A DNA stretch of 64,000 nt from Bacteroidota bacterium. Lineage in GTDB: Bacteria > Bacteroidota > Bacteroidia > Bacteroidales > F082. The notes under the pieces were generated by a model. The model made no database searches. It was given only the letters and a program-made list of their open reading frames with translations, and was not told the DNA's origin. The stretch spans positions 62,001-126,000 of the forward strand of contig JAHLLA010000005.1 of assembly GCA_020444415.1 (NCBI GenBank). The letters run 5' to 3'. The position numbers were made by a program, and so were the translations under genes. Below, one piece after another: positions 1 through 64,000 of this stretch; position 1 is the first letter of the stretch, and every line of letters starts with the position of its first letter.

Positions 1-581
1 AGGATAGTTTACGGTTTCGATTGAACCTGGAGCGGATTGGTGAAATATTTGCCTATGAGATTAGTAAGGAAATGAATTACGTGCCTGCAAAGGTTTCCAC
101 ACCGCTTGGCATGCTCGAAATGAACCTGATGAATGAACAGCCCGTCTTGGCTACAATCCTGCGAGCTGGTTTACCGTTGCACCAGGGTTTGTTAAATTAT
201 TTTGACAGAGCTGATAGTGCGTTTGTTTCGGCATATAGGAAATACACTAAAAATGAGAATTTCAGCATTAAGCTGGATTATATTTCATCACCCAATCTTG
301 ATGGGCGTGTTCTGATCGTAAGTGATCCTATGCTGGCAACAGGCGGATCGCTTGTAGCTTCTATTCGCGGGTTGTTTGAGAAAGGCACCCCGACACATAC
401 ACATGTAGTTTGTGCATTGGCCAGTGACGAAGGTATTGCCAAGGTAAAAAGGGCTTTTACTTTTAAGAATTTAACGCTTTGGATAGGCGCCATAGATGTG
501 GAACTTACAGCTAAAGCTTTTATTGTACCTGGATTAGGTGATGCCGGTGATCTGGCATATGGACGTAAAGATGATATATAG
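1..581 (+). CDS. upp: Uracil phosphoribosyltransferase, 5' end outside window
   Basis: Salvages uracil with PRPP to UMP in the cytoplasm. The reading frame is open to the window edge, and the residues before the first TTG (D-S-L-R-F-R) match the usual family context before N-L-E-R-I-G-E, so the true start lies upstream; about 192 of a usual ~215 residues are visible. The PRPP-binding loop D-P-M-L-A-T-G-G-S is intact near positions 319-348, and the C-terminal P-G-L-G-D-A-G-D uracil-binding segment is present. It stops 6 bp before the next gene, so the two may be co-transcribed. Assignment is secure; the start cannot be seen. Confidence 0.95.
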   Translation, partial: DSLRFRLNLERIGEIFAYEISKEMNYVPAKVSTPLGMLEMNLMNEQPVLATILRAGLPLHQGLLNYFDRADSAFVSAYRKYTKNENFSIKLDYISSPNLDGRVLIVSDPMLATGGSLVASIRGLFEKGTPTHTHVVCALASDEGIAKVKRAFTFKNLTLWIGAIDVELTAKAFIVPGLGDAGDLAYGRKDDI

Positions 582-587
582 ACGCTT

Positions 588-1838
588 ATGACAGCGAATA
601 CAAGATTGATCAAGGAAAATATAAGAGTTGCTTTTATCTCCATTAAAAGCCATTTACTCAGAACCATCTTAACTGTACTCATCATTGCTTTTGGTATTAT
701 GGCTTTGGTGGGAATTTTAACAGCTATTGATGCAGTTGAAGCCTCTCTTACAGAAAATTTCGCCCTAATGGGCTCCAACACCTTCAATATACAAAACAGG
801 GGATTACGTGTTCATGTAGGCGGTCAAAGAAGCAATCCGGTTGATTACAGGGTGATAAGCTTTCAGGAAGCCATGGATTTCAGGGAGCAATATGATTTTC
901 CAGCTACTGCATCCGTATTCACTTATGGTACTGGGATAGCGACGCTTAAATACGAATCAGAAAAAACAAATCCGAACATTTCAGTTATTGGTACTGATGA
1001 GAATTACGTGATCACATCAGGGCAGGAAATTGCAAAAGGCAGGTCGTTTAGCCCGGATGAAATTCACTATGGAAAGCATGTGGTTATCATTGGGAACGAA
1101 ATTGCCAACACATTGTTTAAGAAAAATGAAGATCCACTTGATAAAATTATTTCGATTGGTGCCGGTAAATATAAAATAATTGGTGTGCTGAAGGAAAGAG
1201 GTTCGAGTATTGGTTTTAGTGGCGATAGGTCGTGTCTGGTGCCCATTACCAATGTTAGGCAGTATTTCTCAAGACCCAATATGAACTACAAGTTAAGCGT
1301 GATGGTATCCGATCCGTCAAAAATGGATGCTGCTATTGGTGAGGCCATCGGTATATTCCGAAAAATAAGAGACGATAAATTGGGAAATGACGATTCATTT
1401 TCTATTATTAAAAGTGATAATGTGGCCAATATGCTGATCGGTTTAACCAGCAAATTGCAGATTGGCGCCACCATTATCGGTTTGATTACCTTATTGGGTG
1501 CGGCCATTGGTTTGATGAATATTATGCTGGTTTCGGTCACTGAACGTACACGTGAGATTGGGGTTCGGAAAGCTGTAGGTGCCAAACAGCGAACCATCAG
1601 GAATCAATTTCTTGCTGAAGCAATCGTTATTGCCCAGGTTGGTGGTATCGTAGGCATATTGGCGGGTATCATGATTGGGAACATTGTATCATTCATTACC
1701 GGAAGTGCATTTTTGGTGCCCTGGCTATGGGTGTTGCTGGGCGTTGTTATCTGTTTTGTTGTTGCTTTGCTATCAGGTATAATTCCAGCTAACAAAGCGG
1801 CAAAGCTCGATCCCATCGAATCACTCAGGTACGAGTAA
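588..1838 (+). CDS. FtsX/MacB-type ABC transporter permease
   Basis: A 416-residue membrane component of a type VII ABC transporter. One N-terminal membrane segment (about residues 24-47) is followed by a ~230-residue periplasmic MacB-like core domain and three C-terminal membrane segments. The cytoplasmic motif E-R-T-R-E-I-G-V-R-K-A-V-G-A between the second and third segments is typical of FtsX-domain permeases contacting their ATPase. No ATPase gene is adjacent, so the partner must be encoded elsewhere. The ATG lies 6 bp after the upp stop, suggesting an operon. Substrate unknown: MacB-like efflux, LolCE-like or lipoprotein-related roles are all possible. Confidence 0.85.
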   Translation: MTANTRLIKENIRVAFISIKSHLLRTILTVLIIAFGIMALVGILTAIDAVEASLTENFALMGSNTFNIQNRGLRVHVGGQRSNPVDYRVISFQEAMDFREQYDFPATASVFTYGTGIATLKYESEKTNPNISVIGTDENYVITSGQEIAKGRSFSPDEIHYGKHVVIIGNEIANTLFKKNEDPLDKIISIGAGKYKIIGVLKERGSSIGFSGDRSCLVPITNVRQYFSRPNMNYKLSVMVSDPSKMDAAIGEAIGIFRKIRDDKLGNDDSFSIIKSDNVANMLIGLTSKLQIGATIIGLITLLGAAIGLMNIMLVSVTERTREIGVRKAVGAKQRTIRNQFLAEAIVIAQVGGIVGILAGIMIGNIVSFITGSAFLVPWLWVLLGVVICFVVALLSGIIPANKAAKLDPIESLRYE

Positions 1839-1842
1839 AAAA

Positions 1843-3120
1843 TTAATCAACGCTTACTTTAAAGGAACTGAATTTTTCATAACCTATCAGCCGGTCATAG
1901 GCAGGCACTTTTTCACGGTAATAAATATAAACAGAATAATTGTTTTTCGTTTCCCAGAAATCGCCTTCAATAACCGTAATATCGCCTTCTGTAGTACCCT
2001 TCGGCACCACTACGTACATATAATCATAATAGCCTTGTTTTAACAGGATGTCGCAGTAATATTGTTTGGCGCTTGAGCTATAATTCATCTGGCTTTTCTC
2101 ATCAAGTTGCCAGTTGTTAAGTGCCCCTAGTACATACACATCTGCATCCATAATCTTAGCATGCTTTAATGTAAATTGTACCATGGCATATTCACCTTCA
2201 ATCATGGTAACCTGGTCATGTCGTGCTTTAATAAGTTTTTTGCCATTAATGTCTTCGAGGGTTTCATAAGGTTTTTTGGCTCTTGAATAATCAGTATGTA
2301 GCACTACAATATAACCATCCTTATCGCTCACAATTCTTTTAATATACATGGACTGGTATAAAAAGCTTTTCATGTCGAAGTTCCGGAATTCATTTCCACC
2401 ATCAAAAACAATCCCGTTCGGATAATGATATTGCAATTCGTTCATCATAACGGAGGTTGCTTTTATGCCCATTTTTGCATTATCCCATCTGCCATTTTGT
2501 TGTAGTGTAAGTGTGATTCTCTGCTGCGGTTCGGCGTTAAACAGGTCAGGCGTAAAAACCCTCAGATCGATTTGCTGCTTCTTATGCGTAAAAATCAGGT
2601 TGTCAGGATAAAAGGGAATGGCTGTTTCCACGGTGGCCAATTGTTCCACCACATAAAACCGTTTAGTAAATAATACATTCGCATCGCTTGGGTCATCGAG
2701 GTATACCTTAAGTATATAATTACCTGAAAGCTTGATCCGCATATTGGACGAAGGGATTAGTTGTGTGTAATGAATGTAGCCAGGTATCGCGTTTAAGGAA
2801 AAGTAATAATCAAGAATTTCTTCTTCAAAATAACCTTCCAGGTATTCAATTTGTGTTAGGTCCGATGGTTCCCAAAATTCGTTACAATGCACCAATGTAT
2901 ATTTAAAACGAAAGGATTCATTACTGAAATCATCAAATGATAGTCGAAGTCTGTCATTTGAATTGAGTCTGATGACAGGCTCACTTAGCTGGTCACCATC
3001 TTTAAACAATAATACAGTTTGGATGTTATCGTCATATACTTTGTCTTCGTTGGTTATCATTTGCGGAAAAACAAGGGCTGTACAAACCAACAAAGCGAAT
3101 AACAGGGAAATCCTCTTCAT
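1843..3120 (-). CDS. Type IX secretion plug-domain protein (former DUF5103)
   Basis: A 425-residue exported protein with an N-terminal signal peptide (K-R followed by a hydrophobic stretch ending near V-F-P-Q). The sequence resembles the family once called DUF5103: an N-terminal segment with V-I-R-L-N-S-N-D and L-S-F-D-D, then Y-T-L-V-H-C-N followed by W-x-P-S-D-L. In Flavobacterium johnsoniae a member of this family is the plug that closes the periplasmic side of the SprA translocon of the T9SS. The gene is single, convergent with the upstream permease (4 bp gap) and divergent from nqrA. It fits the four T9SS-sorted proteins in this window. Family call is from memory of motifs. Confidence 0.8.
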   Translation of the reverse strand: MKRISLLFALLVCTALVFPQMITNEDKVYDDNIQTVLLFKDGDQLSEPVIRLNSNDRLRLSFDDFSNESFRFKYTLVHCNEFWEPSDLTQIEYLEGYFEEEILDYYFSLNAIPGYIHYTQLIPSSNMRIKLSGNYILKVYLDDPSDANVLFTKRFYVVEQLATVETAIPFYPDNLIFTHKKQQIDLRVFTPDLFNAEPQQRITLTLQQNGRWDNAKMGIKATSVMMNELQYHYPNGIVFDGGNEFRNFDMKSFLYQSMYIKRIVSDKDGYIVVLHTDYSRAKKPYETLEDINGKKLIKARHDQVTMIEGEYAMVQFTLKHAKIMDADVYVLGALNNWQLDEKSQMNYSSSAKQYYCDILLKQGYYDYMYVVVPKGTTEGDITVIEGDFWETKNNYSVYIYYREKVPAYDRLIGYEKFSSFKVSVD

Positions 3121-3173
3121 AACACAATTATTTATCGTTCAAACTTAGTTTTTTTTATTTTGTTGTTAATAAA

Positions 3174-3230
3174 TAAAATCAATATCATTCATTAATCTAA
3201 ATCCTGCATTTTGTAAAAATATTGATTTTA
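3174..3230. repeat. 12-bp perfect inverted repeat between plug gene and nqrA
   Basis: TAAAATCAATAT at 3174-3185 is matched by its reverse complement at 3219-3230 with a 33-nt spacer. It lies in the 262-bp divergent intergenic region, on the plug-gene side. It could be an operator or an RNA hairpin in the leader of either gene. The surroundings are AT-rich, so chance is not excluded. Confidence 0.45.
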
Positions 3231-3343
3231 GACAAGACGTTAGAATAAAACCACTAAAACAGGTCATATTTTGTGCTTTATTTAGAGTTGTTAAAAATTG
3301 AATCTTATATATTGATTGTATTCGATATATAAACATAATTGTA

Positions 3344-3351
3344 TATTTTCG
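3344..3351 (+). promoter_or_regulatory. Possible -7 box of nqr operon promoter
   Basis: TATTTTCG at 3344-3351 differs at one position from the Bacteroidota -7 consensus TAnnTTTG and lies 31 bp before the nqrA ATG. TTG triplets at 3312-3318 are slightly too far upstream for an ideal -33 element. Weak prediction. Confidence 0.3.
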
Positions 3352-3382
3352 CAAACGTAAAAACACATGAATCTATACACAT

Positions 3383-4732
3383 ATGTCAACTGCTTATAAG
3401 ATTAAAAAAGGTCTTGATATCAAGTTGTTAGGAGAGGCCGAAAAAACAATCGTTGACTTAAATGCTAAAAGATTTGCCATAAAACCTCCGGATTTTATTG
3501 GTTGCTTTCCAAAAATGCTTGTTGAAGAAGGTGATTTGGTTAAAACAGGTACACCTTTATTTTACGACAAGTACAGAAAGGAAATTAAATTCACCTCCCC
3601 GGTCAGTGGAAAGGTGATGGAGATTGTCAGGGGAGCGAAAAGACGACTCTTGCAGGTAATCATTGAATCAGACGGAAAAGATGAGGCAGTTGATTTTGGC
3701 AAAACAGATATAAGTTCTGTTGATCGCGATACCATTATTGAGAAAATGCTGACAAGTGGTGTTTGGCCTATGATACGGCAACGGCCATATTCCATAGTTG
3801 CTGATCCGAAAGTAGCTCCAAAAGCGATTTTTGTTTCTGCTTTTAACACAGCACCTCTTGCCGCTGATTTCGACCTGGTTGTGCACGGAAAAGGCACCGA
3901 GTTTCAGGCAGGCCTCGATATATTGGCCAAACTAACCACGGGCAAAGTTTATTTAAACATTGATGCCAAAAATACCACATCCAAAGTGTTTTTGAATTCA
4001 AAAAATGTACAGATCAACCAATTCTCAGGTCCACATCCGGCGAGCAACGTGAGTGTTCACGCGAGCCGGCTTGATCCGATTAATAAAGGTGAAGTGATCT
4101 GGTATGCCGGGCCCCAGGAAGTGGTCTCCATTGGAAAATTATTTCTTGAAGGTAAATTAGATTCTGAAAGAGTTATTGCCTTTGCAGGTTCCGAAGTGTT
4201 GCACCCTAAATATTTTAAAACAAATATGGGTGCCCGCATAGTGAATATGGCCAGTGGAAATGTTACCGGAGGAACAAACAGGTTTATCAGTGGTAATGTG
4301 CTTACCGGAGATCAAATCGAAAAAGACGGATTTGTAGGTTTTTATGATTCGCTGGTAACAGTTATTCCCGAAGGAGATTACCATGAGTTTTTCGGGTGGA
4401 TCAAGCCAGGGTTGAATAAATTCAGCTTTTCCAAAACATTTCTATCACAATTTTTTCCCAATAAAAAATACAGGCTCGATACCAATTTGCATGGTGGCAA
4501 AAGGGCCTATGTGATGACCGGTAAACTGGAAAAGGTATTTCCATTTGATATTTATCCGTTGCAATTGATCAAAGCCATTATTGTTGAAGATATTGACCTG
4601 ATGGAGCAATTGGGTATTTATGAAATTGACGATGAAGACTTTGCACTTTGCGAAGTAATTGATACATCGAAAACTAATATGCAGCAAATTGTGCGTAAGG
4701 GTTTAGACCTGATGCGTCAGGAAATGAGTTAA
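3383..4732 (+). CDS. nqrA: Na+-translocating NADH:quinone reductase subunit A
   Basis: A 449-residue peripheral cytoplasmic subunit of Na+-NQR, which pumps Na+ while moving electrons from NADH to the quinone pool. The opening Y-K-I-K-K-G-L-D-I and the following barrel-sandwich-like segment (E-G-D-L-V-K-T-G-T-P-L-F) are typical of NqrA, as is the segment F-F-G-W-I-K-P-G near residue 335. Length matches the family. It is the first gene of an nqrABCDEF operon, with nqrB beginning 22 bp downstream. The ATG is preceded by an AT-rich leader without a Shine-Dalgarno sequence. Menaquinone is the likely electron acceptor given the men genes downstream. Confidence 0.97.
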   Translation: MSTAYKIKKGLDIKLLGEAEKTIVDLNAKRFAIKPPDFIGCFPKMLVEEGDLVKTGTPLFYDKYRKEIKFTSPVSGKVMEIVRGAKRRLLQVIIESDGKDEAVDFGKTDISSVDRDTIIEKMLTSGVWPMIRQRPYSIVADPKVAPKAIFVSAFNTAPLAADFDLVVHGKGTEFQAGLDILAKLTTGKVYLNIDAKNTTSKVFLNSKNVQINQFSGPHPASNVSVHASRLDPINKGEVIWYAGPQEVVSIGKLFLEGKLDSERVIAFAGSEVLHPKYFKTNMGARIVNMASGNVTGGTNRFISGNVLTGDQIEKDGFVGFYDSLVTVIPEGDYHEFFGWIKPGLNKFSFSKTFLSQFFPNKKYRLDTNLHGGKRAYVMTGKLEKVFPFDIYPLQLIKAIIVEDIDLMEQLGIYEIDDEDFALCEVIDTSKTNMQQIVRKGLDLMRQEMS

Positions 4733-4753
4733 ATTAATTCAGAAGTATACCGC

Positions 4754-5899
4754 ATGAAAGCGTTAAGGAATTTTTTAGATAATCAAAAGCCCCATTTTAA
4801 AGAAGGTGGGAAATTCGAGAAATTGCATTCCATGTTCGATGCAGTGGAAACTTTATTATTTGTTCCGGATACGGTAACAAGAAAAGGATCCCACATACGC
4901 GATGCAATTGATATGAAAAGAACCATGATCGTGGTATTCATAGCATTACTGCCGGCATTGTTCTTTGGTATGTGGAATATTGGTAATTTGCATTACCTTT
5001 CAGCAGGTGAAAGTTCAACCCTTTGGAACAACATATGGTATGGTTTCCTTAAAATGTTACCCATACTAATTGTTTCCTACGGTGTGGGTTTGGGTCTCGA
5101 AATCATATTTGCCCAAATCAGGCATCACGAGGTAAACGAAGGATTCTTCGTTTCAGGTTTGCTGATCCCGATGATTGTTCCGCCCGAAATACCTCTATGG
5201 CAATTGGCCATTGCTGTTGCTTTCGCGGTTATTTTCGGAAAAGAAGTATTTGGCGGAACGGGAATGAACATTGTTAACCCGGCATTATTGGCCAGGGCGT
5301 TCCTGTTTTTTGCATACCCGGGAGATATTTCAGGAGATAAAGTATGGATTGCTGACAAAGCAGATGCCTTTTCAGGTGCAACACCTTTAGGAAATGCACT
5401 GGTTGGGAAATTTGAAAACCTGCCTTCCGTTTATGATATGTTCATGGGGTTCATTCCGGGTTCAAACGGAGAAACGTCTACCTTATTTATACTTATTGGA
5501 GCAGTCATATTGCTGGCTACTGGTATCGGAAACTGGCGTATTATGTTCACAGTGTTTGCAGGAGGTTATATCATGGGATTACTTTTCAATCTCTGGGGTG
5601 AGAATGCATATATGGATTTGCCTGCACACTATCATATGATTATGGGTGGATTTGCTTTTGGTGCTGTATTTATGGCAACGGATCCGGTGACAGCTACGCA
5701 AACCAAAAAGGGAATGTACATTTATGGCTTCCTGATAGGAATGATTGCCATTCTTATCAGGGTATTTAACCCGGCTTATCCTGAGGGCATGATGCTGGCC
5801 ATCCTTTTGATGAACGTATTTGCACCATTGATCGATCATTACGTGATTGAAGGAAACATTAAAAAAAGGCTTAAACGCCTGAAAACTGTAACTAGTTAA
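4754..5899 (+). CDS. nqrB: Na+-translocating NADH:quinone reductase subunit B
   Basis: A 381-residue polytopic membrane subunit carrying covalent FMN and riboflavin. The covalent flavin motif S-G-A-T is present, with the acceptor threonine at about residue 210 (D-A-F-S-G-A-T-P-L-G). Many hydrophobic segments run from residue 57 to the C-terminus, and the segment M-N-I-V-N-P-A-L-L-A-R-A-F matches the family. It lies between nqrA and nqrC with short gaps. Flavin attachment requires ApbE, encoded at 9290. Confidence 0.97.
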   Translation: MKALRNFLDNQKPHFKEGGKFEKLHSMFDAVETLLFVPDTVTRKGSHIRDAIDMKRTMIVVFIALLPALFFGMWNIGNLHYLSAGESSTLWNNIWYGFLKMLPILIVSYGVGLGLEIIFAQIRHHEVNEGFFVSGLLIPMIVPPEIPLWQLAIAVAFAVIFGKEVFGGTGMNIVNPALLARAFLFFAYPGDISGDKVWIADKADAFSGATPLGNALVGKFENLPSVYDMFMGFIPGSNGETSTLFILIGAVILLATGIGNWRIMFTVFAGGYIMGLLFNLWGENAYMDLPAHYHMIMGGFAFGAVFMATDPVTATQTKKGMYIYGFLIGMIAILIRVFNPAYPEGMMLAILLMNVFAPLIDHYVIEGNIKKRLKRLKTVTS

Positions 5900-5919
5900 A
5901 AAAATAAAATTATACCATT

Positions 5920-6657
5920 ATGTATAGTAACGGATATATTTTCAGGTATGCTACCATCATGGTTGTTGTTGCTGCTGCATTGCTGTCAACAGCCGCCATG
6001 TTGCTAAAACCATTTCAGGAGCGAAATAGGGCAATTGATAAAATGGGCAGTATACTCATCTCTGCAGAGATCAAGGATGTGGAAACAGAACAAACTATCA
6101 GCACTTTTAATCAATATGTTATTGAATCTTTGGTATTAGATAGCACAGGTAAGGTTGTTGACAGTTATACAGGAGAGGCTATGCAGGAAAGTAAAGCCTT
6201 TGGTGTTGATCTAAAAAAAGAATTATACAAAAAGTCGAAGTCAGAGAATTTTGAACTGCCTTTATATGTAGTTGAAAAGGAAGGGGTAAAAACCTATGTT
6301 ATTCCAATGAGGGGCTCGGGCTTATGGGGTCCCGTGTATGGAAACATGGCCCTTGCTGAAGATATGAATACCATTGTTGGTGTAACCTTTGACCATGATG
6401 GCGAAACACCTGGTCTTGGTGCCGAAATTACAACACCCATGTTCACCGAGCAATTTATCGGGAAAAAGATATTCGATGATCAGGGAAATTTTACATCAAT
6501 AAAAGTTATTAAGGGAGGTGCCAAAACTTTACCTCAATCAGAACAGATTCATGCTGTTGATGCCATATCGGGCGGCACAATTACCAGTAATGGTGTTGGA
6601 GATATGATACAAAATGTTGTAGAAAGTTATGAACCATATATTCAAAAACAGAAATAG
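5920..6657 (+). CDS. nqrC: Na+-translocating NADH:quinone reductase subunit C
   Basis: A 245-residue subunit with one N-terminal membrane helix (about residues 10-30) and a periplasmic FMN-binding domain. The flavinylation motif is S-G-G-T-I-T-S with the acceptor threonine near residue 220, a variant of the S-G-A-T motif. H-D-G-E-T-P-G-L-G at about 160-168 is the conserved FMN-domain loop. The ATG at 5920 places the hydrophobic helix correctly. nqrD starts 2 bp after its stop, so translation is probably coupled. Confidence 0.97.
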   Translation: MYSNGYIFRYATIMVVVAAALLSTAAMLLKPFQERNRAIDKMGSILISAEIKDVETEQTISTFNQYVIESLVLDSTGKVVDSYTGEAMQESKAFGVDLKKELYKKSKSENFELPLYVVEKEGVKTYVIPMRGSGLWGPVYGNMALAEDMNTIVGVTFDHDGETPGLGAEITTPMFTEQFIGKKIFDDQGNFTSIKVIKGGAKTLPQSEQIHAVDAISGGTITSNGVGDMIQNVVESYEPYIQKQK

Positions 6658-6659
6658 CG

Positions 6660-7316
6660 ATGAGCACTGAAAATAAAGAACGTGAGCCGTTATTTTCGGC
6701 CAAGAATTTAAAATTGCTAAAAGAGCCTCTTAATATTAGCAATCCAATTACAGTGCAGGTGCTGGGTATTTGCTCCGCTTTAGCTGTTACTGCAAAATTA
6801 AAACCGGCTATAGTTATGGCGTTATCAGTTGTCGTAGTTATGGCAGTTTCTAATGTGGTTATTTCATTATTAAGAAATGGCTTGCCCCCCAGAATCCGAA
6901 TTATTGTCCAGCTTGTTGTTATTGCTACAATGGTAATTCTTGTCAATGAGGTGTTAGAAGCATTTCTTTTTGACGTAAGCAGGCAATTATCAGTATTTAT
7001 TGGATTAATTATTACCAACTGTATCATCATGGGTCGTCTTGAAGCTTTCGCTATGGGCAATAAACCCTGGCCAGCCTTATTAGATGGAATTGGAAATGCT
7101 ATGGGATATGGCGTAATATTAATTATAGTTGCGTTTTTCAGAGAACTTCTTGGATCAGGAACGCTAATGGACTACCAGGTTGTTCCCCAAAGTTTTTATG
7201 AGTTTGGCTACCAAAACAACGGATTCATGATTCTTTCACCGATGGCTTTGATAACGGTTGGTGTGATTATTTGGGTGCAGCGCTACAAGAATAGGGAGTT
7301 AATCGAGGACAATTAA
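6660..7316 (+). CDS. nqrD: Na+-translocating NADH:quinone reductase subunit D
   Basis: A 218-residue, roughly six-helix membrane subunit. NqrD and NqrE hold an intramembrane iron-sulfur centre through cysteines in symmetry-related helices. Here the candidate ligands are Cys38 (in V-L-G-I-C-S-A-L) and Cys121 (in [10 protein letters not shown]). A soluble N-terminal extension of about 25 residues precedes the first helix. It overlaps nothing but nearly abuts nqrC (2-bp gap) and nqrE (11-bp gap). Confidence 0.97.
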
Positions 7317-7327
7317 AATATTCAGTC

Positions 7328-7945
7328 ATGCAAGAGATATTTAACATATTTATTAGATCAATATTTATTGACAACATGGTATTTGCCTATTTCTTGGGCA
7401 TGTGTTCCTACCTTGCGGTCTCTAAAACTGTAAGTACTTCGTTTGGATTAGGATTGGCTGTTGTCTTCGTACTTGGTATCACGGTACCGGTAGATTATCT
7501 TTTGAATGAATTTGTGCTACAGCCGGGCGCCATGGTGTGGCTTGATGAAGGATTCAAGGATGTAGATCTCAGTTTTTTGAGTTTCATCCTGTTTATTGCC
7601 ATCATCGCTTCTATGGTGCAACTGGTTGAAATGGTTGTTGAGAAATTTTCGCCGGCATTATACGCTTCATTGGGTATTTTTCTTCCTTTGATCGCTGTTA
7701 ACTGTGCCATTCTCGGTGGTTCTTTATTCATGCAGCAAAGAGATTATCAAAGTCTGGCACAAGCTACCTCCTTCGGACTTGGTTCAGGTGTAGGCTTTTT
7801 CCTTGCCATTGTGGGTATTGCTGCCATTCGTGAAAAAATACGTTATTCTAATGTGCCTCCTGCTTTGCGGGGATTGGGTATCACATTTATCATAACAGGA
7901 CTTATGGGCATTGCTTTCATGAGTTTCCTTGGAATAAAATTGTAA
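7328..7945 (+). CDS. nqrE: Na+-translocating NADH:quinone reductase subunit E
   Basis: A 205-residue, six-helix partner of NqrD and homologous to it with inverted topology. The conserved iron-centre cysteines are Cys26 (L-G-M-C-S-Y-L-A) and Cys126 (A-V-N-C-A-I-L-G-G). Length is normal. The gene sits 11 bp after nqrD and 23 bp before nqrF, clearly in the same operon. Confidence 0.97.
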
Positions 7946-7968
7946 TTATTATTTAAAGTAAATAGAAC

Positions 7969-9231
7969 ATGACTTTGTTGCAAATAGGAATCGGTACAGT
8001 TGTTCTTACCAGTATTGTGATTTTTCTCGTTGTAACCCTTTTACTGGTAAGTATTTTACTTTTTGCCAGGAAAAAGCTGATGCCGCAGGGCAAAGTGAAG
8101 ATCAACATCAATGATGAAGAAGAGATTGAAACTGATCCGGGAAATACGCTACTGTCAACACTTTCAGCCCAAAAGATTTTTATTCCTTCAGCTTGTGGCG
8201 GTGGCGGAACCTGCGCGATGTGCCGGGTGCAAGTTACTGAAGGTGGTGGTACCATATTACCAACCGAAAAAGGATATTTTACCAGAAAAGAGCAAATGAA
8301 CGACTGGCGTTTGGCTTGCCAGGTAAAAGTTCGTAACGATATGGATATTAAGGTGCCACCGGAAATATTTGGCATCAAGAAGTGGGAGTGCGAAGTAATC
8401 TCAAACCGCAATGTGGCTACATTTATTAAAGAATTTGTGGTGAAGCTTCCGAAAGGCGAATCACTTGATTTCAGGTCAGGTGGATATATCCAGATTGATG
8501 TGCCGAAATGTGAAGTGGACTTTAAAGACATGGATATTGAAGAAGAATACAGGGATGAATGGGATAAATTTAATATGTGGGATCTGAAAATGAAAAATCC
8601 TGAACCCATTTATCGTGCGTATTCAATGGCCAACCACCCTGCCGAAGGAAATATCATCATATTGAACATCAGGATTGCAACACCTCCATGGGACAGGAAG
8701 AAGAACGCCTTCATGAATGTAAATCCCGGGATTTGCTCCTCCTTTGTATTTTCACGTAAACCTGGCGATAAAGTGACTATCTCAGGCCCTTATGGCGAGT
8801 TCTTTATTAAGGATACGAAGCGCGAAATGATGTTCATTGGTGGTGGTGCAGGCATGGCGCCCATGCGTTCGCATATCTTTGATCTATATGAAACCAAGAA
8901 AACGGATCGGAAATCGACATTCTGGTATGGAGGTCGTTCACTTCGTGAGTTGTTCTACATGGAAGATTTCGAGAAGATCGAAAAAGAAAATCCGGGTACT
9001 TTTAAATTTGAAGTGGCCTTATCCGAACCCCTTAAAGAAGACAATTGGAAAGGATATACAGGATTTATACACCAGGTGATTTACGATAACTACCTGAAGA
9101 ACCATCCTGAACCTGAAGAAATTGAATATTACCTTTGTGGTCCTCCCATGATGAACTCGGCGGTGCAAAAAATGCTCGACGAACTGGGTGTTCCGGAAGA
9201 AATGATCGCCTTCGATGATTTTGGAGGCTAA
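7969..9231 (+). CDS. nqrF: Na+-translocating NADH:quinone reductase subunit F (NADH dehydrogenase module)
   Basis: A 420-residue entry subunit that oxidises NADH through FAD and a [2Fe-2S] cluster. One N-terminal membrane helix (residues ~8-33) is followed by a plant-type ferredoxin domain with cluster ligands Cys76, Cys82, Cys85 and Cys117. Then comes an FAD domain with R-A-Y-S at 216-219 and an NADH domain with G-G-G-A-G-M-A-P-M-R-S and the C-terminal F-D-D-F-G-G. All cofactor residues look intact. It is the last gene before an intrinsic terminator. Confidence 0.97.
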   Translation: MTLLQIGIGTVVLTSIVIFLVVTLLLVSILLFARKKLMPQGKVKININDEEEIETDPGNTLLSTLSAQKIFIPSACGGGGTCAMCRVQVTEGGGTILPTEKGYFTRKEQMNDWRLACQVKVRNDMDIKVPPEIFGIKKWECEVISNRNVATFIKEFVVKLPKGESLDFRSGGYIQIDVPKCEVDFKDMDIEEEYRDEWDKFNMWDLKMKNPEPIYRAYSMANHPAEGNIIILNIRIATPPWDRKKNAFMNVNPGICSSFVFSRKPGDKVTISGPYGEFFIKDTKREMMFIGGGAGMAPMRSHIFDLYETKKTDRKSTFWYGGRSLRELFYMEDFEKIEKENPGTFKFEVALSEPLKEDNWKGYTGFIHQVIYDNYLKNHPEPEEIEYYLCGPPMMNSAVQKMLDELGVPEEMIAFDDFGG

Positions 9232-9241
9232 TAAAAAACAA

Positions 9242-9275
9242 AAGGGGTGGTTCATAAATCACCCCTTATTTTTTT
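9242..9275 (+). terminator. Intrinsic terminator after nqrF
   Basis: An 8-bp stem AAGGGGTG/CACCCCTT (9242-9249 with 9260-9267) has a 10-nt loop and is followed by a T-rich tract to 9275. It ends the nqrA-F transcript, so apbE 15 bp downstream depends on read-through or its own promoter. Confidence 0.85.
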
Positions 9276-9289
9276 CATAATATTGCCAC

Positions 9290-10291
9290 ATGAAAGCACT
9301 TCAAATTGTCCTTCTGATATTTCTTTTCTCTTGCAATAATCAACCAGAAACTGAAGCGGTGCGTTTTATGGGCGAAGCCCAGGGAACCTATTATTCTATC
9401 ATCTATTTTGACGACCAACAACGTGATTTCCAGTTGGAGGTAGATTCAATACTTGACGCATTTGATCAGTCGCTTTCTTTGTGGGTGCCCGGTTCGATTA
9501 TTTCATTGGTAAATGAAGCAGATACAGCAATCGAAATAGATGAATTTTTTATAGATAATTTCAAGATAGCCCGGGAAGTTGCCGAGAAAACAAAAGGCGC
9601 CTTTGATCCAACTGTCGGAAATCTGACCCGAGCCTGGGGATTTGGTTTTGATGCATCAAAGAATGTGGATAAACATATTATTGATTCCATACTCGAATAT
9701 ACCGGGTACCGGAAAGTGCATATTAAGAACAATTCTTTTATAAAAGACGATCGCCGCATTTCTATTGATTTCAATGCCATTGCACAGGGCTATTCCGTGG
9801 ATTTGATCGGAAATTTCATTGAAGAAAAAGGCATTGATAATTACCTTGTGGATATTGGCGGAGAAGTGAAAGCCAAAGGAAATAAACCGGATGGAACCGA
9901 ATGGAAAGTGGGTATTGAAAAGCCGGCAGAAAATAAGGACGATGCCAGGGATTTAAAAGCAGTTGTACGGTTAAAAAATAAATCCATAGCTACTTCGGGC
10001 AACTATCGTAAATTTTACGAGGAAGACGGCATCAGGTACTCACATACCATTAATCCCGCAAACGGTTTCCCAGTACAACATTCATTATTGAGTGTTTCGG
10101 TGTTGGCTGATAATACGGCAATCGCTGATGCGTATGCCACTGCATTCATGGTGATGGGATTGGAAAAAGCTATCAATTTTATTTCGGAAAATCCTTCACT
10201 GGAGGCTTTCTTTATTTATGCTGATGATGAAGGCCATTACCAGACTTTTATGAGTGAAGGATTCAGGGCTGTTATTACTGAAGAGTATTAA
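9290..10291 (+). CDS. apbE: FAD:protein FMN transferase, lipoprotein
   Basis: ApbE transfers FMN from FAD to threonines of NqrB and NqrC on the periplasmic side. The 333-residue product begins with a short signal peptide and a lipobox-like L-F-S-C (Cys15), so it is probably membrane-anchored. Family motifs include G-E-A-Q-G-T-Y-Y near the N-terminus, F-D-P-T-V-G-N-L, D-I-G-G-E-V, and T-S-G-N-Y-R-K-F followed by H-T-I-N-P-A-N-G. The position directly after nqrF supports a dedicated role in NQR flavinylation, although a terminator separates the two genes. Confidence 0.95.
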   Translation: MKALQIVLLIFLFSCNNQPETEAVRFMGEAQGTYYSIIYFDDQQRDFQLEVDSILDAFDQSLSLWVPGSIISLVNEADTAIEIDEFFIDNFKIAREVAEKTKGAFDPTVGNLTRAWGFGFDASKNVDKHIIDSILEYTGYRKVHIKNNSFIKDDRRISIDFNAIAQGYSVDLIGNFIEEKGIDNYLVDIGGEVKAKGNKPDGTEWKVGIEKPAENKDDARDLKAVVRLKNKSIATSGNYRKFYEEDGIRYSHTINPANGFPVQHSLLSVSVLADNTAIADAYATAFMVMGLEKAINFISENPSLEAFFIYADDEGHYQTFMSEGFRAVITEEY

Positions 10292-10343
10292 AAAGACTTC
10301 TTATTTTTTACTCATTATAAATTATTTGAGGCCTTATTATAGC

Positions 10344-10351
10344 TAATTTTG
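10344..10351 (+). promoter_or_regulatory. Putative -7 box of rubrerythrin promoter
   Basis: TAATTTTG matches TAnnTTTG exactly and lies 53 bp before the rubrerythrin ATG. A TTTG occurs 15 bp upstream, somewhat close for a -33 element. Confidence 0.45.
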
Positions 10352-10404
10352 AGTGACATGTTAAGATCAAAATTGACATTATATCAAAACTAAATTAATA
10401 CGTC

Positions 10405-10980
10405 ATGAAAAGTTTAAAAGGAACCAAAACAGAACAAAATCTGCTCAAAGCATTTGCAGGCGAGTCGCAAGCCAGGATGAGATACGATTATTTTGCCAAA
10501 CAAGCCAAAAAAGAAGGGCTGGAGCAGATCGCAGCGATATTTGAGGAGACTGCCATGAATGAGAAAGAACACGCCAAGAGATTCTTTAAATTCCTCGAGG
10601 GAGGCATGGTTGAAATAACAGCGGCATACCCGGCTGGAGTAATTGGCACCACCATGGAAAACCTGAAAGCTGCCGCTGAAGGTGAAAATGAAGAATGGAC
10701 AGAATTGTACCCGATGTTTGCTGATATTGCTGAAGAAGAAGGATTTAAAACAGTAGCCGCTGCATTCAGAATGATAGCAGAGGTTGAAAAGGCCCACGAA
10801 GCCAGGTATTTAAAACTTCATAAAAACCTTAATGAAGGTATGGTGTTCGAGCGTGAAGGCGTAATCGTATGGAAATGCCGTAATTGTGGTTACCTGCACG
10901 AAGGAAAAAAGGCACCTAAGACCTGCCCGGCATGCTTGCATCCACAGTCCTATTTCGAAATAAAAGAAATTAATTATTAA
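10405..10980 (+). CDS. Rubrerythrin
   Basis: A 191-residue non-haem diiron peroxidase that reduces H2O2 in the cytoplasm of anaerobes and microaerophiles. The ferritin-like four-helix domain carries the expected iron ligands (Glu20, the E-x-x-H at Glu53-His56, and E-x-x-H-E around 128-132). A C-terminal rubredoxin domain follows, with Cys158, Cys161, Cys174 and Cys177. It is probably transcribed alone. Its presence suggests exposure to oxygen stress in an otherwise low-oxygen lifestyle. Confidence 0.95.
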   Translation: MKSLKGTKTEQNLLKAFAGESQARMRYDYFAKQAKKEGLEQIAAIFEETAMNEKEHAKRFFKFLEGGMVEITAAYPAGVIGTTMENLKAAAEGENEEWTELYPMFADIAEEEGFKTVAAAFRMIAEVEKAHEARYLKLHKNLNEGMVFEREGVIVWKCRNCGYLHEGKKAPKTCPACLHPQSYFEIKEINY

Positions 10981-11023
10981 TATTTAGGTCATCAACTCTG
11001 ATTGGTATTTAGAGCTTGATGAA

Positions 11024-11107
11024 AAATCTTAAAATAAAAGGTATTGTAGTATAATCTACCCCTGCACCCCTTCAAGAAGGGGATTGAAGGATTTTATTTT
11101 AAGATTT
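11024..11107. repeat. 84-bp palindromic element: 16-bp inverted repeat with nested hairpin
   Basis: A 16-bp arm at 11024-11039 (AAATCTTAAAATAAAA) has its exact reverse complement at 11092-11107. Between them lies a second perfect hairpin, CCCCTTC-AA-GAAGGGG (11067-11082). The element fills the gap between the convergent rubrerythrin and NqrM-like genes. It may act as a bidirectional terminator or be a dispersed palindromic repeat; only one copy is seen here. Confidence 0.7.
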
Positions 11108-11125
11108 CTTTTGACAAGTACTTCA

Positions 11126-11365
11126 TTAATCAGCTTGAAGAGGCTTAATCTTAATTTTAGACGGGGCCTCTTCATCTTCATTCCGGCAACTGCCATCCCC
11201 ATTGCCACCACATGAGCAACCCAATGGTTGTCCCGTTTTTGGGTCGACAGTGGAGCATTGTTTTTTGAATTCACCACCTTTTTTGAAGAACATTTTTACG
11301 GCAAACCCGGCAAATGCAAGCGCCAGGAAAACGATGGTGATAAGTAATATTTTGATGAAAATCAT
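11126..11365 (-). CDS. Small cysteine-rich membrane protein, NqrM-like candidate
   Basis: A 79-residue protein with one N-terminal membrane helix (about residues 4-24), a basic K-M-F-F-K-K stop-transfer region, and a soluble tail with four cysteines at about 37, 50, 52 and 60 and an acidic end. I chose the internal ATG at 11365, because the longer frame from 11407 adds 14 residues that interrupt the signal-anchor pattern. One helix followed by four cysteines is the layout described for NqrM (DUF539), needed to assemble the iron centre of NqrD/NqrE. Its proximity to nqr-apbE fits. The sequence differs from proteobacterial NqrM as I recall it, so function is inferred. Confidence 0.7.
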   Translation of the reverse strand: MIFIKILLITIVFLALAFAGFAVKMFFKKGGEFKKQCSTVDPKTGQPLGCSCGGNGDGSCRNEDEEAPSKIKIKPLQAD

Positions 11366-11475
11366 GTGTCTCAATTTTATAATGCAAAAGTAACAGATAA
11401 ATATCAAACAGCCTGTTAAGAATTTGAAAAATTCCAGGGCTTTTTAAGAATTAACAAAATATCAATCGAAATGTT

Positions 11476-12237
11476 TTATTTCTTCCTGAATTCATAGCAG
11501 ATTATAGCTGTAGCAATCGAAGCATTAAGTGATTCGGCAGAAGAATTTAAACGAGAAGAAATATATTTTGGGATGGTAATCGGAATGTCTAATAGTGGTA
11601 GCAATTCTTTTGATATGCCATGTGCTTCACTACCGATTAAAATAATTCCATGATTGGGTTTGGCCAGTTCCATCATATTGTGTCCTTCCAATACCGCCCC
11701 AAAAACTTTTAAATAATCAGGTTTTGATTGTAAGGTTTTGTTAAGATCCTGGTAATACACCTGTACTCTTGCCAGCGAACCCATAGTAGCCTGTACTACT
11801 TTCGGATTGTAGGCATCTACCGTATTTTCAGAGCAAATAACATGTTGGATACCAAACCAGTCGGCGGTTCGGATGATAGTCCCCAGGTTACCAGGATCGC
11901 GAATATCATCCAACATCAGGACTAAATCATCAACGTTACTCATGTCCGCTTCCAGCCGATCAGGAATAGCAATAACAGCCAGCACTTCAGAGGGATTTTT
12001 TAGAGCGGATATTTTGCTCATTTCTTTTAAACTCACCTCTGTTATTTTAATTTTATTCAGAAATGACTGATTTGTTTTTAGCCAATCACGGGTGGCGTAT
12101 AACGCTTCTGTTTCCATTCCGCCTGCAATAAAATCGAGCACATTGGTGGTGCCTTCAGCAATAAATATTTGATGTTGCCGGCGAAATTTTGCCATTTTCA
12201 GTGAATTGATCAGTTTTACGTTGGATTTGGATAACAT
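11476..12237 (-). CDS. SpoU/TrmH-family RNA 2'-O-methyltransferase
   Basis: A 253-residue SAM-dependent methyltransferase of the SPOUT class, probably acting on rRNA or tRNA ribose. An N-terminal substrate-binding region (to about residue 95) precedes the knotted catalytic domain. Motif 1 is D-D-I-R-D-P-G-N-L-G-T-I-I-R-T, motif 2 is I-L-I-G-S-E-A-H-G-I, and motif 3 is S-L-N-A-S-I-A-T-A-I. These are diagnostic. Target RNA cannot be assigned from sequence alone. It is downstream of the rpsF-rpsR-rplI operon but separated by a terminator. Confidence 0.92.
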   Translation of the reverse strand: MLSKSNVKLINSLKMAKFRRQHQIFIAEGTTNVLDFIAGGMETEALYATRDWLKTNQSFLNKIKITEVSLKEMSKISALKNPSEVLAVIAIPDRLEADMSNVDDLVLMLDDIRDPGNLGTIIRTADWFGIQHVICSENTVDAYNPKVVQATMGSLARVQVYYQDLNKTLQSKPDYLKVFGAVLEGHNMMELAKPNHGIILIGSEAHGISKELLPLLDIPITIPKYISSRLNSSAESLNASIATAIICYEFRKK

Positions 12238-12255
12238 GATGAATACTCAATTGTA

Positions 12256-12289
12256 CAAAAAAAAACCCTCCTGAGTTTCAAGAGGGTTT
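12256..12289 (-). terminator. Intrinsic terminator of rpsF-rpsR-rplI operon
   Basis: An 8-bp stem AAACCCTC/GAGGGTTT (12263-12270 with 12282-12289, 11-nt loop) is followed in minus-strand direction by a run of T residues, 25 bp after the rplI stop. Confidence 0.85.
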
Positions 12290-12313
12290 AAAAGTAATGA
12301 TATTTTTTAGCAA

Positions 12314-12763
12314 TTAATCAGCAACAACATCCAGATCGATTTCAACTTCAATCTCTTTGTGTAATTTGATTTTTGCTTTATGCTGGCCAACTTCTTTAAT
12401 GTGTTCTTCATCAAGATGGATCATTTTGCGATCAATATCTAGATTTTTCTGCTCTTTTATCGCGTTCGCAATGATGATGCTGTTTACGGAACCAAATATT
12501 TTTCCTGAAGTACCTGCTTTTACTGCAACTTTAAGTTCAAGGCCTTCCAGAGCTTTCGCCATGGTTTCAGCTTCATTCCTGATCTTTTCTTCTTTAAATG
12601 ATTGCTGTTTCTTCAATTCAGCAAGTACTTTTCTGCTTGAAGGAGATGCAATCTCAGCCATACCTTTAGGAATCAGATAATTCCTGGCGTATCCGTCTTT
12701 TACTTTAACGAGGTCGTTTTTATAACCCAATCCTGTAATATCTTTCTTAAGAATAATTTCCAT
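12314..12763 (-). CDS. rplI: 50S ribosomal protein L9
   Basis: A 149-residue large-subunit protein. It starts M-E-I-I-L-K-K-D-I-T-G-L-G and contains the N-terminal RNA-binding signature G-Y-A-R-N-Y-L-I-P-K-G, a long connecting helix, and the C-terminal domain. It is the last gene of a three-gene operon, 16 bp after rpsR. Confidence 0.98.
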   Translation of the reverse strand: MEIILKKDITGLGYKNDLVKVKDGYARNYLIPKGMAEIASPSSRKVLAELKKQQSFKEEKIRNEAETMAKALEGLELKVAVKAGTSGKIFGSVNSIIIANAIKEQKNLDIDRKMIHLDEEHIKEVGQHKAKIKLHKEIEVEIDLDVVAD

Positions 12764-12779
12764 GTTATTTTCCCTCCTT

Positions 12780-13049
12780 TTATTTAAGTAAGTCAGCTAC
12801 GTAAGGCATCAAAGCAAGGTGGCGGGCTCTTTTAACAGCCTGGGCCACTTTTTTCTGATACTTGGTTGAAGTACCGGTAATGCGTCGTGGTAATAGTTTA
12901 CCTTGTTCGTTCACGAATTTTAAAAGAAAGTCGGCATCTTTATAATCGATGTATTTGATGCGGCTCTTTTTAAAACGGCAGTATTTTTTCTTTTTCGTGT
13001 CAACTGCAATGGGTGTTAGATATTTGATATCTGAATTTCCTTGTGCCAT
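12780..13049 (-). CDS. rpsR: 30S ribosomal protein S18
   Basis: An 89-residue small-subunit protein that pairs with S6. It contains the family signature around residues 50-70 ([14 protein letters not shown]) and the conserved [13 protein letters not shown] end. It lies between rpsF and rplI in the standard order. Confidence 0.98.
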
Positions 13050-13078
13050 AATTTCTTTGTTTAAAGATGGTTAATAAA

Positions 13079-13435
13079 TTAAGCTTCTTTTTCTTCTTTT
13101 TTCTTGTCTTCAAACTTCTTGCGTCTCTTTTCACTATACGCAACAGCATGTTTGTCAAGTTTTACAGTAAGGAAGCGTAAAACGCGTTCATCACGTTTGA
13201 ACTGTAATTCAAAGTCAGAAATCACTTTACCGTCATCTTTAAATTCGAATAACTGGTAAAAACCGGTTGATTTTTTCTGAATGGGATAGGCAAGTTTTTT
13301 CATGCCCCAGTTCTCGCGATGTACCATTTCGGCACCATGGTCTTTGAGGAAATCCTCATACTTCTTTACCGCTTCCTTCATCTGTTCATCAGACAAAACG
13401 GGAGTTAAAATGAAAACGGTTTCATAATGATTCAT
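13079..13435 (-). CDS. rpsF: 30S ribosomal protein S6
   Basis: A 118-residue small-subunit protein, starting [12 protein letters not shown] and ending in a lysine/glutamate-rich tail common in this phylum. The conserved G-M-K-K-L-A-Y-P-I motif is present. First gene of rpsF-rpsR-rplI. A well-matched promoter and a short leader hairpin lie just upstream. Confidence 0.98.
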
Positions 13436-13485
13436 AATACTAATTTAGTTAAATGATTGATTGTTAATACCCAAAAATGGGAGCG

Positions 13486-13516
13486 CAAAGATAGAAATTA
13501 TTTTGTTAACAACAAG
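13486..13516 (-). promoter_or_regulatory. Promoter of rpsF-rpsR-rplI operon
   Basis: On the minus strand CTTG (13513-13516), 19 bp, then TATCTTTG (13486-13493), a perfect -7 TAnnTTTG box. It lies about 50 bp before the rpsF ATG. The leader contains a small CCCA/TGGG hairpin (13470-13481) that could belong to S6:S18 autoregulation, though the published binding motif is not clearly recognisable. Confidence 0.7.
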
Positions 13517-13566
13517 CTATGGATCGTGTTTTTAAGCTCAACACATGGAATTGCCCAGGCATTTAC

Positions 13567-14727
13567 CTATTTGTTATTCAGAATGGTCTGGCAAATGAAT
13601 CCTGCTGCGTTTCCATCACCAAATATGGAAGGGTACTCAAGTTCGCTTGCATTCAACTTAAAATGTGCAAAAGCATCCAGGATTTGGTCTCTTTTTACAT
13701 CCGTTACAATGCCCACACCAGCATCCACAATTTCTTTCCACTCGGTTTCTGAACGCAGGATAATGCTGGGTTTTTTAAAGAAAAAAGCTTCTTTCTGCAC
13801 ACCGCCAGAATCTGTGATAGCTATCTGGCATTGACTTTCAAGCATAATCATGTCGAGGAATGAAACCGGAGGCAGTAGTTTGAAAAGCGGGTTTTTGTTC
13901 ATGGCTTTGTCCACTTTGTTGTCCAATGATTCCTCTATGGCACGTGAAGTTCTCGGGTGGAGCGGCATCACAATTTCAACCTTGTTCTCCAGGCTCAACT
14001 CATTCAGTGTGCTAAAAATTGAATTTAAGCGCTCCGTATCGTCTGTATTGTTATCGCGGTGGACGGTACAGAGAATGAATTCTTTGTTTTTAAGTTTGTA
14101 ATCCTTAATAACGGTGCTTTTTTCAAAAGCAAGTTTTTTAAAATACAAGCTGTTATCATACATCACATCGCCACAGTGTAAAAGTCCGGGGTTGTCCTGT
14201 GTAAAAGGTTTGGAGGTGGTGGCCGAAAATCCTTCCTTAACCAGGTTATCAAGACCGGTTTGGGTAGGGGTAAAGAGTATGGTAGAAACATGGTCGGCCA
14301 TGATCCGGTTGATTTCCTCCGGCATTGATTTATTGAACGACCGCAAACCAGCTTCGATATGTACCACCGGAATATTCATTTTAGATGCGGCAATGGCACC
14401 TGCCAGGGTTGAATTGGTATCGCCATAGATGATCACATAATCAGGATATTCCTGGAACAGAATTTCTTCAATTTCGCGGATCATTTTTCCCGTTTGTGCG
14501 CCATGCGTGGAACTCCCCACTCCGAAATTATAATTGGGCGCCGGAATATTGAGTTCATCAATAAAAACCTGCGACATTTTGGTGTCGTAATGCTGACCCG
14601 TATGCACAATTACCTCCTTGATGGAGTTTTTGTAATTTTTCTGGATAACCCTGCTCAAAGCTGCTGCTTTAATAATTTGCGGACGAGCACCGATGATGGT
14701 AACTATTTTTAGCATTTTCTTTTTCAA
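13567..14727 (-). CDS. wecB: UDP-N-acetylglucosamine 2-epimerase (non-hydrolysing)
   Basis: A 386-residue enzyme interconverting UDP-GlcNAc and UDP-ManNAc in the cytoplasm, for surface polysaccharide synthesis. Typical motifs are T-I-I-G-A-R-P-Q near the N-terminus, Y-G-D-T-N-S-T, H-I-E-A-G-L-R-S-F, M-P-E-E-I-N-R and the later T-D-S-G-G-V-Q-K-E. The ATG at 14715 (M-L-K-I-V) is an alternative start 4 residues in. It stands alone between rpsF and radC rather than in a polysaccharide cluster. The exact sugar could differ, since close homologues act on related UDP-sugars. Confidence 0.9.
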   Translation of the reverse strand: MKKKMLKIVTIIGARPQIIKAAALSRVIQKNYKNSIKEVIVHTGQHYDTKMSQVFIDELNIPAPNYNFGVGSSTHGAQTGKMIREIEEILFQEYPDYVIIYGDTNSTLAGAIAASKMNIPVVHIEAGLRSFNKSMPEEINRIMADHVSTILFTPTQTGLDNLVKEGFSATTSKPFTQDNPGLLHCGDVMYDNSLYFKKLAFEKSTVIKDYKLKNKEFILCTVHRDNNTDDTERLNSIFSTLNELSLENKVEIVMPLHPRTSRAIEESLDNKVDKAMNKNPLFKLLPPVSFLDMIMLESQCQIAITDSGGVQKEAFFFKKPSIILRSETEWKEIVDAGVGIVTDVKRDQILDAFAHFKLNASELEYPSIFGDGNAAGFICQTILNNK

Positions 14728-14741
14728 TTTTGTGGGTAAAT

Positions 14742-15437
14742 TTAAATCAAAGATTCATCTGCGAAGCTAAAATATTTGTCGTTGCCAAAAATTATATGAT
14801 CGAGTACAGAAATCTCCAACACATGGCCGGCTTTTACAATCTTTTTTGTCAGTTCAATGTCGTTGGTGCTTGGTTTCAGGTTGTTTGAAGGATGGTTGTG
14901 GGCTAGGATGATGGATGAAGCATTGTTTTCAAGTGCCATTTTAAAGATCTTTTTCGGATCGGCAACTGTACCTGCCAGCCCACCTTCGCTGATGTTCACT
15001 TTTCGGGTCACCTGGTTGGCCCTGTCGAGTAACAATACCCAAAATTCTTCATAATTTTTATCAGCCAACTCGGCGTACAATACATCAAATACAGCACGGC
15101 TTGAAGTTATTTTAGCCTTTTTGATCATATCGTCGGCGCGCCTTCTTTTACCTAATTCGAGTGCAGCCACAATGCTTACAGCTTTGGCAGTGCCGATACC
15201 TTTAAACTTTGTAAGGTCATTAACACTTAAAAGTGATAGCTCAGCCAGGTTATTTTTAACAGAATTAAGTATTTTTTGTGATAGGGAAACGGCAGATTCT
15301 TCTGTATTTCCCGAGCCAATGAGGATAGCGATCAGTTCGGCTTTGGTCAGGTTACCTTTGCCTTTATATAGTAATTTCTCTCTGGGTTGATCGTCCTCTG
15401 ACCAGTGTTTTATAGATAGTTTATTTGGTTCGCTCAT
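14742..15437 (-). CDS. radC: RadC family JAB/MPN-domain protein
   Basis: A 231-residue protein with an N-terminal helix-hairpin-helix region (F-K-G-I-G-T-A-K-A near residue 75) and a C-terminal JAB metalloprotease-like domain with the metal motif H-N-H-P-S-N and a downstream Asp. Despite the name, a repair role has not been confirmed for the family. I use the internal ATG at 15437 (M-S-E-P-N-K-L-S). A longer frame from 15494 would start inside the rpsT terminator hairpin. Confidence 0.93.
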   Translation of the reverse strand: MSEPNKLSIKHWSEDDQPREKLLYKGKGNLTKAELIAILIGSGNTEESAVSLSQKILNSVKNNLAELSLLSVNDLTKFKGIGTAKAVSIVAALELGKRRRADDMIKKAKITSSRAVFDVLYAELADKNYEEFWVLLLDRANQVTRKVNISEGGLAGTVADPKKIFKMALENNASSIILAHNHPSNNLKPSTNDIELTKKIVKAGHVLEISVLDHIIFGNDKYFSFADESLI

Positions 15438-15465
15438 CAATATCGTTTCTGGGCTGATAAAGATA

Positions 15466-15504
15466 TTAAAAAACAAAAACCCGGACATTTTCACATCCGG
15501 GTTT
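15466..15504 (-). terminator. Intrinsic terminator of rpsT
   Basis: A 9-bp stem AAACCCGGA/TCCGGGTTT (15477-15485 with 15496-15504, 10-nt loop) is followed on the minus strand by a T-rich tract. It lies 22 bp after the rpsT stop and helps set the radC start. Confidence 0.9.
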
Positions 15505-15525
15505 CCAATAATTTCTTTTTAAACC

Positions 15526-15780
15526 TTATGACAATGAATTGGCATATTTCGTAATACTCGATTTCAGGTTACCTGCCTTATTTTTATGGATCAGGTTCTT
15601 TTTTGCCATTTTATCGATCATTGCATATAACTTGGGTAATAATTCTTCTGCTTCTTTTTTATCAGACAAGTCTCTGAATTTTCTAACTGAATTACGCATG
15701 GTCTTTGCGAAATAACGGTTATGTAACCTTCTCGACTCATTTTGTCTGATCCTTTTAAGTGCTGATTGATGATTAGCCAT
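15526..15780 (-). CDS. rpsT: 30S ribosomal protein S20
   Basis: An 84-residue basic helical protein beginning [13 protein letters not shown] and containing the conserved [10 protein letters not shown] segment. It is monocistronic with its own promoter and terminator. Confidence 0.98.
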
Positions 15781-15818
15781 AATTATTTTAGTTGTTAAGA
15801 TTTTTTATTTTGGGGCTG

Positions 15819-15826
15819 CAAAAGTA
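15819..15826 (-). promoter_or_regulatory. Putative -7 box of rpsT promoter
   Basis: TACTTTTG on the minus strand matches TAnnTTTG exactly, about 39 bp before the ATG. No clear TTTG -33 element is seen upstream. Confidence 0.5.
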
Positions 15827-16005
15827 AAACTATTTTTAATATAAAAAAAATCCGGCCTGTTTATTTCATGGAGAATTTCTCAGCGAATTAGAAATCAAAC
15901 AACAATATTTCTTGCATTTTTTTAACCTTTACTTAGCTTATATACTTTGGTAAGAGGTTCTTAAAGTTAAATTCTAATTGACTTTCCAAGGAATGAAATA
16001 TATGT

Positions 16006-16611
16006 TTAAAGCTTCTCTTTGGAGTTTTTGAGAATATTGAAAAGAAATTCGCGGGCACGGAAAAGTTGCGCTTTCACTGTTCCAAGTGGTAAATCAAGTT
16101 CTTCTACAATTTCTTCATATGAATACTCCTTGAAATACCTGAGTTCGATCAGTTTTCTGTAATGTGGTTTCAGCCTGTCAACCACTTCACGCATCATGTC
16201 AATCTTTTGGTCCTTTATGTAGCTTTCTTCAGGATCAGGGTTGGAAGCCGGAATTTGTTGCGTTATGCTTTGAAGTGCATCATCACTTCCGGTATTCAGA
16301 GTAATATCGCCTTTTCTTTTCTTGCGCATAAAATCGATGCAGTTGTTCGAAGCGATTTTGAATAGCCAGGTACTGAATGCATAATCAGGCGTATATTGCT
16401 TGAGGTTTTTAAAAGCTTTACCGAAGGCTTCAATGGTCAGATCATCTGCATCATGCTGGTTGTTGGTCATTTTAAGCATCATAAAGTAGAGCGAATCCCT
16501 GTAATAGTCAACCAGTTGGGCATATGCCTGCTGGTCGCTCTTTTCAAGTGCCCTGATGATCAGTTCATGATCCCGTTGTCCTTTTTCCGTTAATTGGCTG
16601 CTTACTTCCAT
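16006..16611 (-). CDS. ECF-type RNA polymerase sigma factor
   Basis: A 201-residue sigma-70 family protein of the extracytoplasmic-function type. Region 2 spans about residues 30-95 (D-A-D-D-L-T-I-E-A-F and F-S-T-W-L-F-K-I-A). Region 4 at about 140-195 is a helix-turn-helix (Y-S-Y-E-E-I-V-E-E-L, then G-T-V-K-A-Q-L-F-R-A). No anti-sigma gene is adjacent. The start overlaps the end of the upstream glycosyltransferase gene by 10 bp, suggesting translational coupling. Regulon unknown. Confidence 0.92.
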   Translation of the reverse strand: MEVSSQLTEKGQRDHELIIRALEKSDQQAYAQLVDYYRDSLYFMMLKMTNNQHDADDLTIEAFGKAFKNLKQYTPDYAFSTWLFKIASNNCIDFMRKKRKGDITLNTGSDDALQSITQQIPASNPDPEESYIKDQKIDMMREVVDRLKPHYRKLIELRYFKEYSYEEIVEELDLPLGTVKAQLFRAREFLFNILKNSKEKL

Positions 16612-17723
16612 TGCACAGATTTAAGGAATATACTTTTAAAACTTAATATTGGCATTATGAGTATATAAATTACTTCCAACAAAGGCGAAAGTATTAATAA
16701 ATGCTTTTCTTCCAGAAGATTCATCACTTTTTTTTGAACAATTAATTGGGTAATAAACCGAATGGCAAAAATACCGGCAATTATATAATAGGCATCTGAA
16801 AAAAATAACAATAAAATAAAACTAGTATAAAATAACAACTGGGTTACTGAAAAAGCACCCAGCAATAGTTTAAACTTACTTTTGTAATATTTGCCTGTTG
16901 TCAGATGTCTTTGTTTCTGTTTTACCCATTCCCCGAAAGTTGTTTTCGGTTCAGAATAAATAAAACTTTCGGGTGATACCTCAATTCTGGTGTTTTTTTT
17001 CTTAGCTATTTGTCCGATCAACAAGTCGTCATCACCTGAAGATATCTTATAATGTGATGTAAATCCACCACGTGCAAAAAATACAGCCCGGGTGTATGAT
17101 AAATTCCGTCCCACGCCCATATAAGGCACTCCCGCAAGTGCATAAGACAAATATTGCATGGCCACCAGGAACGTGTCATATCTGACCAGGCGGTTCAGGA
17201 ATCCTTTTTTAGCTACATAGGGGCCATACCCTAATACAACCTGAATGCCTGGGGTGTAATTGCGCATCATTGATTTGATCCATTGATCGCTATTGGGCGT
17301 GCAATCTGCATCGGTTAAAAGTACTATATCGTTTTGCGCCGATTTAATACCGAGTGAAAGTGGAAATTTCTTGCCTTTAAAAAAATTCAGATCCTGGGTG
17401 ATATGAACCACTTTTAATCTTTCATGTTGAATTGTTAAATCGTTAAGAAGATCCTTAGTTTCATCGTCCGACATGTGATTCACCACCACTACTTCAAAAT
17501 CGGTGTAGGACTGCTCCAGAAACAGGGGCAAATTTTTAGATAAATTATGGTATTCGTTTCTGGCAACAATAACAATAGAAACCGGTGGATTTGAATCATT
17601 TACTTCTGCCGGTGGCCTGTAAAATGCCAATCGGCCAAAAATAAACCAGTAATAAACCAACTGAATTATTGTGGCTCCGGCAAATACTCCCAATAAAATC
17701 CATTCAAGCAACGAAAATATCAT
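16602..17723 (-). CDS. Membrane-associated family 2 glycosyltransferase
   Basis: A 373-residue GT2 enzyme with an N-terminal membrane helix (about residues 5-28), a GT-A catalytic domain (P-V-S-I-V-I-V-A-R-N-E start, L-L-T-D-A-D-C metal-binding motif near residue 137, G-D-D-D-L acceptor motif, Q-K-Q-R-H near 270), and two to three C-terminal membrane segments. It probably transfers a sugar from a nucleotide donor to a lipid or polysaccharide at the inner membrane; the substrate is unknown. The downstream sigma factor gene overlaps its end. Confidence 0.88.
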   Translation of the reverse strand: MIFSLLEWILLGVFAGATIIQLVYYWFIFGRLAFYRPPAEVNDSNPPVSIVIVARNEYHNLSKNLPLFLEQSYTDFEVVVVNHMSDDETKDLLNDLTIQHERLKVVHITQDLNFFKGKKFPLSLGIKSAQNDIVLLTDADCTPNSDQWIKSMMRNYTPGIQVVLGYGPYVAKKGFLNRLVRYDTFLVAMQYLSYALAGVPYMGVGRNLSYTRAVFFARGGFTSHYKISSGDDDLLIGQIAKKKNTRIEVSPESFIYSEPKTTFGEWVKQKQRHLTTGKYYKSKFKLLLGAFSVTQLLFYTSFILLLFFSDAYYIIAGIFAIRFITQLIVQKKVMNLLEEKHLLILSPLLEVIYILIMPILSFKSIFLKSVQWK

Positions 17724-17813
17724 ACAGTTAGCAGAGGAATTCAGGAAACAAATTTATGAATAATTAACGTTAATTTGATAAATCACATTCCCTTATCTTA
17801 ATTTACAATCCCC

Positions 17814-17821
17814 TATCTTTG
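17814..17821 (+). promoter_or_regulatory. Putative -7 box of tgt promoter
   Basis: TATCTTTG matches TAnnTTTG exactly and lies 16 bp before the tgt ATG, implying a very short leader. No convincing TTTG -33 element. Confidence 0.5.
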
Positions 17822-17837
17822 CCGCAATTAGAAAATT

Positions 17838-18968
17838 ATGCGATTCGATCTGATAGCTTCTGATGCAAAAAGTTCGGCAAGAGCCGGATGTATTGAAACA
17901 GACCATGGAAAAATTGAGACTCCTATCTTTATGCCTGTAGGCACAGCAGGCACTGTTAAAGGTGTGCATTTGAGAGATATTAAAGAAGATGTAAATGCCG
18001 ATATTATCCTTGGGAATACCTACCACCTGTATTTACGTCCCGGATTGGAAATTATTAAAGCAGCTGGCGGCCTGCATCAATTCAATGGTTGGGACAGGCC
18101 GATACTCACCGATAGTGGTGGTTACCAGGTGTATTCATTATCAGGTACACGGAAATTAAAACCCGAAGGAGTTACTTTCCAATCGCATATCGATGGATCA
18201 AGGCATTTGTTTTCTCCCGAAGCAGTGATTGACATCCAGCGAACCATCGGCGCTGATATAATGATGGCATTTGATGAGTGTACTCCCTATCCATGCGATT
18301 ATGATTATGCCAAAAAGTCACTCGATATTACCCACGACTGGCTCAAAAGGTGCATCTCACGTTTTGATGAAACGGAAGCTAAATATGGCCATCGACAAAG
18401 TCTTTTTCCAATTGTCCAGGGTAGCACCTTTCGTGATCTGCGAAAAATTTCAGCCGAAACCATCGCTTCGCATCATGCGGATGGAAATGCCATTGGAGGT
18501 TTATCGGTGGGGGAGCCCCATGAACTTATGTATGAAATGACCGAACTGGTCTGTAGCATTCTTCCAAAAGACAAACCTCGTTACCTGATGGGCGTAGGCA
18601 CCCCCGAAAATATTTTAGAAAGCATAGACCTTGGTATTGACATGTTCGATTGTGTGATGCCTACTAGAAATGGCCGGAACGGAATGCTGTTTACCCAAAA
18701 TGGTATCATTAATATTAAAAATAAAAAGTGGGAAAACGACTTTAGTCCGGTTGATGCCGAAGGTGTTTCTTTTGTGGATTATCAATACAGCAAAGCTTAC
18801 CTGAGGCATTTGTTCGTGGCAAAAGAAATGTTAGGTGGTATGATTGCCAGTCTTCACAACTTAAGTTTTTATCTTTGGTTGGTTCGTGAAGCACGAAAAC
18901 ATATCATCGAAGGCAATTTTAGCGAGTGGAAAGCAAAAATGGTCAAACAGGTTTCTCAACGATTATAG
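17838..18968 (+). CDS. tgt: tRNA-guanine transglycosylase lacking the usual zinc cysteines
   Basis: Exchanges guanine for preQ1 at tRNA position 34 in queuosine synthesis. The 376-residue TIM barrel has D-S-G-G-Y-Q with Asp92, the catalytic nucleophile in M-F-D-C-V-M-P-T-R at Asp271, and V-Q-G-S and G-G-L-S-V-G substrate loops. The C-terminal zinc site, normally C-x-C-x-x-C before Y-S-(R/K)-A-Y-L-R-H-L, reads Gly309, Ser311 and Asp314 here, while the histidine ligand (His340) remains. The rest of the fold is intact, so the enzyme is probably active with an altered or absent metal site. It may form an operon with the next gene (6-bp gap). Confidence 0.95.
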   Translation: MRFDLIASDAKSSARAGCIETDHGKIETPIFMPVGTAGTVKGVHLRDIKEDVNADIILGNTYHLYLRPGLEIIKAAGGLHQFNGWDRPILTDSGGYQVYSLSGTRKLKPEGVTFQSHIDGSRHLFSPEAVIDIQRTIGADIMMAFDECTPYPCDYDYAKKSLDITHDWLKRCISRFDETEAKYGHRQSLFPIVQGSTFRDLRKISAETIASHHADGNAIGGLSVGEPHELMYEMTELVCSILPKDKPRYLMGVGTPENILESIDLGIDMFDCVMPTRNGRNGMLFTQNGIINIKNKKWENDFSPVDAEGVSFVDYQYSKAYLRHLFVAKEMLGGMIASLHNLSFYLWLVREARKHIIEGNFSEWKAKMVKQVSQRL

Positions 18969-18974
18969 CTATTC

Positions 18975-20057
18975 ATGAAAATCATTGACATTTATATCAT
19001 TAAAAAATTTCTTGGCACCTTCTTTTACGCCATTACACTTTTAATTTTGATCGTGATCATTTTTGATATATCTGAGAATATCGATAATTTTATTAAAAAT
19101 GAAGCCCCGCTCAAAGCAATAGTCATTGATTATTACGTAAATTTCATTCCTTATTTTATCAACCTGTTTATTTATTTGTTCACCTTTATATCGGTTATTT
19201 TCTTTACTTCAAAGATGGCCGGAAACACAGAAATAATAGCCATTTTAAGTAGTGGTGTTAGTTTCAGGCGACTGCTTTATCCGTATCTGCTTTCTGCTAT
19301 TTTTCTTGCACTTTTTTCGTTTTATTTAGGAAATTTTCTCATTCCCCAAACCAATAAAACCAGAAGGATCTTCAAGAACAATTATATGGAGAAACTCACA
19401 AAGGATAACGAACGAAACCTGCATCTGCAAATCAGCCCGGGGACTTTTGTATATGTGGAATCATATTCAAGTGTATTAAACGAAGGAAAGAGATTTTCAT
19501 TGGAAAAATTTGATGAGCAAAATTTAACTTACAAAGTGATCGCTGAAAAGATCAAGTATGATACTACACAACATATATGGCTGCTGAAAGACTATTATGA
19601 GAGAACTTTTGACAGCATCAAAGGACACAATCTAAGAAAAGGGGAGGAAAAGGAACTAACAGGCATTCAATTAAACCCGCTCGACTTGTATAAAATTAAA
19701 GAGCGTTTTGAGGAAATGAACCTGTTCGAGTTAAATGATTATATAGAGAGTGAAAGGCGAAAGGGTTCAATCGCCTACAAGAAATACGAAATAGAAAAAC
19801 ATAAGCGAATTGCTGGCCCCGTGGCCATCATTATCCTCACATTTATTGGGGTTGCTTTATCGAGTCGTAAAGTGCGTGGTGGCATCGGGATGCACCTGGG
19901 TGTGGGTATCGCTCTAACTTTCTCTTATATACTGTTGCTGCAGATATCAACAGTTTTCTCAACTTATGGAAACCTATCGCCGTTAATTGCTTCATGGATT
20001 CCTAATATGATTTACTTTTTTATCGGTCTTTATTTGTTACGGGTAGCACCGAAGTAA
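18975..20057 (+). CDS. LptF/LptG family permease
   Basis: A 360-residue YjgP/YjgQ-type inner-membrane protein. Three N-terminal membrane segments (about residues 10-30, 50-75 and 95-120), a ~150-residue periplasmic beta-jellyroll region, and three C-terminal segments (from about residue 270) match the family. LptF and LptG with LptB2 move lipopolysaccharide to the outer membrane. Only one family member is encoded here, as is usual for this phylum, where the two are separate genes. The choice between LptF and LptG is not made from sequence. Confidence 0.88.
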   Translation: MKIIDIYIIKKFLGTFFYAITLLILIVIIFDISENIDNFIKNEAPLKAIVIDYYVNFIPYFINLFIYLFTFISVIFFTSKMAGNTEIIAILSSGVSFRRLLYPYLLSAIFLALFSFYLGNFLIPQTNKTRRIFKNNYMEKLTKDNERNLHLQISPGTFVYVESYSSVLNEGKRFSLEKFDEQNLTYKVIAEKIKYDTTQHIWLLKDYYERTFDSIKGHNLRKGEEKELTGIQLNPLDLYKIKERFEEMNLFELNDYIESERRKGSIAYKKYEIEKHKRIAGPVAIIILTFIGVALSSRKVRGGIGMHLGVGIALTFSYILLLQISTVFSTYGNLSPLIASWIPNMIYFFIGLYLLRVAPK

Positions 20058-20074
20058 GCGAGTGAAGAGATGAA

Positions 20075-20144
20075 TCTTCGGACTTCCAACTTCCAACTTC
20101 CATCTTCTGACTTCCGACTTCTGTCTTCCAACTTCCGTCTTCAG
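20075..20144. repeat. Ten in-phase degenerate heptanucleotide repeats
   Basis: Ten consecutive 7-bp units fit WCTTCNR: TCTTCGG, ACTTCCA three times, TCTTCTG, ACTTCCG, ACTTCTG, TCTTCCA, ACTTCCG, TCTTCAG. There are no insertions. The array fills the 83-bp gap between two convergent genes, and its last unit overlaps the purL stop codon (20141-20143). Similar GGAAGTC-like heptads occur between genes in other Bacteroidota, by my recollection. Function unknown. Confidence 0.9.
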
Positions 20145-23100
20145 ACTTTCCTTTTCTCTTCTACCCATTTTCGGGCATTAACAAAAGCCTCGATCCAGGG
20201 TGTTACCTCGTCATTCCTGTTTTCAGGATAATATGGCCATTGCCATGGATAAAAGGAGCGTTCCAAATGGGGCATCATGGCTAAATGGCGTCCATCATTG
20301 CTGCAAATACCAGCAGTCGACCAGTCGGAGCCATTTGGGTTACCCGGATAAGTTTCATAACTGTAAGTGATAGCCAGGTTATACTTGTCCCTGTAATAAG
20401 GAAAACTGAATTTGCCTTCTCCATGGGCCACCCAAACACCAAGACGCGAACCTACCAGCGATTTGAGCATGATGGAATCCGTTTCGTTGATCTCGACATT
20501 TACAAAATTAGATTCAAATTTGCCTGAATCATTATGCAGCATTTTTAAATGTTCGGGATGCTTTGGATATATTAAACCGAGTTCCACCATCAACTGGCAG
20601 CCGTTACAAACACCAAGACTAAGGGTGTCTTCGCGTTTATAGAAATTGTCCAATGCCCTTTTTGCTTTGGCATTGTATAAAAATGCACCTGCCCATCCCT
20701 TCGCCGATCCCAATACATCGGAATTGGAAAAACCACCAACGAAAACGATCATGTTTACATCTGTAAGGTCTTCCCTGCCGGCAATTAAATCCGTCATATG
20801 GATATCTTTCACATCAAATCCCGCAAGGTGCAGCGCAAAAGCCATCTCACGATCACCATTTACGCCTTTTTCACGTATGATTGCTGCTTTTATACCTGTT
20901 TTAATTCTCCGGCTTACTTCAATGTCATAGGATGATACTTTTCCGGAAAAACCTTGTTTAAACTGAAAGCCCAAATCCTGTCTTTTATAATTCTTAAACC
21001 GACAATGCGCATGGCCTTCACCACTTTGTACCCTGTCGAGCATATATGAGGTTCCAAACCATACATCCCGTAATCTTTCAGTATTAAGCATATACTTTTT
21101 ATCACCTTTTTTCAGTTTGATGATAAATTCGGGGATCACAGTTCCCAAAGTATAATATGAAAGGTTGTTTTCTTTCAATAAACGGGTTACGGCTTTCTCA
21201 TCATCAACCTGAATGACAATGCCTGGATTTTCACTGAACATGGAATTTATGATATCATGTTTTTCAAAGCAATCCAGGTTGATATCCATTCCGAAATCAC
21301 AATTTGAAAAATTCATTTCCAGCAAGGTTGTCACGAGCCCTCCTGCTGAAATATCATGTCCTGCCAATATTTTTTCTTCAGAAATAAGTTGCTGAACGGT
21401 ATTAAATGCCCTGGCGAAATATTTGGTGTCGCTCACATTGGCTGTTTTTTTACCAAGGATATTCAATGTTTGCGCAAAACTGCTACCACCTAATTCAAAT
21501 GCTGAATCAGAAAAGTTAATATAGATAATTTTTGTGCCTGCTTTTCTCTTCAATGTTGGCGTAATACTTTTCCGAATATCAGTTACTTCGCCAACTGCTG
21601 AGATAATGACTGTTCCGGGTGAATACACCACACTTCCATCAGGATATTTCTGTGTCATAGAGAGCGAATCCTTTCCGGTTGGCACATTAATGCCCAATTC
21701 AATAGCAAAATCGCTTAAAGCCTTGACGGCGTTGTAAAGCCGTGCATTTTCTCCTTTGTTTTTCGCGGGCCACATCCAATTGGCACTTAAAGAAACACCA
21801 TGTAATTGTCCCTTTAGGGGTGCCCATATCAAATTAGTTAAAGCTTCGGCAACTGCTAAACGTGAACCGGCTTCGGGATCAATGAGTCCTGCCACAGGTG
21901 CGTGGCCAATAGCTGTTGCAATACCCTTTTTACCCTGATAATCCAGTGCCATGATGCCCAAATTATTCAGTGGGAGTTGAACGGGACCAGTACACTGTTG
22001 CATGGCTACTTTCCCGGATACTGAACGATCCACTTTATTGGTGAGCCAATCTTTGCATGCTACTGCTTCAACTTGTAGTACATCCGTCAGGTATGATTCA
22101 AAACGATTAATGTCATAATTCAATTCCTCAAAATCCGGCTCTATATTGTCATCAATCAAGATCGTTTTGGGAGGTTTCCCAAATAGGTAATCCATTTCAA
22201 GATCAATAGGGCACTCACCGGCATCGGTTTTAAAAACCAATTTGTTGTCTTTTGTTACATCACCCACATTATAGATCGGTGACCTTTCCCTTTTGGCCAC
22301 CCGCTCAAGTATTTCAAAATGCTCCTTTTTGATCACCAGACCCATACGTTCCTGTGATTCATTTCCTAATATTTCTTTCACTGAGAGGGTCGGATCGCCT
22401 ACCGGGAGTTTATTTATTTTGATAACAGCGCCAGTTTCTTCCACCAGTTCGGAGAGGCTGTTCAGGTGTCCGCCGGCACCATGATCATGGATGGAAACAA
22501 TGGGGTTTTTTTCTGATTCAGCCATTGCCCGAATGGCGTTGGCTACTCTTTTCTGCATTTCCGGGTTGGCACGTTGCACAGCGTTTAATTCTATGGCATT
22601 GCCAAATTCACCAGTAGCAACTGACGAAACAGCACCGCCACCCATACCAATCCGATAGTTGTCACCGCCCAATACAACAATCAGGTCGCCTTCTTCGGGT
22701 ATATCTTTTAAGGCATCGTTGGCGTTGGCGAAGCCAACGCCACCTGCCAGCATGATCACTTTATCGTACCCATACGTTTTGCCTGCCTCTTCATGCTCGA
22801 AAGTGAGCAAACTTCCATTGATAAGTGGCTGGCCAAATTTATTGCCAAAATCCGAAGCGCCATCCGAGGCTTTGATCAGGATTTCTTCAGGCGTTTGGTA
22901 GAGCCATTTTCGAGGTTCAATATTATTTTCCCAATCCTTGCTTCCATCTTTACGCGTGTAGGAAGTCATATATACAGCAGTTCCTGCCAGCGGCCAACTT
23001 GCTTTACCGCCTGCAAGCCGGTCGCGGATTTCACCTCCGCTGCCGGTTGATGCACCATTGAATGGCTCTACAGTGGTAGGAAAATTATGGGTTTCGGCCT

Positions 23101-23833
23101 TTAGTGAAAGTACAGATTGGATATCTCTTATTTCAAAAAAATCTGCTTTATCCTGTGTTTTAGGTGCAAATTGCTCAATTTGAGGGCCTACAATAAATGC
23201 TACATTATCCTTATAAGCAGACACGAGGTTGGCGGGATGTTCTTTTGATGTTTTTTTAATCAGTGCGAACAGGCTTTCTTTTTTCTCTTCCCCATCAATA
23301 ATAAAGGTGCCGTTAAAAATCTTATGGCGGCAGTGTTCTGAATTGATCTGCGCAAATCCATAGATCTCAGAATCCGTTAACTGCCGACCTATCTTTTCGC
23401 TAATGCTTTCCAGGTATTCCACCTCGTCTTCACTCAGGGCCAATCCCTCATCATGATTAAAAGTCGGGACGTCTTCCACATACCGGATGGGTTCAATTAT
23501 ATCAGGAATTTCGAACACTTTTTCATTCAAACCCGTGTATAATTGCTGCAACATGGGATCATAATCTGCATCTTCATTCTCCACTTTCTCAAAAACTTCA
23601 ATTCTTTCAACGCCTTCAATTCCCATATTCTGGGTAATTTCCACAGCATTAGTACTCCATGGCGTGATCATTTCTTTCCTGGGGCCAATAAAAAAACCTT
23701 TTACCTCCTCGCTTTCCATGAATGCTGCTTCATTAAAAAGCCATTTGAATTTATCAATATCCACTTTCGATAAAGGGGATTTGGATTTCAGAAGGTAATA
23801 AGGGCCTTTTTGAAGATGAAAAATTGACACCAT
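20141..23833 (-). CDS. purL: Phosphoribosylformylglycinamidine synthase, single-chain
   Basis: Converts FGAR, glutamine and ATP to FGAM in purine synthesis. The 1230-residue product is the large fused type: N-terminal domain, linker, two ATP-binding synthase halves, and a C-terminal class I glutamine amidotransferase with nucleophile Cys in L-G-V-C-N-G-C-Q and a later P-H-L-E-R-S-F. I use the ATG at 23833 ([10 protein letters not shown]). The frame extends 21 codons further, but that would start upstream of a consensus -7 box. The stop codon lies within the adjacent heptad array. Confidence 0.97.
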
Positions 23834-23867
23834 GATGCTAACAGTTTTAGGATTGAAGAAGCACCTG

Positions 23868-23875
23868 CAAATATA
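23868..23875 (-). promoter_or_regulatory. Putative -7 box of purL promoter
   Basis: TATATTTG on the minus strand is a perfect TAnnTTTG, 34 bp before the preferred ATG at 23833, and supports that start over the longer frame. Confidence 0.5.
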
Positions 23876-23964
23876 TAAAAGGTAGTTGCACAGCATGCGT
23901 ATTCCGTCAATAATTCATTAACATGATGAATTTATTTCAGGCAGGTTGAAAATGGATAAAAGTT

Positions 23965-24888
23965 TTAAAGATGTTCTTCTGATACACCGAAGACCTCATC
24001 AATTTCGCAATTGCCGAATGGCTCGACATGTACCAGCACATCATACACGTTCTGGATGTTTTGTTTAATATTCTGCTCCACCTCAGCACTTAATTCGTGT
24101 GCTTCTTCAAGTGACATTTTTCCATCTACTTCAATATCCAGTGCAATCAGGTACAAATGTGCCATTTTCCGCACCCTGATCCGGTGCGGGTTTGAGGCGC
24201 CATCCACGCGATTGGCCTGGTCTACGATTTTTCGATAAATTTCCTCATCATCCACGCCATCCATCAGATCCCGATTGGTTTGCATAAATATCCTGAATGC
24301 GATGAACATGATATATATACTGACGAGTAAAGCAGTAATGACATCAATAATGGGCATTTTTAAAATAAAAGTGAAAATTAGGCCTGCCAGCACTGAAAAT
24401 GAAATAACCACATCGTTTTGCATATTGCGCGCATTGGCAATCAACATGGCGCTTTCTACTTCTTTACCTACTTTGCGCAAATATACTGATAGTAACAATT
24501 TGCCAATAATAGAAACGATTATGATATAAACAGCAATCTTATCAGGTATCACTGCGACTTCATTATCAATTAATTTACCAACTGATGAAAATGCCAGTTG
24601 TGCCCCGGCAAAAAAAATGATAAATGCCAACACCTTTGTTGCAATGGTGTCGGCTTTCAGGTACCCGTAGGGATACTTCTTATCAGGAGGCCTTGCAACA
24701 ACATGCGCTGTATAAAGGGTGATGAGAGAAGTGATAATATCGCTTGCAGAGTCGATACCATCAGCAACAACTGCAAGGCTGCCTGCAATAATTCCAACAA
24801 CAATTTTTAATACCGATAATAATGCATTACCACCGATACTAACTTTGGATGCAAATACAATCTTTTTCTCTCTAGCGCCAAGTGCCAT
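23965..24888 (-). CDS. Cation diffusion facilitator family transporter
   Basis: A 307-residue CDF protein exporting a divalent metal (Zn, Fe, Mn or similar) by proton antiport. Six membrane segments occupy about residues 15-215, with metal-site residues D-G-I-D-S-A-S-D in helix 2 and N-A-R-N-M-Q-N-D in helix 5. The C-terminal cytoplasmic domain (about 215-307) ends in a H-V-E-P-F-G segment. The metal is not assignable. Downstream of trxB and separated from it by a terminator. Confidence 0.92.
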   Translation of the reverse strand: MALGAREKKIVFASKVSIGGNALLSVLKIVVGIIAGSLAVVADGIDSASDIITSLITLYTAHVVARPPDKKYPYGYLKADTIATKVLAFIIFFAGAQLAFSSVGKLIDNEVAVIPDKIAVYIIIVSIIGKLLLSVYLRKVGKEVESAMLIANARNMQNDVVISFSVLAGLIFTFILKMPIIDVITALLVSIYIMFIAFRIFMQTNRDLMDGVDDEEIYRKIVDQANRVDGASNPHRIRVRKMAHLYLIALDIEVDGKMSLEEAHELSAEVEQNIKQNIQNVYDVLVHVEPFGNCEIDEVFGVSEEHL

Positions 24889-24909
24889 ACATTAGGATTA
24901 GGATTACCA

Positions 24910-24945
24910 AAAATAGAAAAAGCCACCCAATAGCAGGTAGCTTTT
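24910..24945 (-). terminator. Intrinsic terminator of trxB
   Basis: A 10-bp stem with one G-T pair (24918-24927 with 24936-24945) is followed on the minus strand by a T-rich tract. It lies 22 bp after the trxB stop. Confidence 0.8.
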
Positions 24946-24966
24946 CCCGTTCAATACGTTTTTATT

Positions 24967-25905
24967 TTATTGTTCGCCCAGAAACCTTTCCGATTCAATA
25001 GCTGCCATGCATCCCGTGCCTGCTGCTGTTATTGCCTGGCGGTAATGTTTATCCTGCACATCACCACATGCAAAAATGCCTTGAATATTGGTGGCTGTTG
25101 AATCCGGTTTGGTTATCAGGTAACCCGTTTCATCCATCTCAAGTTTATCTTTGAACAATTGCGTATTGGGTGTATGACCGATTGCAACAAAGAAACCTTC
25201 AACATCGATTTTCTTGTTTTCACCAGTTTTATTATTGAATAAGATCACACCATTTAAGGCTTTTGTAAATCCTTGCTCAACGCCAACAATTTCTTTTACC
25301 TCGTGATTCCATAACATTTCAATATTGGGAGTATTCAGTACCCTTTTTTGCATGGCTTTTGATGCTCTCAATTCATCACGGCGGTGAATGAGATATACCT
25401 TATTACACATATTGGCCAGGTAAGTTGCTTCTTCGGCCGCTGTATCGCCGCCACCAACTACAGCAACATCTTTGCCTTTATAAAAGAAACCATCGCAAGT
25501 GGCACATGCTGAAACGCCACCACCTTTGAATCGTTCTTCCGATTCGAGGCCGAGGTATTTAGCTGTGGCACCGGTAGCAATGATTAGTGTTTCTGCCAGT
25601 AATTCAGTTCCATCGTCTACCCTTACTTTAAACGGGCGTTCCGTGGTTTCAACCTCTGTTACCAACCCCCACCTGACATCAGTTCCAAATCTTTCAGCTT
25701 GTTTTTTGAGATCTTCCATGAGTTGCGGCCCATCAATTCCTTCAGGGTAACCAGGAAAATTATCAACTTCTGTTGTGGTTGTCAGTTGTCCACCTGGCTC
25801 CATTCCCTGGTACATAATTGGATGCAGATCGGCTCTGGCTGCGTAAATTGCTGCTGTATAACCGGCAGGACCGGAACCTATGATCAGGCATTTTGTTTTT
25901 TCCAT
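24967..25905 (-). CDS. trxB: Thioredoxin-disulfide reductase
   Basis: A 312-residue NADPH-dependent flavoenzyme that keeps thioredoxin reduced. An FAD-binding G-S-G-P-A-G-Y-T at about 10-17, redox cysteines Cys134 and Cys137 in S-A-C-A-T-C-D-G, an NADPH-binding G-G-G-D-T-A-A-E-E, and a final FAD motif I-F-A-C-G-D-V-Q-D are all present. Length is standard for the low-molecular-weight type. Monocistronic. Confidence 0.97.
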   Translation of the reverse strand: MEKTKCLIIGSGPAGYTAAIYAARADLHPIMYQGMEPGGQLTTTTEVDNFPGYPEGIDGPQLMEDLKKQAERFGTDVRWGLVTEVETTERPFKVRVDDGTELLAETLIIATGATAKYLGLESEERFKGGGVSACATCDGFFYKGKDVAVVGGGDTAAEEATYLANMCNKVYLIHRRDELRASKAMQKRVLNTPNIEMLWNHEVKEIVGVEQGFTKALNGVILFNNKTGENKKIDVEGFFVAIGHTPNTQLFKDKLEMDETGYLITKPDSTATNIQGIFACGDVQDKHYRQAITAAGTGCMAAIESERFLGEQ

Positions 25906-26013
25906 CTTACTTTTTTTTAATTATATTGGTTAAGTTTTGAGTGGTATATCAATTAGGATGCCATTACTACTTCAGATCTACTGAATGCCATTTTGGCTTT
26001 TCAAAAATAATGT

Positions 26014-26057
26014 AAAAACCCAACTGTTCAAAGTTTTTTAAACAGTTGGGTTTTTTA
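26014..26057. terminator. Bidirectional intrinsic terminator
   Basis: AAAACCCAACTGTT (26015-26028 region) pairs with AACAGTTGGGTTTT (26041-26054 region), with A-rich and T-rich flanks on opposite sides. It lies 24 bp after the stop of the T9SS gene on the minus strand, for which it is the likely terminator. Confidence 0.85.
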
Positions 26058-26080
26058 TAATTACAGGTAAGCTGAAGAAT

Positions 26081-28336
26081 TTATTTCGCTACCATTACTT
26101 TTTTAACTATGGATTGATTACCAGCTTTGAAATTTAAAAGATAGATCCCTGGTTCAAGGTTGCCCACATCCATTTTAATTGTTTGTGCGCCTCTGTTTTG
26201 ATACTCGTTTAACACAGTTCTTATTTTTGAACCTGTTACATCGTATAGTTCGATATTTAGAAGGGCTTTCTCTTCTAAATTATAAACGATTTCAGCCACA
26301 TCTGATGACGGGTTCGGATGAATAGATAGTCCTTTTAACACTTCCACTTCTCCAATACCACTAATATCGCCTATCATGACCATGCGGTTTACAGTTTTTT
26401 CCTCAACGCCGTTTATATAGACAGTTAGGCTGTAGAATCCAAATCCAAGTTGAAGTGGGTCAGCCGTTATTTCAACATCAATAGGATAAGTTCCGTTAAC
26501 TGGTATATTTCCGATATTGATATTGGATGTAGAAGAGCTCAATCCGTTCATACAGGTTAACTGTGCCGTTACATTGTTGGCCATTGCACCTCCAATATTA
26601 AAAATGTCAAAATGTACATCAAACGGATTTGGATCCAGCATACTTCCATCATATGCCAAATACATAGGTGCAGTAACAGAAACAGCCAGGGGTGCCTCAA
26701 GGTCAGTATTTGGCCTTAATGTTCTCTCTGAATTATTATTTGAGTAATTTGATTCAATAATCATAGTTTCCGGATCCACTTTCACATACAAACTTCTGTA
26801 TTCGGGATATTGAGGAATGGTATAATTCATGGTAAAAGATTCTTCCCCGTATGGAGCAACTGAAGCAAGGCTTGTGGTATAAATAGCCTTTGGGTTATCG
26901 GTGGCTTCAGGATCAACAGCATAAACTTTGCACTGCACCTGGCTGGCGGCAACAGAACCATAATTATGCACCATGAATGTAACTTGTATCTGATCGCCAG
27001 GATTGTAAATTGTATCCGGAACGGAGAATGATATATCCGTAGTAGAAATACTTAAGTCGGGCAGGTCGAGCGCATAGCTAAGTGGCATAAAATCAGCTCC
27101 TGCACCTCCATTGCTTTGTAGCACCGATACAGGTTCATCGCTTACAACCTTATATACATAAGAACCAGTTAATGAAGTAAAATTATAACCTTCACCTTCA
27201 TTGAGGGATCCCTGCCAAACAATTTCAGGGCTTGCATACGGAAATGCATCATACAAACCTAATTTTGTTATGGTTACGTTGTTAGACTCGCTGAATGAAA
27301 ATACATCCACGCGACTTCCAATAACGGGTATGTAAAATAAAGTTCCTGCACCGCTTCCACCTTCATCAACTGCACGTGTCATATAATAATACGAGCCCGT
27401 AAAAGCAACGTAAGGAATGTTGGCAACTGTAACGGTATATTCCGATTCCACTTTCCAGAATGTGGGGGACGTAATTGGAAATGAAGCTACCTGTCCTTCA
27501 TTCAAAATCACAGTGCCAATATTGGTTCCTGTTTCTGAATTAGTAATGACTACCTGGTTATTATTCTCGTAGGAGGTAATGGTAATGCTATTGGTCCATG
27601 AACCAACATAAGCGGAATAACCATAAAACAAATCGCCTGCAAATGTTCCGTTTGACGAAGGTACATAATAATCCTGGTCTGAATATGATAACGCGGAAAC
27701 AGGTTTGTCTGAAGTCACCTGAAGGGGTGTTGTTTCAGGAAGTGCACCGAATTGAGCAAATGAAAAATGTTCACCTTCGTTCAGTGAAGAGCCTGCAATA
27801 TAAGCATTCGTTTCGAGGTTTCTGACCGTGAAATTTGTATTGTCGTTATAGGCAAATACAATAAAGTCGGAACCTGCTCCATAAGCCTGCATCATCCAGG
27901 TATTCAGTTTTGTGGAAACACCCCGTCCTGATTCATCGACAGCAAAATAACCATTTACATATGAGTTAATAGCATCGCCTACCAGCACGGTAAAAGTTTT
28001 GTTACTTACAATACGGTAGATTCCAGCGCTTGCAAAATAATTAAAATATTCGTCAGCATTCAGGCTTTGTGTTGTCAGCAACGTACCATCCTGGGTGTAA
28101 ATATTAATATCGGTTTGGTTGAAATAGGCAAACACAGTAATATCACCAAATGTATAGATGGTTGTGGCAAACTGATCGTCGCGTTCCTCGGAAATTTTAA
28201 CGATTAATTTGCCGGGTTCCTGCGTGTCTACTGCCGGCAATTGTTTTTCGGCAGCACCGTAAAAAGTTTTCTGGCTTAATGCCGGTGTCACAGCTATAAG
28301 CCAACTGAATAATAAAAATAGTAGAGATTTTTTCAT
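26081..28336 (-). CDS. T9SS-sorted surface protein with IgGFc-binding-like and CARDB-like domains
   Basis: A 751-residue secreted protein. A signal peptide (cleavage near A-L-S-Q) is followed by a region (about 40-430) of four or more repeats of a module shaped like L-N-E-G-x-x-F, about ten residues, then Y-x-V-x-S-D-K-P-V-x-V-L. This resembles the N-terminal domain of IgGFc-binding proteins. Next come two CARDB-like Ig domains (about 430-660; Y-N-P-G-D-Q-I-Q-V-T-F start). The last ~80 residues are a T9SS type A sorting domain (I-H-P-N-P-S-S-D and L-E-P-G-I-Y-L-L). Likely anchored on the cell surface or released. Function unknown; adhesion is a guess. Confidence 0.85.
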   Translation of the reverse strand: MKKSLLFLLFSWLIAVTPALSQKTFYGAAEKQLPAVDTQEPGKLIVKISEERDDQFATTIYTFGDITVFAYFNQTDINIYTQDGTLLTTQSLNADEYFNYFASAGIYRIVSNKTFTVLVGDAINSYVNGYFAVDESGRGVSTKLNTWMMQAYGAGSDFIVFAYNDNTNFTVRNLETNAYIAGSSLNEGEHFSFAQFGALPETTPLQVTSDKPVSALSYSDQDYYVPSSNGTFAGDLFYGYSAYVGSWTNSITITSYENNNQVVITNSETGTNIGTVILNEGQVASFPITSPTFWKVESEYTVTVANIPYVAFTGSYYYMTRAVDEGGSGAGTLFYIPVIGSRVDVFSFSESNNVTITKLGLYDAFPYASPEIVWQGSLNEGEGYNFTSLTGSYVYKVVSDEPVSVLQSNGGAGADFMPLSYALDLPDLSISTTDISFSVPDTIYNPGDQIQVTFMVHNYGSVAASQVQCKVYAVDPEATDNPKAIYTTSLASVAPYGEESFTMNYTIPQYPEYRSLYVKVDPETMIIESNYSNNNSERTLRPNTDLEAPLAVSVTAPMYLAYDGSMLDPNPFDVHFDIFNIGGAMANNVTAQLTCMNGLSSSTSNINIGNIPVNGTYPIDVEITADPLQLGFGFYSLTVYINGVEEKTVNRMVMIGDISGIGEVEVLKGLSIHPNPSSDVAEIVYNLEEKALLNIELYDVTGSKIRTVLNEYQNRGAQTIKMDVGNLEPGIYLLNFKAGNQSIVKKVMVAK

Positions 28337-28501
28337 TGAAATAGATGTTTAATTAATAATGGGTTCATAAGTCATGAACTTTGACTGCAATAAAATTACA
28401 ATAATTTAGTAGTTAAATCAATTTTTTTAACGAGAAATTAAAAAAAACGATCTTATAAAAGAGAAGTTTGCCACTTTTACTTGCTAATTTCAATAAATGA
28501 A

Positions 28502-28530
28502 TTGAGTTTATTTAAAATATATTAATTTTG
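28502..28530 (+). promoter_or_regulatory. Promoter of tRNA-Pro
   Basis: TTG at 28502-28504, 18 bp, then TAATTTTG (28523-28530), a perfect TAnnTTTG box, about 80 bp before the mature tRNA. A small hairpin GATTTG/CAAATC follows at 28537-28553. Confidence 0.6.
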
Positions 28531-28610
28531 CCTCCTGATTTGAGAATCAAATCTCAAAAAGATTCATAAATCAAATCAACCACCTTTGCCAAAGGTATGG
28601 CATAGTTAGA

Positions 28611-28684
28611 CGGGGTGTGGTGCAGTTGGCTAGCATGCTTGCATGGGGTGCAAGTGGTCGCAGGTTCGAGTCCTGCCACTCCGA
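28611..28684 (+). tRNA. tRNA-Pro (anticodon GGG)
   Basis: A full cloverleaf can be drawn. The acceptor stem CGGGGTG/CACTCCG has one G-T pair. The D-arm stem is GTGC/GCAT. The anticodon stem CTTGC/GCAAG has a 7-nt loop ATGGGGT giving anticodon GGG at 28643-28645, and the T stem is GCAGG/CCTGC with a TTCGAGT loop. Discriminator A at 28684; CCA is not fully encoded. It reads CCC and CCU proline codons. Confidence 0.95.
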
Positions 28685-28693
28685 CAAATGTTG

Positions 28694-28729
28694 AAGAGTT
28701 ACTTTAACTTTATGTTGTAACTCTTTTTT
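28694..28729 (+). terminator. Intrinsic terminator of tRNA-Pro
   Basis: A 9-bp stem AAGAGTTAC/GTAACTCTT (28694-28702 with 28717-28725) is followed by a T run to 28729, ten bases after the tRNA. Confidence 0.85.
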
Positions 28730-29801
28730 ATTTAATGAATGATACTTTCTGCATCCAGGCATCAGTTTCGAGTTTCAACTCCCAGCTTTGGCCACCGTTA
28801 CCTGTTTTTATGATCTTTCCATTGTTAGAACTGGCACTTGAGCCCACAATGATACACAGGTCTTTATTGTAATAATCCAGCCCAAGCAACCACATGTTTT
28901 GCGGGCCGGGAGCAGGACCTTGGGTTTCCCAGTATTCGCCACTGTTATCAGTTCTCAAAATTTCATCATAATCGAAAGCCCCCCACCAGGTGGTGGCATC
29001 CAGCATTTTTAAACAGTTAATATCAGCGCCATTTGTTCCTCCGGTACCCGGGACAGAATCATTCCTCCATGTTTGCCCTCCATCATCGCTTACAATATAA
29101 TGGGCTTCCTGTCCATAAACGATATGTTTATTTCCAGATGAGGTTATGCCTATCCAAAGATGTTGGTTAAAATTGTCAATAGGAACGATCGAGTCCCAGT
29201 TTTGTCCGCCATCGGTTGTTCTGGCTATAAAGCCATTGGTATTGCCTCCTTCATATCCTCCCACACAATAAATAACATCAGCATTCATCGCATGAATACC
29301 CTGGATGTATTTGTTTTGTAACACATCATTCTGTATCTTGGTCCAGGTATTGCCTCCATCAGTTGAGTTATAAACCGTTCCGTAGGAGCCACTTACCCAG
29401 ATATTGTCAGAATCCACCATAGAAATTGAAACCAATTCTACTTCGGGAGGTTGCTGAGGTGTGTTTAATTGAGTCCATGTTTGCCCTTTATCAGTGGTTT
29501 TAAGAATGGTATTTTCACTGCCAATTACCCAGGCTGTGTTTTCATCAACCACCCAAACATCATTTAAATAGATACCGGTTAATGCTGCATTGCCTTCTCC
29601 CTGCCTGACCCAATTATCCCCGCCATCCGATGAAAATAAAATCATTCCATAGTTGGTGCTATCTGCCGCACCTACCGCCCATGCAACTTGCTCTTTTCCA
29701 GGTTCTGGTTCATCATTATCCTTATTACAGCCTATCTGAGTTCCTGCCAGGAAAAAAAGTATAATAGTAAATAGCGTTAAACAAGATTGTTTTGTTTTCA
29801 T
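28728..29801 (-). CDS. Lipoprotein with seven-bladed BNR/Ycf48-like propeller
   Basis: A 357-residue exported protein with a signal peptide and lipobox-like T-Q-I-G-C (Cys25), followed by an acidic/proline spacer. The rest consists of repeats with the Asp-box pattern (S-x-D-G-G-x-x-W): I counted seven copies ending in W-V, W-T, W-T, W-D, W-R, W-E and W-E, which suits a seven-bladed beta-propeller. Ycf48/HCF136-like and sialidase-like proteins share this fold. There are no obvious catalytic residues, so binding or assembly is more likely than enzymatic activity. Single gene, convergent with tRNA-Pro. Confidence 0.85.
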   Translation of the reverse strand: MKTKQSCLTLFTIILFFLAGTQIGCNKDNDEPEPGKEQVAWAVGAADSTNYGMILFSSDGGDNWVRQGEGNAALTGIYLNDVWVVDENTAWVIGSENTILKTTDKGQTWTQLNTPQQPPEVELVSISMVDSDNIWVSGSYGTVYNSTDGGNTWTKIQNDVLQNKYIQGIHAMNADVIYCVGGYEGGNTNGFIARTTDGGQNWDSIVPIDNFNQHLWIGITSSGNKHIVYGQEAHYIVSDDGGQTWRNDSVPGTGGTNGADINCLKMLDATTWWGAFDYDEILRTDNSGEYWETQGPAPGPQNMWLLGLDYYNKDLCIIVGSSASSNNGKIIKTGNGGQSWELKLETDAWMQKVSFIK

Positions 29802-29955
29802 AATTGTGTTTTTTGAATTATCAGTTAATAATCAGCTTGTTATTTATTTCTACGATTAATCAGCGGTATGGGTTTCAACAACTTCTCTTACTCAAAAATA
29901 ACTATCCTTGTTACCCAGTATGATTGTATAATGTGTTTATTTTTCCTTTCCAAAC

Positions 29956-30906
29956 TTAAAAAAAGGAAATAAATAGCAAGCTGGAAGTTGCAACACTCAG
30001 CACTAATGTTACCATAATGGTCATTGATACAAGGTCGGGTCTGCAATTGAATTGCTTGGCAAAAACAACCGTAAGTATCGCTGATGGTAAAGCTGTTTCG
30101 ATCACTACAATTTCACGCATCATTTCGGTAAAATGCAACCCAATTGTTAACCACACGGCTAATAAGGGTTTTACAATGAGTTTTAACAATACTGCAATCC
30201 CTAAAAACATATAGATATGTTTTATTTTTTTTAATTCAATTAACAATCCGATAGTAAACGCTACCATAAGTAAATTGGCATTGCCAATAAGTTGAAAAAA
30301 ATGAACAAAGCTTGTAAAAACATGGCCTCCCGTTTCAAAAGGAATAAAGGACAAGCTTATTCCAGCAACCAGTGAAATAAAAATTGGGGAAACAAAAAAA
30401 TTTTTCACCGACTTCATGATAAACTTACCTTCAAGTTTTGATTCGCCATAATACATCGCGATGAGCGGTCCTAATATGAACAACAGCAGGCCAACACCAA
30501 ATTCACTGGTCACCACGGCTTCCTCCATCGCCAGGGCATTCCCCTGGAATACTTGCCTGACAATTGGATATCCTAGCATGGTGGTCATTCCAAATGCGGA
30601 TACCAATATAAGGGCTCCTTTTTCACCTGGTTTAAATTTCAATATAGTAGCAATAAACCATGCCATAATAATTACAGCAATTTCAATCGCAGCCATTATC
30701 ATTGCCATAATTAAAAAATCGCTGTCAAAATGTTTTAAAACAAGAGAGGAAAATATCACAGCTGGAAGAGTGACCTGTAATACAATACGGCTAAACAAGG
30801 TGCTGTCATCTTTTTTCAAGACACCAAACTTTTTAAGCAATGCCGCAAGTACAATAATTGCCAGCATTACTATCACACCAGAAACCAAGCTTTGGGTAGA
30901 ATCCAT
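29956..30906 (-). CDS. AEC family transporter
   Basis: A 316-residue membrane protein with about ten hydrophobic segments, of the auxin efflux carrier/malate permease type. Family hallmarks are V-L-Q-V-T-L-P-A-V-I-F in the first half and E-T-A-L-P-S-A-I-L-T-V-V-F in the second. The two halves mirror each other, as in the bile/arsenite/riboflavin transporter superfamily. The substrate is probably an organic acid, but cannot be read from sequence. No transport or metabolic partner is adjacent. Confidence 0.88.
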   Translation of the reverse strand: MDSTQSLVSGVIVMLAIIVLAALLKKFGVLKKDDSTLFSRIVLQVTLPAVIFSSLVLKHFDSDFLIMAMIMAAIEIAVIIMAWFIATILKFKPGEKGALILVSAFGMTTMLGYPIVRQVFQGNALAMEEAVVTSEFGVGLLLFILGPLIAMYYGESKLEGKFIMKSVKNFFVSPIFISLVAGISLSFIPFETGGHVFTSFVHFFQLIGNANLLMVAFTIGLLIELKKIKHIYMFLGIAVLLKLIVKPLLAVWLTIGLHFTEMMREIVVIETALPSAILTVVFAKQFNCRPDLVSMTIMVTLVLSVATSSLLFISFF

Positions 30907-30973
30907 GATAAAATAAATTTGTCTTATTAGGGTATTGGTTAACGCCTACTAAGTTACAAATATCATTTTACCC

Positions 30974-31004
30974 ATAAAAAAACGCCCATCAAATTGACAG
31001 GCGT
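30974..31004 (-). terminator. Intrinsic terminator of outer-membrane protein gene
   Basis: ACGCC (30982-30986) pairs with GGCGT (31000-31004), and a T run follows on the minus strand. It lies 25 bp after the stop of the 31029-31661 gene. Confidence 0.75.
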
Positions 31005-31028
31005 CTAATGATATATCTTCTGGCTGAT

Positions 31029-31661
31029 TTAATTTCCCATTTTAAACACAAGTCCTCCGTTAAAATCACCTTGCACCAGTGTTGCATAACTGTTCAAACT
31101 CAGCCCACAACCTGAACCGCCCGTGCCGATGCCGCAATAACCACCCACGCCGCCAAACGACATAGGCAACATTAATCGACCTCTCAAAATTATACCTACA
31201 TGGTCAGAGAACATGAATTTTACTCCTCCTCCCGCGGTGACCGAAAACCGCCAGGTATCGGTATAGGCATCCAGTGCAAACAAAGTGGCTCCCAGGGTAA
31301 ACGATCCGAACGGGATAATATCCGGGTTGCTAAGTGGTATTTTCTTTATTGTACCTATTTGAAAATAATTGGTATGAACTCCCGTTTGCTCATCTGAAAA
31401 GCCTGGGTAGCCCGCATAAGCAGTAAAACGTGCTTCGCTGTTCATGCCGGTATAACTTAATTCAATGTCTACCACGTCGCGTAAAGGAATAACTAGTGAT
31501 AATCCATAATCCATCCCATCAGTAATTTTCAGTTTGCCTTCATAAAAGTTGATGCTTCCACCAAACATATATCCGGCAAAGGGCATGATCTCAATACCAC
31601 CCTGCGCCAACGAGAATACTGGAATTAAGAGGCTTAATAGAAAGAGTTTGATTTTTTTCAT
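31029..31661 (-). CDS. Predicted outer-membrane beta-barrel protein, function unknown
   Basis: A 210-residue protein with a clear signal peptide (M-K-K-I-K-L-F-L-L-S-L-L, cleavage near S-L-A-Q). The mature part is rich in alternating hydrophobic/polar strands and glycine/aromatic residues, as in OmpX/OmpW-like barrels. A glycine-rich loop with two cysteines (Y-C-G-I-G-T-G-G-S-G-C-G) precedes the last strands. I use the ATG at 31661, since the frame extends 12 residues upstream but the signal peptide starts there. No specific family recognised. Confidence 0.75.
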   Translation of the reverse strand: MKKIKLFLLSLLIPVFSLAQGGIEIMPFAGYMFGGSINFYEGKLKITDGMDYGLSLVIPLRDVVDIELSYTGMNSEARFTAYAGYPGFSDEQTGVHTNYFQIGTIKKIPLSNPDIIPFGSFTLGATLFALDAYTDTWRFSVTAGGGVKFMFSDHVGIILRGRLMLPMSFGGVGGYCGIGTGGSGCGLSLNSYATLVQGDFNGGLVFKMGN

Positions 31662-31727
31662 TGTTGTTTTTTTGGTAAGTAATGCGCAAAGAAACAAAAT
31701 TTTTATCTCGAATCTAAAGTATTAATG

Positions 31728-32822
31728 CTATTGAGAGGAAGATCTCATTTTATATTGCCGGATGGTCGCTATTCGGTTTGTTTTTCCGGTGGGAGTTTTT
31801 ATAAAAATCTGAAGGAATACAATTTCCTTAGGAATTTCATGTTTTTCGAGCTTTTCTTCTAGTTCGAGCCACAGCTTAAATATTTGCCGTTCGATGTGCT
31901 CGCCTTTTTCAATAAATAATACCAGCTTTTGTCCAAGCATTGGATCATTCACCCCCCCTATGAAGTAATCCGTTGAGAATATGCCAGAAATTTTGTGTTC
32001 TACTTTCTCCGGAATAAATTTCAACCCGCCACTAATAATGACATTATCTGCCCTGCCTGTTATGCGGAATTTGCCTGTTTTATCCATTTCTGCTAAATCG
32101 CTAGTTTTCAGGCCACGAATGCCGAGGTGTGGTGCAGAAACTACAATACACCCTTTGTTAATTCTCAAAGAAACTCCGGGTAGTGCTGAATACATGTCAC
32201 TTCTGTTAGACCCATTTATTCTTCTAGCTGCAATATGGGTCAATGTTTCCGTCATGCCATAGGTTTGCCACACTTTCGTTTTCATATGCTGCAATTGCAG
32301 CAAAAGTTGATCGGGGATGAAGGAGCCGCCAATAATAAGTTTTTCAATGTTTGAAAGCGGATTATTTTTTTCTTTGATCAGTTGAGATACCTGTAACGGC
32401 ACCATAGCAGAAAATGCGATTTTTAATTCTGCAATTTCAGGCTGTGAAGTGGGTTCGGTAATACAGAGGTCAAGGCTACCCACCAGCGCCCTAACGACCA
32501 TCATTTTTCCGGCTATGAAACTCATCGGAAGGCAAAGTAGAATTTTATCCTTTTTTTTCAGATTAAAAAAGGAGATCGTAGCTTCAGCACTGGCCATCAT
32601 GTGCTTTTTAAGCAACTGAATTTCTTTGGGCTTACCGGTCGATCCAGAGGTGTTTGCTTTTATTGTTTCCGATGGCGAAAACCAATTGAGGATGAATGTA
32701 AACAACTCTTCTTCAAACGCACTTTTATTTTTTTTAGAAAGTTTTTCATGACAAAACTGCACAAGGCTTTCTTTAGAAAAAGCTTTACCGCTTATGAAAT
32801 ATATAGGGTTTGGTTTATTCAT
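31728..32822 (-). CDS. menE: o-Succinylbenzoate-CoA ligase
   Basis: Activates o-succinylbenzoate to its CoA thioester in menaquinone synthesis. The 364-residue AMP-forming enzyme is on the short side (usually ~450), a type seen in this phylum. Motifs are T-S-G-S-T-G-K-P-K-E, Q-T-Y-G-M-T-E-T-L, and a C-terminal I-T-G-R-A-D-N-V-I with the late Lys in P-T-G-K-T-N-R. I choose the ATG at 32822, overlapping the end of menC by 8 bp; another ATG lies 4 codons upstream. Last gene of menB-menA-menC-menE. Confidence 0.92.
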   Translation of the reverse strand: MNKPNPIYFISGKAFSKESLVQFCHEKLSKKNKSAFEEELFTFILNWFSPSETIKANTSGSTGKPKEIQLLKKHMMASAEATISFFNLKKKDKILLCLPMSFIAGKMMVVRALVGSLDLCITEPTSQPEIAELKIAFSAMVPLQVSQLIKEKNNPLSNIEKLIIGGSFIPDQLLLQLQHMKTKVWQTYGMTETLTHIAARRINGSNRSDMYSALPGVSLRINKGCIVVSAPHLGIRGLKTSDLAEMDKTGKFRITGRADNVIISGGLKFIPEKVEHKISGIFSTDYFIGGVNDPMLGQKLVLFIEKGEHIERQIFKLWLELEEKLEKHEIPKEIVFLQIFIKTPTGKTNRIATIRQYKMRSSSQ

Positions 32823-33873
32823 CAAGCAATGCATTTAAATTCCATTCATTATGATCGTAGTAATGCAATGCAGCATTTTGTATTTGCAAAGGTGAAGGCA
32901 CATTATTTTTAAATAGCTGCCCGGTTCCCAACCCCTGGTACATATTGGTTTGCAATGTATAAGACCACTGGGCAATGGCATTAAGCCCGATATTCGATTC
33001 GAGTGCTGATGTAACCCACCAGCCAATTTTTCGGGTTTCAGCTGCCCTGATCCAACTTTCACTCACCTTTAAACCACCTATCAAGCTTGGTTTCAGAATA
33101 ATAAATTGTGGCCGGATTGTATCTAGCATATTTTCAATTTCTTCTTTTTCCGTTAAACCAATCAATTCTTCATCTAATGCGATTGGGATTGGTGACATTT
33201 CGCATAAACGTGTCATTTCCTGCCATTGGCCCTGCCTGACAGGCTGTTCAATGGAATGCAATTGATATTCAGATAATCTTTTTAATTTTTCCAGGGCTTC
33301 ATCAGGTATAAAAGCACCATTGGCATCTACCCGGAGTTCCAGGTCATATCCAGAAAACTCTTTTCTAATCTTCTTCAATAGCAATAGTTCATCTTCAAAA
33401 TTGATGGCCCCTATCTTTAATTTAATGCAATCAAATCCCGCGGCTACTTTTTCCTTTACTTGCTGATACATATTTTCAACATTCCCCATCCATATTAAAC
33501 CGTTAATGGGAATGTTACTTTCACCCAATGTAAAGGCAGATGGAAAAAGTATTTGAGACGTTTCCGAGTTCAGATCAAGCAGCGCCGTTTCAATTCCAAA
33601 CCTGATAGACGGAAATTCTTTCAGTCCTTCGATCAACCCATTCGATGCAATGTTTATATCGGCCGTCACTTCTTTTAGCTTCGATTCGAAATCGGGCCGG
33701 TCATCCATGCTCAACTTCTTGATGATGCTGCATTCTCCAATCCCTTTTTTAGCAGGATTGTCCTCGTTATGTACAATGATGAACCAGGAATCTTTATCCA
33801 ACAATACACCCCTGGATGTGCCACCGGGTTTTTTAAATTGAAATGTAAGTTTTTTGAAATTTGCTTTAAGCAT
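32815..33873 (-). CDS. menC: o-Succinylbenzoate synthase
   Basis: A 352-residue enolase-superfamily enzyme that dehydrates SHCHC to o-succinylbenzoate. Active-site residues are visible: K-L-K in C-I-K-L-K-I-G, metal ligands Asp in L-R-V-D-A-N-G-A, Glu in S-I-E-Q-P and Asp in A-L-D-E-E, and Lys in I-I-L-K-P-S-L. It overlaps menE by 8 bp and starts 67 bp after the menA stop. Confidence 0.93.
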   Translation of the reverse strand: MLKANFKKLTFQFKKPGGTSRGVLLDKDSWFIIVHNEDNPAKKGIGECSIIKKLSMDDRPDFESKLKEVTADINIASNGLIEGLKEFPSIRFGIETALLDLNSETSQILFPSAFTLGESNIPINGLIWMGNVENMYQQVKEKVAAGFDCIKLKIGAINFEDELLLLKKIRKEFSGYDLELRVDANGAFIPDEALEKLKRLSEYQLHSIEQPVRQGQWQEMTRLCEMSPIPIALDEELIGLTEKEEIENMLDTIRPQFIILKPSLIGGLKVSESWIRAAETRKIGWWVTSALESNIGLNAIAQWSYTLQTNMYQGLGTGQLFKNNVPSPLQIQNAALHYYDHNEWNLNALLDE

Positions 33874-33939
33874 CCCATTTATTTAAAGCATAAAAATAAC
33901 AAACTAATGCCAGATATTGAATTCTGCATTGGTTCGTGG

Positions 33940-34839
33940 TTAAATCAACAAGCCTATGCCAAACACGATCACAAAAATCAATGTGGCGAGGGCTGTTTTT
34001 TTAAGGTAGGGATCTAATCTTCTCTGATCAGTTACTTTAAATATGTCATTGAGATTTATAGCGAACAATGGAAAAGTGGTTACAAAAAGAAATTCCCAAT
34101 AGGAAGTAAACGTGATCATGACATAGATGAATGTAGCCAGAAATCCTGTGAAAATCAGCCATAACTGGTAATTACGGGCCGACTTATAACCAATACGAAC
34201 GACAATGGTCTTTTTGCCCGAATGCCGATCATTTTCCATATCCCTCATATTGTTCAGGTTCAGTACGGCCGTGCTGAAAAAACCGAGGGTAGCCGCTGGC
34301 AATAAAATATACCATGAGAAACTCAGTGTGTTTAAATAATAGGTACCTGCCACTGCCAGTAGGCCAAAAAATACAAAAACAAAAGCATCGCCAAAGCCTG
34401 CATACCCATAAGATTTCTTGCCCACCGTATATTTTATGGAAGCTAAAATGGCTAGTATACCAAATGCCAAAAAAATAAATGCTTCAAACCAACGATCTGC
34501 AAAACTCTCGTAAATGAGCCAGATTCCGCTGAAAAGTGTCAGAATTACAATGAACAACATCCCCATTCTCATCTGTTTCGGACTGATCTCACCTCCCTGC
34601 ACCGTCCGTACCGGCCCCAACCTGTTCTCATTATCTGTTCCCCTCATCGAATCGCCATAATCATTCGAAAAGTTGGATAAAACCTGCAGTAAGGTGGTGG
34701 TTACAATAGCAAGAATAATTACAATCCATTGGTAATTATCCTCCCGTATAGCGAGGAAACTACCCATTAAAATACTTGACAGAGCCAGTGGTAATGTCCT
34801 CAATCGTGATGCTTTTAGCCATGATTTAAAAGAAGGCAT
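33940..34839 (-). CDS. menA: 1,4-Dihydroxy-2-naphthoate polyprenyltransferase
   Basis: A 299-residue UbiA-family membrane enzyme that attaches the polyprenyl side chain to DHNA. The first aspartate-rich motif is N-F-S-N-D-Y-G-D near residue 60, the second is N-N-M-R-D-M-E-N-D near 195, and about eight hydrophobic segments are present. It starts 9 bp after menB ends, so the two are surely co-transcribed. Confidence 0.94.
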   Translation of the reverse strand: MPSFKSWLKASRLRTLPLALSSILMGSFLAIREDNYQWIVIILAIVTTTLLQVLSNFSNDYGDSMRGTDNENRLGPVRTVQGGEISPKQMRMGMLFIVILTLFSGIWLIYESFADRWFEAFIFLAFGILAILASIKYTVGKKSYGYAGFGDAFVFVFFGLLAVAGTYYLNTLSFSWYILLPAATLGFFSTAVLNLNNMRDMENDRHSGKKTIVVRIGYKSARNYQLWLIFTGFLATFIYVMITFTSYWEFLFVTTFPLFAINLNDIFKVTDQRRLDPYLKKTALATLIFVIVFGIGLLI

Positions 34840-34848
34840 TGCGCGTAC

Positions 34849-35670
34849 TTAAGGAAACTTTGGGTATTTATGAAAGTCAGGGTCGCGTTTTTCAAGAAAT
34901 GCATGCTTGCCTTCCTGTGCTTCATCCGTAAGATAATACAAAAGCGTGGCATTACCGGCAAATTCCTGCAGGCCGATTTGTCCGTCCAGTTCGGCGTTCA
35001 GTCCGAGTTTGATCATCCTGAGCGCCATAGGGCTTCGCTTGTGCATCGTTAAACACCATTCAACAGTTTCTTCTTCCAGTTTTTCCAATGGTACTACTTT
35101 ATTTACAAGTCCCATATCCAGTGCTTTTTTAGCTGAATATTGCTTATTCAGAAACCATATCTCGCGGGCTTTCTTCTGACCAATGATACTCGCCAGGTAT
35201 GAAGAACCTAAACCGGCATCAAAACTGCCCACTTTAGGGCCGGTTTGTCCAAATATCGCATTTTCAGATGCTATCGTCAGGTCGCAAACAACATGTAACA
35301 CATGGCCGCCACCAATCGCAAAGCCATTTACCATCGCTATCACCGGTTTCGGCATCGATCTGATCTTTCGCTGCACATCCAGCACATTCAAACGGGGTAC
35401 GCCGTCTTTCCCAATATAGCCACCTTTGCCTTTTACATTCTGATCGCCACCACTGCAAAAGGCTTTGTCACCTTCACCTGTTAATATAATCGTGTACACA
35501 TCCTGGTTTTCGCGCAACATTTCAAAAGCCGTTGCCATCTCTGTAGTAGTAGTAGGTGTAAACGCATTGTAATAACGAGGTCGGTTAATAGTGACTTTGG
35601 CAATGTGATTCCAATATTCCAGTTTAATTTCTTCAAATTCCCTGATCGGTTTCCAATCTATTTTACTCAT
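34849..35670 (-). CDS. menB: 1,4-Dihydroxy-2-naphthoyl-CoA synthase
   Basis: A 273-residue crotonase-fold enzyme cyclising o-succinylbenzoyl-CoA to DHNA-CoA. Motifs are Y-Y-N-A-F-T-P near residue 40, C-S-G-G-D-Q-N-V-K, an oxyanion-hole segment N-G-F-A-I-G-G-G-H, and [10 protein letters not shown]. The final K-Y-P-K-F-P is the usual MenB end. First gene of a menB-menA-menC-menE unit; its start faces the GH18 gene across a 91-bp divergent gap. Confidence 0.95.
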
Positions 35671-35761
35671 GGTATTTGCTATTTATTAAAGGAAACGAAA
35701 TTATAAATATTTTCGGACTGCCTCGTTTAGTATTTGTATTTTTAGCTCCCGAAACAGAAAT

Positions 35762-37216
35762 ATGAAAATAAGATCGCTATATATCGTTTTATTGTTGCTT
35801 TTCATCCAGCAGCAGTTCATTTTCAGCCAGGAGCATCCATCCATTCACCAGCTTGAATATGAAAAATACAAAGATCTTCCAAAGGAGCTATCACGTTTTG
35901 ATCCGTCAGGAGAGGATATTATCCCTATGAACACTTTCAAAAACCGTGCACCTAATGTGGCGGTATTTGGTTATTTCCCTTATTGGAAATATCCCGAATC
36001 GATAGGGGATATGCAGTTTGATTTGTTGAGTCACATCGCTGTTTTTGACTTTGCCGTATCTTCAAATGGAAATCTGTCGCCACCGTCAGGTTGGCCGTGG
36101 ACCGACCTGATCAATACAGCGCATGAAAATAGCGTAAAGATTATTTTAACGGCTGTTAATTTTAATAGTTCACAGATTCATCAGTTGTTAACGGATCCTG
36201 ACTCCAAGGAGAATTTCTTTCAGCAAATCAAGTCCACGATTCTGACCTTTGATCTGCAAGGTGTAAATATTGATTTCGAGAACATCGATGAGGATGACCG
36301 GGGAGAGGAACTGAACGGGTTTATGTCGGACTTAAGCAATTTCCTGCATGCAGAAATTCCCGGTTCGGAAGTTTCTATTGCCATACCGCCCGTGAATTGG
36401 GGTGGCTGGCAGTTTATGGGTTTGGCAGAGGCTTGTGATTATATGTTCATAATGGGCTATAATTTTTACGGGCCCTGGAGCACTGCTAGTGGCGCATGTG
36501 CACCATTAATCGGTGGAAGCTATAATATTACCAACTCATTCCTTTACCAGTTTGGTGCAGTGGCTGCCAATTATCCTGAAAAGTTAATCCTAGGGGTTCC
36601 TTATTATGGTAATCGATGGGAAACACAAGACGGTGAAGCGTATTCGCTAACCCTTGACCATACCAATCAACCGACGTACAGCCTTGCAAAAAATACTTCA
36701 GATCAATATGGCGAATTATGGGACGGGATCAGCCAGACACCTTACTGCAGCTATTTGGAAAGCAACAACTGGTACCAGGTTTGGTACGATTCTGATTCCA
36801 GTCTAAGGCTTAAATATGACCTTGCTGAATTTTATAATATAAAAGGTATTGGCATGTGGGCGTTGGGCTATGACAGCGACAAACCGGAACTTTGGGATGA
36901 GATCAGAAGACGGTATGAAGGTACATCTTCAGTAGAAGATCTTGCCGATCATACCTTGGATATTAGGGTAGCAAATAATACAAATGGCACACTTCAGGTT
37001 GAATTTGAATTAAAAGAGCGAGCGTCTGTTTCAATCCTTCTTTCAAATATTTCAGGGCAAATTATATTTCAAAACGATTACCGACAAATGTCAATAGGTA
37101 AACATCAGTTGCAAATACCTTTGCGACAGATGTCGGGTGGCATTTATATTTTGAAACTCTTTGGTAAAACCGGATCAGAATACCAGAGTGGTATTAAAAA
37201 GATATTTGTCAGGTAA
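35762..37216 (+). CDS. Secreted GH18-like hydrolase with T9SS sorting domain
   Basis: A 484-residue protein: signal peptide (cleavage near I-F-S-Q), GH18 TIM barrel (about 60-385), then a T9SS type A sorting domain (about 405-484, with G-G-I-Y-I-L-K-L). The catalytic segment reads Q-G-V-N-I-D-F-E: Asp171 and the acid Glu173 are kept, while the first two positions of the D-x-x-D-x-D-x-E motif are Gln166 and Asn169. G-V-N-I-D-F-E is closer to the SleL/YaaH-like branch than to classical chitinases. Chitin, peptidoglycan or another GlcNAc glycan could be the substrate. It interrupts the men genes on the opposite strand. Confidence 0.85.
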   Translation: MKIRSLYIVLLLLFIQQQFIFSQEHPSIHQLEYEKYKDLPKELSRFDPSGEDIIPMNTFKNRAPNVAVFGYFPYWKYPESIGDMQFDLLSHIAVFDFAVSSNGNLSPPSGWPWTDLINTAHENSVKIILTAVNFNSSQIHQLLTDPDSKENFFQQIKSTILTFDLQGVNIDFENIDEDDRGEELNGFMSDLSNFLHAEIPGSEVSIAIPPVNWGGWQFMGLAEACDYMFIMGYNFYGPWSTASGACAPLIGGSYNITNSFLYQFGAVAANYPEKLILGVPYYGNRWETQDGEAYSLTLDHTNQPTYSLAKNTSDQYGELWDGISQTPYCSYLESNNWYQVWYDSDSSLRLKYDLAEFYNIKGIGMWALGYDSDKPELWDEIRRRYEGTSSVEDLADHTLDIRVANNTNGTLQVEFELKERASVSILLSNISGQIIFQNDYRQMSIGKHQLQIPLRQMSGGIYILKLFGKTGSEYQSGIKKIFVR

Positions 37217-37223
37217 TCAGCTC

Positions 37224-38906
37224 TTAAACTGATTTTGATTTTAAATAAGCAAAGTAGCCCTTTAATATATTACCGTTTTTCACGGCCGGTGTAAAAATCT
37301 CCAGCACAGCGGGTGCTTTTTGATCAGCCAAAAAATTGGTAAATGATACCCTAAGTTGATCCATATTTTCAGCATTGTAATAATTCAAACCGAAAGCTTT
37401 TGCAATTTTCTCCGCTTTCCAATTATGTTTGGCTTCAAAAAACTTTTCCAGATGACCTGATTGGGCAGGCCCATCAATAAACCTGAAAATACCACCTCCG
37501 GAATTATTGATTACGATGATCTTCAGGTTAGGCTTCAAATAATGGTTCATTAATGCGTTTGAGTCATATAGAAATCCCAGGTCGCCGGTGATCAATACAT
37601 GCAGGTTTTTATTTGAGTAAGCGTTTCCTGCTGCTGTCGAAACTTGCCCGTCAATACCGCTTACACCACGGTTGGAGAAATACGCAAACTTTTTTTGGCT
37701 GCCGAACAATTGTGAATAACGCACAGGAGTGCTGTTGCCAAGGTGGAGATTCGTTTGGTTGGGTAAATGTTTCAGGAGAAAATCAAATACCTGCAGATCG
37801 GAATAAGGAATTGTACCCAGGTATTTATTTTTACGCTGGACCAGCAATTCTTTTCTTTGTCGCCATGTATTAAAAAAGGTGGATGAACTTTCGGGCAATA
37901 CCTTTAGTAGTTCACTAAAGACTTGTTTAGGATTTGCCGCTACAGTTCGCTTTAACCTGAAATAAGTATCCATTGGTTCACCTGAAGGTGAAATATGCCA
38001 GTGTTCTTTCGGTGGATGATCACGCAAAAACTTTTTGACCATTTTGGAGACTACCTGACCGCCAAAAGTAAGTAGCACCTCAGGTTGGAAGTTCGATGCT
38101 TCATTTGCTTCAATCGTAGAAATTACATTGTCAATACAATCAATAAACCTGTCATCATGCATATTTGAAGTGGTCTCACTCAATACCACCACATTTTTGG
38201 CAACGATAGTGGAAAGCAGCGTATTAAATTCTTCATCTTTTTGCTGCTGACCCGCGATGATAAGGATGTTATCGTATTTTCTGAAAACACCTGCCAACTC
38301 ACTGATATATTGCTCCGTGTTAACTGGTTCTTTTTCATAATCAACAACTTCGGCTTTTAACAATTCATCAGTCAAGCCATACAATGGTTCACGGAAAGGA
38401 ATATTGATATGCACCGGCCCCGGCTCAGGAAATTGTGTCAGGTTGATGGCTTCGTTGATCATTCTTTCCGTGTTTTTAAATGTCTCTTCGTCTTCAATGT
38501 CAACAGGCAATTCAAAACTGGCTTTGATGTAATTTTTATAAACCTCTTTCTGCCGTATGATCTGTCCGTAACCTCTTTCGATGAGTTCAGGAGGCCTGTC
38601 GGCAGTAAGCACCAACAAAGGAATTTTCTGATAGTAGGCTTCGGCAATAGCGGGTGCATAATTCAATGCCGCGCTTCCTGATGTGCAAGCCACGGCTACT
38701 GCTTTTCCAGATTGTTGGGCCATCCCCAACGCAAAAAAACCGGCACTTCGCTCATCCACAATACTTAAAGCATTCACGCTGGGTTCGCCGGTAAAAGCAA
38801 TCACAATTGGTGCATTGCGTGAACCAGGAGAAATGATAATATCTGAAAGTCCTTTTTTAATAAATAAATCAGCAAGCAGGCTTACATTTTTCTTATCAGA
38901 AGTCAT
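37224..38906 (-). CDS. menD: SEPHCHC synthase (2-oxoglutarate decarboxylase type)
   Basis: A 560-residue ThDP-dependent enzyme joining 2-oxoglutarate and isochorismate. The N-terminal pyrimidine-binding domain has I-I-S-P-G-S-R-N-A-P and the catalytic Glu in V-D-E-R-S-A-G-F-F. The C-terminal pyrophosphate-binding domain has N-R-G-V-S-G-I-D-G and I-T-G-D-L-G-F-L-Y-D. Length is normal. It starts 11 bp after menF and ends 7 bp from the convergent GH18 gene. Confidence 0.96.
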   Translation of the reverse strand: MTSDKKNVSLLADLFIKKGLSDIIISPGSRNAPIVIAFTGEPSVNALSIVDERSAGFFALGMAQQSGKAVAVACTSGSAALNYAPAIAEAYYQKIPLLVLTADRPPELIERGYGQIIRQKEVYKNYIKASFELPVDIEDEETFKNTERMINEAINLTQFPEPGPVHINIPFREPLYGLTDELLKAEVVDYEKEPVNTEQYISELAGVFRKYDNILIIAGQQQKDEEFNTLLSTIVAKNVVVLSETTSNMHDDRFIDCIDNVISTIEANEASNFQPEVLLTFGGQVVSKMVKKFLRDHPPKEHWHISPSGEPMDTYFRLKRTVAANPKQVFSELLKVLPESSSTFFNTWRQRKELLVQRKNKYLGTIPYSDLQVFDFLLKHLPNQTNLHLGNSTPVRYSQLFGSQKKFAYFSNRGVSGIDGQVSTAAGNAYSNKNLHVLITGDLGFLYDSNALMNHYLKPNLKIIVINNSGGGIFRFIDGPAQSGHLEKFFEAKHNWKAEKIAKAFGLNYYNAENMDQLRVSFTNFLADQKAPAVLEIFTPAVKNGNILKGYFAYLKSKSV

Positions 38907-38916
38907 TGGGCAAATG

Positions 38917-40005
38917 TCAGAAATTTTCGGTAATTGATAACAAGGTTTTGGATTTATGTACCGTTTCGTCCCACTCCGATTCGGCCACCGAGGATGAAGT
39001 CAATCCGCCTCCTACAAAAATGTGCATTTTTGAGCTGTCAAACTCGGCGCAACGTAGGTTTACAAACAGATCGGAGTGGCCGTTCATTTGCCAGGACCCT
39101 AGAAATCCGGCATAAAATTTCCGGTCGTGGTCTTCTATTTCCATGATGTATTCAAAAGCTTCCTGTTGAGGAAGTCCGCAAACTGCCGGTGTGGGGTGTA
39201 GACTATTGATAAGCTTCCCAGCCTTATCTTTTATGTCGCTTGTTGGTATCTGGAATGCTGACGATAAATGCGCCACATTACCAGCCAGTACTGTTTCCGG
39301 ACCTTTAAACGAATAGTTCATAATACCAAGCTTTTCCAATTGGTACACAATGAAATCAGTTACAATAGCCTGCTCGCGCCGTTCTTTCAATGTCCATTTT
39401 ATGCCATTAGCAGGTTTCGTTCCGGCCAACGCAACGGTTTGTGCTTCATCGTCAATTATTCTTAAAAAAGTTTCAGGTGTGGCTCCTAACCATGAACCTA
39501 TTGAAGGCAGGTGAAATACATAATTGAAAGAATGTGAATAACGCGCATTTAAAATACTGAATGCAAGGCCCGGATCAAATGTCTGCTTCAGTTTCTTTTC
39601 TATTACCCGTGACAAAACCAATTTTTGCAGCTTGTTTTTCTTCAAATCTTTGAGAACTGTTTCGGCTTTTTCAAGGTAGGTTTCTTTTATCCAGGTAGGA
39701 TTGCTCAGTGTTCGGGATTTGGCATGATCTTGAACTGATGGCAGTTTCTTTATCTCGTCGAGTTTGGCATGTGAATTTAATATGAGATCAGGTTTTAAAA
39801 TAGATGCCCTCTTTGTTATTGCACTTTCAAAAGGGGCCATCACAAATCCTGAAACGGATTCTATATCTTCTATATTGAATTCTTCAATTTCCGTTGAATA
39901 CTGCACAAATATGACGACCTCCTGTTGTTCAGGAAGCCTGTAAACCACAAATGGCAGCCCTTTTGACCAGAGAATCCGAATTATTTCTTTCAAATTGTCT
40001 TGCAT
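38917..40005 (-). CDS. menF: Isochorismate synthase
   Basis: A 362-residue chorismate-utilising enzyme making isochorismate, the first step to menaquinone. The C-terminal chorismate-binding domain is present (V-A-L-A-G-T-K-P-A-N-G, then E-R-R-E-Q-A-I-V, H-P-T-P-A-V-C-G-L-P, and Y-A-G-F-L-G-S-W). It could in principle be a salicylate/siderophore-type enzyme, but the position just before menD makes menaquinone synthesis the likely role. It is 15 bp after the upstream aminotransferase-like gene. Confidence 0.94.
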   Translation of the reverse strand: MQDNLKEIIRILWSKGLPFVVYRLPEQQEVVIFVQYSTEIEEFNIEDIESVSGFVMAPFESAITKRASILKPDLILNSHAKLDEIKKLPSVQDHAKSRTLSNPTWIKETYLEKAETVLKDLKKNKLQKLVLSRVIEKKLKQTFDPGLAFSILNARYSHSFNYVFHLPSIGSWLGATPETFLRIIDDEAQTVALAGTKPANGIKWTLKERREQAIVTDFIVYQLEKLGIMNYSFKGPETVLAGNVAHLSSAFQIPTSDIKDKAGKLINSLHPTPAVCGLPQQEAFEYIMEIEDHDRKFYAGFLGSWQMNGHSDLFVNLRCAEFDSSKMHIFVGGGLTSSSVAESEWDETVHKSKTLLSITENF

Positions 40006-40019
40006 GAATCACAAATCAT

Positions 40020-41249
40020 TTATAATATATGATCCAATACTTTGATCAATGCTTTGACTTCCTCAATCGTATTGTAATGCACCATGCTTACCCTGATAAC
40101 ACCATCCTGCTCCAGAAGCCCAAGTGATTCGATTAATCGTCTTGCATAAAAATCGCCGTAGCGGATGGCCAATTTGTGTTTGTCAACTTCAATAGGAATT
40201 GCACTGCTTTTTACACCATCAACTAAAAAGGAAACCGTTGGTACTCTTATGTTTTTTGAAGATGAGGTTTCGCCGATGATCTTTACATTCTTTTTCGTCG
40301 ACAGAAAATCCAGTAAAAGGCGCGCCAATTTTTCTTCCTGCTCCGCAAAAAGAGCAAAAACAGCCTTCATCTTCTTGCTAAAACTGGCTTCTTCATCCCA
40401 GTGATGTTTATAAACTCCTTCCAAATAATCCATCACACCGAGCAAACTATAACTCAACTCATAATTGACATTGCCGGGTTGCAGTTTGTAAGGAATGTCA
40501 TCTTCACCAATAAAAAAATGATTGATGCCCGGCAATTCCTTAAAATGCGATTTTTTTCCATAAAGCAGCGAATAATGCGGGCCATATACTTTGTAGAAGC
40601 TAAACACGAGATAGTCCACATTCAAGTCAGTTACATCTATTTGACGGTGCGGGGCAAAAGCCACAGCATCAACACAAACCTTTGCACCTCTCTCATGCAC
40701 GAAACCCGTTATTTCTTTAACAGGATTAATGGTGCCCAGAATATTGGAAGCATATGGAAAAGCAACCAGTTTTGTTTTGGGTGACATGAGTTTTCCAAGT
40801 TCATCCAGTTCGAGCCTGAAATTTTGTTGGTTGATCTTCCATGTCTTAACCTTGATCCCTTTCTTTGCCAGGTTGATCCATGGACCCACATTTGCTTCAT
40901 GATCACTATCCGTTATAATCACCTCATCGCCAGGCTGAAGCGTATTTTCCATCGACCTCGACAGGTTCTGCAGAAGCATAGTTGTTGAGGGCCCTAACAT
41001 GATTTCTTCCGGAGAGCCGGCATTCAAATATTTCGCCATTTTTCTTTGCGATTCAACAATCCTTTCACCCGAGATAACAGATGTTTCATAGCTTGCTCCC
41101 AGTTGCACATTTGTATTCAGGAGATAATCGGTCAGCCGATCTGCCACCTGAAGGGCTACCTGTGAGCCTCCTGCATTGTCAAAATGAGCCCAATTTGTGT
41201 TTAAACCCGGAAATTGTTGCCTGATAAATGGTATATCTAATGACGTCAT
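40020..41249 (-). CDS. Class V aminotransferase, cysteine desulfurase-like (VC1184 type)
   Basis: A 409-residue PLP enzyme of the aminotransferase class V fold. The PLP lysine is in F-S-F-Y-K-V-Y-G-P-H, with V-D-A-V-A-F-A-P-H and D-S-D-H-E-A-N upstream. The C-terminal region carries R-Y-G-D-F-Y-A-R-R in place of the catalytic-cysteine loop of IscS/SufS; the only Cys is in K-V-C-V-D-A, so persulfide chemistry is unlikely. The subfamily is often labelled cysteine desulfurase-like, with unknown true substrate. It is 15 bp upstream of menF in the same direction, probably the first gene of that unit. Confidence 0.85.
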   Translation of the reverse strand: MTSLDIPFIRQQFPGLNTNWAHFDNAGGSQVALQVADRLTDYLLNTNVQLGASYETSVISGERIVESQRKMAKYLNAGSPEEIMLGPSTTMLLQNLSRSMENTLQPGDEVIITDSDHEANVGPWINLAKKGIKVKTWKINQQNFRLELDELGKLMSPKTKLVAFPYASNILGTINPVKEITGFVHERGAKVCVDAVAFAPHRQIDVTDLNVDYLVFSFYKVYGPHYSLLYGKKSHFKELPGINHFFIGEDDIPYKLQPGNVNYELSYSLLGVMDYLEGVYKHHWDEEASFSKKMKAVFALFAEQEEKLARLLLDFLSTKKNVKIIGETSSSKNIRVPTVSFLVDGVKSSAIPIEVDKHKLAIRYGDFYARRLIESLGLLEQDGVIRVSMVHYNTIEEVKALIKVLDHIL

Positions 41250-41424
41250 ATGTTGCTATTTTTAATGAACCACGAAGTTAAACATAAACCGCATTCATAT
41301 AGTCAGGTGATTTGCAATTGTGCAATAAAGAGTTCTGTAAAAATTTTTTTTCCATTTTTTTCTTTTGTTTAAACAATTTTTGTTTTCTTCGTAATGTTGG
41401 TAATAAATAATTCGTTTTTATACA

Positions 41425-41481
41425 ATGAATAGACCAACAGGCGAAAGATTAAAAAGAATACCTAAAACCACTCAATTATGA
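41425..41481 (+). CDS. 18-codon upstream ORF overlapping the next start
   Basis: ATG at 41425 opens a basic peptide (M-N-R-P-T-G-E-R-L-K-R-I-P-K-T-T-Q-L) whose TGA stop shares ATGA with the start of the acidic protein gene. The arrangement suggests translational coupling or a regulatory leader peptide. It is too short to support on composition alone. Confidence 0.45.
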   Translation: MNRPTGERLKRIPKTTQL

Positions 41482-41825
41482 GCAATGACAAAAAAAGGGT
41501 CATCAAAGATTTTGATAAACTTGACGATCAAATTCAGGAACAGATAAAACTTGTGTATCCTGAAGGGTTCGATCAAAATCTGATTCACTTCACCAATAAG
41601 GATGGCAATTTGGTCAGCGCCTTACCTTTTGAAACGGACGAAATTTATTACCTGGTGAGAATGACCGTTAAAGAAGCACGCGCTATCATAAGTGATGATG
41701 ATGATTATGACGATGACGGCTATCTTAAGGAAGATAGCAAAGAAGCGTTTGAAGACAAGTACGCTGATATTGATTACATGGCTGAAAATATTGAAAACCG
41801 GGATAATGACGACGACGATGATTAA
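41478..41825 (+). CDS. Small acidic protein of unknown function
   Basis: A 115-residue cytoplasmic protein with no signal or membrane segment. The N-terminal ~70 residues look folded and conserved-like (V-I-K-D-F-D-K-L, Y-P-E-G-F, H-F-T-N-K-D-G-N, A-L-P-F-E-T-D-E-I-Y-Y-L-V-R-M). The C-terminal 40 residues are mostly Asp and Glu, ending in a six-residue D-N-D-D-D-D-D tract. I recall similar Bacteroidota proteins with uninformative or mistaken labels. It overlaps the convergent thioesterase gene by 4 bp (41822-41825), and a short ORF overlaps its start. Confidence 0.85.
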   Translation: MSNDKKRVIKDFDKLDDQIQEQIKLVYPEGFDQNLIHFTNKDGNLVSALPFETDEIYYLVRMTVKEARAIISDDDDYDDDGYLKEDSKEAFEDKYADIDYMAENIENRDNDDDDD

Positions 41826-42247
41826 TCCATCGCTTTTTTCAATATAATAAAGTTCGTCAACCTGCAGGTTGAAAGCAGTTTTCCTTCTTCATTTCTGATA
41901 TCTATATTCCACACGTGCGTGTTGATACCCTTATGAATCAAATTTCCTTCGGCATAAACCCATCCTGAACTGGCCGTGCCCACATGATTGGCACTCACCT
42001 GTGCGCCCCGCACTGCATATTTTTCTAGATCAACCATAATGGCTGAACCGAGCCCGGCGACGGTTTCGGCTAATGCCAGGTTGGCACCGCCATGAAGTAT
42101 GCCATTGGGTTGTTTGGTGGCATCATTTACCGGCATCCTTGCTTTCAGGTAGCCTTCTCCAGCCTCCAGGTATTCAACACCCATCACTTCCATCATTGTA
42201 TTTTTATTCAGGGCGTTTAATTGTTCAGTTGTTGAATTCTTATCCAT
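41822..42247 (-). CDS. menI: Hotdog-fold thioesterase, candidate DHNA-CoA hydrolase
   Basis: A 141-residue hotdog thioesterase of the 4HBT/PaaI group. The sequence closely follows the pattern of E. coli YdiI: M-P-V-x-x-x-T-K-Q-P near 39-47, I-L-H-G-G-A with the catalytic-type Glu61 in L-A-E-T, then S-A-N-H-V, and H-V-W-N-I-D-I. YdiI hydrolyses DHNA-CoA in menaquinone synthesis. The location next to the men genes, with MenB and MenA encoded here but no other thioesterase, supports that role. A general acyl-CoA thioesterase remains possible. Confidence 0.8.
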   Translation of the reverse strand: MDKNSTTEQLNALNKNTMMEVMGVEYLEAGEGYLKARMPVNDATKQPNGILHGGANLALAETVAGLGSAIMVDLEKYAVRGAQVSANHVGTASSGWVYAEGNLIHKGINTHVWNIDIRNEEGKLLSTCRLTNFIILKKAMD

Positions 42248-42350
42248 TATTTAATTTTTACACGTATTGTTTTTTTAAACTCTTTCTTTCAGAACCAATT
42301 CTTGACTGCTCCTGAAGGCATCGTGGGGAAATGTTTCCTGCACCTTTTTC

Positions 42351-43889
42351 TCACATCCCCCAGCTTTCCCTGTCAAGACTACGATATTGTATAGCTTCCG
42401 CCAGGTGCTCGGTGCCGATATCCTGTGCATCATCCAGGTCAGCAATGGTACGTGCCACCTTGATGATTCGGTCGTAAGCCCGTGCCGATAAATTCAGCTT
42501 TTCCATGGCATTTTTTAATAAAGTATTTGCCTGGACATTCAGCCTACCATATGTTCCCAGGTCTTTTGTCGACATCTGTGCATTGGCATATATTTTATCA
42601 TGGTCTTTAAAACGCTCCTGTTGGATTTTTCGCGCTTTCATAACCCTTTCCCTTACAAATTCACTTTTTTCTCCTGCCGGGGCATCAGCCAGATCCGTAA
42701 ATGGCACTGGTGTTACTTCCACATGCAGGTCGATACGGTCCATCAAAGGCCCGGAAATTTTGTTCAGATAACTTTTCACGATACCGGGCGAACACACGCA
42801 ATCTTTTTCAGGATGGTTATAATAGCCACACGGGCAAGGATTCATAGAAGCCACCAACATAAAGCTGGCCGGATAATCAACGGTTACGCGTGCCCTGGAA
42901 ATAGTTACCACACGATCTTCCATGGGTTGCCGCATCACTTCCAGCACTGAACGTTTGAATTCGGGCAGTTCATCCAGAAACAGCACCCCGTTCTGCGCCA
43001 GCGATATTTCTCCGGGCTGCGGATAGGTGCCCCCACCGACCAATCCCGCGTCACTAATGGTATGATGGGGTGAACGGTATGGACGGGTAGTGATCAATGA
43101 AGTGCCACTTTGTAAGGCTCCCACCACTGAATGGATTTTTGTTGTTTCGAGTGCTTCTTCCAGCGTTAATGGTGGAAGTATGGAGGGCAAGCGTTTGGCC
43201 AGCATGGTTTTGCCTGATCCGGGTGGGCCGATCATGATCACATTATGTCCGCCTGCTGCCGCGATTTCCAAAGCTCTTTTTATATTTTCCTGTCCCTTTA
43301 CATCTTCAAAGTCGAAACTATACTGGTTCAGGGTTTTGATCAGTTTGTCATGCACATCCACCATCACCTTATCGGGTGTTTCTCTTTGCTCCAAAAAAGC
43401 AATTACATCCAATATATGTTCAAATCCATACACATCCAAACCTGCCACTATCGCTGCTTCGGCTGCATTTTCCTTTGGTAAAAGCAAGCCTTTCATACCG
43501 GCTTCCTTTGCTTTCAAAGCCATCGGCAGGGCGCCTTTTACGGGGTTCAGTCCGCCATCAAGCGATAATTCGCCCATCAGCATATAATCACCCAGCATAT
43601 CACTTTCAATTTGTTCTGAAGCCGCCAGAATGGCAATACCAATAGGCAGGTCGTATGCCGAGCCTTCTTTTTTAATATCAGCAGGCGCCATGTTGATCGT
43701 CACCCTTCTTTTCGGAAATTTGTAACCAATATTCGACAAGGCAGCTACCAGCCGGTGGTGACTTTCTTTGATGGCATTGTCAGGCAAACCCACCAGGTAA
43801 AACTTTTGGCCCTGGCTGACATTTACCTCAATGGTGATCAATAGGGCATCAATACCATGAATTGCACTGCCAAAGGTTTTAACGAGCAT
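42351..43889 (-). CDS. comM: YifB/ComM family Mg-chelatase-like AAA+ ATPase
   Basis: A 512-residue AAA+ protein. The N-terminal Lon-like/ChlI-like domain (to about 180) precedes the ATPase with Walker A G-P-P-G-S-G-K-T-M-L-A near residue 220, Walker B G-V-L-F-L-D-E-L, and the C-terminal lid domain with L-S-A-R-A-Y-D-R-I. A zinc-like C-P-C-G-x-Y, then C-V-C segment lies near 355-370. ComM in Vibrio is a branch-migration helicase in natural transformation; broader family members have unknown roles. Single gene. Confidence 0.93.
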   Translation of the reverse strand: MLVKTFGSAIHGIDALLITIEVNVSQGQKFYLVGLPDNAIKESHHRLVAALSNIGYKFPKRRVTINMAPADIKKEGSAYDLPIGIAILAASEQIESDMLGDYMLMGELSLDGGLNPVKGALPMALKAKEAGMKGLLLPKENAAEAAIVAGLDVYGFEHILDVIAFLEQRETPDKVMVDVHDKLIKTLNQYSFDFEDVKGQENIKRALEIAAAGGHNVIMIGPPGSGKTMLAKRLPSILPPLTLEEALETTKIHSVVGALQSGTSLITTRPYRSPHHTISDAGLVGGGTYPQPGEISLAQNGVLFLDELPEFKRSVLEVMRQPMEDRVVTISRARVTVDYPASFMLVASMNPCPCGYYNHPEKDCVCSPGIVKSYLNKISGPLMDRIDLHVEVTPVPFTDLADAPAGEKSEFVRERVMKARKIQQERFKDHDKIYANAQMSTKDLGTYGRLNVQANTLLKNAMEKLNLSARAYDRIIKVARTIADLDDAQDIGTEHLAEAIQYRSLDRESWGM

Positions 43890-44033
43890 AGAATAAACTG
43901 CTTAGATTTATGGTAACAAATGTATGAAAAATCGTTTGATGGAAGGTGTATGATGTATAGCGCTTTAAGCTGTGTCAGATGCTAAATCGGTGTTGATTAT
44001 CATTTCAAGGCTGCCAGATTTCATTTCTGATAA

Positions 44034-44070
44034 AATTAATCCAATCGACAATCAACCGACTGGGTTAATT
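44034..44070. promoter_or_regulatory. Imperfect inverted repeat upstream of hutU, possible operator
   Basis: AATTAATCCA (44034-44043) and TGGGTTAATT (44061-44070) match as inverted repeats at 9 of 10 positions with a 17-nt spacer. The right arm ends 4 bp before the -7 box, so a bound regulator could block the promoter. Confidence 0.45.
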
Positions 44071-44074
44071 GTTA

Positions 44075-44082
44075 TAATTTTG
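44075..44082 (+). promoter_or_regulatory. Putative -7 box of hutU promoter
   Basis: TAATTTTG matches TAnnTTTG and lies 33 bp before the hutU ATG. The -33 region has no TTTG and is covered by an inverted repeat. Confidence 0.5.
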
Positions 44083-44115
44083 TAAGTTCATTTTCAATCA
44101 ATCAAATGTTATAAA

Positions 44116-46122
44116 ATGGATTTTAAAAAAGCAGTTCTGCAGGGCATCCCGGAAGAACTTCCTGATAAAAAAAAGTATGACGAAAGCGTGAGTCATGCAC
44201 CCAAAAGAAAAGACATCTTATCAACGGAAGAAAAAAAACTGGCACTGAGAAATTCCCTGAGATACTTTCCACAAAAATTCCATGAGCCATTGGCCGAAGA
44301 ATTTGCTGCAGAATTAGAAAAATACGGACGCATTTATATGTACCGTTTTCGCCCGGATTATGAAATGTATGCAAGGCCCATACACGAATATCCCCACAAA
44401 TCTGCCCAGGCAGCAGCCATCATGCTCATGATCACCAATAATTTAGATCCTGCCGTGGCGCAACATCCGCATGAGTTGATCACTTACGGTGGTAATGGTG
44501 CTGTTTTTCAAAACTGGGCACAATACCTGCTGACGATGCAATACCTGGCCACCATGACGGATAAGCAAACACTGGTCATGTATTCAGGCCATCCGTTGGG
44601 TTTATTTCCTTCACACAAAGATGCCCCGCGTGTTGTAGTTACGAACGGTATGGTTATCCCGAACTATTCAAAACAGGACGATTGGGAAAAATTTAATGCA
44701 CTGGGCGTTTCACAATATGGCCAGATGACGGCAGGCTCGTACATGTATATCGGTCCACAGGGTATTGTGCACGGAACCACCATTACGGTGATGAATGCTG
44801 CCCGTAAAGTGGCCGCCAAAGGTGATAATCCATTTAAGGGTAAGCTTTTTGTAACTTCAGGTTTGGGCGGTATGTCAGGGGCCCAGCCCAAAGCAGCAGA
44901 TATCTCTGGCGTAATTTCGGTTACAGCTGAAATAAATCAGGCGGCAGCGAGAAAACGATTTGACCAGGGTTGGGTAAAGGAAATTGTCAGCGATCTTGAT
45001 GAGTTGGTTGAAAGAGTGAAGTTGGCAAAGTCTCAAAATGAAGTGGTATCCATTGCATTTGAGGGCAATATTGTAGATGTTTGGGAAAAATTCGATGAAG
45101 CAGATCTATATGTCGATTTTGGTTCCGACCAGACATCACTGCATAATCCTTGGGCAGGCGGGTATTATCCTGCAGGTATCAGCTTTGAAGAAGCCAATAA
45201 AATGATGGCAGAAGCGCCTGAACTATTCAAAGAAAAAGTGCAGGAATCACTACGTCGACAAGCAAAAGCCATCAACAAACACACAGACAAAGGAACATAC
45301 TTTTTTGATTATGGCAACGCGTTTTTGCTGGAAGCTTCCAGGGCTGGAGCAGATGTGATGAATGCAGACGGTATCCGTTTTAAATATCCTTCCTATGTGC
45401 AGGACATCATGGGGCCTTTGTTTTTTGATTATGGATTCGGGCCTTTCAGGTGGGTGTGTACTTCAGGCAATCCTGATGACCTTTTAACTTCTGATGCTAT
45501 TGCTACTGAAGTGCTGGAAGAAATGATGCAACAATCTGCAGATGATATAAAAAGCCAGATGGATGATAATATCAAATGGATTAAAGGTGCGCAAGAAAAT
45601 GAATTGGTGGTGGGTTCACAAGCCCGTATTTTATATGCCGATGCCGAAGGAAGAATTAAAATTGCGGCAGCGTTTAATAAAGCTATTAAGGAAAGAAAAA
45701 TATCCGCACCGATCGTTTTGGGGCGTGATCATCATGATGTATCGGGCACAGATTCACCTTTCCGTGAAACTTCCAATATTTATGATGGATCGAGCTTTAC
45801 AGCGGATATGGCCATACAGAATGTAATCGGTGATGCTTTCCGGGGTGCCACCTGGGTGTCGATCCATAACGGAGGTGGTGTTGGCTGGGGTGAAGTGATC
45901 AATGGCGGATTCGGGATGCTGCTTGATGGCAGTGCTGATGCTGATCGCAGGCTACGATCCATGCTTTTCTGGGATGTGAACAATGGCATTTCCAGAAGGA
46001 GTTGGGCTCGAAATGAAGGTGCCATGACTGCTATTAAAAGAGCCATGAAGGAAACACCTGAATTGAAAGTGACCTTGCCAAACCTGGCTGATGACAACTT
46101 GATAAACGGATTGTTTAAATAA
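44116..46122 (+). CDS. hutU: Urocanate hydratase
   Basis: A 668-residue NAD+-dependent enzyme converting urocanate to imidazolone propionate in histidine degradation. Motifs are Y-G-G-N-G-A-V-F-Q-N-W, F-V-T-S-G-L-G-G-M-S-G-A-Q, the R-D-H-H-D region and H-N-G-G-G-V-G-W-G-E-V-I-N near the C-terminus. It is about 110 residues longer than the proteobacterial form, a length typical of the large type in Bacteroidota. HutH, HutI and FtcD are not nearby, so the pathway genes are dispersed. Transcribed alone. Confidence 0.95.
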   Translation: MDFKKAVLQGIPEELPDKKKYDESVSHAPKRKDILSTEEKKLALRNSLRYFPQKFHEPLAEEFAAELEKYGRIYMYRFRPDYEMYARPIHEYPHKSAQAAAIMLMITNNLDPAVAQHPHELITYGGNGAVFQNWAQYLLTMQYLATMTDKQTLVMYSGHPLGLFPSHKDAPRVVVTNGMVIPNYSKQDDWEKFNALGVSQYGQMTAGSYMYIGPQGIVHGTTITVMNAARKVAAKGDNPFKGKLFVTSGLGGMSGAQPKAADISGVISVTAEINQAAARKRFDQGWVKEIVSDLDELVERVKLAKSQNEVVSIAFEGNIVDVWEKFDEADLYVDFGSDQTSLHNPWAGGYYPAGISFEEANKMMAEAPELFKEKVQESLRRQAKAINKHTDKGTYFFDYGNAFLLEASRAGADVMNADGIRFKYPSYVQDIMGPLFFDYGFGPFRWVCTSGNPDDLLTSDAIATEVLEEMMQQSADDIKSQMDDNIKWIKGAQENELVVGSQARILYADAEGRIKIAAAFNKAIKERKISAPIVLGRDHHDVSGTDSPFRETSNIYDGSSFTADMAIQNVIGDAFRGATWVSIHNGGGVGWGEVINGGFGMLLDGSADADRRLRSMLFWDVNNGISRRSWARNEGAMTAIKRAMKETPELKVTLPNLADDNLINGLFK

Positions 46123-46148
46123 AAAAAGGCGCATTAGCGCCTTTTTTT
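46121..46148. terminator. Bidirectional intrinsic terminator between hutU and Omp28-like gene
   Basis: A 6-bp stem AGGCGC/GCGCCT (46127-46132 with 46137-46142, loop ATTA) is flanked by a seven-base A run on the left and a T run on the right, so it can end both convergent transcripts. Confidence 0.9.
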
Positions 46149-46164
46149 GAATGTTTTAAGAACT

Positions 46165-47892
46165 CTATTTCGAGATTATTATTTTCTTTGTTACCACTTC
46201 ATTTTCCGACCGGAATTTTACAAAATACATACCTTTCGCCAATCCTGTTGCGTCCAGTTGAATGTGATGATGGCCACTATGTAATGTGCCTTGATGAATC
46301 ATTCTTACGTTTTTCCCTAAAACGTCGATTACGAAAATTTCCAAAAATGTATGATCACTTAATGAAAATTCAAGGTTCGCTATTTGTAAAACAGGGTTCG
46401 GATATACGGTAATATTTTCTGAAGTACTTTTTTCCTCAATATCGACCACCATACCATACGCTAATTCAGTGCTTGCCACGTCAGTAAAATCAGCACCCAT
46501 CCATAATAAATCCTGATTTGAATCTGTTATGAAATAGTAGCCACCGGATAAACCTTCGCCGGAGGCATCATTCAACGTAAGTGTATAGCATCCTGTTTCA
46601 GGAAAAATAAATTCAGTAAAATGCAGTCCTGAAGTTTCATAAGGGCCGCCATCTATGAGGATGTTGCCTTCTGTATCAGTAATGCTCCAGGTAATGTCTT
46701 GCGGGTCGCCGAGAGATTGCACGCCGAAATTACACACTTCAGGAAAGGTTTGGGAGCCTGCCATTTCTCCGGTAAAATGATCATTTTGTGGGAGTTCATC
46801 AATCTCGCCATTGGGTAATTCGCAACTGATGGTCACGGAATTATTGTCGGTCGCGTTGAATTCAGAAACTGGTAATGTAACCATTGCAGTTTCATTTTGT
46901 GCCAGATTCCCTGTCCATGTATAAGCCACAGTCTCACCATCATTTACCGAATACGTATAATCCAGGCTTGTTAAGTTATTGGCACCGTAGTTTTTAAGTA
47001 ACACAACCGGAGATAATTCGCCGGAACATGCTTGTTGTGGAATTTGAACAAAATTGATGGCCGCGTCATAATTATTGGATTCGATCATCGTAATTCCTGC
47101 TAAGTTACCGCTGACCACTTCCTGGTGCGATTCAGTAACAAAAGCGGCAACGTCAAGATTTTCAAGAACGACTTCCACGTCATTATAATCCTCAGGGAGT
47201 TCATAGGCAAAGGTAGCTGAATACAAAGATCCTTCTGTGGTTTCTATAATTTCAACGCCCCATTGACCTGTAAGCAGATGTCGTAGCATATGCATGTGAT
47301 TGTAGTTGTTGCCGGCACCACCACCGGTCTGTGGTCCGAGTATATTATTTTGTAGGACAGCCACATTCAGGAAATTTGAGCTTTCCGGGCTGTCACCCGT
47401 GTAATACACTTCAACTTCAACAACCAATTGACGAGTGGAAGTAACAATCGTTGCTTCGGCTCCTACATTTAAATAGCTTGGTTCGGCCAATACCATACTG
47501 GAAGTAACCGGCCATGAGCTACGGCTTTGGGCTGTTCCGCTGCCTTGTGAATGGCCGGGAAATAAATGCCTGTTAATGGTTCCTGCAGGATATCCAATAA
47601 TTCCTGCCTGAGCGGCGATGGCATTGCCCCAGGTCGTTCTAAAATCCGGTTCGCCAGCACCTGGTACTGCAAAACTTCCCGTATGAATATTAATAAGTAC
47701 TACATCATCTGGATGTGCATCATATATGGATTGGGCGATGGCATGGCCATCCGGACAATTGGGACAATGAATACCAGTAAACTCTTCAAGTACTACGTTT
47801 TTGTTCTCAGGATCGGTGCCTACAATGGTTTGCGCAATCATAGTTGAGAAGGAAAATATGAATAAAATTACCAAGGATAAAAAAAGTCTCAT
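46165..47892 (-). CDS. Omp28-like protein with thioredoxin-like domain and T9SS sorting domain
   Basis: A 575-residue exported protein: signal peptide (cleavage near M-I-A-Q), an Omp28-like thioredoxin-fold domain (about 30-240) with C-P-N-C at Cys43-Cys46 and I-N-I-H-T-G downstream, then Ig-like modules (about 255-370) and a pre-peptidase-C-like segment (C-Y-T-L-T-L-N-D). It ends in a T9SS type A sorting domain (Y-P-N-P-V-L and G-L-A-K-G-M-Y-F-V-K-F). The CxxC pair suggests redox or thiol-binding activity outside the cell, but Omp28 proteins have no settled function. Confidence 0.85.
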   Translation of the reverse strand: MRLFLSLVILFIFSFSTMIAQTIVGTDPENKNVVLEEFTGIHCPNCPDGHAIAQSIYDAHPDDVVLINIHTGSFAVPGAGEPDFRTTWGNAIAAQAGIIGYPAGTINRHLFPGHSQGSGTAQSRSSWPVTSSMVLAEPSYLNVGAEATIVTSTRQLVVEVEVYYTGDSPESSNFLNVAVLQNNILGPQTGGGAGNNYNHMHMLRHLLTGQWGVEIIETTEGSLYSATFAYELPEDYNDVEVVLENLDVAAFVTESHQEVVSGNLAGITMIESNNYDAAINFVQIPQQACSGELSPVVLLKNYGANNLTSLDYTYSVNDGETVAYTWTGNLAQNETAMVTLPVSEFNATDNNSVTISCELPNGEIDELPQNDHFTGEMAGSQTFPEVCNFGVQSLGDPQDITWSITDTEGNILIDGGPYETSGLHFTEFIFPETGCYTLTLNDASGEGLSGGYYFITDSNQDLLWMGADFTDVASTELAYGMVVDIEEKSTSENITVYPNPVLQIANLEFSLSDHTFLEIFVIDVLGKNVRMIHQGTLHSGHHHIQLDATGLAKGMYFVKFRSENEVVTKKIIISK

Positions 47893-48024
47893 AACTTTTG
47901 CTTTTTAATAAGAAGTGACGAATTGAATGATAAAAAGATTCACAAAAATATGAATATTAGCTAAACATGAATTAAGGCATCTTACAATAAACGAATTTTA
48001 ACAAATAGGAATTAACTAATCCGT

Positions 48025-48032
48025 TATCTTTG
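48025..48032 (+). promoter_or_regulatory. Putative -7 box for the duplicated T9SS protein gene
   Basis: TATCTTTG matches TAnnTTTG exactly, 49 bp before the ATG at 48082. No clear -33 TTTG. Confidence 0.5.
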
Positions 48033-48081
48033 CAAAAATTTATATTGAAATTCAAGAATTTTGTGAAACCAATAAAATAAT

Positions 48082-49257
48082 ATGATGAAAAAATTTACAC
48101 TTTTAGTAATAACAATATTCTTATCAACTTTTTTCGTTCAAGCACAATACTCTTTGTCGTGGGACGGCGAGCCCATTGGGGATACCGTTGTAGTAAATGG
48201 AGAACCATCTGATACAGAACTTATTTTTCACGCGGTTTTTACGAATAATTCAGATGATTCGGATTCCATTTTGGTGAAAAGGGAAATCGTATCTGTTTTA
48301 GATGGTGTACATGATCAATTATGCTGGGGGCTGTGTTATGCACCTAATACTGATCCGGTTTTTATTTCTCCATCAGGTATGAGAATCGATGCCGGTGAAT
48401 CAACAGAAGATTACATTTTCTCAGGTCATTATTTATCGCAGGAGTATGATATGCCTATTGGCGTAGTAGGTACATCCATTTTTAGATATACTTTTTTTAA
48501 CGCAAATAATGAGGATGAAAACATTATTGTAACGGTTAAATATGTTACTTCTTCAGATCAGTCAGACTATACTTTATCATGGGATGGTGAAGCAATTGGA
48601 GATACCGTTTTAGTAAAAGGTGACCCTGCAGAAACAGAACTAATTTTTCACGCGGTATTTACAAATAATTCAAGTGATTCGGATTCAGTATTGGTGAAAA
48701 GGGAGATATTGTCAATTTTAGATGGTGTCCATGATCAATTATGCTGGGGATTGTGCTATGCACCGAATACCGACCCGGTTTTTATTTCTCCATCAGGTAT
48801 AAGGATTGAAGCCGGTGAATCGACAGAAGATTTTATTTTCTCAGGCCATTACTTATCTCAGGAATATGATACGCCTATTGGTGTAATCGGTACATCTGTA
48901 TTTAAGTATACCTTTTTTAATTCAAATGATGAAGATGAAAATATTGTTGTGATTGTGAAATATGATACTTCACCCGATGGTATTGCTGAACAGTTGATGG
49001 CCAATGGTTTCGTTTCTGAAATCTATCCAAACCCGGCAACTTCTTTTGTAAACCTCGATTATGAATTGACACCCCAGGTAAAAAAAGCCAGCTTAAGGGT
49101 GATGAATCTGTTAGGTGCGGTTGTTAAAGATGTAGAACTCAATAAAAACGCTTCAAACCACAGCTTGGATGTGTCTGATCTGACAAGCGGGGTGTATTTT
49201 TATTCCGTCATTATCAATAATGAAGTATACAAAACCAAGAAGCTTATTGTAAATTAA
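48082..49257 (+). CDS. T9SS-sorted protein with two near-identical 140-residue units
   Basis: A 391-residue secreted protein: signal peptide (cleavage near V-Q-A-Q), unit 1 (about 23-157), unit 2 (about 163-297), and a T9SS type A sorting domain (about 310-391; Y-P-N-P-A-T-S, G-V-Y-F-Y-S-V). The units repeat with a period of exactly 140 residues and are ~83% identical (112 of 135 by hand count), so the duplication is recent or homogenised. Each has one C-W-G-L-C-Y motif, probably a disulfide, and an Ig-like strand pattern. Most changes are conservative. Function unknown; probably a surface protein. Confidence 0.85.
   Translation: MMKKFTLLVITIFLSTFFVQAQYSLSWDGEPIGDTVVVNGEPSDTELIFHAVFTNNSDDSDSILVKREIVSVLDGVHDQLCWGLCYAPNTDPVFISPSGMRIDAGESTEDYIFSGHYLSQEYDMPIGVVGTSIFRYTFFNANNEDENIIVTVKYVTSSDQSDYTLSWDGEAIGDTVLVKGDPAETELIFHAVFTNNSSDSDSVLVKREILSILDGVHDQLCWGLCYAPNTDPVFISPSGIRIEAGESTEDFIFSGHYLSQEYDTPIGVIGTSVFKYTFFNSNDEDENIVVIVKYDTSPDGIAEQLMANGFVSEIYPNPATSFVNLDYELTPQVKKASLRVMNLLGAVVKDVELNKNASNHSLDVSDLTSGVYFYSVIINNEVYKTKKLIVN
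48148..48972 (+). repeat. In-frame tandem duplication, period 420 bp
   Basis: Two direct copies inside one gene, starting at 48148 and 48568. They stay in phase without gaps over about 405 bp each. Synonymous differences are common, but protein identity is ~83%. Confidence 0.9.
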
Positions 49258-49280
49258 GCTCATAGATATTTTTAAAACAA

Positions 49281-49309
49281 AAAAACCGGCGAATAGCCGG
49301 TTTTTTTTT
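49281..49309. terminator. Bidirectional intrinsic terminator before metK end
   Basis: A 6-bp stem ACCGGC/GCCGGT (49285-49290 with 49296-49301, loop GAATA) has A residues on the left and a T run on the right. It serves the T9SS gene (plus) and metK (minus). Confidence 0.9.
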
Positions 49310-49326
49310 GTGCAGTATAGTTTCAT

Positions 49327-50631
49327 TTACAAATTAAAAGCAGCCTTAAATTTTTCTACTTCGTCCAGCTTTTCCCAGGCAAAAAATTGTACCTTTTTCA
49401 GGTATATCGGCTGACCATCTGCATCTATTTTTTTAATACTTTCCTCAGCCTCATAACGCAGTTCAACTACTGCTTCAAATGGTTCACGGCCAAAATGCCC
49501 ATAATTGGATGTCTTTTGGAAGATCGGATTTTTGAGCCCGAATCGTTTAACAATCTGATATGGTGTCATATCATAAATTTCAGACATCTTTTTTGCAATT
49601 TCACCATCTGTTAATGTCTTTCCTGAATTGTCAGAAACTTTAGCGGTTCCGTGGGTGTTGATATAAAAACCAACGGGTTTGGCTACACCAATGGCATAAG
49701 CAACCTGTACGAGAATACGGTCAGCAATACCTGCTGCTACCATGTTTTTTGCCAGGTGACGTGCTGCATAAGCCGCTGATCTATCCACCTTTGATGAATC
49801 TTTCCCTGAGAAAGCGCCACCGCCATGCGCTCCGTGACCGCCATAGGTGTCAACAATAATTTTACGGCCAGTTAAACCAGTATCTCCATGAGGGCCGCCG
49901 ATAACGAACTTGCCGGTTGGATTTACCAATAATTTGTAATTGTGATTGAATAATTCCCTGACACTATCCGGATACGATGCCTTTACTTTTGGAATGATGT
50001 ACCGTTCCACATCAGCTTTAATGGTATTCTGCATTTCTTTCTCTGAAGTAAAATCGTCATGTTGGGTAGAAATAACGATGGTGTCAATCTTTAATGGCTG
50101 ATCGTGGTCATCATACTCTATAGTCACCTGCGATTTTGAATCGGGCCTCAGGTACTTCATTACTTTACCTTCTTTTCTTACCCTGGCCATCTCAAAAAGA
50201 ATATCATGGGAAAGTTCGGATGTCAGTGGCATAAAGTTTTCTGTTTCCTTACATGCGTAGCCAAACATCATTCCCTGGTCGCCGGCACCCTGGTTTTCGT
50301 CTGATTCGCGTACAACACCCTGCCTGATATCTGATGATTGCTCATGAATGGCAGATAACACAGAACAGGAATCGGCATCAAAACGATATGCGGCTTTTGT
50401 GTAGCCAATGCTTTTTATAACTTCCCTGGCTGTCTTCTCCAGGTCAACATATGCATTTGATTTTACTTCACCTGATAGGAATGCTAAGCCTGTTGTTACA
50501 AGCGTTTCACAAGCTACTTTTGATTCAGGGTCTTGTTTGAGCATTTCGTCTAAAATAGCATCTGAAATTTGATCTGAAACCTTATCAGGATGTCCTTCTG
50601 ATACGGATTCGGATGTAAATAAATATGACAT
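49327..50631 (-). CDS. metK: S-adenosylmethionine synthetase
   Basis: A 434-residue enzyme making SAM from methionine and ATP. The start [12 protein letters not shown] is the ATP/Met site. [12 protein letters not shown] and the loop [16 protein letters not shown] are the two signatures. Length is typical for this phylum (slightly longer than E. coli). Upstream is a 178-bp gap whose minus-strand transcript forms a structured leader. Confidence 0.97.
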
Positions 50632-50663
50632 AATAAATCTTTTTTATGAAGTGAAGGAGAGAA

Positions 50664-50766
50664 AGATTGATCGGTGGGCTAAAAATTGCTTTAGCATTTT
50701 TTTAGGTGGTTGCAATCAATCAAATCTGTCCACAATTTTTGTCCTGAAATCAGGATGTGCAAAAAT
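50664..50766 (-). promoter_or_regulatory. metK leader: promoter and structured 5' UTR, riboswitch-like
   Basis: On the minus strand, TATTTTTG (50759-50766) is a perfect -7 box. The predicted transcript start near 50755 is followed by hairpin TCCTGA-TT-TCAGGA (50741-50754). Next is a 7-bp outer stem GATTGAT/ATCAATC (50714-50720 with 50664-50670) enclosing a long hairpin at 50678-50704 (stem CTAAAAA..TGC/GCA.TTTTTAG, loop TAAA). An asymmetric internal loop with A-C-C-A-C and C-C-A-C-C sides lies between them. I do not recognise a SAM-I or SAM-II core. No later terminator is evident, so translation control is more likely. Confidence 0.5.
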
Positions 50767-50809
50767 AAATAAATATGTAATATGAATAAATAAAAATGGG
50801 AAATATCAG

Positions 50810-51724
50810 CTATTGTTTGGTGAGCCTTCGAAATACGTCTTCCATTTTTAGTTCGCTTTGCGACAAGGAGAGTACATTGTATTTATGAGCAACCGCGAAT
50901 TTAAAAATATCCTCACGAATGTCTTTTTTACCTTCTGTTTCAATCAGCCATGTGTTTCCCGACAATTTTTCAATTTTTGTAACATGTTGTATGTTACGTA
51001 TCAACTTCTCAGGAACATCTTCTTTAAATTCGACACGAAATTGTAAATTGTTGATCGATAATCCGGATAAATTACGGGTGGAGTCATCGGCTACAATTTT
51101 GCCCTGGTCGATAATAATCACCCGGTCGCAAATGGCCTCCACTTCCTGCATGATGTGGGTGGAAAGAATAACGGTTTTTTCCTTTCCCAGATCGGTAATA
51201 ATCTTTCTGATATCCACGATCTGGTTCGGGTCAAGCCCTGAGGTAGGTTCATCCAAAATGAGAATCTCCGGATCATGGATCAATGCCTGCGCCAAACCCA
51301 CCCGCTGGCGGTATCCTTTTGAAAGGGCACCGATTTTTTTGTGTGATTCTTTATCCAATCCGGTGAGTCTGATAGTGTTTGAAACGGTTTTGTCAACAGG
51401 CAGATTTAATTTGTACATATTGAATACAAAACGCAGGTATTCCTTTACATACATATCATGGTACAGGGGATTGTGTTCCGGTAAATAACCGATCAGTTGT
51501 TTTATTTTCAACGCATCTTCCTGTACATCAAAGCCATTGATGCTGGCCGTGCCGAAAGTAGGTGTCAGAAAAGAGGTTAAAATTTTCATGAGGGTGGATT
51601 TTCCGGCACCGTTTGGTCCTAATAATCCCACCACTTCACCTTTGTCAACCTGCAGGCTAACATGGTCCAATGCTTTTTGCCCGCCATAAAATTTTGAAAT
51701 GTCATTTACTTTCACCTGTCCCAT
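50810..51724 (-). CDS. gldA: ABC transporter ATP-binding protein GldA
   Basis: A 304-residue cytoplasmic ATPase resembling GldA of the GldAFG transporter required for gliding in Flavobacterium. Walker A G-P-N-G-A-G-K-S-T is near residue 37, the signature is L-S-K-G-Y-R-Q-R, and Walker B is L-I-L-D-E-P-T-S-G-L-D-P. The C-terminal ~80 residues form the domain seen in GldA. GldF and GldG are not adjacent. Many non-gliding Bacteroidota also carry this protein, so motility cannot be concluded from it. Confidence 0.88.
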   Translation of the reverse strand: MGQVKVNDISKFYGGQKALDHVSLQVDKGEVVGLLGPNGAGKSTLMKILTSFLTPTFGTASINGFDVQEDALKIKQLIGYLPEHNPLYHDMYVKEYLRFVFNMYKLNLPVDKTVSNTIRLTGLDKESHKKIGALSKGYRQRVGLAQALIHDPEILILDEPTSGLDPNQIVDIRKIITDLGKEKTVILSTHIMQEVEAICDRVIIIDQGKIVADDSTRNLSGLSINNLQFRVEFKEDVPEKLIRNIQHVTKIEKLSGNTWLIETEGKKDIREDIFKFAVAHKYNVLSLSQSELKMEDVFRRLTKQ

Positions 51725-51789
51725 ATTCCATCAAATTAGGAATGTCAAAATTAGTAAAAACCAACTTGTAAATATTTAAATTCAACAAA

Positions 51790-51821
51790 TTTGGTTAATC
51801 GGAAAATAGTTTCTATTTTTG
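51790..51821 (+). promoter_or_regulatory. Promoter of rplM-rpsI
   Basis: TTTG (51790-51793), a 20-bp spacer, then TATTTTTG (51814-51821): both elements match the Bacteroidota consensus. Confidence 0.75.
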
Positions 51822-51822
51822 C

Positions 51823-51840
51823 AGCCCGATTTTTAGGGCT
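51823..51840 (+). promoter_or_regulatory. Leader hairpin before rplM
   Basis: AGCCC (51823-51827) pairs with GGGCT (51836-51840), at or just after the predicted transcript start. It could contribute to ribosomal-protein autoregulation or stabilise the 5' end. Confidence 0.4.
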
Positions 51841-51873
51841 TTGGATTAAACACCTTAAGAAACAATAAAATAG

Positions 51874-52329
51874 ATGAATACGTTGAGTTATAAAACTGTA
51901 AGTGCGAACAGAAATACAGTTACAAAAGAGTGGATATTGGTAAACGCTGAGAACCAGGTATTGGGAAGATTGGCTTCGGAAGTTGCAAAAATATTACGAG
52001 GCAAGCATAAACCAAATTTCACACCACATGTTGATTGCGGCGATAATGTTGTTATTATAAACGCGGAAAAGATAAGGTTAACAGGTAAAAAATGGGATGC
52101 GAAACAATATATTCGTCACTCAGGATACCCCGGAGGCCAGTCTTCGTTAACTGCTAAAGAACTGATGGACAGAAAACCTACAGCCATGGTAGAAAAAGCT
52201 GTGAAAGGAATGCTTCCAAAAAATAAACTGGGCGCCGAGCTATTCCGTAACTTATATGTTTACGAAGGAGAAGAGCACGAGCAGAAAGCTCAAAAACCTA
52301 AAGAAATTAAATTAAATACAATCAGATAA
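51874..52329 (+). CDS. rplM: 50S ribosomal protein L13
   Basis: A 151-residue large-subunit protein. V-L-G-R-L-A-S-E-V-A, the G-K-H-K-P-N-F-T-P-H-V-D-C-G-D segment and the central H-S-G-Y-P-G-G signature are all present. It is 6 bp before rpsI, the normal partner. Confidence 0.98.
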   Translation: MNTLSYKTVSANRNTVTKEWILVNAENQVLGRLASEVAKILRGKHKPNFTPHVDCGDNVVIINAEKIRLTGKKWDAKQYIRHSGYPGGQSSLTAKELMDRKPTAMVEKAVKGMLPKNKLGAELFRNLYVYEGEEHEQKAQKPKEIKLNTIR

Positions 52330-52335
52330 TTTATA

Positions 52336-52722
52336 ATGGAAATTGTAAATACACTCGGTAGAAGAAAAACTGCTATTGCGCGGATCTATTTAAAAGAAGG
52401 AAAAGGCAATATTCAGATCAACAAACGTGATTATAAAGAGTTCTTCGCAACTGCTACATTGCACTATGTTGTTGAGCAACCTCTGTTACTTACTGAAAAC
52501 ATGGGAAAATACGACATCAATGTAAACTTAAAAGGTGGCGGAATTACGGGCCAGGCAGAAGCATTACGCCTTGCCATTTCACGTGCCCTTATCAAAATTG
52601 ATCCTGAATATCGTCCGATTCTCAAAGAAAACGGACTTCTGAGACGTGACCCACGTATGGTAGAACGTAAAAAGCCGGGACAACCAAAAGCTCGTAAAAA
52701 ATTCCAGTTCAGTAAACGTTAA
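52336..52722 (+). CDS. rpsI: 30S ribosomal protein S9
   Basis: A 128-residue small-subunit protein with G-R-R-K-T-A-I-A-R, G-G-G-I-T-G-Q-A-E-A-L-R-L and the C-terminal K-K-P-G-Q-P-K-A-R-K-K-F-Q-F-S-K-R tail that reaches the P site. It follows rplM. Confidence 0.98.
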   Translation: MEIVNTLGRRKTAIARIYLKEGKGNIQINKRDYKEFFATATLHYVVEQPLLLTENMGKYDINVNLKGGGITGQAEALRLAISRALIKIDPEYRPILKENGLLRRDPRMVERKKPGQPKARKKFQFSKR

Positions 52723-52758
52723 AATATTTCATTTACACCGGAAAGAGTTTAGTATCCA

Positions 52759-52795
52759 AATTGCCATAACTTCATTATTGAGCTATCTGGCAATT
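52759..52795 (+). promoter_or_regulatory. Leader hairpin before rpsB
   Basis: AATTGCCA (52759-52766) pairs perfectly with TGGCAATT (52788-52795) across a 21-nt loop. It lies 35 bp before the rpsB ATG in the 107-bp rpsI-rpsB gap. No T run follows, so it is not a terminator; autoregulation by S2 is a possibility. Confidence 0.45.
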
Positions 52796-52829
52796 GTTAA
52801 AGAGAATGTAAACAAATTAAAATTTAAAA

Positions 52830-53729
52830 ATGACTAGAGTAAGTTTCGACGATTTGCTTGATGCAGGTGTACATTTTGGCCACCTCAAACGCAAATGGAA
52901 TCCAAACATGGCGCCTTACATTTTTATGGAGCGCAATGGAATCCACATTATTGACCTTTACAAAACCCAGGCTAAACTGGATGAAGCACAGAAAGCTTTA
53001 AAACAAATTGCTAAATCAGGTAGAAGAATCCTTTTCGTAGCTACAAAGAAGCAGGCGAAAGAGCTTGTATCTGAATCAGTAAAAAAAGTGAATATGCCTT
53101 ATGTAACCGAGCGTTGGCCGGGTGGTATGTTAACCAACTTTGCTACAATTCGCAAAGCGGTACGTAAGATGTCGAATATCGACAAGATGGCAAACACAAA
53201 TTCATACAACCACTTGTCAAAACGTGAAAAATTGCAGGTGAGCCGTGAACGTGCAAAGCTTGAGAAAAACTTTGGAAGTATCGCCGATATGAGCCGCTTG
53301 CCAGCAGCATTGTTCGTAGTGGATATCAATAAGGAGAAGATTGCCGTGGCAGAAGCCCGCAAATTGAACATCCCGATATTTGCCATGACGGATACCAATA
53401 CAGATCCGAAATTGGTTGATTTTCCCATTCCGGCAAATGACGACGCTTCAAAATCAATCTCAATTATCGTGAATGCTGCTGTACTTGCAGTGGCCGAAGG
53501 ATTGAAAGAAAGGAAATTGGCAAAGGAGAAAGACGAAGAAGAAGCTGAAGCTTTAGAATTAGCTGCAGATATTAAAGCAAAATCACAAACATTGGCACAG
53601 GCAGAAGAAGAAGCAGACAAAGAAGCTGAAAAAGGTAAGAAGGAGATTAAGTCGAAGAAATCGATGGACGACGACGAAAAACCTGCTAAATCAAAACGCC
53701 CAAGGAAACCGATTACAAAAAAGAAATAG
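52830..53729 (+). CDS. rpsB: 30S ribosomal protein S2
   Basis: A 299-residue small-subunit protein. The core (to about 230) contains D-A-G-V-H-F-G-H, K-W-N-P-N-M-A-P-Y-I and the E-R-W-P-G-G-M-L-T-N segment. A C-terminal extension of about 70 residues is rich in Lys, Glu and Asp and probably disordered. Followed by tsf after 27 bp, the usual order. Confidence 0.98.
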   Translation: MTRVSFDDLLDAGVHFGHLKRKWNPNMAPYIFMERNGIHIIDLYKTQAKLDEAQKALKQIAKSGRRILFVATKKQAKELVSESVKKVNMPYVTERWPGGMLTNFATIRKAVRKMSNIDKMANTNSYNHLSKREKLQVSRERAKLEKNFGSIADMSRLPAALFVVDINKEKIAVAEARKLNIPIFAMTDTNTDPKLVDFPIPANDDASKSISIIVNAAVLAVAEGLKERKLAKEKDEEEAEALELAADIKAKSQTLAQAEEEADKEAEKGKKEIKSKKSMDDDEKPAKSKRPRKPITKKK

Positions 53730-53756
53730 ATTAAAAATTATAAAAGCTGATATAAA

Positions 53757-54584
53757 ATGAATATTACAGCCCAACAGGTAAACGAATTAAGAAAGATCAC
53801 CGGCGCCGGAATGATGGATTGCAAAAAAGCATTGGTGGAAAGCGAAGGTGATGTTGAAAAAGCTATTGACATCCTCAGAAAAAAAGGACAAAAGGTGGCT
53901 GCCAATCGCGCTGACCGTTCTGCTAATGAAGGAGTTGTTTTAGCAAAAGTAAGTGATGATAAAACATTTGCTGCTGCCGTTATGGTGAATTGTGAAACAG
54001 ATTTCGTTGCAAAAAATGCTGATTTTATTGCATATACCGAATCAATTCTTGAAGCGGCAATTAAAAATAAAGTAAAAAATATCGAAGATCTCAAAACAAC
54101 CCAATTGGATGGCCATACAGTTGACGAAACCATTACCAACCAAACTGGTGTTATTGGTGAGAAAATTGAATTAGGCAAATACGAGGTAGTTGAAGCTGCC
54201 AGTGCATATGCTTATATTCATCCGGGTAATCGTATTGCAACCATTGCAGGTTTTAACAAAGCAGGCGATTTTGATGCAGAGGGAAAAGACGTTGTGATGC
54301 AAATAGCAGCTATGGCTCCTGTTTCACTAAGTAAAGATGATGTTCCTGCCGATGTGATAGCGCATGAGATAGAAATAGGCAAAGAAATGGCTCGCCAGGA
54401 AGGAAAACCTGAAGAGATGCTCGAAAAGATAGCCATGGGAAAACTGAATAAATTCTTTAAAGAAAACACACTTTTAAACCAGGCTTTTATCAAAGACAAT
54501 AAAAAAAGTGTAGCAGAATATTTAAAAACAAAAGATAAGGATCTGACCGTTGTAGATTTTAAAAGAATCGCTCTCGGATCATAA
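53757..54584 (+). CDS. tsf: Elongation factor Ts
   Basis: A 275-residue nucleotide exchange factor for EF-Tu. The N-terminal UBA-like segment (V-N-E-L-R-K-I-T-G-A-G-M-M-D-C-K-K-A-L) and the C-E-T-D-F-V-A-K signature are intact. It ends at a strong terminator. Confidence 0.98.
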   Translation: MNITAQQVNELRKITGAGMMDCKKALVESEGDVEKAIDILRKKGQKVAANRADRSANEGVVLAKVSDDKTFAAAVMVNCETDFVAKNADFIAYTESILEAAIKNKVKNIEDLKTTQLDGHTVDETITNQTGVIGEKIELGKYEVVEAASAYAYIHPGNRIATIAGFNKAGDFDAEGKDVVMQIAAMAPVSLSKDDVPADVIAHEIEIGKEMARQEGKPEEMLEKIAMGKLNKFFKENTLLNQAFIKDNKKSVAEYLKTKDKDLTVVDFKRIALGS

Positions 54585-54602
54585 TCGAAGAAAATAGTAA
54601 AG

Positions 54603-54636
54603 AAAAAAAGACCGGCGAAAGCCGGTCTTTTTTTGC
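54603..54636. terminator. Bidirectional intrinsic terminator between tsf and yqeY
   Basis: An 8-bp stem AGACCGGC/GCCGGTCT (54609-54616 with 54621-54628) with a GAAA tetraloop has an A run on the left and a T run on the right. It serves tsf (plus) and the convergent minus-strand genes. Confidence 0.92.
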
Positions 54637-54639
54637 CCA

Positions 54640-55095
54640 TTAATTATTGAGAAGGTCCCTTACAATTTTGGAAACAATACGATTGTCGGCCTTGCCGGCC
54701 AACTGTTTTGTTGCCATACCCATCACTCTTCCCATATCCTTCATGTTGGTAGCACCAACCTCCTCGACAATCTGCCGTATCACTGCCTCAACTTCTTTAT
54801 CATCCATTTGCTCAGGCAAATAAGCCTGAATAATTTTAGCCTGGTATTCTTCTTCATCAGCCAGTTCCGACCGTCCTTTTTCACGATAGATGGCCGCCGC
54901 TTCAGCTCTTTGTTTCACCAGTTTCTGCAGAACTTTCAGTTCCACACTTTCTGGTATTTCGCCTGCACTTACGTCTTTACCGGTCTTTTCAAGCAGCAAT
55001 GCCGCTTTGATGGCACGTAGGGCGTTCAGCTTTTCCTTGTTCTTTTCAAACATAGCTGACTTGATGTCGTTGTTAATCAGTATTTCTAAACTCAT
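54640..55095 (-). CDS. GatB/YqeY domain-containing protein
   Basis: A 151-residue cytoplasmic protein of the YqeY family: an N-terminal helical part (I-K-S-A-M, then L-R-A-I-K-A-A) and a C-terminal domain like the tail of GatB (A-Y-L-P-E-Q-M-D, M-G-R-V-M-G). It is implicated in tRNA-related functions by homology only; no catalytic site is known. It starts 21 bp after ftsZ and probably shares its transcript. Confidence 0.92.
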   Translation of the reverse strand: MSLEILINNDIKSAMFEKNKEKLNALRAIKAALLLEKTGKDVSAGEIPESVELKVLQKLVKQRAEAAAIYREKGRSELADEEEYQAKIIQAYLPEQMDDKEVEAVIRQIVEEVGATNMKDMGRVMGMATKQLAGKADNRIVSKIVRDLLNN

Positions 55096-55116
55096 AATAA
55101 TTGATTCGCAGGTGAA

Positions 55117-56763
55117 TTAGTCTACATTATCGTGTAAAAAAGAGTTATCAGTTTTAATCACCGGGCTGTTTTCGCTATCTTCCCCGAGCGTGTATCTCGA
55201 TACAACAGACTCTGATGAATAGGATGGTGAGTAGAGATCAATTTTCTTACGAACATAAGCGGGCACATTTTCCAATTGAGATACTTCCTCAGTCTTGATC
55301 TGGCTGAGCGATTTCAATTTGCTCGCCCTTTCATTCATATTCTTTTGGATCATCTCGTTCTCTTCTTCAATGGTGTGAGTTGATTCATCCTCTTTTACAC
55401 TGCTTGAAGAGATTGTATGACTCACCCCAGGAGGCATCTTGTCAGTTTTTTTTGTTATGGAAAACAGACCTCCGCTGGCTTTATTTACCGGTGTTTCTCT
55501 TTCTTTGGGTGTATGATCTGTCGAAACCGTTTTTCTGATCATCCCTGAATCTTCATTTGTTGGAGAACTACTATCTTCACCCGTTTTGTTCACAATATGA
55601 ATACCCGACCTCGTATCATTTTCCTCCTTCCGGGATCTGTGCAGCATCGATTCAAAAGCCGGTACTTCAATTACATCTTCTTCCGCTTCTTCTTTTTTAA
55701 TTTCGATGGTGGGAAGTTCTTCTTCTGAAGTGGTTTTGGGTTCGGCAGCTTTTTCATCAACACCAATGGTACCAATCCGCTTGGTTGGCATTTCGTGAAC
55801 GCGCTTTTTAGCACTAAACCCGGTGGCAATAATTGTGATACCGATTTTATTTCCTAACGATTCGTCTTTTCCATTGCCCCAGATTACATCCGCTTCATTA
55901 TCGCTGCCACATTCCTGTTGTACGTAATCTGTTATTTCAGTGATCTCGTCCATGGTGAGGTCTTCAGCACCGGTCATGATATACAGCAGGATGTTTTGGG
56001 CACCTTTGATGTCATTATCATTTAACAATGGGGAACTCATGGCTTCTTCTATTGCAGCCAGTGCACGGCCGTCACCTTCGGCAGTAGCTGACCCCATGAT
56101 GGCTTTACCGCTGTTCTCAATGACGGTTTTAACATCCTGGAAATCGATGTTTATGTAACCTGTTACAGTGATCAGTTCGGCGATGCCTTTGGCTGCCGAA
56201 GTGAGCACATTATCGGCTTTGGCAAATGCTTCACTTACAGTTTGATTGCCGTATTGCTCCCTGAGCTTGTCATTGCTGATTACGAGCAGGGTGTCGACAT
56301 ATTTTTTGATTTCATCGATACCGGCTTCAGCCTGTTGCTTTCGCCTGCGTCCTTCCCATGAAAACGGAAGGGTGACGATACCCACGGTTAAAATGCCCAA
56401 TTCACGCGCCTGCTGGGCAATAATGGGGGCGGCACCTGTTCCGGTTCCACCTCCCATTCCTGCCGTTATGAATAGCATTTGGGTATCTTCTGATAATGCT
56501 TCTTTAATTTTTTCGAGCGATTCTTCTGCAGCCATTCTTCCTACCTCTGGTTTTGATCCGGCACCAAGCCCGCCTTTATTACCCATTTCAATTTTTACGG
56601 GTACGGGACTGGATTCGAGTGCTTGCACATCAGTATTACAAACAACAAAATCAACACCTTTAATCCCCTGTGTAAACATGTGATTTACAGCGTTGCTGCC
56701 GCCGCCTCCTACGCCTAACACTTTGATATAGGCTGGTCGTTGTTTTGGTTCGAAAGTGATCAT
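55117..56763 (-). CDS. ftsZ: Cell division protein FtsZ with long C-terminal tail
   Basis: The tubulin-like GTPase that forms the division ring. Residues 1-320 are the conserved core, with G-G-G-T-G-T-G at 104-110 and N-terminal G-V-G-G-G-G-S-N. A ~180-residue variable linker follows. The conserved FtsA-binding-type peptide V-P-A-Y-V-R-K-K is at about 500-507, but 41 more residues follow it, so it is not at the C-terminus. Total length is 548, much longer than the ~385 of E. coli. Last division gene of the cluster. Confidence 0.97.
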   Translation of the reverse strand: MITFEPKQRPAYIKVLGVGGGGSNAVNHMFTQGIKGVDFVVCNTDVQALESSPVPVKIEMGNKGGLGAGSKPEVGRMAAEESLEKIKEALSEDTQMLFITAGMGGGTGTGAAPIIAQQARELGILTVGIVTLPFSWEGRRRKQQAEAGIDEIKKYVDTLLVISNDKLREQYGNQTVSEAFAKADNVLTSAAKGIAELITVTGYINIDFQDVKTVIENSGKAIMGSATAEGDGRALAAIEEAMSSPLLNDNDIKGAQNILLYIMTGAEDLTMDEITEITDYVQQECGSDNEADVIWGNGKDESLGNKIGITIIATGFSAKKRVHEMPTKRIGTIGVDEKAAEPKTTSEEELPTIEIKKEEAEEDVIEVPAFESMLHRSRKEENDTRSGIHIVNKTGEDSSSPTNEDSGMIRKTVSTDHTPKERETPVNKASGGLFSITKKTDKMPPGVSHTISSSSVKEDESTHTIEEENEMIQKNMNERASKLKSLSQIKTEEVSQLENVPAYVRKKIDLYSPSYSSESVVSRYTLGEDSENSPVIKTDNSFLHDNVD

Positions 56764-56858
56764 TTTTGGTATTTTGGTTTTAATTAAAATTAATGTATTC
56801 TAAAAATTGTATCATTCAATGCGTATATAGTTTTTAACAAACCGAAGTTAATTCTTCC

Positions 56859-58160
56859 CTACTCGCTGGCATCGCTGTCGAACCAGTTCTCTAGCATGTT
56901 TAGGAATCGCCGGGAGCCTGGTTCTCCGCTTTGTGTTTTCTTTTTCTTCTTTTTGGCTTTTTTATTCCCTTCGGTATCATATTCAAAATTTTCACGCTGT
57001 TTGTCGTAGTCAAGGCGATGGATACCCTCGATAACCAATCCTACACCGGTGGCATACATCGGGCTGGCCATATCATCGGGAACATCATTGGCCAGGTGTT
57101 CATTAGGATAACCGATCCTGGTGTCCATACCGGTAGAAAACTCTGCCAATTGATCAATATGCTTCAACTGGGCGCCGCCACCCGTCAAAACTATACCTGC
57201 TATCAGTTTCTTTTCAAATCCTGAATTCTTAATTTCGAAATACATCTGCTCAATTATTTCCTCCATACGTGCCTGAATGATGGAAGCCAGATTCTTCAGC
57301 GTGATCTCCTTAGGTGGACGTCCGCGCAGTCCCGGAATGGCGACTACTTCATCGTCCCTGTTTTCACTTGCCAGCGCTGACCCGAATTTTACTTTAAGCT
57401 CTTCAGCATGTTTTTTAATGATGGTACATCCTTCTTTTACATCTTCGGTAATCACATCTCCTCCAAAAGGAATGACAGCCGTATGACGGATGATGTTATC
57501 CTGGAAAATGGCAATGTCAGTAGTGCCACCGCCAATATCAACCAGTGCCACACCTGCTTCTTTTTCTTCATCACTTAAAACCGCTTCAGCGGAAGCAATG
57601 GGCTCCAGGATGAGATCTACCATTTCAAGGTTGGCCTTCTTAATACATTTGAGGATGTTTTTTGCGGCCGCTGTCTGTCCGATGATGATATGAAAATTGG
57701 CTTCCAGTGTATTTCCCAGCATACCCACTGGCTGCCTGATACCCACTTCGCCATCAATGATATATTCCTGTGCAATGACATCAATGATCTCTTCACCTGG
57801 TGCCATACTCAGTTTGTACATGTTTTGAGTGAGCCTATCAATTTCTGACGCATTGATTTCTTTGTCAGGGTCTTCACGGATAATATTGCCGCGGTGCTGA
57901 TGGCTGCGAATATGCTGGCCGGCAATACCGACATTTACATATTTGATGTCAACACCTGATTTGTGTTCCGCCTGAGTAACAGCAGTTCTGATGGATTGAA
58001 CGGTATTCTCGATATTAGCAACAACACCTCTTTTTACGCCAATAGATTCGGTTTTTCCATAGCCTAATATTTCAATTTTGCCATATTCGTTTCTTCTGCC
58101 TACGATGCAGGCGATCTTGGTTGTCCCTATGTCGAGTCCGACGATTATTTCTGATTCCAT
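56859..58160 (-). CDS. ftsA: Cell division protein FtsA
   Basis: A 433-residue actin-like protein that tethers FtsZ to the membrane. Phosphate motifs are G-L-D-I-G-T-T-K (residues ~8-15) and D-I-G-G-G-T-T-D; the adenosine motif is V-L-T-G-G-G-A-Q. A Lys-rich linker precedes a C-terminal amphipathic helix (F-L-N-M-L-E-N-W-F), the membrane anchor. It lies 4 bp after ftsQ and 95 bp before ftsZ. Confidence 0.97.
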   Translation of the reverse strand: MESEIIVGLDIGTTKIACIVGRRNEYGKIEILGYGKTESIGVKRGVVANIENTVQSIRTAVTQAEHKSGVDIKYVNVGIAGQHIRSHQHRGNIIREDPDKEINASEIDRLTQNMYKLSMAPGEEIIDVIAQEYIIDGEVGIRQPVGMLGNTLEANFHIIIGQTAAAKNILKCIKKANLEMVDLILEPIASAEAVLSDEEKEAGVALVDIGGGTTDIAIFQDNIIRHTAVIPFGGDVITEDVKEGCTIIKKHAEELKVKFGSALASENRDDEVVAIPGLRGRPPKEITLKNLASIIQARMEEIIEQMYFEIKNSGFEKKLIAGIVLTGGGAQLKHIDQLAEFSTGMDTRIGYPNEHLANDVPDDMASPMYATGVGLVIEGIHRLDYDKQRENFEYDTEGNKKAKKKKKKTQSGEPGSRRFLNMLENWFDSDASE

Positions 58161-58164
58161 ATCA

Positions 58165-58938
58165 TTATTTTTTAGTGCAAACGATTTGGTTTGTATACAT
58201 AAGGTTTATTATTTCATATTTTTCCCAGCCTTCCTTTACAAGTTTTTTTCTGTAAAAGGAGTCGAGGTTTCTCAGTTTTTCATCTAAATGATCTGTTTTC
58301 CCAAGTTTGATGGAATGACTCCCCAATTCAGGGATGAGATCGTATTCGCCCGCGCTGTTCACATAAATCTGGCTTATCTGAGATTTTAATAGCGGACTGA
58401 CAGATATTTTTTTGACTAGGTTGTATAATTCCGGGAGTTCGGTTTTAGCAAAAACGGTGTCGTAAATAGTTGCGTGCGCCCCTGGTTTAGGCATATTGAT
58501 ATAGCCATTGGCTATAATGAGCCGGGGTGTGAACCTGCTGCAAAGCGGGAATAGATTTCCATTGCAGTCGACATAAAAACTGCTGTTATCAGGTAAATAT
58601 ATCCGCAGGAGCGCTTCCCTTTCTTTAATATTGACGATCAAATCTTTATTAATATTGATGAAGGCATCCACATGATCAATGAAAGGATTGCTGTTAAGCT
58701 TATTTTCGAGGACTGTCAGGTCAAAATAGGCAATGGGAACGGAGTCAATATTTTCCATTCCTTCAATAGTGTTCAGAATTAATTCTTTATCAAGAAATCC
58801 ACCGTTATCTGTCCTCGATATTTTTATTTTGATGTCATGAATCGGTTGCCTGCCATGTTCATAAACGATAAATCCCATCAGTGTGGAAATGACCACTCCA
58901 AACAGAACAAACAATATGGTATGAATGAGTTGCTTCAT
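58165..58938 (-). CDS. ftsQ: Cell division protein FtsQ
   Basis: A 257-residue bitopic membrane protein: a short cytoplasmic end, one membrane helix (about residues 6-26), then a periplasmic POTRA-like domain (about 30-110) and FtsQ beta-domain. Sequence is divergent, as expected for the family, but the position between murC and ftsA is diagnostic. It overlaps the end of murC by 4 bp. Confidence 0.9.
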   Translation of the reverse strand: MKQLIHTILFVLFGVVISTLMGFIVYEHGRQPIHDIKIKISRTDNGGFLDKELILNTIEGMENIDSVPIAYFDLTVLENKLNSNPFIDHVDAFININKDLIVNIKEREALLRIYLPDNSSFYVDCNGNLFPLCSRFTPRLIIANGYINMPKPGAHATIYDTVFAKTELPELYNLVKKISVSPLLKSQISQIYVNSAGEYDLIPELGSHSIKLGKTDHLDEKLRNLDSFYRKKLVKEGWEKYEIINLMYTNQIVCTKK

Positions 58939-60287
58939 CGTTTTTTGAATATGTTTTCAATTTTATTGGCTAACAGGCCGATATCACCAGCGCCAATTGT
59001 AAGTAATACGTCATTTTTGAATTCCTCAACATAGCTTAATAGTTCTTTTTTGTTAAGGATGCGTTTATTTGGATTTTTAATTTTTTCAAGAATTATCGAA
59101 GATGAAACACCGGCTATAGGTTTTTCCCTTGCAGGATAAATCTCCAGCAAAATAATTTCATCCAATTCGGAAAGCGAGGTAGCAAATTCATCAGCGAAAT
59201 CGCGGGTCCGGCTATACAAATGAGGTTGAAAAACACCTGTAATTTTTTTGCCTGGATATAGCATGCGAACAGCCTCGACAGTTACCCTGATCTCTTCCGG
59301 GTGATGTGCGTAATCATCAATATAGATAGGACCCTCATTGTATTTTGTTTCAAACCTTCTTTCAACCCCCGAAAAACTTTCAATTCCTTTTTTTATCTGG
59401 CCTTCATTGAGTCCCAGTTTATTCCCAATGGCCATCGCAGCAGTTGCATTTTCAATGTAATGCAATCCCGGAACAGCGATCTTCATATTTTGAATCGTCA
59501 TTTCACCGCTTTTGAAATCAAAAACAAAGGATCCATCTTCAATCCGTATATTTTCTGCTATGATATCTGCGTTTTCATCTATTCCGTAATACAAATTATT
59601 ACCCGCCTCAGGAAATTCTTTTCTTAGTTTGGAATGACAAATCAATGTGCCGTCTGATTTGATCAGTTTTGCAAAATCTTTGAAACTGCTGACCAGTTGG
59701 TTTTTGCTTTCATAAACGTCCAAGTGATCTGCATCCATGGAAGAAATCACAGCAATGTTTGGTTTTAGCGTCAGGAACGATCTATCGAACTCATCCGCTT
59801 CAAGGATTATATAATTGCTTCTTTCTGTGAGGATTACATTGGAATTATAATTCTTGCAAACGCCTCCGATAAGAGCTGTAAGGGGTAGTTCTGCCGACTT
59901 CAGCAAATGAGCAGTTAAAGCACTGATGCTGGTTTTTCCATGGGTGCCCGCGATGGCAATTGTAAACATTTCTTCAGAAAGCAATCCAAGAACCTTCGAA
60001 CGTTTTAATAAAGGAACCTGGCTGTTTTTATAAAGAATGAATAGCTTGTTGTCAATTGGAATGGCCGGTGTGTAAATGACAAGGTCAATACCTGATGGAA
60101 CTGACGATATATCTTCTTCAAACTGAATGGACATACCTTCAGCAATTAATTCATCCGTCAGTGGTGTTGACGTGAGGTCGTAACCAAATATCTCTTTTCC
60201 CTGGTATTTAAAATACCGGGCGAGGGCACTCATACCGATGCCTCCGATGCCGAGGAAAAAGATTTTATGTATTTGGTTAAAATCCAT
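58935..60287 (-). CDS. murC: UDP-N-acetylmuramate-L-alanine ligase
   Basis: A 450-residue ATP-dependent ligase adding L-Ala to UDP-MurNAc. The N-terminal F-L-G-I-G-G-I-G-M-S-A-L-A-R binds the nucleotide sugar, the ATP loop is A-G-T-H-G-K-T-S, and D-D-Y-A-H-H-P-E-E-I is a MurC signature. It abuts murG, sharing one base (60287). Confidence 0.97.
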   Translation of the reverse strand: MDFNQIHKIFFLGIGGIGMSALARYFKYQGKEIFGYDLTSTPLTDELIAEGMSIQFEEDISSVPSGIDLVIYTPAIPIDNKLFILYKNSQVPLLKRSKVLGLLSEEMFTIAIAGTHGKTSISALTAHLLKSAELPLTALIGGVCKNYNSNVILTERSNYIILEADEFDRSFLTLKPNIAVISSMDADHLDVYESKNQLVSSFKDFAKLIKSDGTLICHSKLRKEFPEAGNNLYYGIDENADIIAENIRIEDGSFVFDFKSGEMTIQNMKIAVPGLHYIENATAAMAIGNKLGLNEGQIKKGIESFSGVERRFETKYNEGPIYIDDYAHHPEEIRVTVEAVRMLYPGKKITGVFQPHLYSRTRDFADEFATSLSELDEIILLEIYPAREKPIAGVSSSIILEKIKNPNKRILNKKELLSYVEEFKNDVLLTIGAGDIGLLANKIENIFKKR

Positions 60288-61393
60288 TATTTCATCATTT
60301 TAATAATTTCGTCAACTATGGTTTCAGTGGCATTTGGGTGCTTGAAGCGTTTTAAATTCTGAACCATCACCAATCGGTTTGATTCTGTTTCCAACATTTC
60401 GTTTATCGCTGGCACAAGCTTTTCTTTGGCGTTATTTTCCTTTACGAGAATGGCGGCATGTCCTTTTACCAGCGCCTTAGCATTTTTGGTCTGATGATCT
60501 TCGGCGGCAGATGGCAGCGGGATAAATATGGCCGGTTTGTTAACTGCTACAATTTCAGCGATTGCGATGGCTCCGGCTCTTGATATAACCAAGTCGGAGA
60601 CGGCATACGCGAGATCCATCCTCGAAATAAAATCAACCACTTTGATATAATTTCTTTTGGCAGAACGTTCTGAATAATCCCTGGCATTTACAAAAGAGGC
60701 TTTGCCTGTTTGCCAGATCATTTGAATATTATCTTTCACAATTTCATCCAGTTTTTCGCCAATTACCTCATTTATTTTCATGGCTCCCTGGCTACCACCA
60801 ATCACAAGGATGGTTGTTTTCTCCCTGTTCAGGTCGAAATACTCAACCCCTTCTTCTTTGGTAGCTTTCAGGTCATTGATTTCTTTCCTGATCGGGCTGC
60901 CGGTGATGAGAATTTTGTTTTTTGGAAAAAACTTGTCCATCCCTTCATAAGCTACACAAACCCGGCTTACCGTTTTTCCCAGCAATTTGTTGGTAATTCC
61001 CGGATAAGAGTTTTGCTCAAGGATCAGGGTTGGAATTTTCTTTTTGGATGCTACGTATAGCAGTGGTCCACTAGCATAACCTCCTGTGCCGATCACCACA
61101 TCAGGTTTAAAAGAATTGATGATTTGGTTTGCTTTGAGCAAACTGCTCAGAAGTTTAAAAGGAAAACTTAAATTCTTCAGATCCAGTTTTCGCTGCAAAC
61201 CGCTGATCCATAAGCCTTCGATAGGATATCCGGCTTGTGGCACTTTTTCCATTTCCATCCTGCCTTTGGCGCCAACAAATAATATATTGGATTCGGGGAT
61301 TTGAGCTCGCAAACCATTTGCAATGGCAATGGCAGGGAATATATGGCCACCGGTACCGCCACCACTTATCAATATGTTCGTCGACTTACGCAT
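60287..61393 (-). CDS. murG: UDP-GlcNAc:undecaprenyl-PP-MurNAc-pentapeptide GlcNAc transferase
   Basis: A 368-residue GT28 enzyme completing lipid II at the inner face of the membrane. The N-terminal G-G-T-G-G-H-I-F-P-A loop and the C-terminal donor site with S-R-A-G-A-I-A-I-A-E, P-L-P-S-A-A-E-D-H-Q are intact. It overlaps ftsW by 8 bp and murC by 1 bp. Confidence 0.97.
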   Translation of the reverse strand: MRKSTNILISGGGTGGHIFPAIAIANGLRAQIPESNILFVGAKGRMEMEKVPQAGYPIEGLWISGLQRKLDLKNLSFPFKLLSSLLKANQIINSFKPDVVIGTGGYASGPLLYVASKKKIPTLILEQNSYPGITNKLLGKTVSRVCVAYEGMDKFFPKNKILITGSPIRKEINDLKATKEEGVEYFDLNREKTTILVIGGSQGAMKINEVIGEKLDEIVKDNIQMIWQTGKASFVNARDYSERSAKRNYIKVVDFISRMDLAYAVSDLVISRAGAIAIAEIVAVNKPAIFIPLPSAAEDHQTKNAKALVKGHAAILVKENNAKEKLVPAINEMLETESNRLVMVQNLKRFKHPNATETIVDEIIKMMK

Positions 61394-62561
61394 ATACGGT
61401 TTCTGCTTTATTTAATTCATTCTTTTCCGGTTTTTCTTTCTTTTCAAGTTCTTTGCTGACGCTTAAAATAATGCCTATTGCAAGACTGGTGAACCAGATG
61501 GAGGTTCCACCCATACTAATCAGAGGTAAAGGTTGCCCTGTTACCGGAAGCAGGTTAACCGCCACACCCATGTTGATCATCGCCTGAAAAACCAGGCTGA
61601 ATGCAACACCTATCGACAGGAATGCCCCGAATGTGCCTGGTATCCTTGTCATTATTTTAACAGCTCTGAAAAATAATATCAGGTAGAGTAATACAATGAA
61701 TCCACCACCCATGGCTCCATATTCTTCCACGATAATTGCGAAAATAAAATCGGAGTAGGGGTGGGGTAAAAAATTTCTTTGGGTGCTGTTACCGGGCATT
61801 TTTCCAAAAAGTCCACCGGTTGCGATGGCAATCTTGGCTTGTTCTACCTGGTAATTTTCTTCGCCGCCTCCATCTATAAAATTGGTGATCCGGTTTTTCC
61901 AGGTGCCCAGCCGGCCCTGTTTTTCAGCAGGCATTACATAAAGTACGGCAATACCAATGGCAAGGGCTACCATGCCAATGCCCACCATACCGAGAATATA
62001 TCTCACTTTCACCCTGCCAATGAAAATAAGTACAAGGCTGGTAACAAAAAGTAAAGCGGCGGTAGAAAAATTAGCAGGGAAGATCAATCCTGTGACGATC
62101 AGCACAGGAAGCATAAGTGGGACAAATGCCGATTTAAAATCTTTGATCTGTTCCTGCTTTTTAGTTAACATACGTGCTAAATAAATAATCAAAGTGACTT
62201 TTGCAAGGTCAGAGGTTTGAAAAGTCAAATTAAAGGGAAGAGGGAGAACGCGTTTTGCTTCGTTTAAATTGAGCCCAAAAATTAATGTGATCAGTAATAA
62301 TGGCACGGCAATATATAAGGCAATCTGAAATATTCGTGAGTAATAAGTGTATTTTAAAAGATGTGCAAAGTACATAAGCAGTAATCCAAATAATAAAATG
62401 ACGGCATGCTTCAGCATATAGTATTCGGTGTTTCCGCTATGGTATTTGTAGGCAAGTGTGCCTGTTGAACTATAAACGGCCAGAAATGAAACCAGGGTCA
62501 GCAGGAATACCACTGCCCAGATTACTTTGTCGCCTTTTATTTTAGTTAAAAATGATTGCAT
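61386..62561 (-). CDS. ftsW: SEDS glycosyltransferase FtsW
   Basis: A 391-residue polytopic peptidoglycan polymerase for septal wall synthesis. About ten hydrophobic segments are visible. The C-terminal SEDS signature N-x-G-V-A-V-N-L-L-P-V-T-G-Q-P-L-P and the segment P-H-P-Y-S-D-F-I-F-A-I-I-V-E-E are present. RodA is a homologue, but the location inside the dcw cluster favours FtsW. Confidence 0.95.
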   Translation of the reverse strand: MQSFLTKIKGDKVIWAVVFLLTLVSFLAVYSSTGTLAYKYHSGNTEYYMLKHAVILLFGLLLMYFAHLLKYTYYSRIFQIALYIAVPLLLITLIFGLNLNEAKRVLPLPFNLTFQTSDLAKVTLIIYLARMLTKKQEQIKDFKSAFVPLMLPVLIVTGLIFPANFSTAALLFVTSLVLIFIGRVKVRYILGMVGIGMVALAIGIAVLYVMPAEKQGRLGTWKNRITNFIDGGGEENYQVEQAKIAIATGGLFGKMPGNSTQRNFLPHPYSDFIFAIIVEEYGAMGGGFIVLLYLILFFRAVKIMTRIPGTFGAFLSIGVAFSLVFQAMINMGVAVNLLPVTGQPLPLISMGGTSIWFTSLAIGIILSVSKELEKKEKPEKNELNKAETVYA

Positions 62562-62564
62562 CTT

Positions 62565-63911
62565 TTAAAGATTGTTAACTGCTTTTTTAAATTGATTTCC
62601 TCTGTCTTCATAGTTTTCAAATAAATCAAAACTGGCGCAGGCAGGTGACATTAATACCGTGTCGCCTTTTGACGCAATCTGATAAGCAGCCTTTACAGCT
62701 TCTGCAGCAGATTGTGTGTCGAAGATCAATTCCACATCATCTCCGAAAGCTTCGTGGATTTTTTTGTTATCCACACCCAGGCAAATAATGGCCTTTACTT
62801 TTTGTTTTACAAGCGGTTTGATAAAATCGTAATCGTTTCCCTTATCAATACCTCCGGCAATCCATACGGTAGGATGTTCAGCACTTTCAAGCGCATACCA
62901 TGTTGAATTTACATTGGTAGCTTTTGAATCGTTAATGAACCTGATGCCGTGCACACTGCCAACATATTCCAGGCGATGGGCGATGTTCTGGAAATCAGAC
63001 AAACATTGCTTGATCGTATCATTCCTGATCTCCATTAATTTGGCCGCCACACCGGCTGCCATCGAATTGTAAACATTGTGTTTTCCCTGTAATGCTAACT
63101 GTTCCAATGTCATATCAAATTCTTTTTTATGTTGTTTTATAATTATTTTTCCGTTATTCATATAGGCTCCATTCTCCACATTTAAGTTTCTAAGGCTGAA
63201 TGGAATCTGTTTCATTTGCACTTCCCTTTTTGCTAATTCATTTCGTATTACCGTATCATCAAAGCAATAAATGAAAGCCTCATTTTCAGATTGATTTTGA
63301 AGAATTCTGAATTTGGAATCGACATAATTTTCAAATTTGTTGTCATACCTGTCCAGGTGATCCGGCGTGATGTTCAGCAATATGGAAATGTCCGCTTTGA
63401 ATTTTTGCATGCCATCCAGTTGAAAGCTGCTGAGTTCAAGAACAAAAACATCTTTGTCATCTTCAGCCACCTGCCTTGCAAAGCTTTTTCCGATATTTCC
63501 TGCAACACCAACGTTCAATCCCGCTGTTTTTAATATGTGTCCGAGGAGCAAGGTGGTTGTCGTTTTTCCATTACTGCCAGTTATTCCAATTATTTTAGCG
63601 GTTGTGAATCGCGAAGCGAATTCTATTTCAGAGATGACGGGAATATTTGCCTTTCTGATGGCTTCCATGATTGGAATCGTATCGGGTATGCCCGGGCTTT
63701 TTATGATCTCAGTTGCAGATAAAATCCGTTTCAGATCATGATTTCCTTCTTCAAAATCAATTTCAAAATGTTTAAGAACGCTTTTGTATGTTTCTTTGAT
63801 AGCTCCTTTGTCGCTAACAAAAACTTTTAATCCTTTCTTTTGAGCGAGAACAGCTGCCCCGGTGCCACTTTCGGCAGCCCCCAGTACAACTATTTCCCTG
63901 TATCTTTTCAT
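62565..63911 (-). CDS. murD: UDP-N-acetylmuramoylalanine-D-glutamate ligase
   Basis: A 448-residue ligase adding D-Glu. It starts V-V-L-G-A-A-E-S-G-T-G, has the ATP loop G-I-T-G-S-N-G-K-T-T-T, N-I-T-P-D-H-L-D-R-Y, and the C-terminal segment L-M-S-P-A-C-A-S-F-D. It ends 3 bp before ftsW starts. Confidence 0.97.
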   Translation of the reverse strand: MKRYREIVVLGAAESGTGAAVLAQKKGLKVFVSDKGAIKETYKSVLKHFEIDFEEGNHDLKRILSATEIIKSPGIPDTIPIMEAIRKANIPVISEIEFASRFTTAKIIGITGSNGKTTTTLLLGHILKTAGLNVGVAGNIGKSFARQVAEDDKDVFVLELSSFQLDGMQKFKADISILLNITPDHLDRYDNKFENYVDSKFRILQNQSENEAFIYCFDDTVIRNELAKREVQMKQIPFSLRNLNVENGAYMNNGKIIIKQHKKEFDMTLEQLALQGKHNVYNSMAAGVAAKLMEIRNDTIKQCLSDFQNIAHRLEYVGSVHGIRFINDSKATNVNSTWYALESAEHPTVWIAGGIDKGNDYDFIKPLVKQKVKAIICLGVDNKKIHEAFGDDVELIFDTQSAAEAVKAAYQIASKGDTVLMSPACASFDLFENYEDRGNQFKKAVNNL

Positions 63912-63927
63912 TTATAATGGTCATTTA

Positions 63928-64000
63928 TTATCTTAGTTTTAAAGTGATGATCGTGAACACCGCCAGCATAATTCCAACAATGAAAAAACGGAGTACAATT
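63928..64000 (-). CDS. mraY: Phospho-N-acetylmuramoyl-pentapeptide-transferase, C-terminal end only
   Basis: The last 23 codons before a TAA at 63928-63930 encode a hydrophobic helix ending I-I-T-L-K-L-R, preceded by I-V-L-R-F-F-I-V, which matches the end of MraY (lipid I synthesis). The position upstream of murD is canonical. The rest lies beyond the window. Confidence 0.85.
   Translation of the reverse strand, partial: IVLRFFIVGIMLAVFTIITLKLR

Follow-up and report, generated by a model that had tools for sequence, protein, structure and literature searches.

The metK leader in the window, i.e. the whole analysed stretch of 64,000 nucleotides of DNA from a Bacteroidota bacterium, is very probably a SAM-II riboswitch of the family RF01726 giving feedback control of S-adenosylmethionine (SAM) synthetase. 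The aptamer class was assigned by a covariance model and the gene context was seen directly, while SAM binding by this copy is predicted from its sequence. Both the riboswitch class and its setting are known; the class was missed in the initial annotation, where the leader was described as a structured and possibly SAM-responsive element of a less known class or as a protein-bound leader. The element left unplaced there can now be named, and the striking hairpin that had been drawn in it is most likely the alternative, SAM-free shape of the SAM-II switch, a competing state and not a new class. The features of the leader and its gene are as follows:

50760..50767 (-): -7-type promoter box TATTTTTG, read from the sequence
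50742..50755 (-): 5' hairpin UCCUG-AUUU-CAGGA by the presumed transcript start, from the fold
50681..50739 (-): SAM-II aptamer (RF01726), from the covariance-model match and alignment
50730..50733 (-): P1 5' strand GUGG, from the RF01726 alignment
50706..50709 (-): P1 3' strand CCAC, from the RF01726 alignment
50711..50719 (-): 5' strand of the P2 pseudoknot, UUGAUUGCA, from its alignment position, the pairing being assigned by hand
50686..50696 (-): P2 3' strand UGCUAAAGCAA, from the alignment and hand assignment
50713..50721 (-): aptamer segment GAUUGAUUG taken up by the competitor, from the minimum free energy (MFE) fold
50679..50705 (-): inner hairpin of the predicted SAM-free fold, 50705-50699/50685-50679 and 50696-50694/50689-50687
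50665..50673 (-): competitor (anti-aptamer) strand CGAUCAAUC, from pair probabilities and a word conserved in relatives
50656..50662 (-): distal competitor UCU.UCC, from MFE helices with AGA 50727-50725 and GGA 50731-50729
50636..50668 (-): candidate start-proximal helix AAUCUUU (50668-50662)/AAAGAUU (50642-50636), by reading
49327..50631 (-): metK (S-adenosylmethionine synthetase), 434 aa, from the open reading frame list

In a cmscan search of the whole window RF01726 (SAM-II, "long loops") matched positions 50739-50681 of the minus strand with 71.2 bits and an E-value of 8.8e-12, the cut-off being 44 bits, and the alignment was full length (model positions 1-60). One pair at the end of P1 and one inner pair are non-standard and there is one deletion; the rest agrees with the model. 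This was the only RF01726 match found in the genome. It adjoins metK on the upstream side, the gene starting 50 nt past its end with AUGUCA, and the leader as a whole lies on the minus strand between the TATTTTTG box (50767-50760) and the metK start (50631). From the search with metK, 80 relatives were kept, 58-70 % identical in the best segment, and of five listed plasmid places three carry a metK annotation. A SAM-responsive element upstream of metK, as initially proposed, is thus supported by the covariance-model match. The accompanying statement that neither a SAM-I nor a SAM-II core was present held for SAM-I (RF00162), for which the metK leader gave no covariance-model match, but was wrong for SAM-II, found at 50739-50681.

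The P1 stem is of the GUGG/CCAC type (50733-50730/50709-50706) and shows one compensated change among 39 same-family leaders, GAGG with CCUC in leader L176. The P2 pairing in the window was assigned by hand after what we take to be the SAM-II structure. Partner words for P2 were counted in leaders with a 14-nt loop strand as the word after GCUAAA+1. CAA was present in 62 of 92 leaders with TTG and in 1 of 40 with CTG, as expected, whereas CAG was present in 10 of the 40 CTG leaders and 14 of the 92 TTG leaders (p 0.22), many CTG leaders having other words. Across the family of the window the aptamer sequence is near-invariant.

With RF01726 the leader shares a full-length match, while its long anti-aptamer and 5' hairpins lie partly outside the model. 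With the alphaproteobacterial SAM-II riboswitches (RF00521; S. meliloti metA and metZ, PMC9373788; original description PMC1273637) it shares a P1 stem and a P2 pseudoknot preceding a SAM or methionine gene and a predicted OFF action, although RF00521 itself scored only 12.3 bits on the window leader, below its cut-off of 36. The alphaproteobacterial elements are described with a terminator or a hidden Shine-Dalgarno site; no terminator was found in the window leader. According to PMC6847099, PMC9976891 and PMC3155529, Shine-Dalgarno sites are not used by Bacteroidia, and repression by concealing such a site, as in other SAM-II elements, is therefore inapplicable. By reading, 50696-50631 contains no such site along the 3' border of the aptamer, and the start codon lies 50 nt on. 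Since Bacteroidia ribosomes do without Shine-Dalgarno sites, the way in which riboswitches of this phylum repress translation is not obvious. The leader is noteworthy for its Shine-Dalgarno-free platform and otherwise ordinary. SAM/SAH (RF01727) and SAM-Chlorobi (RF01724) elements likewise lie upstream of metK (PMC2864571, accessible part); neither had a match in the window at the gathering score, and both were absent from the eight matches up to E 10 at 50400-51000.

RF01726 matches were found in 88 of 100 same-family genomes and in 197 of 295 same-order genomes (195 above the cut-off), this genome being included in both counts. A class-wide draw gave matches in 44 of 295 genomes, 38 of them above the cut-off, this genome and some of the same order included. 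A second match in genome G076 (L205), with 30.6 bits, was below the cut-off and looked spurious. Table 1 of PMC2864571 assigns 'SAM-II long loops' to Bacteroidetes and to marine samples, and Bacteroides thetaiotaomicron is among the organisms in a figure legend of PMC1273637. Judged by these two entries, the class and the phylum were therefore already known and metK is the expected gene. The supplement of PMC2864571, which treats SAM-II, excepted, no description of a Bacteroidetes SAM-II expression platform was found among the open-access papers that the searches listed.

A structured leader upstream of metK had been reported from the sequence, and it is indeed present on the minus strand: the segment 50755-50600 folds at -27.1 kcal/mol (z -2.69), and 2 of 200 shuffles were equally good. 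Its MFE structure is a long hairpin composed of a 9-bp helix, the inner hairpin and two outer 3-bp helices. The 9-bp helix, 50721-50713/50673-50665, pairs GAUUGAUUG with CGAUCAAUC including one G-U pair, and its three tested pairs had probabilities of 0.994-0.999 in the pseudoknot-free ensemble. The perfect 7-bp closing stem of the initial annotation exists within this helix, at 50721-50715/50671-50665; the strands given for it, 50714-50720 (ATTGATT) and 50664-50670 (TCAATCT), cannot pair as they stand. The long inner hairpin, placed at 50678-50704, likewise exists with its ends slightly off, its helices being those listed above.

The long hairpin excludes the SAM-II fold because it uses both strands of P2 as well as the 5' side of P1. 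When growing transcripts were folded, with programs that ignore pseudoknots and hence in the SAM-free state only, the P1 fold was the MFE structure until the competitor had been transcribed, after which the long hairpin won. Displacement of one fold by a later-emerging strand is the usual two-state riboswitch architecture. The drawn structure is accordingly real and conserved, as a proponent of a new SAM-sensing class or a protein-bound leader would expect, but it is a competing fold incompatible with the aptamer and not a new aptamer. A full-length SAM-II match above the family cut-off, which the drawn hairpin overlaps and excludes, contradicts that proposal, and we regard it as extremely improbable.

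The conservation of the competing fold was assessed on leaders from 207 loci, taken mostly best-score first from the family, order and class-wide matches listed; weak matches are under-represented because of this sampling and because the order-wide matches were only partly listed. Nine loci were dropped, five without an aptamer under the pattern used and four without a recognised metK start, leaving 198 leaders, and 29 more were dropped for redundancy over 90 % or a leader length outside 25-160, leaving 169 non-redundant leaders. Of the 43 non-redundant leaders from the same family that lie outside genus g14, the alignment (A1) includes the 39 with a leader length of at most 80. The leader statistics do not take kinship into account. 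One family leader (L057) also stands in the 'other families' group of the CAATC comparison, which leaves the quoted figures unaffected.

Of 50 non-redundant leaders from the window's family, 44 have the word CAATC 3' of the aptamer, where shuffles would give 5.5, and it sits 13-25 nt past GCUAAA. In the 39 aligned leaders the CAATC block is near-invariant within an otherwise drifting region. Across the 169 leaders, with kinship ignored, TGATTG was accompanied by CAATCA in 66 of 130 leaders, and CAATCA occurred in 3 of the 39 leaders lacking TGATTG (p 5.6e-7), as compared with 2 and 2 for the reversed control word. These p values are uncorrected for the 36 words tried, of which 8 gave p<0.05 and 28 did not, only TGATTG and GATTGA being far below. 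CAGTC was present in 6 of 17 leaders with GACTG and in 13 of 152 without. CAATCA fades beyond the order (2 of 17 leaders). In a control set of named genomes, which overlaps the main set in some identical contigs and is weak for distant taxa, it was present in 5 of 23 leaders with TGATTG, 0 of 19 without it and 3 of 38 without a pattern-recognised aptamer.

The 5' half of the aptamer was complementary to the downstream leader at z<-2 against shuffles in 79 of the 169 leaders, compared with 8 for the 60 nt upstream and 2 for early coding sequence. A genome's own leader also outpaired those of other genomes, with a mean rank of 0.33 for the loop strand and 0.30 for the whole aptamer 5' half. For the inner helix the same swap gave a mean rank of 0.37, and 74 leaders fell in the best quarter as against 21 in the worst; against shuffles the signal of this helix was weaker (median z -0.30, z<-1 in 48 and z>1 in 16 of the 169 leaders). 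The outer part of the hairpin, in the P1 region, showed no clear covariation (swap mean rank 0.47). The outer GGAAA/UUUCC helix was considered as a covarying part and rejected, TTTCC being present in 41 of 89 leaders with GGAAA and 30 of 80 without (p 0.28). RNAalifold on the 39 same-family leaders returned the four P1 pairs as the only consensus pairs, a result that competition between two folds can produce if the 5' strand does not vary.

At least eight competitor pairs were possible in 162 of 169 real leaders and in 1095 of 1690 shuffled ones. That shuffled leaders still often pair with the aptamer strand would suit a degenerate aptamer with a hairpin arising by chance from sticky sequence, yet the near-invariance of the aptamer in the family and a competitor word at eight times the shuffle expectation make this very unlikely. 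Taken together, the simple check of conservation and compensatory change by word counts, swap tests and alignment left the structure standing. The competing helix exists and, by these comparisons, is conserved. Judged by the CAATC and CAATCA/TGATTG counts, the alternative fold has the appearance of an expression platform under selection, and it offers a conserved competitor strand with defined nucleotides for mutation.

SAM is the product of MetK, and a switch turned OFF by SAM is therefore the expected logic. The aptamer would be transcribed before the competitor strand. With SAM bound, the P1/P2 pseudoknot would persist and the competitor strand would stay free, turning metK OFF. In the absence of SAM, CGAUCAAUC, emerging about 16 nt past the GCUAAA core, would invade the P2 5' strand of the aptamer, so that the extended anti-aptamer hairpin forms and metK is ON. 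In this genome the last step of repression might be access of Rho to the C-rich strand once it is free, or else translation might be reduced. We infer both the direction of control and the final step.

As to that final step, one possibility, which we hold to be rather doubtful, is that the freed UUCCC-type strand sequesters the start codon by pairing with AUGGGA at the metK start, a mode of repression for which no Shine-Dalgarno site is needed. TCCC was found in the leaders of 41 of 73 genes with GGN as codon 2 and of 29 of 96 others, and in the GGN class (n=73) a leader's own start region paired better than those from other genes (mean rank 0.36; best quarter 29, worst quarter 9). In the 169 leaders, opening of the start was costlier with the real than with the shuffled freed strand (z>1 in 53, z<-1 in 13), and it was costlier by more than 1 kcal/mol in 81 leaders in the freed state and in 8 in the full fold. 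However, the association of codon 2 with TCCC is confounded by lineage, the shuffle test in the GGN class was weak (26 of 73 had z<-1, and so had 20 of 73 in the coding control), and mean start accessibility was nearly equal in the two states (0.50 and 0.49). The metK of the window, moreover, begins AUGUCA, and the class with TCN as codon 2 (n=48) had no excess pairing (median z 0.38). The data would thus lend weak support to start-codon pairing in AUGGGN lineages and none for the AUGUCN start type of the window. The helix AAUCUUU/AAAGAUU was considered as a general sequestor and discarded; it is absent from the MFE structure of the freed strand and, by reading, is not kept in the same-genus leaders L169 and L022.

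Alternatively, SAM may free a C-rich, G-poor strand for loading of Rho, a strand which the hairpin would hide without SAM; this, too, seems to us possible and not probable. Consistent with it, C is twice as frequent as G in the 169 leaders (0.198 and 0.097), the metK leader ranks second among the 48 gene leaders in the window by its highest C-minus-G 40-nt stretch, and terminator-like sites are near absent (2 of 169 leaders). C richness is, however, also expected from the need to pair with a G-bearing aptamer strand. Intrinsic termination, with the freed strand as the 5' arm of a terminator, is clear in leader L160, where the freed AAUCUCUCC arm is complementary to GGAGAGAUU of the aptamer, and a terminator-like hairpin occurs in L128 as well. 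For the window it is highly improbable: a hairpin and U run between aptamer and gene were not found in its leader (L001) nor in 167 of the 169 leaders, and shuffled leaders gave terminator-like sites in 2 of 507. L160 and L128 are metK leaders from one other family of the same order, with the terminator-like hairpin past the aptamer. In L160 the competitor strand doubles as the 5' arm of this hairpin, as one would expect of a switch turned OFF by SAM.

Tentatively, and short of calling it likely, we propose a Bacteroidales-type platform that works without a Shine-Dalgarno site. A mimic strand (CAAUCA, then UUUCC) would either invade the aptamer or, freed by SAM, block the metK start in AUGGG lineages or open a Rho site in others, and in the family of the window a 5'-terminal hairpin of free sequence would be added.

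At the 5' end, the -7 box claimed before the leader was confirmed by reading TATTTTTG at 50767-50760, its assignment as a -7-type box depending on the consensus, which we take to be TAnnTTTG. A loose pattern of the box matched all 43 non-redundant same-family leaders outside g14, which is weak evidence alone because the pattern is loose. The 5' hairpin, placed at 50741-50754 in the initial annotation, exists with a small shift (50755-50751/50746-50742). In 34 of the 43 same-family leaders outside g14 the corresponding 5' segment folds at -2.5 kcal/mol or better, with a median z of -1.91 and z<-1 in 32 of 43, as against 0 of 7 g14 leaders and 3 of 114 leaders from other families. This contrast is chiefly one of length, because the segment in g14 and other families is mostly too short for a hairpin, the median distance from box to P1 being 25 nt in the same family outside g14, 13 in g14 and 11 in other families. 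By reading, the hairpin sequences in the same family outside g14 vary freely while the pairing is kept. The simplest guess is that the hairpin protects the 5' end of the transcript.

Some further variants were observed. In leader L204 (genome G078; L224 is the same contig) the metK start codon is only 4 nt past the GCUAAA core, and there is therefore no room for a competitor strand; here the ribosome site may lie partly within the aptamer. Two aptamers of the same class from outside the order carry an extra hairpin-capable stretch, after P1 in L084 and within the L1 loop in L087. SAM-I (S box, RF00162), which has the same ligand and a different aptamer, has one match elsewhere in the genome of the window, on contig C20 at 4-86 of the minus strand (locus L208, 1-86). 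It lies near a gene read as ahcY, in divergent orientation, and its own gene lies beyond the contig end. By hand tally, 58 of 100 family genomes have both SAM-II and SAM-I; in the accessible part of PMC2258182 (2007) no species with both classes is reported. At the SAM-I loci of the ten best-scoring relatives (L209-L218) the next gene, judged by the N-terminus only, is metH-like in four and resembles a PLP-dependent enzyme of methionine synthesis in six.
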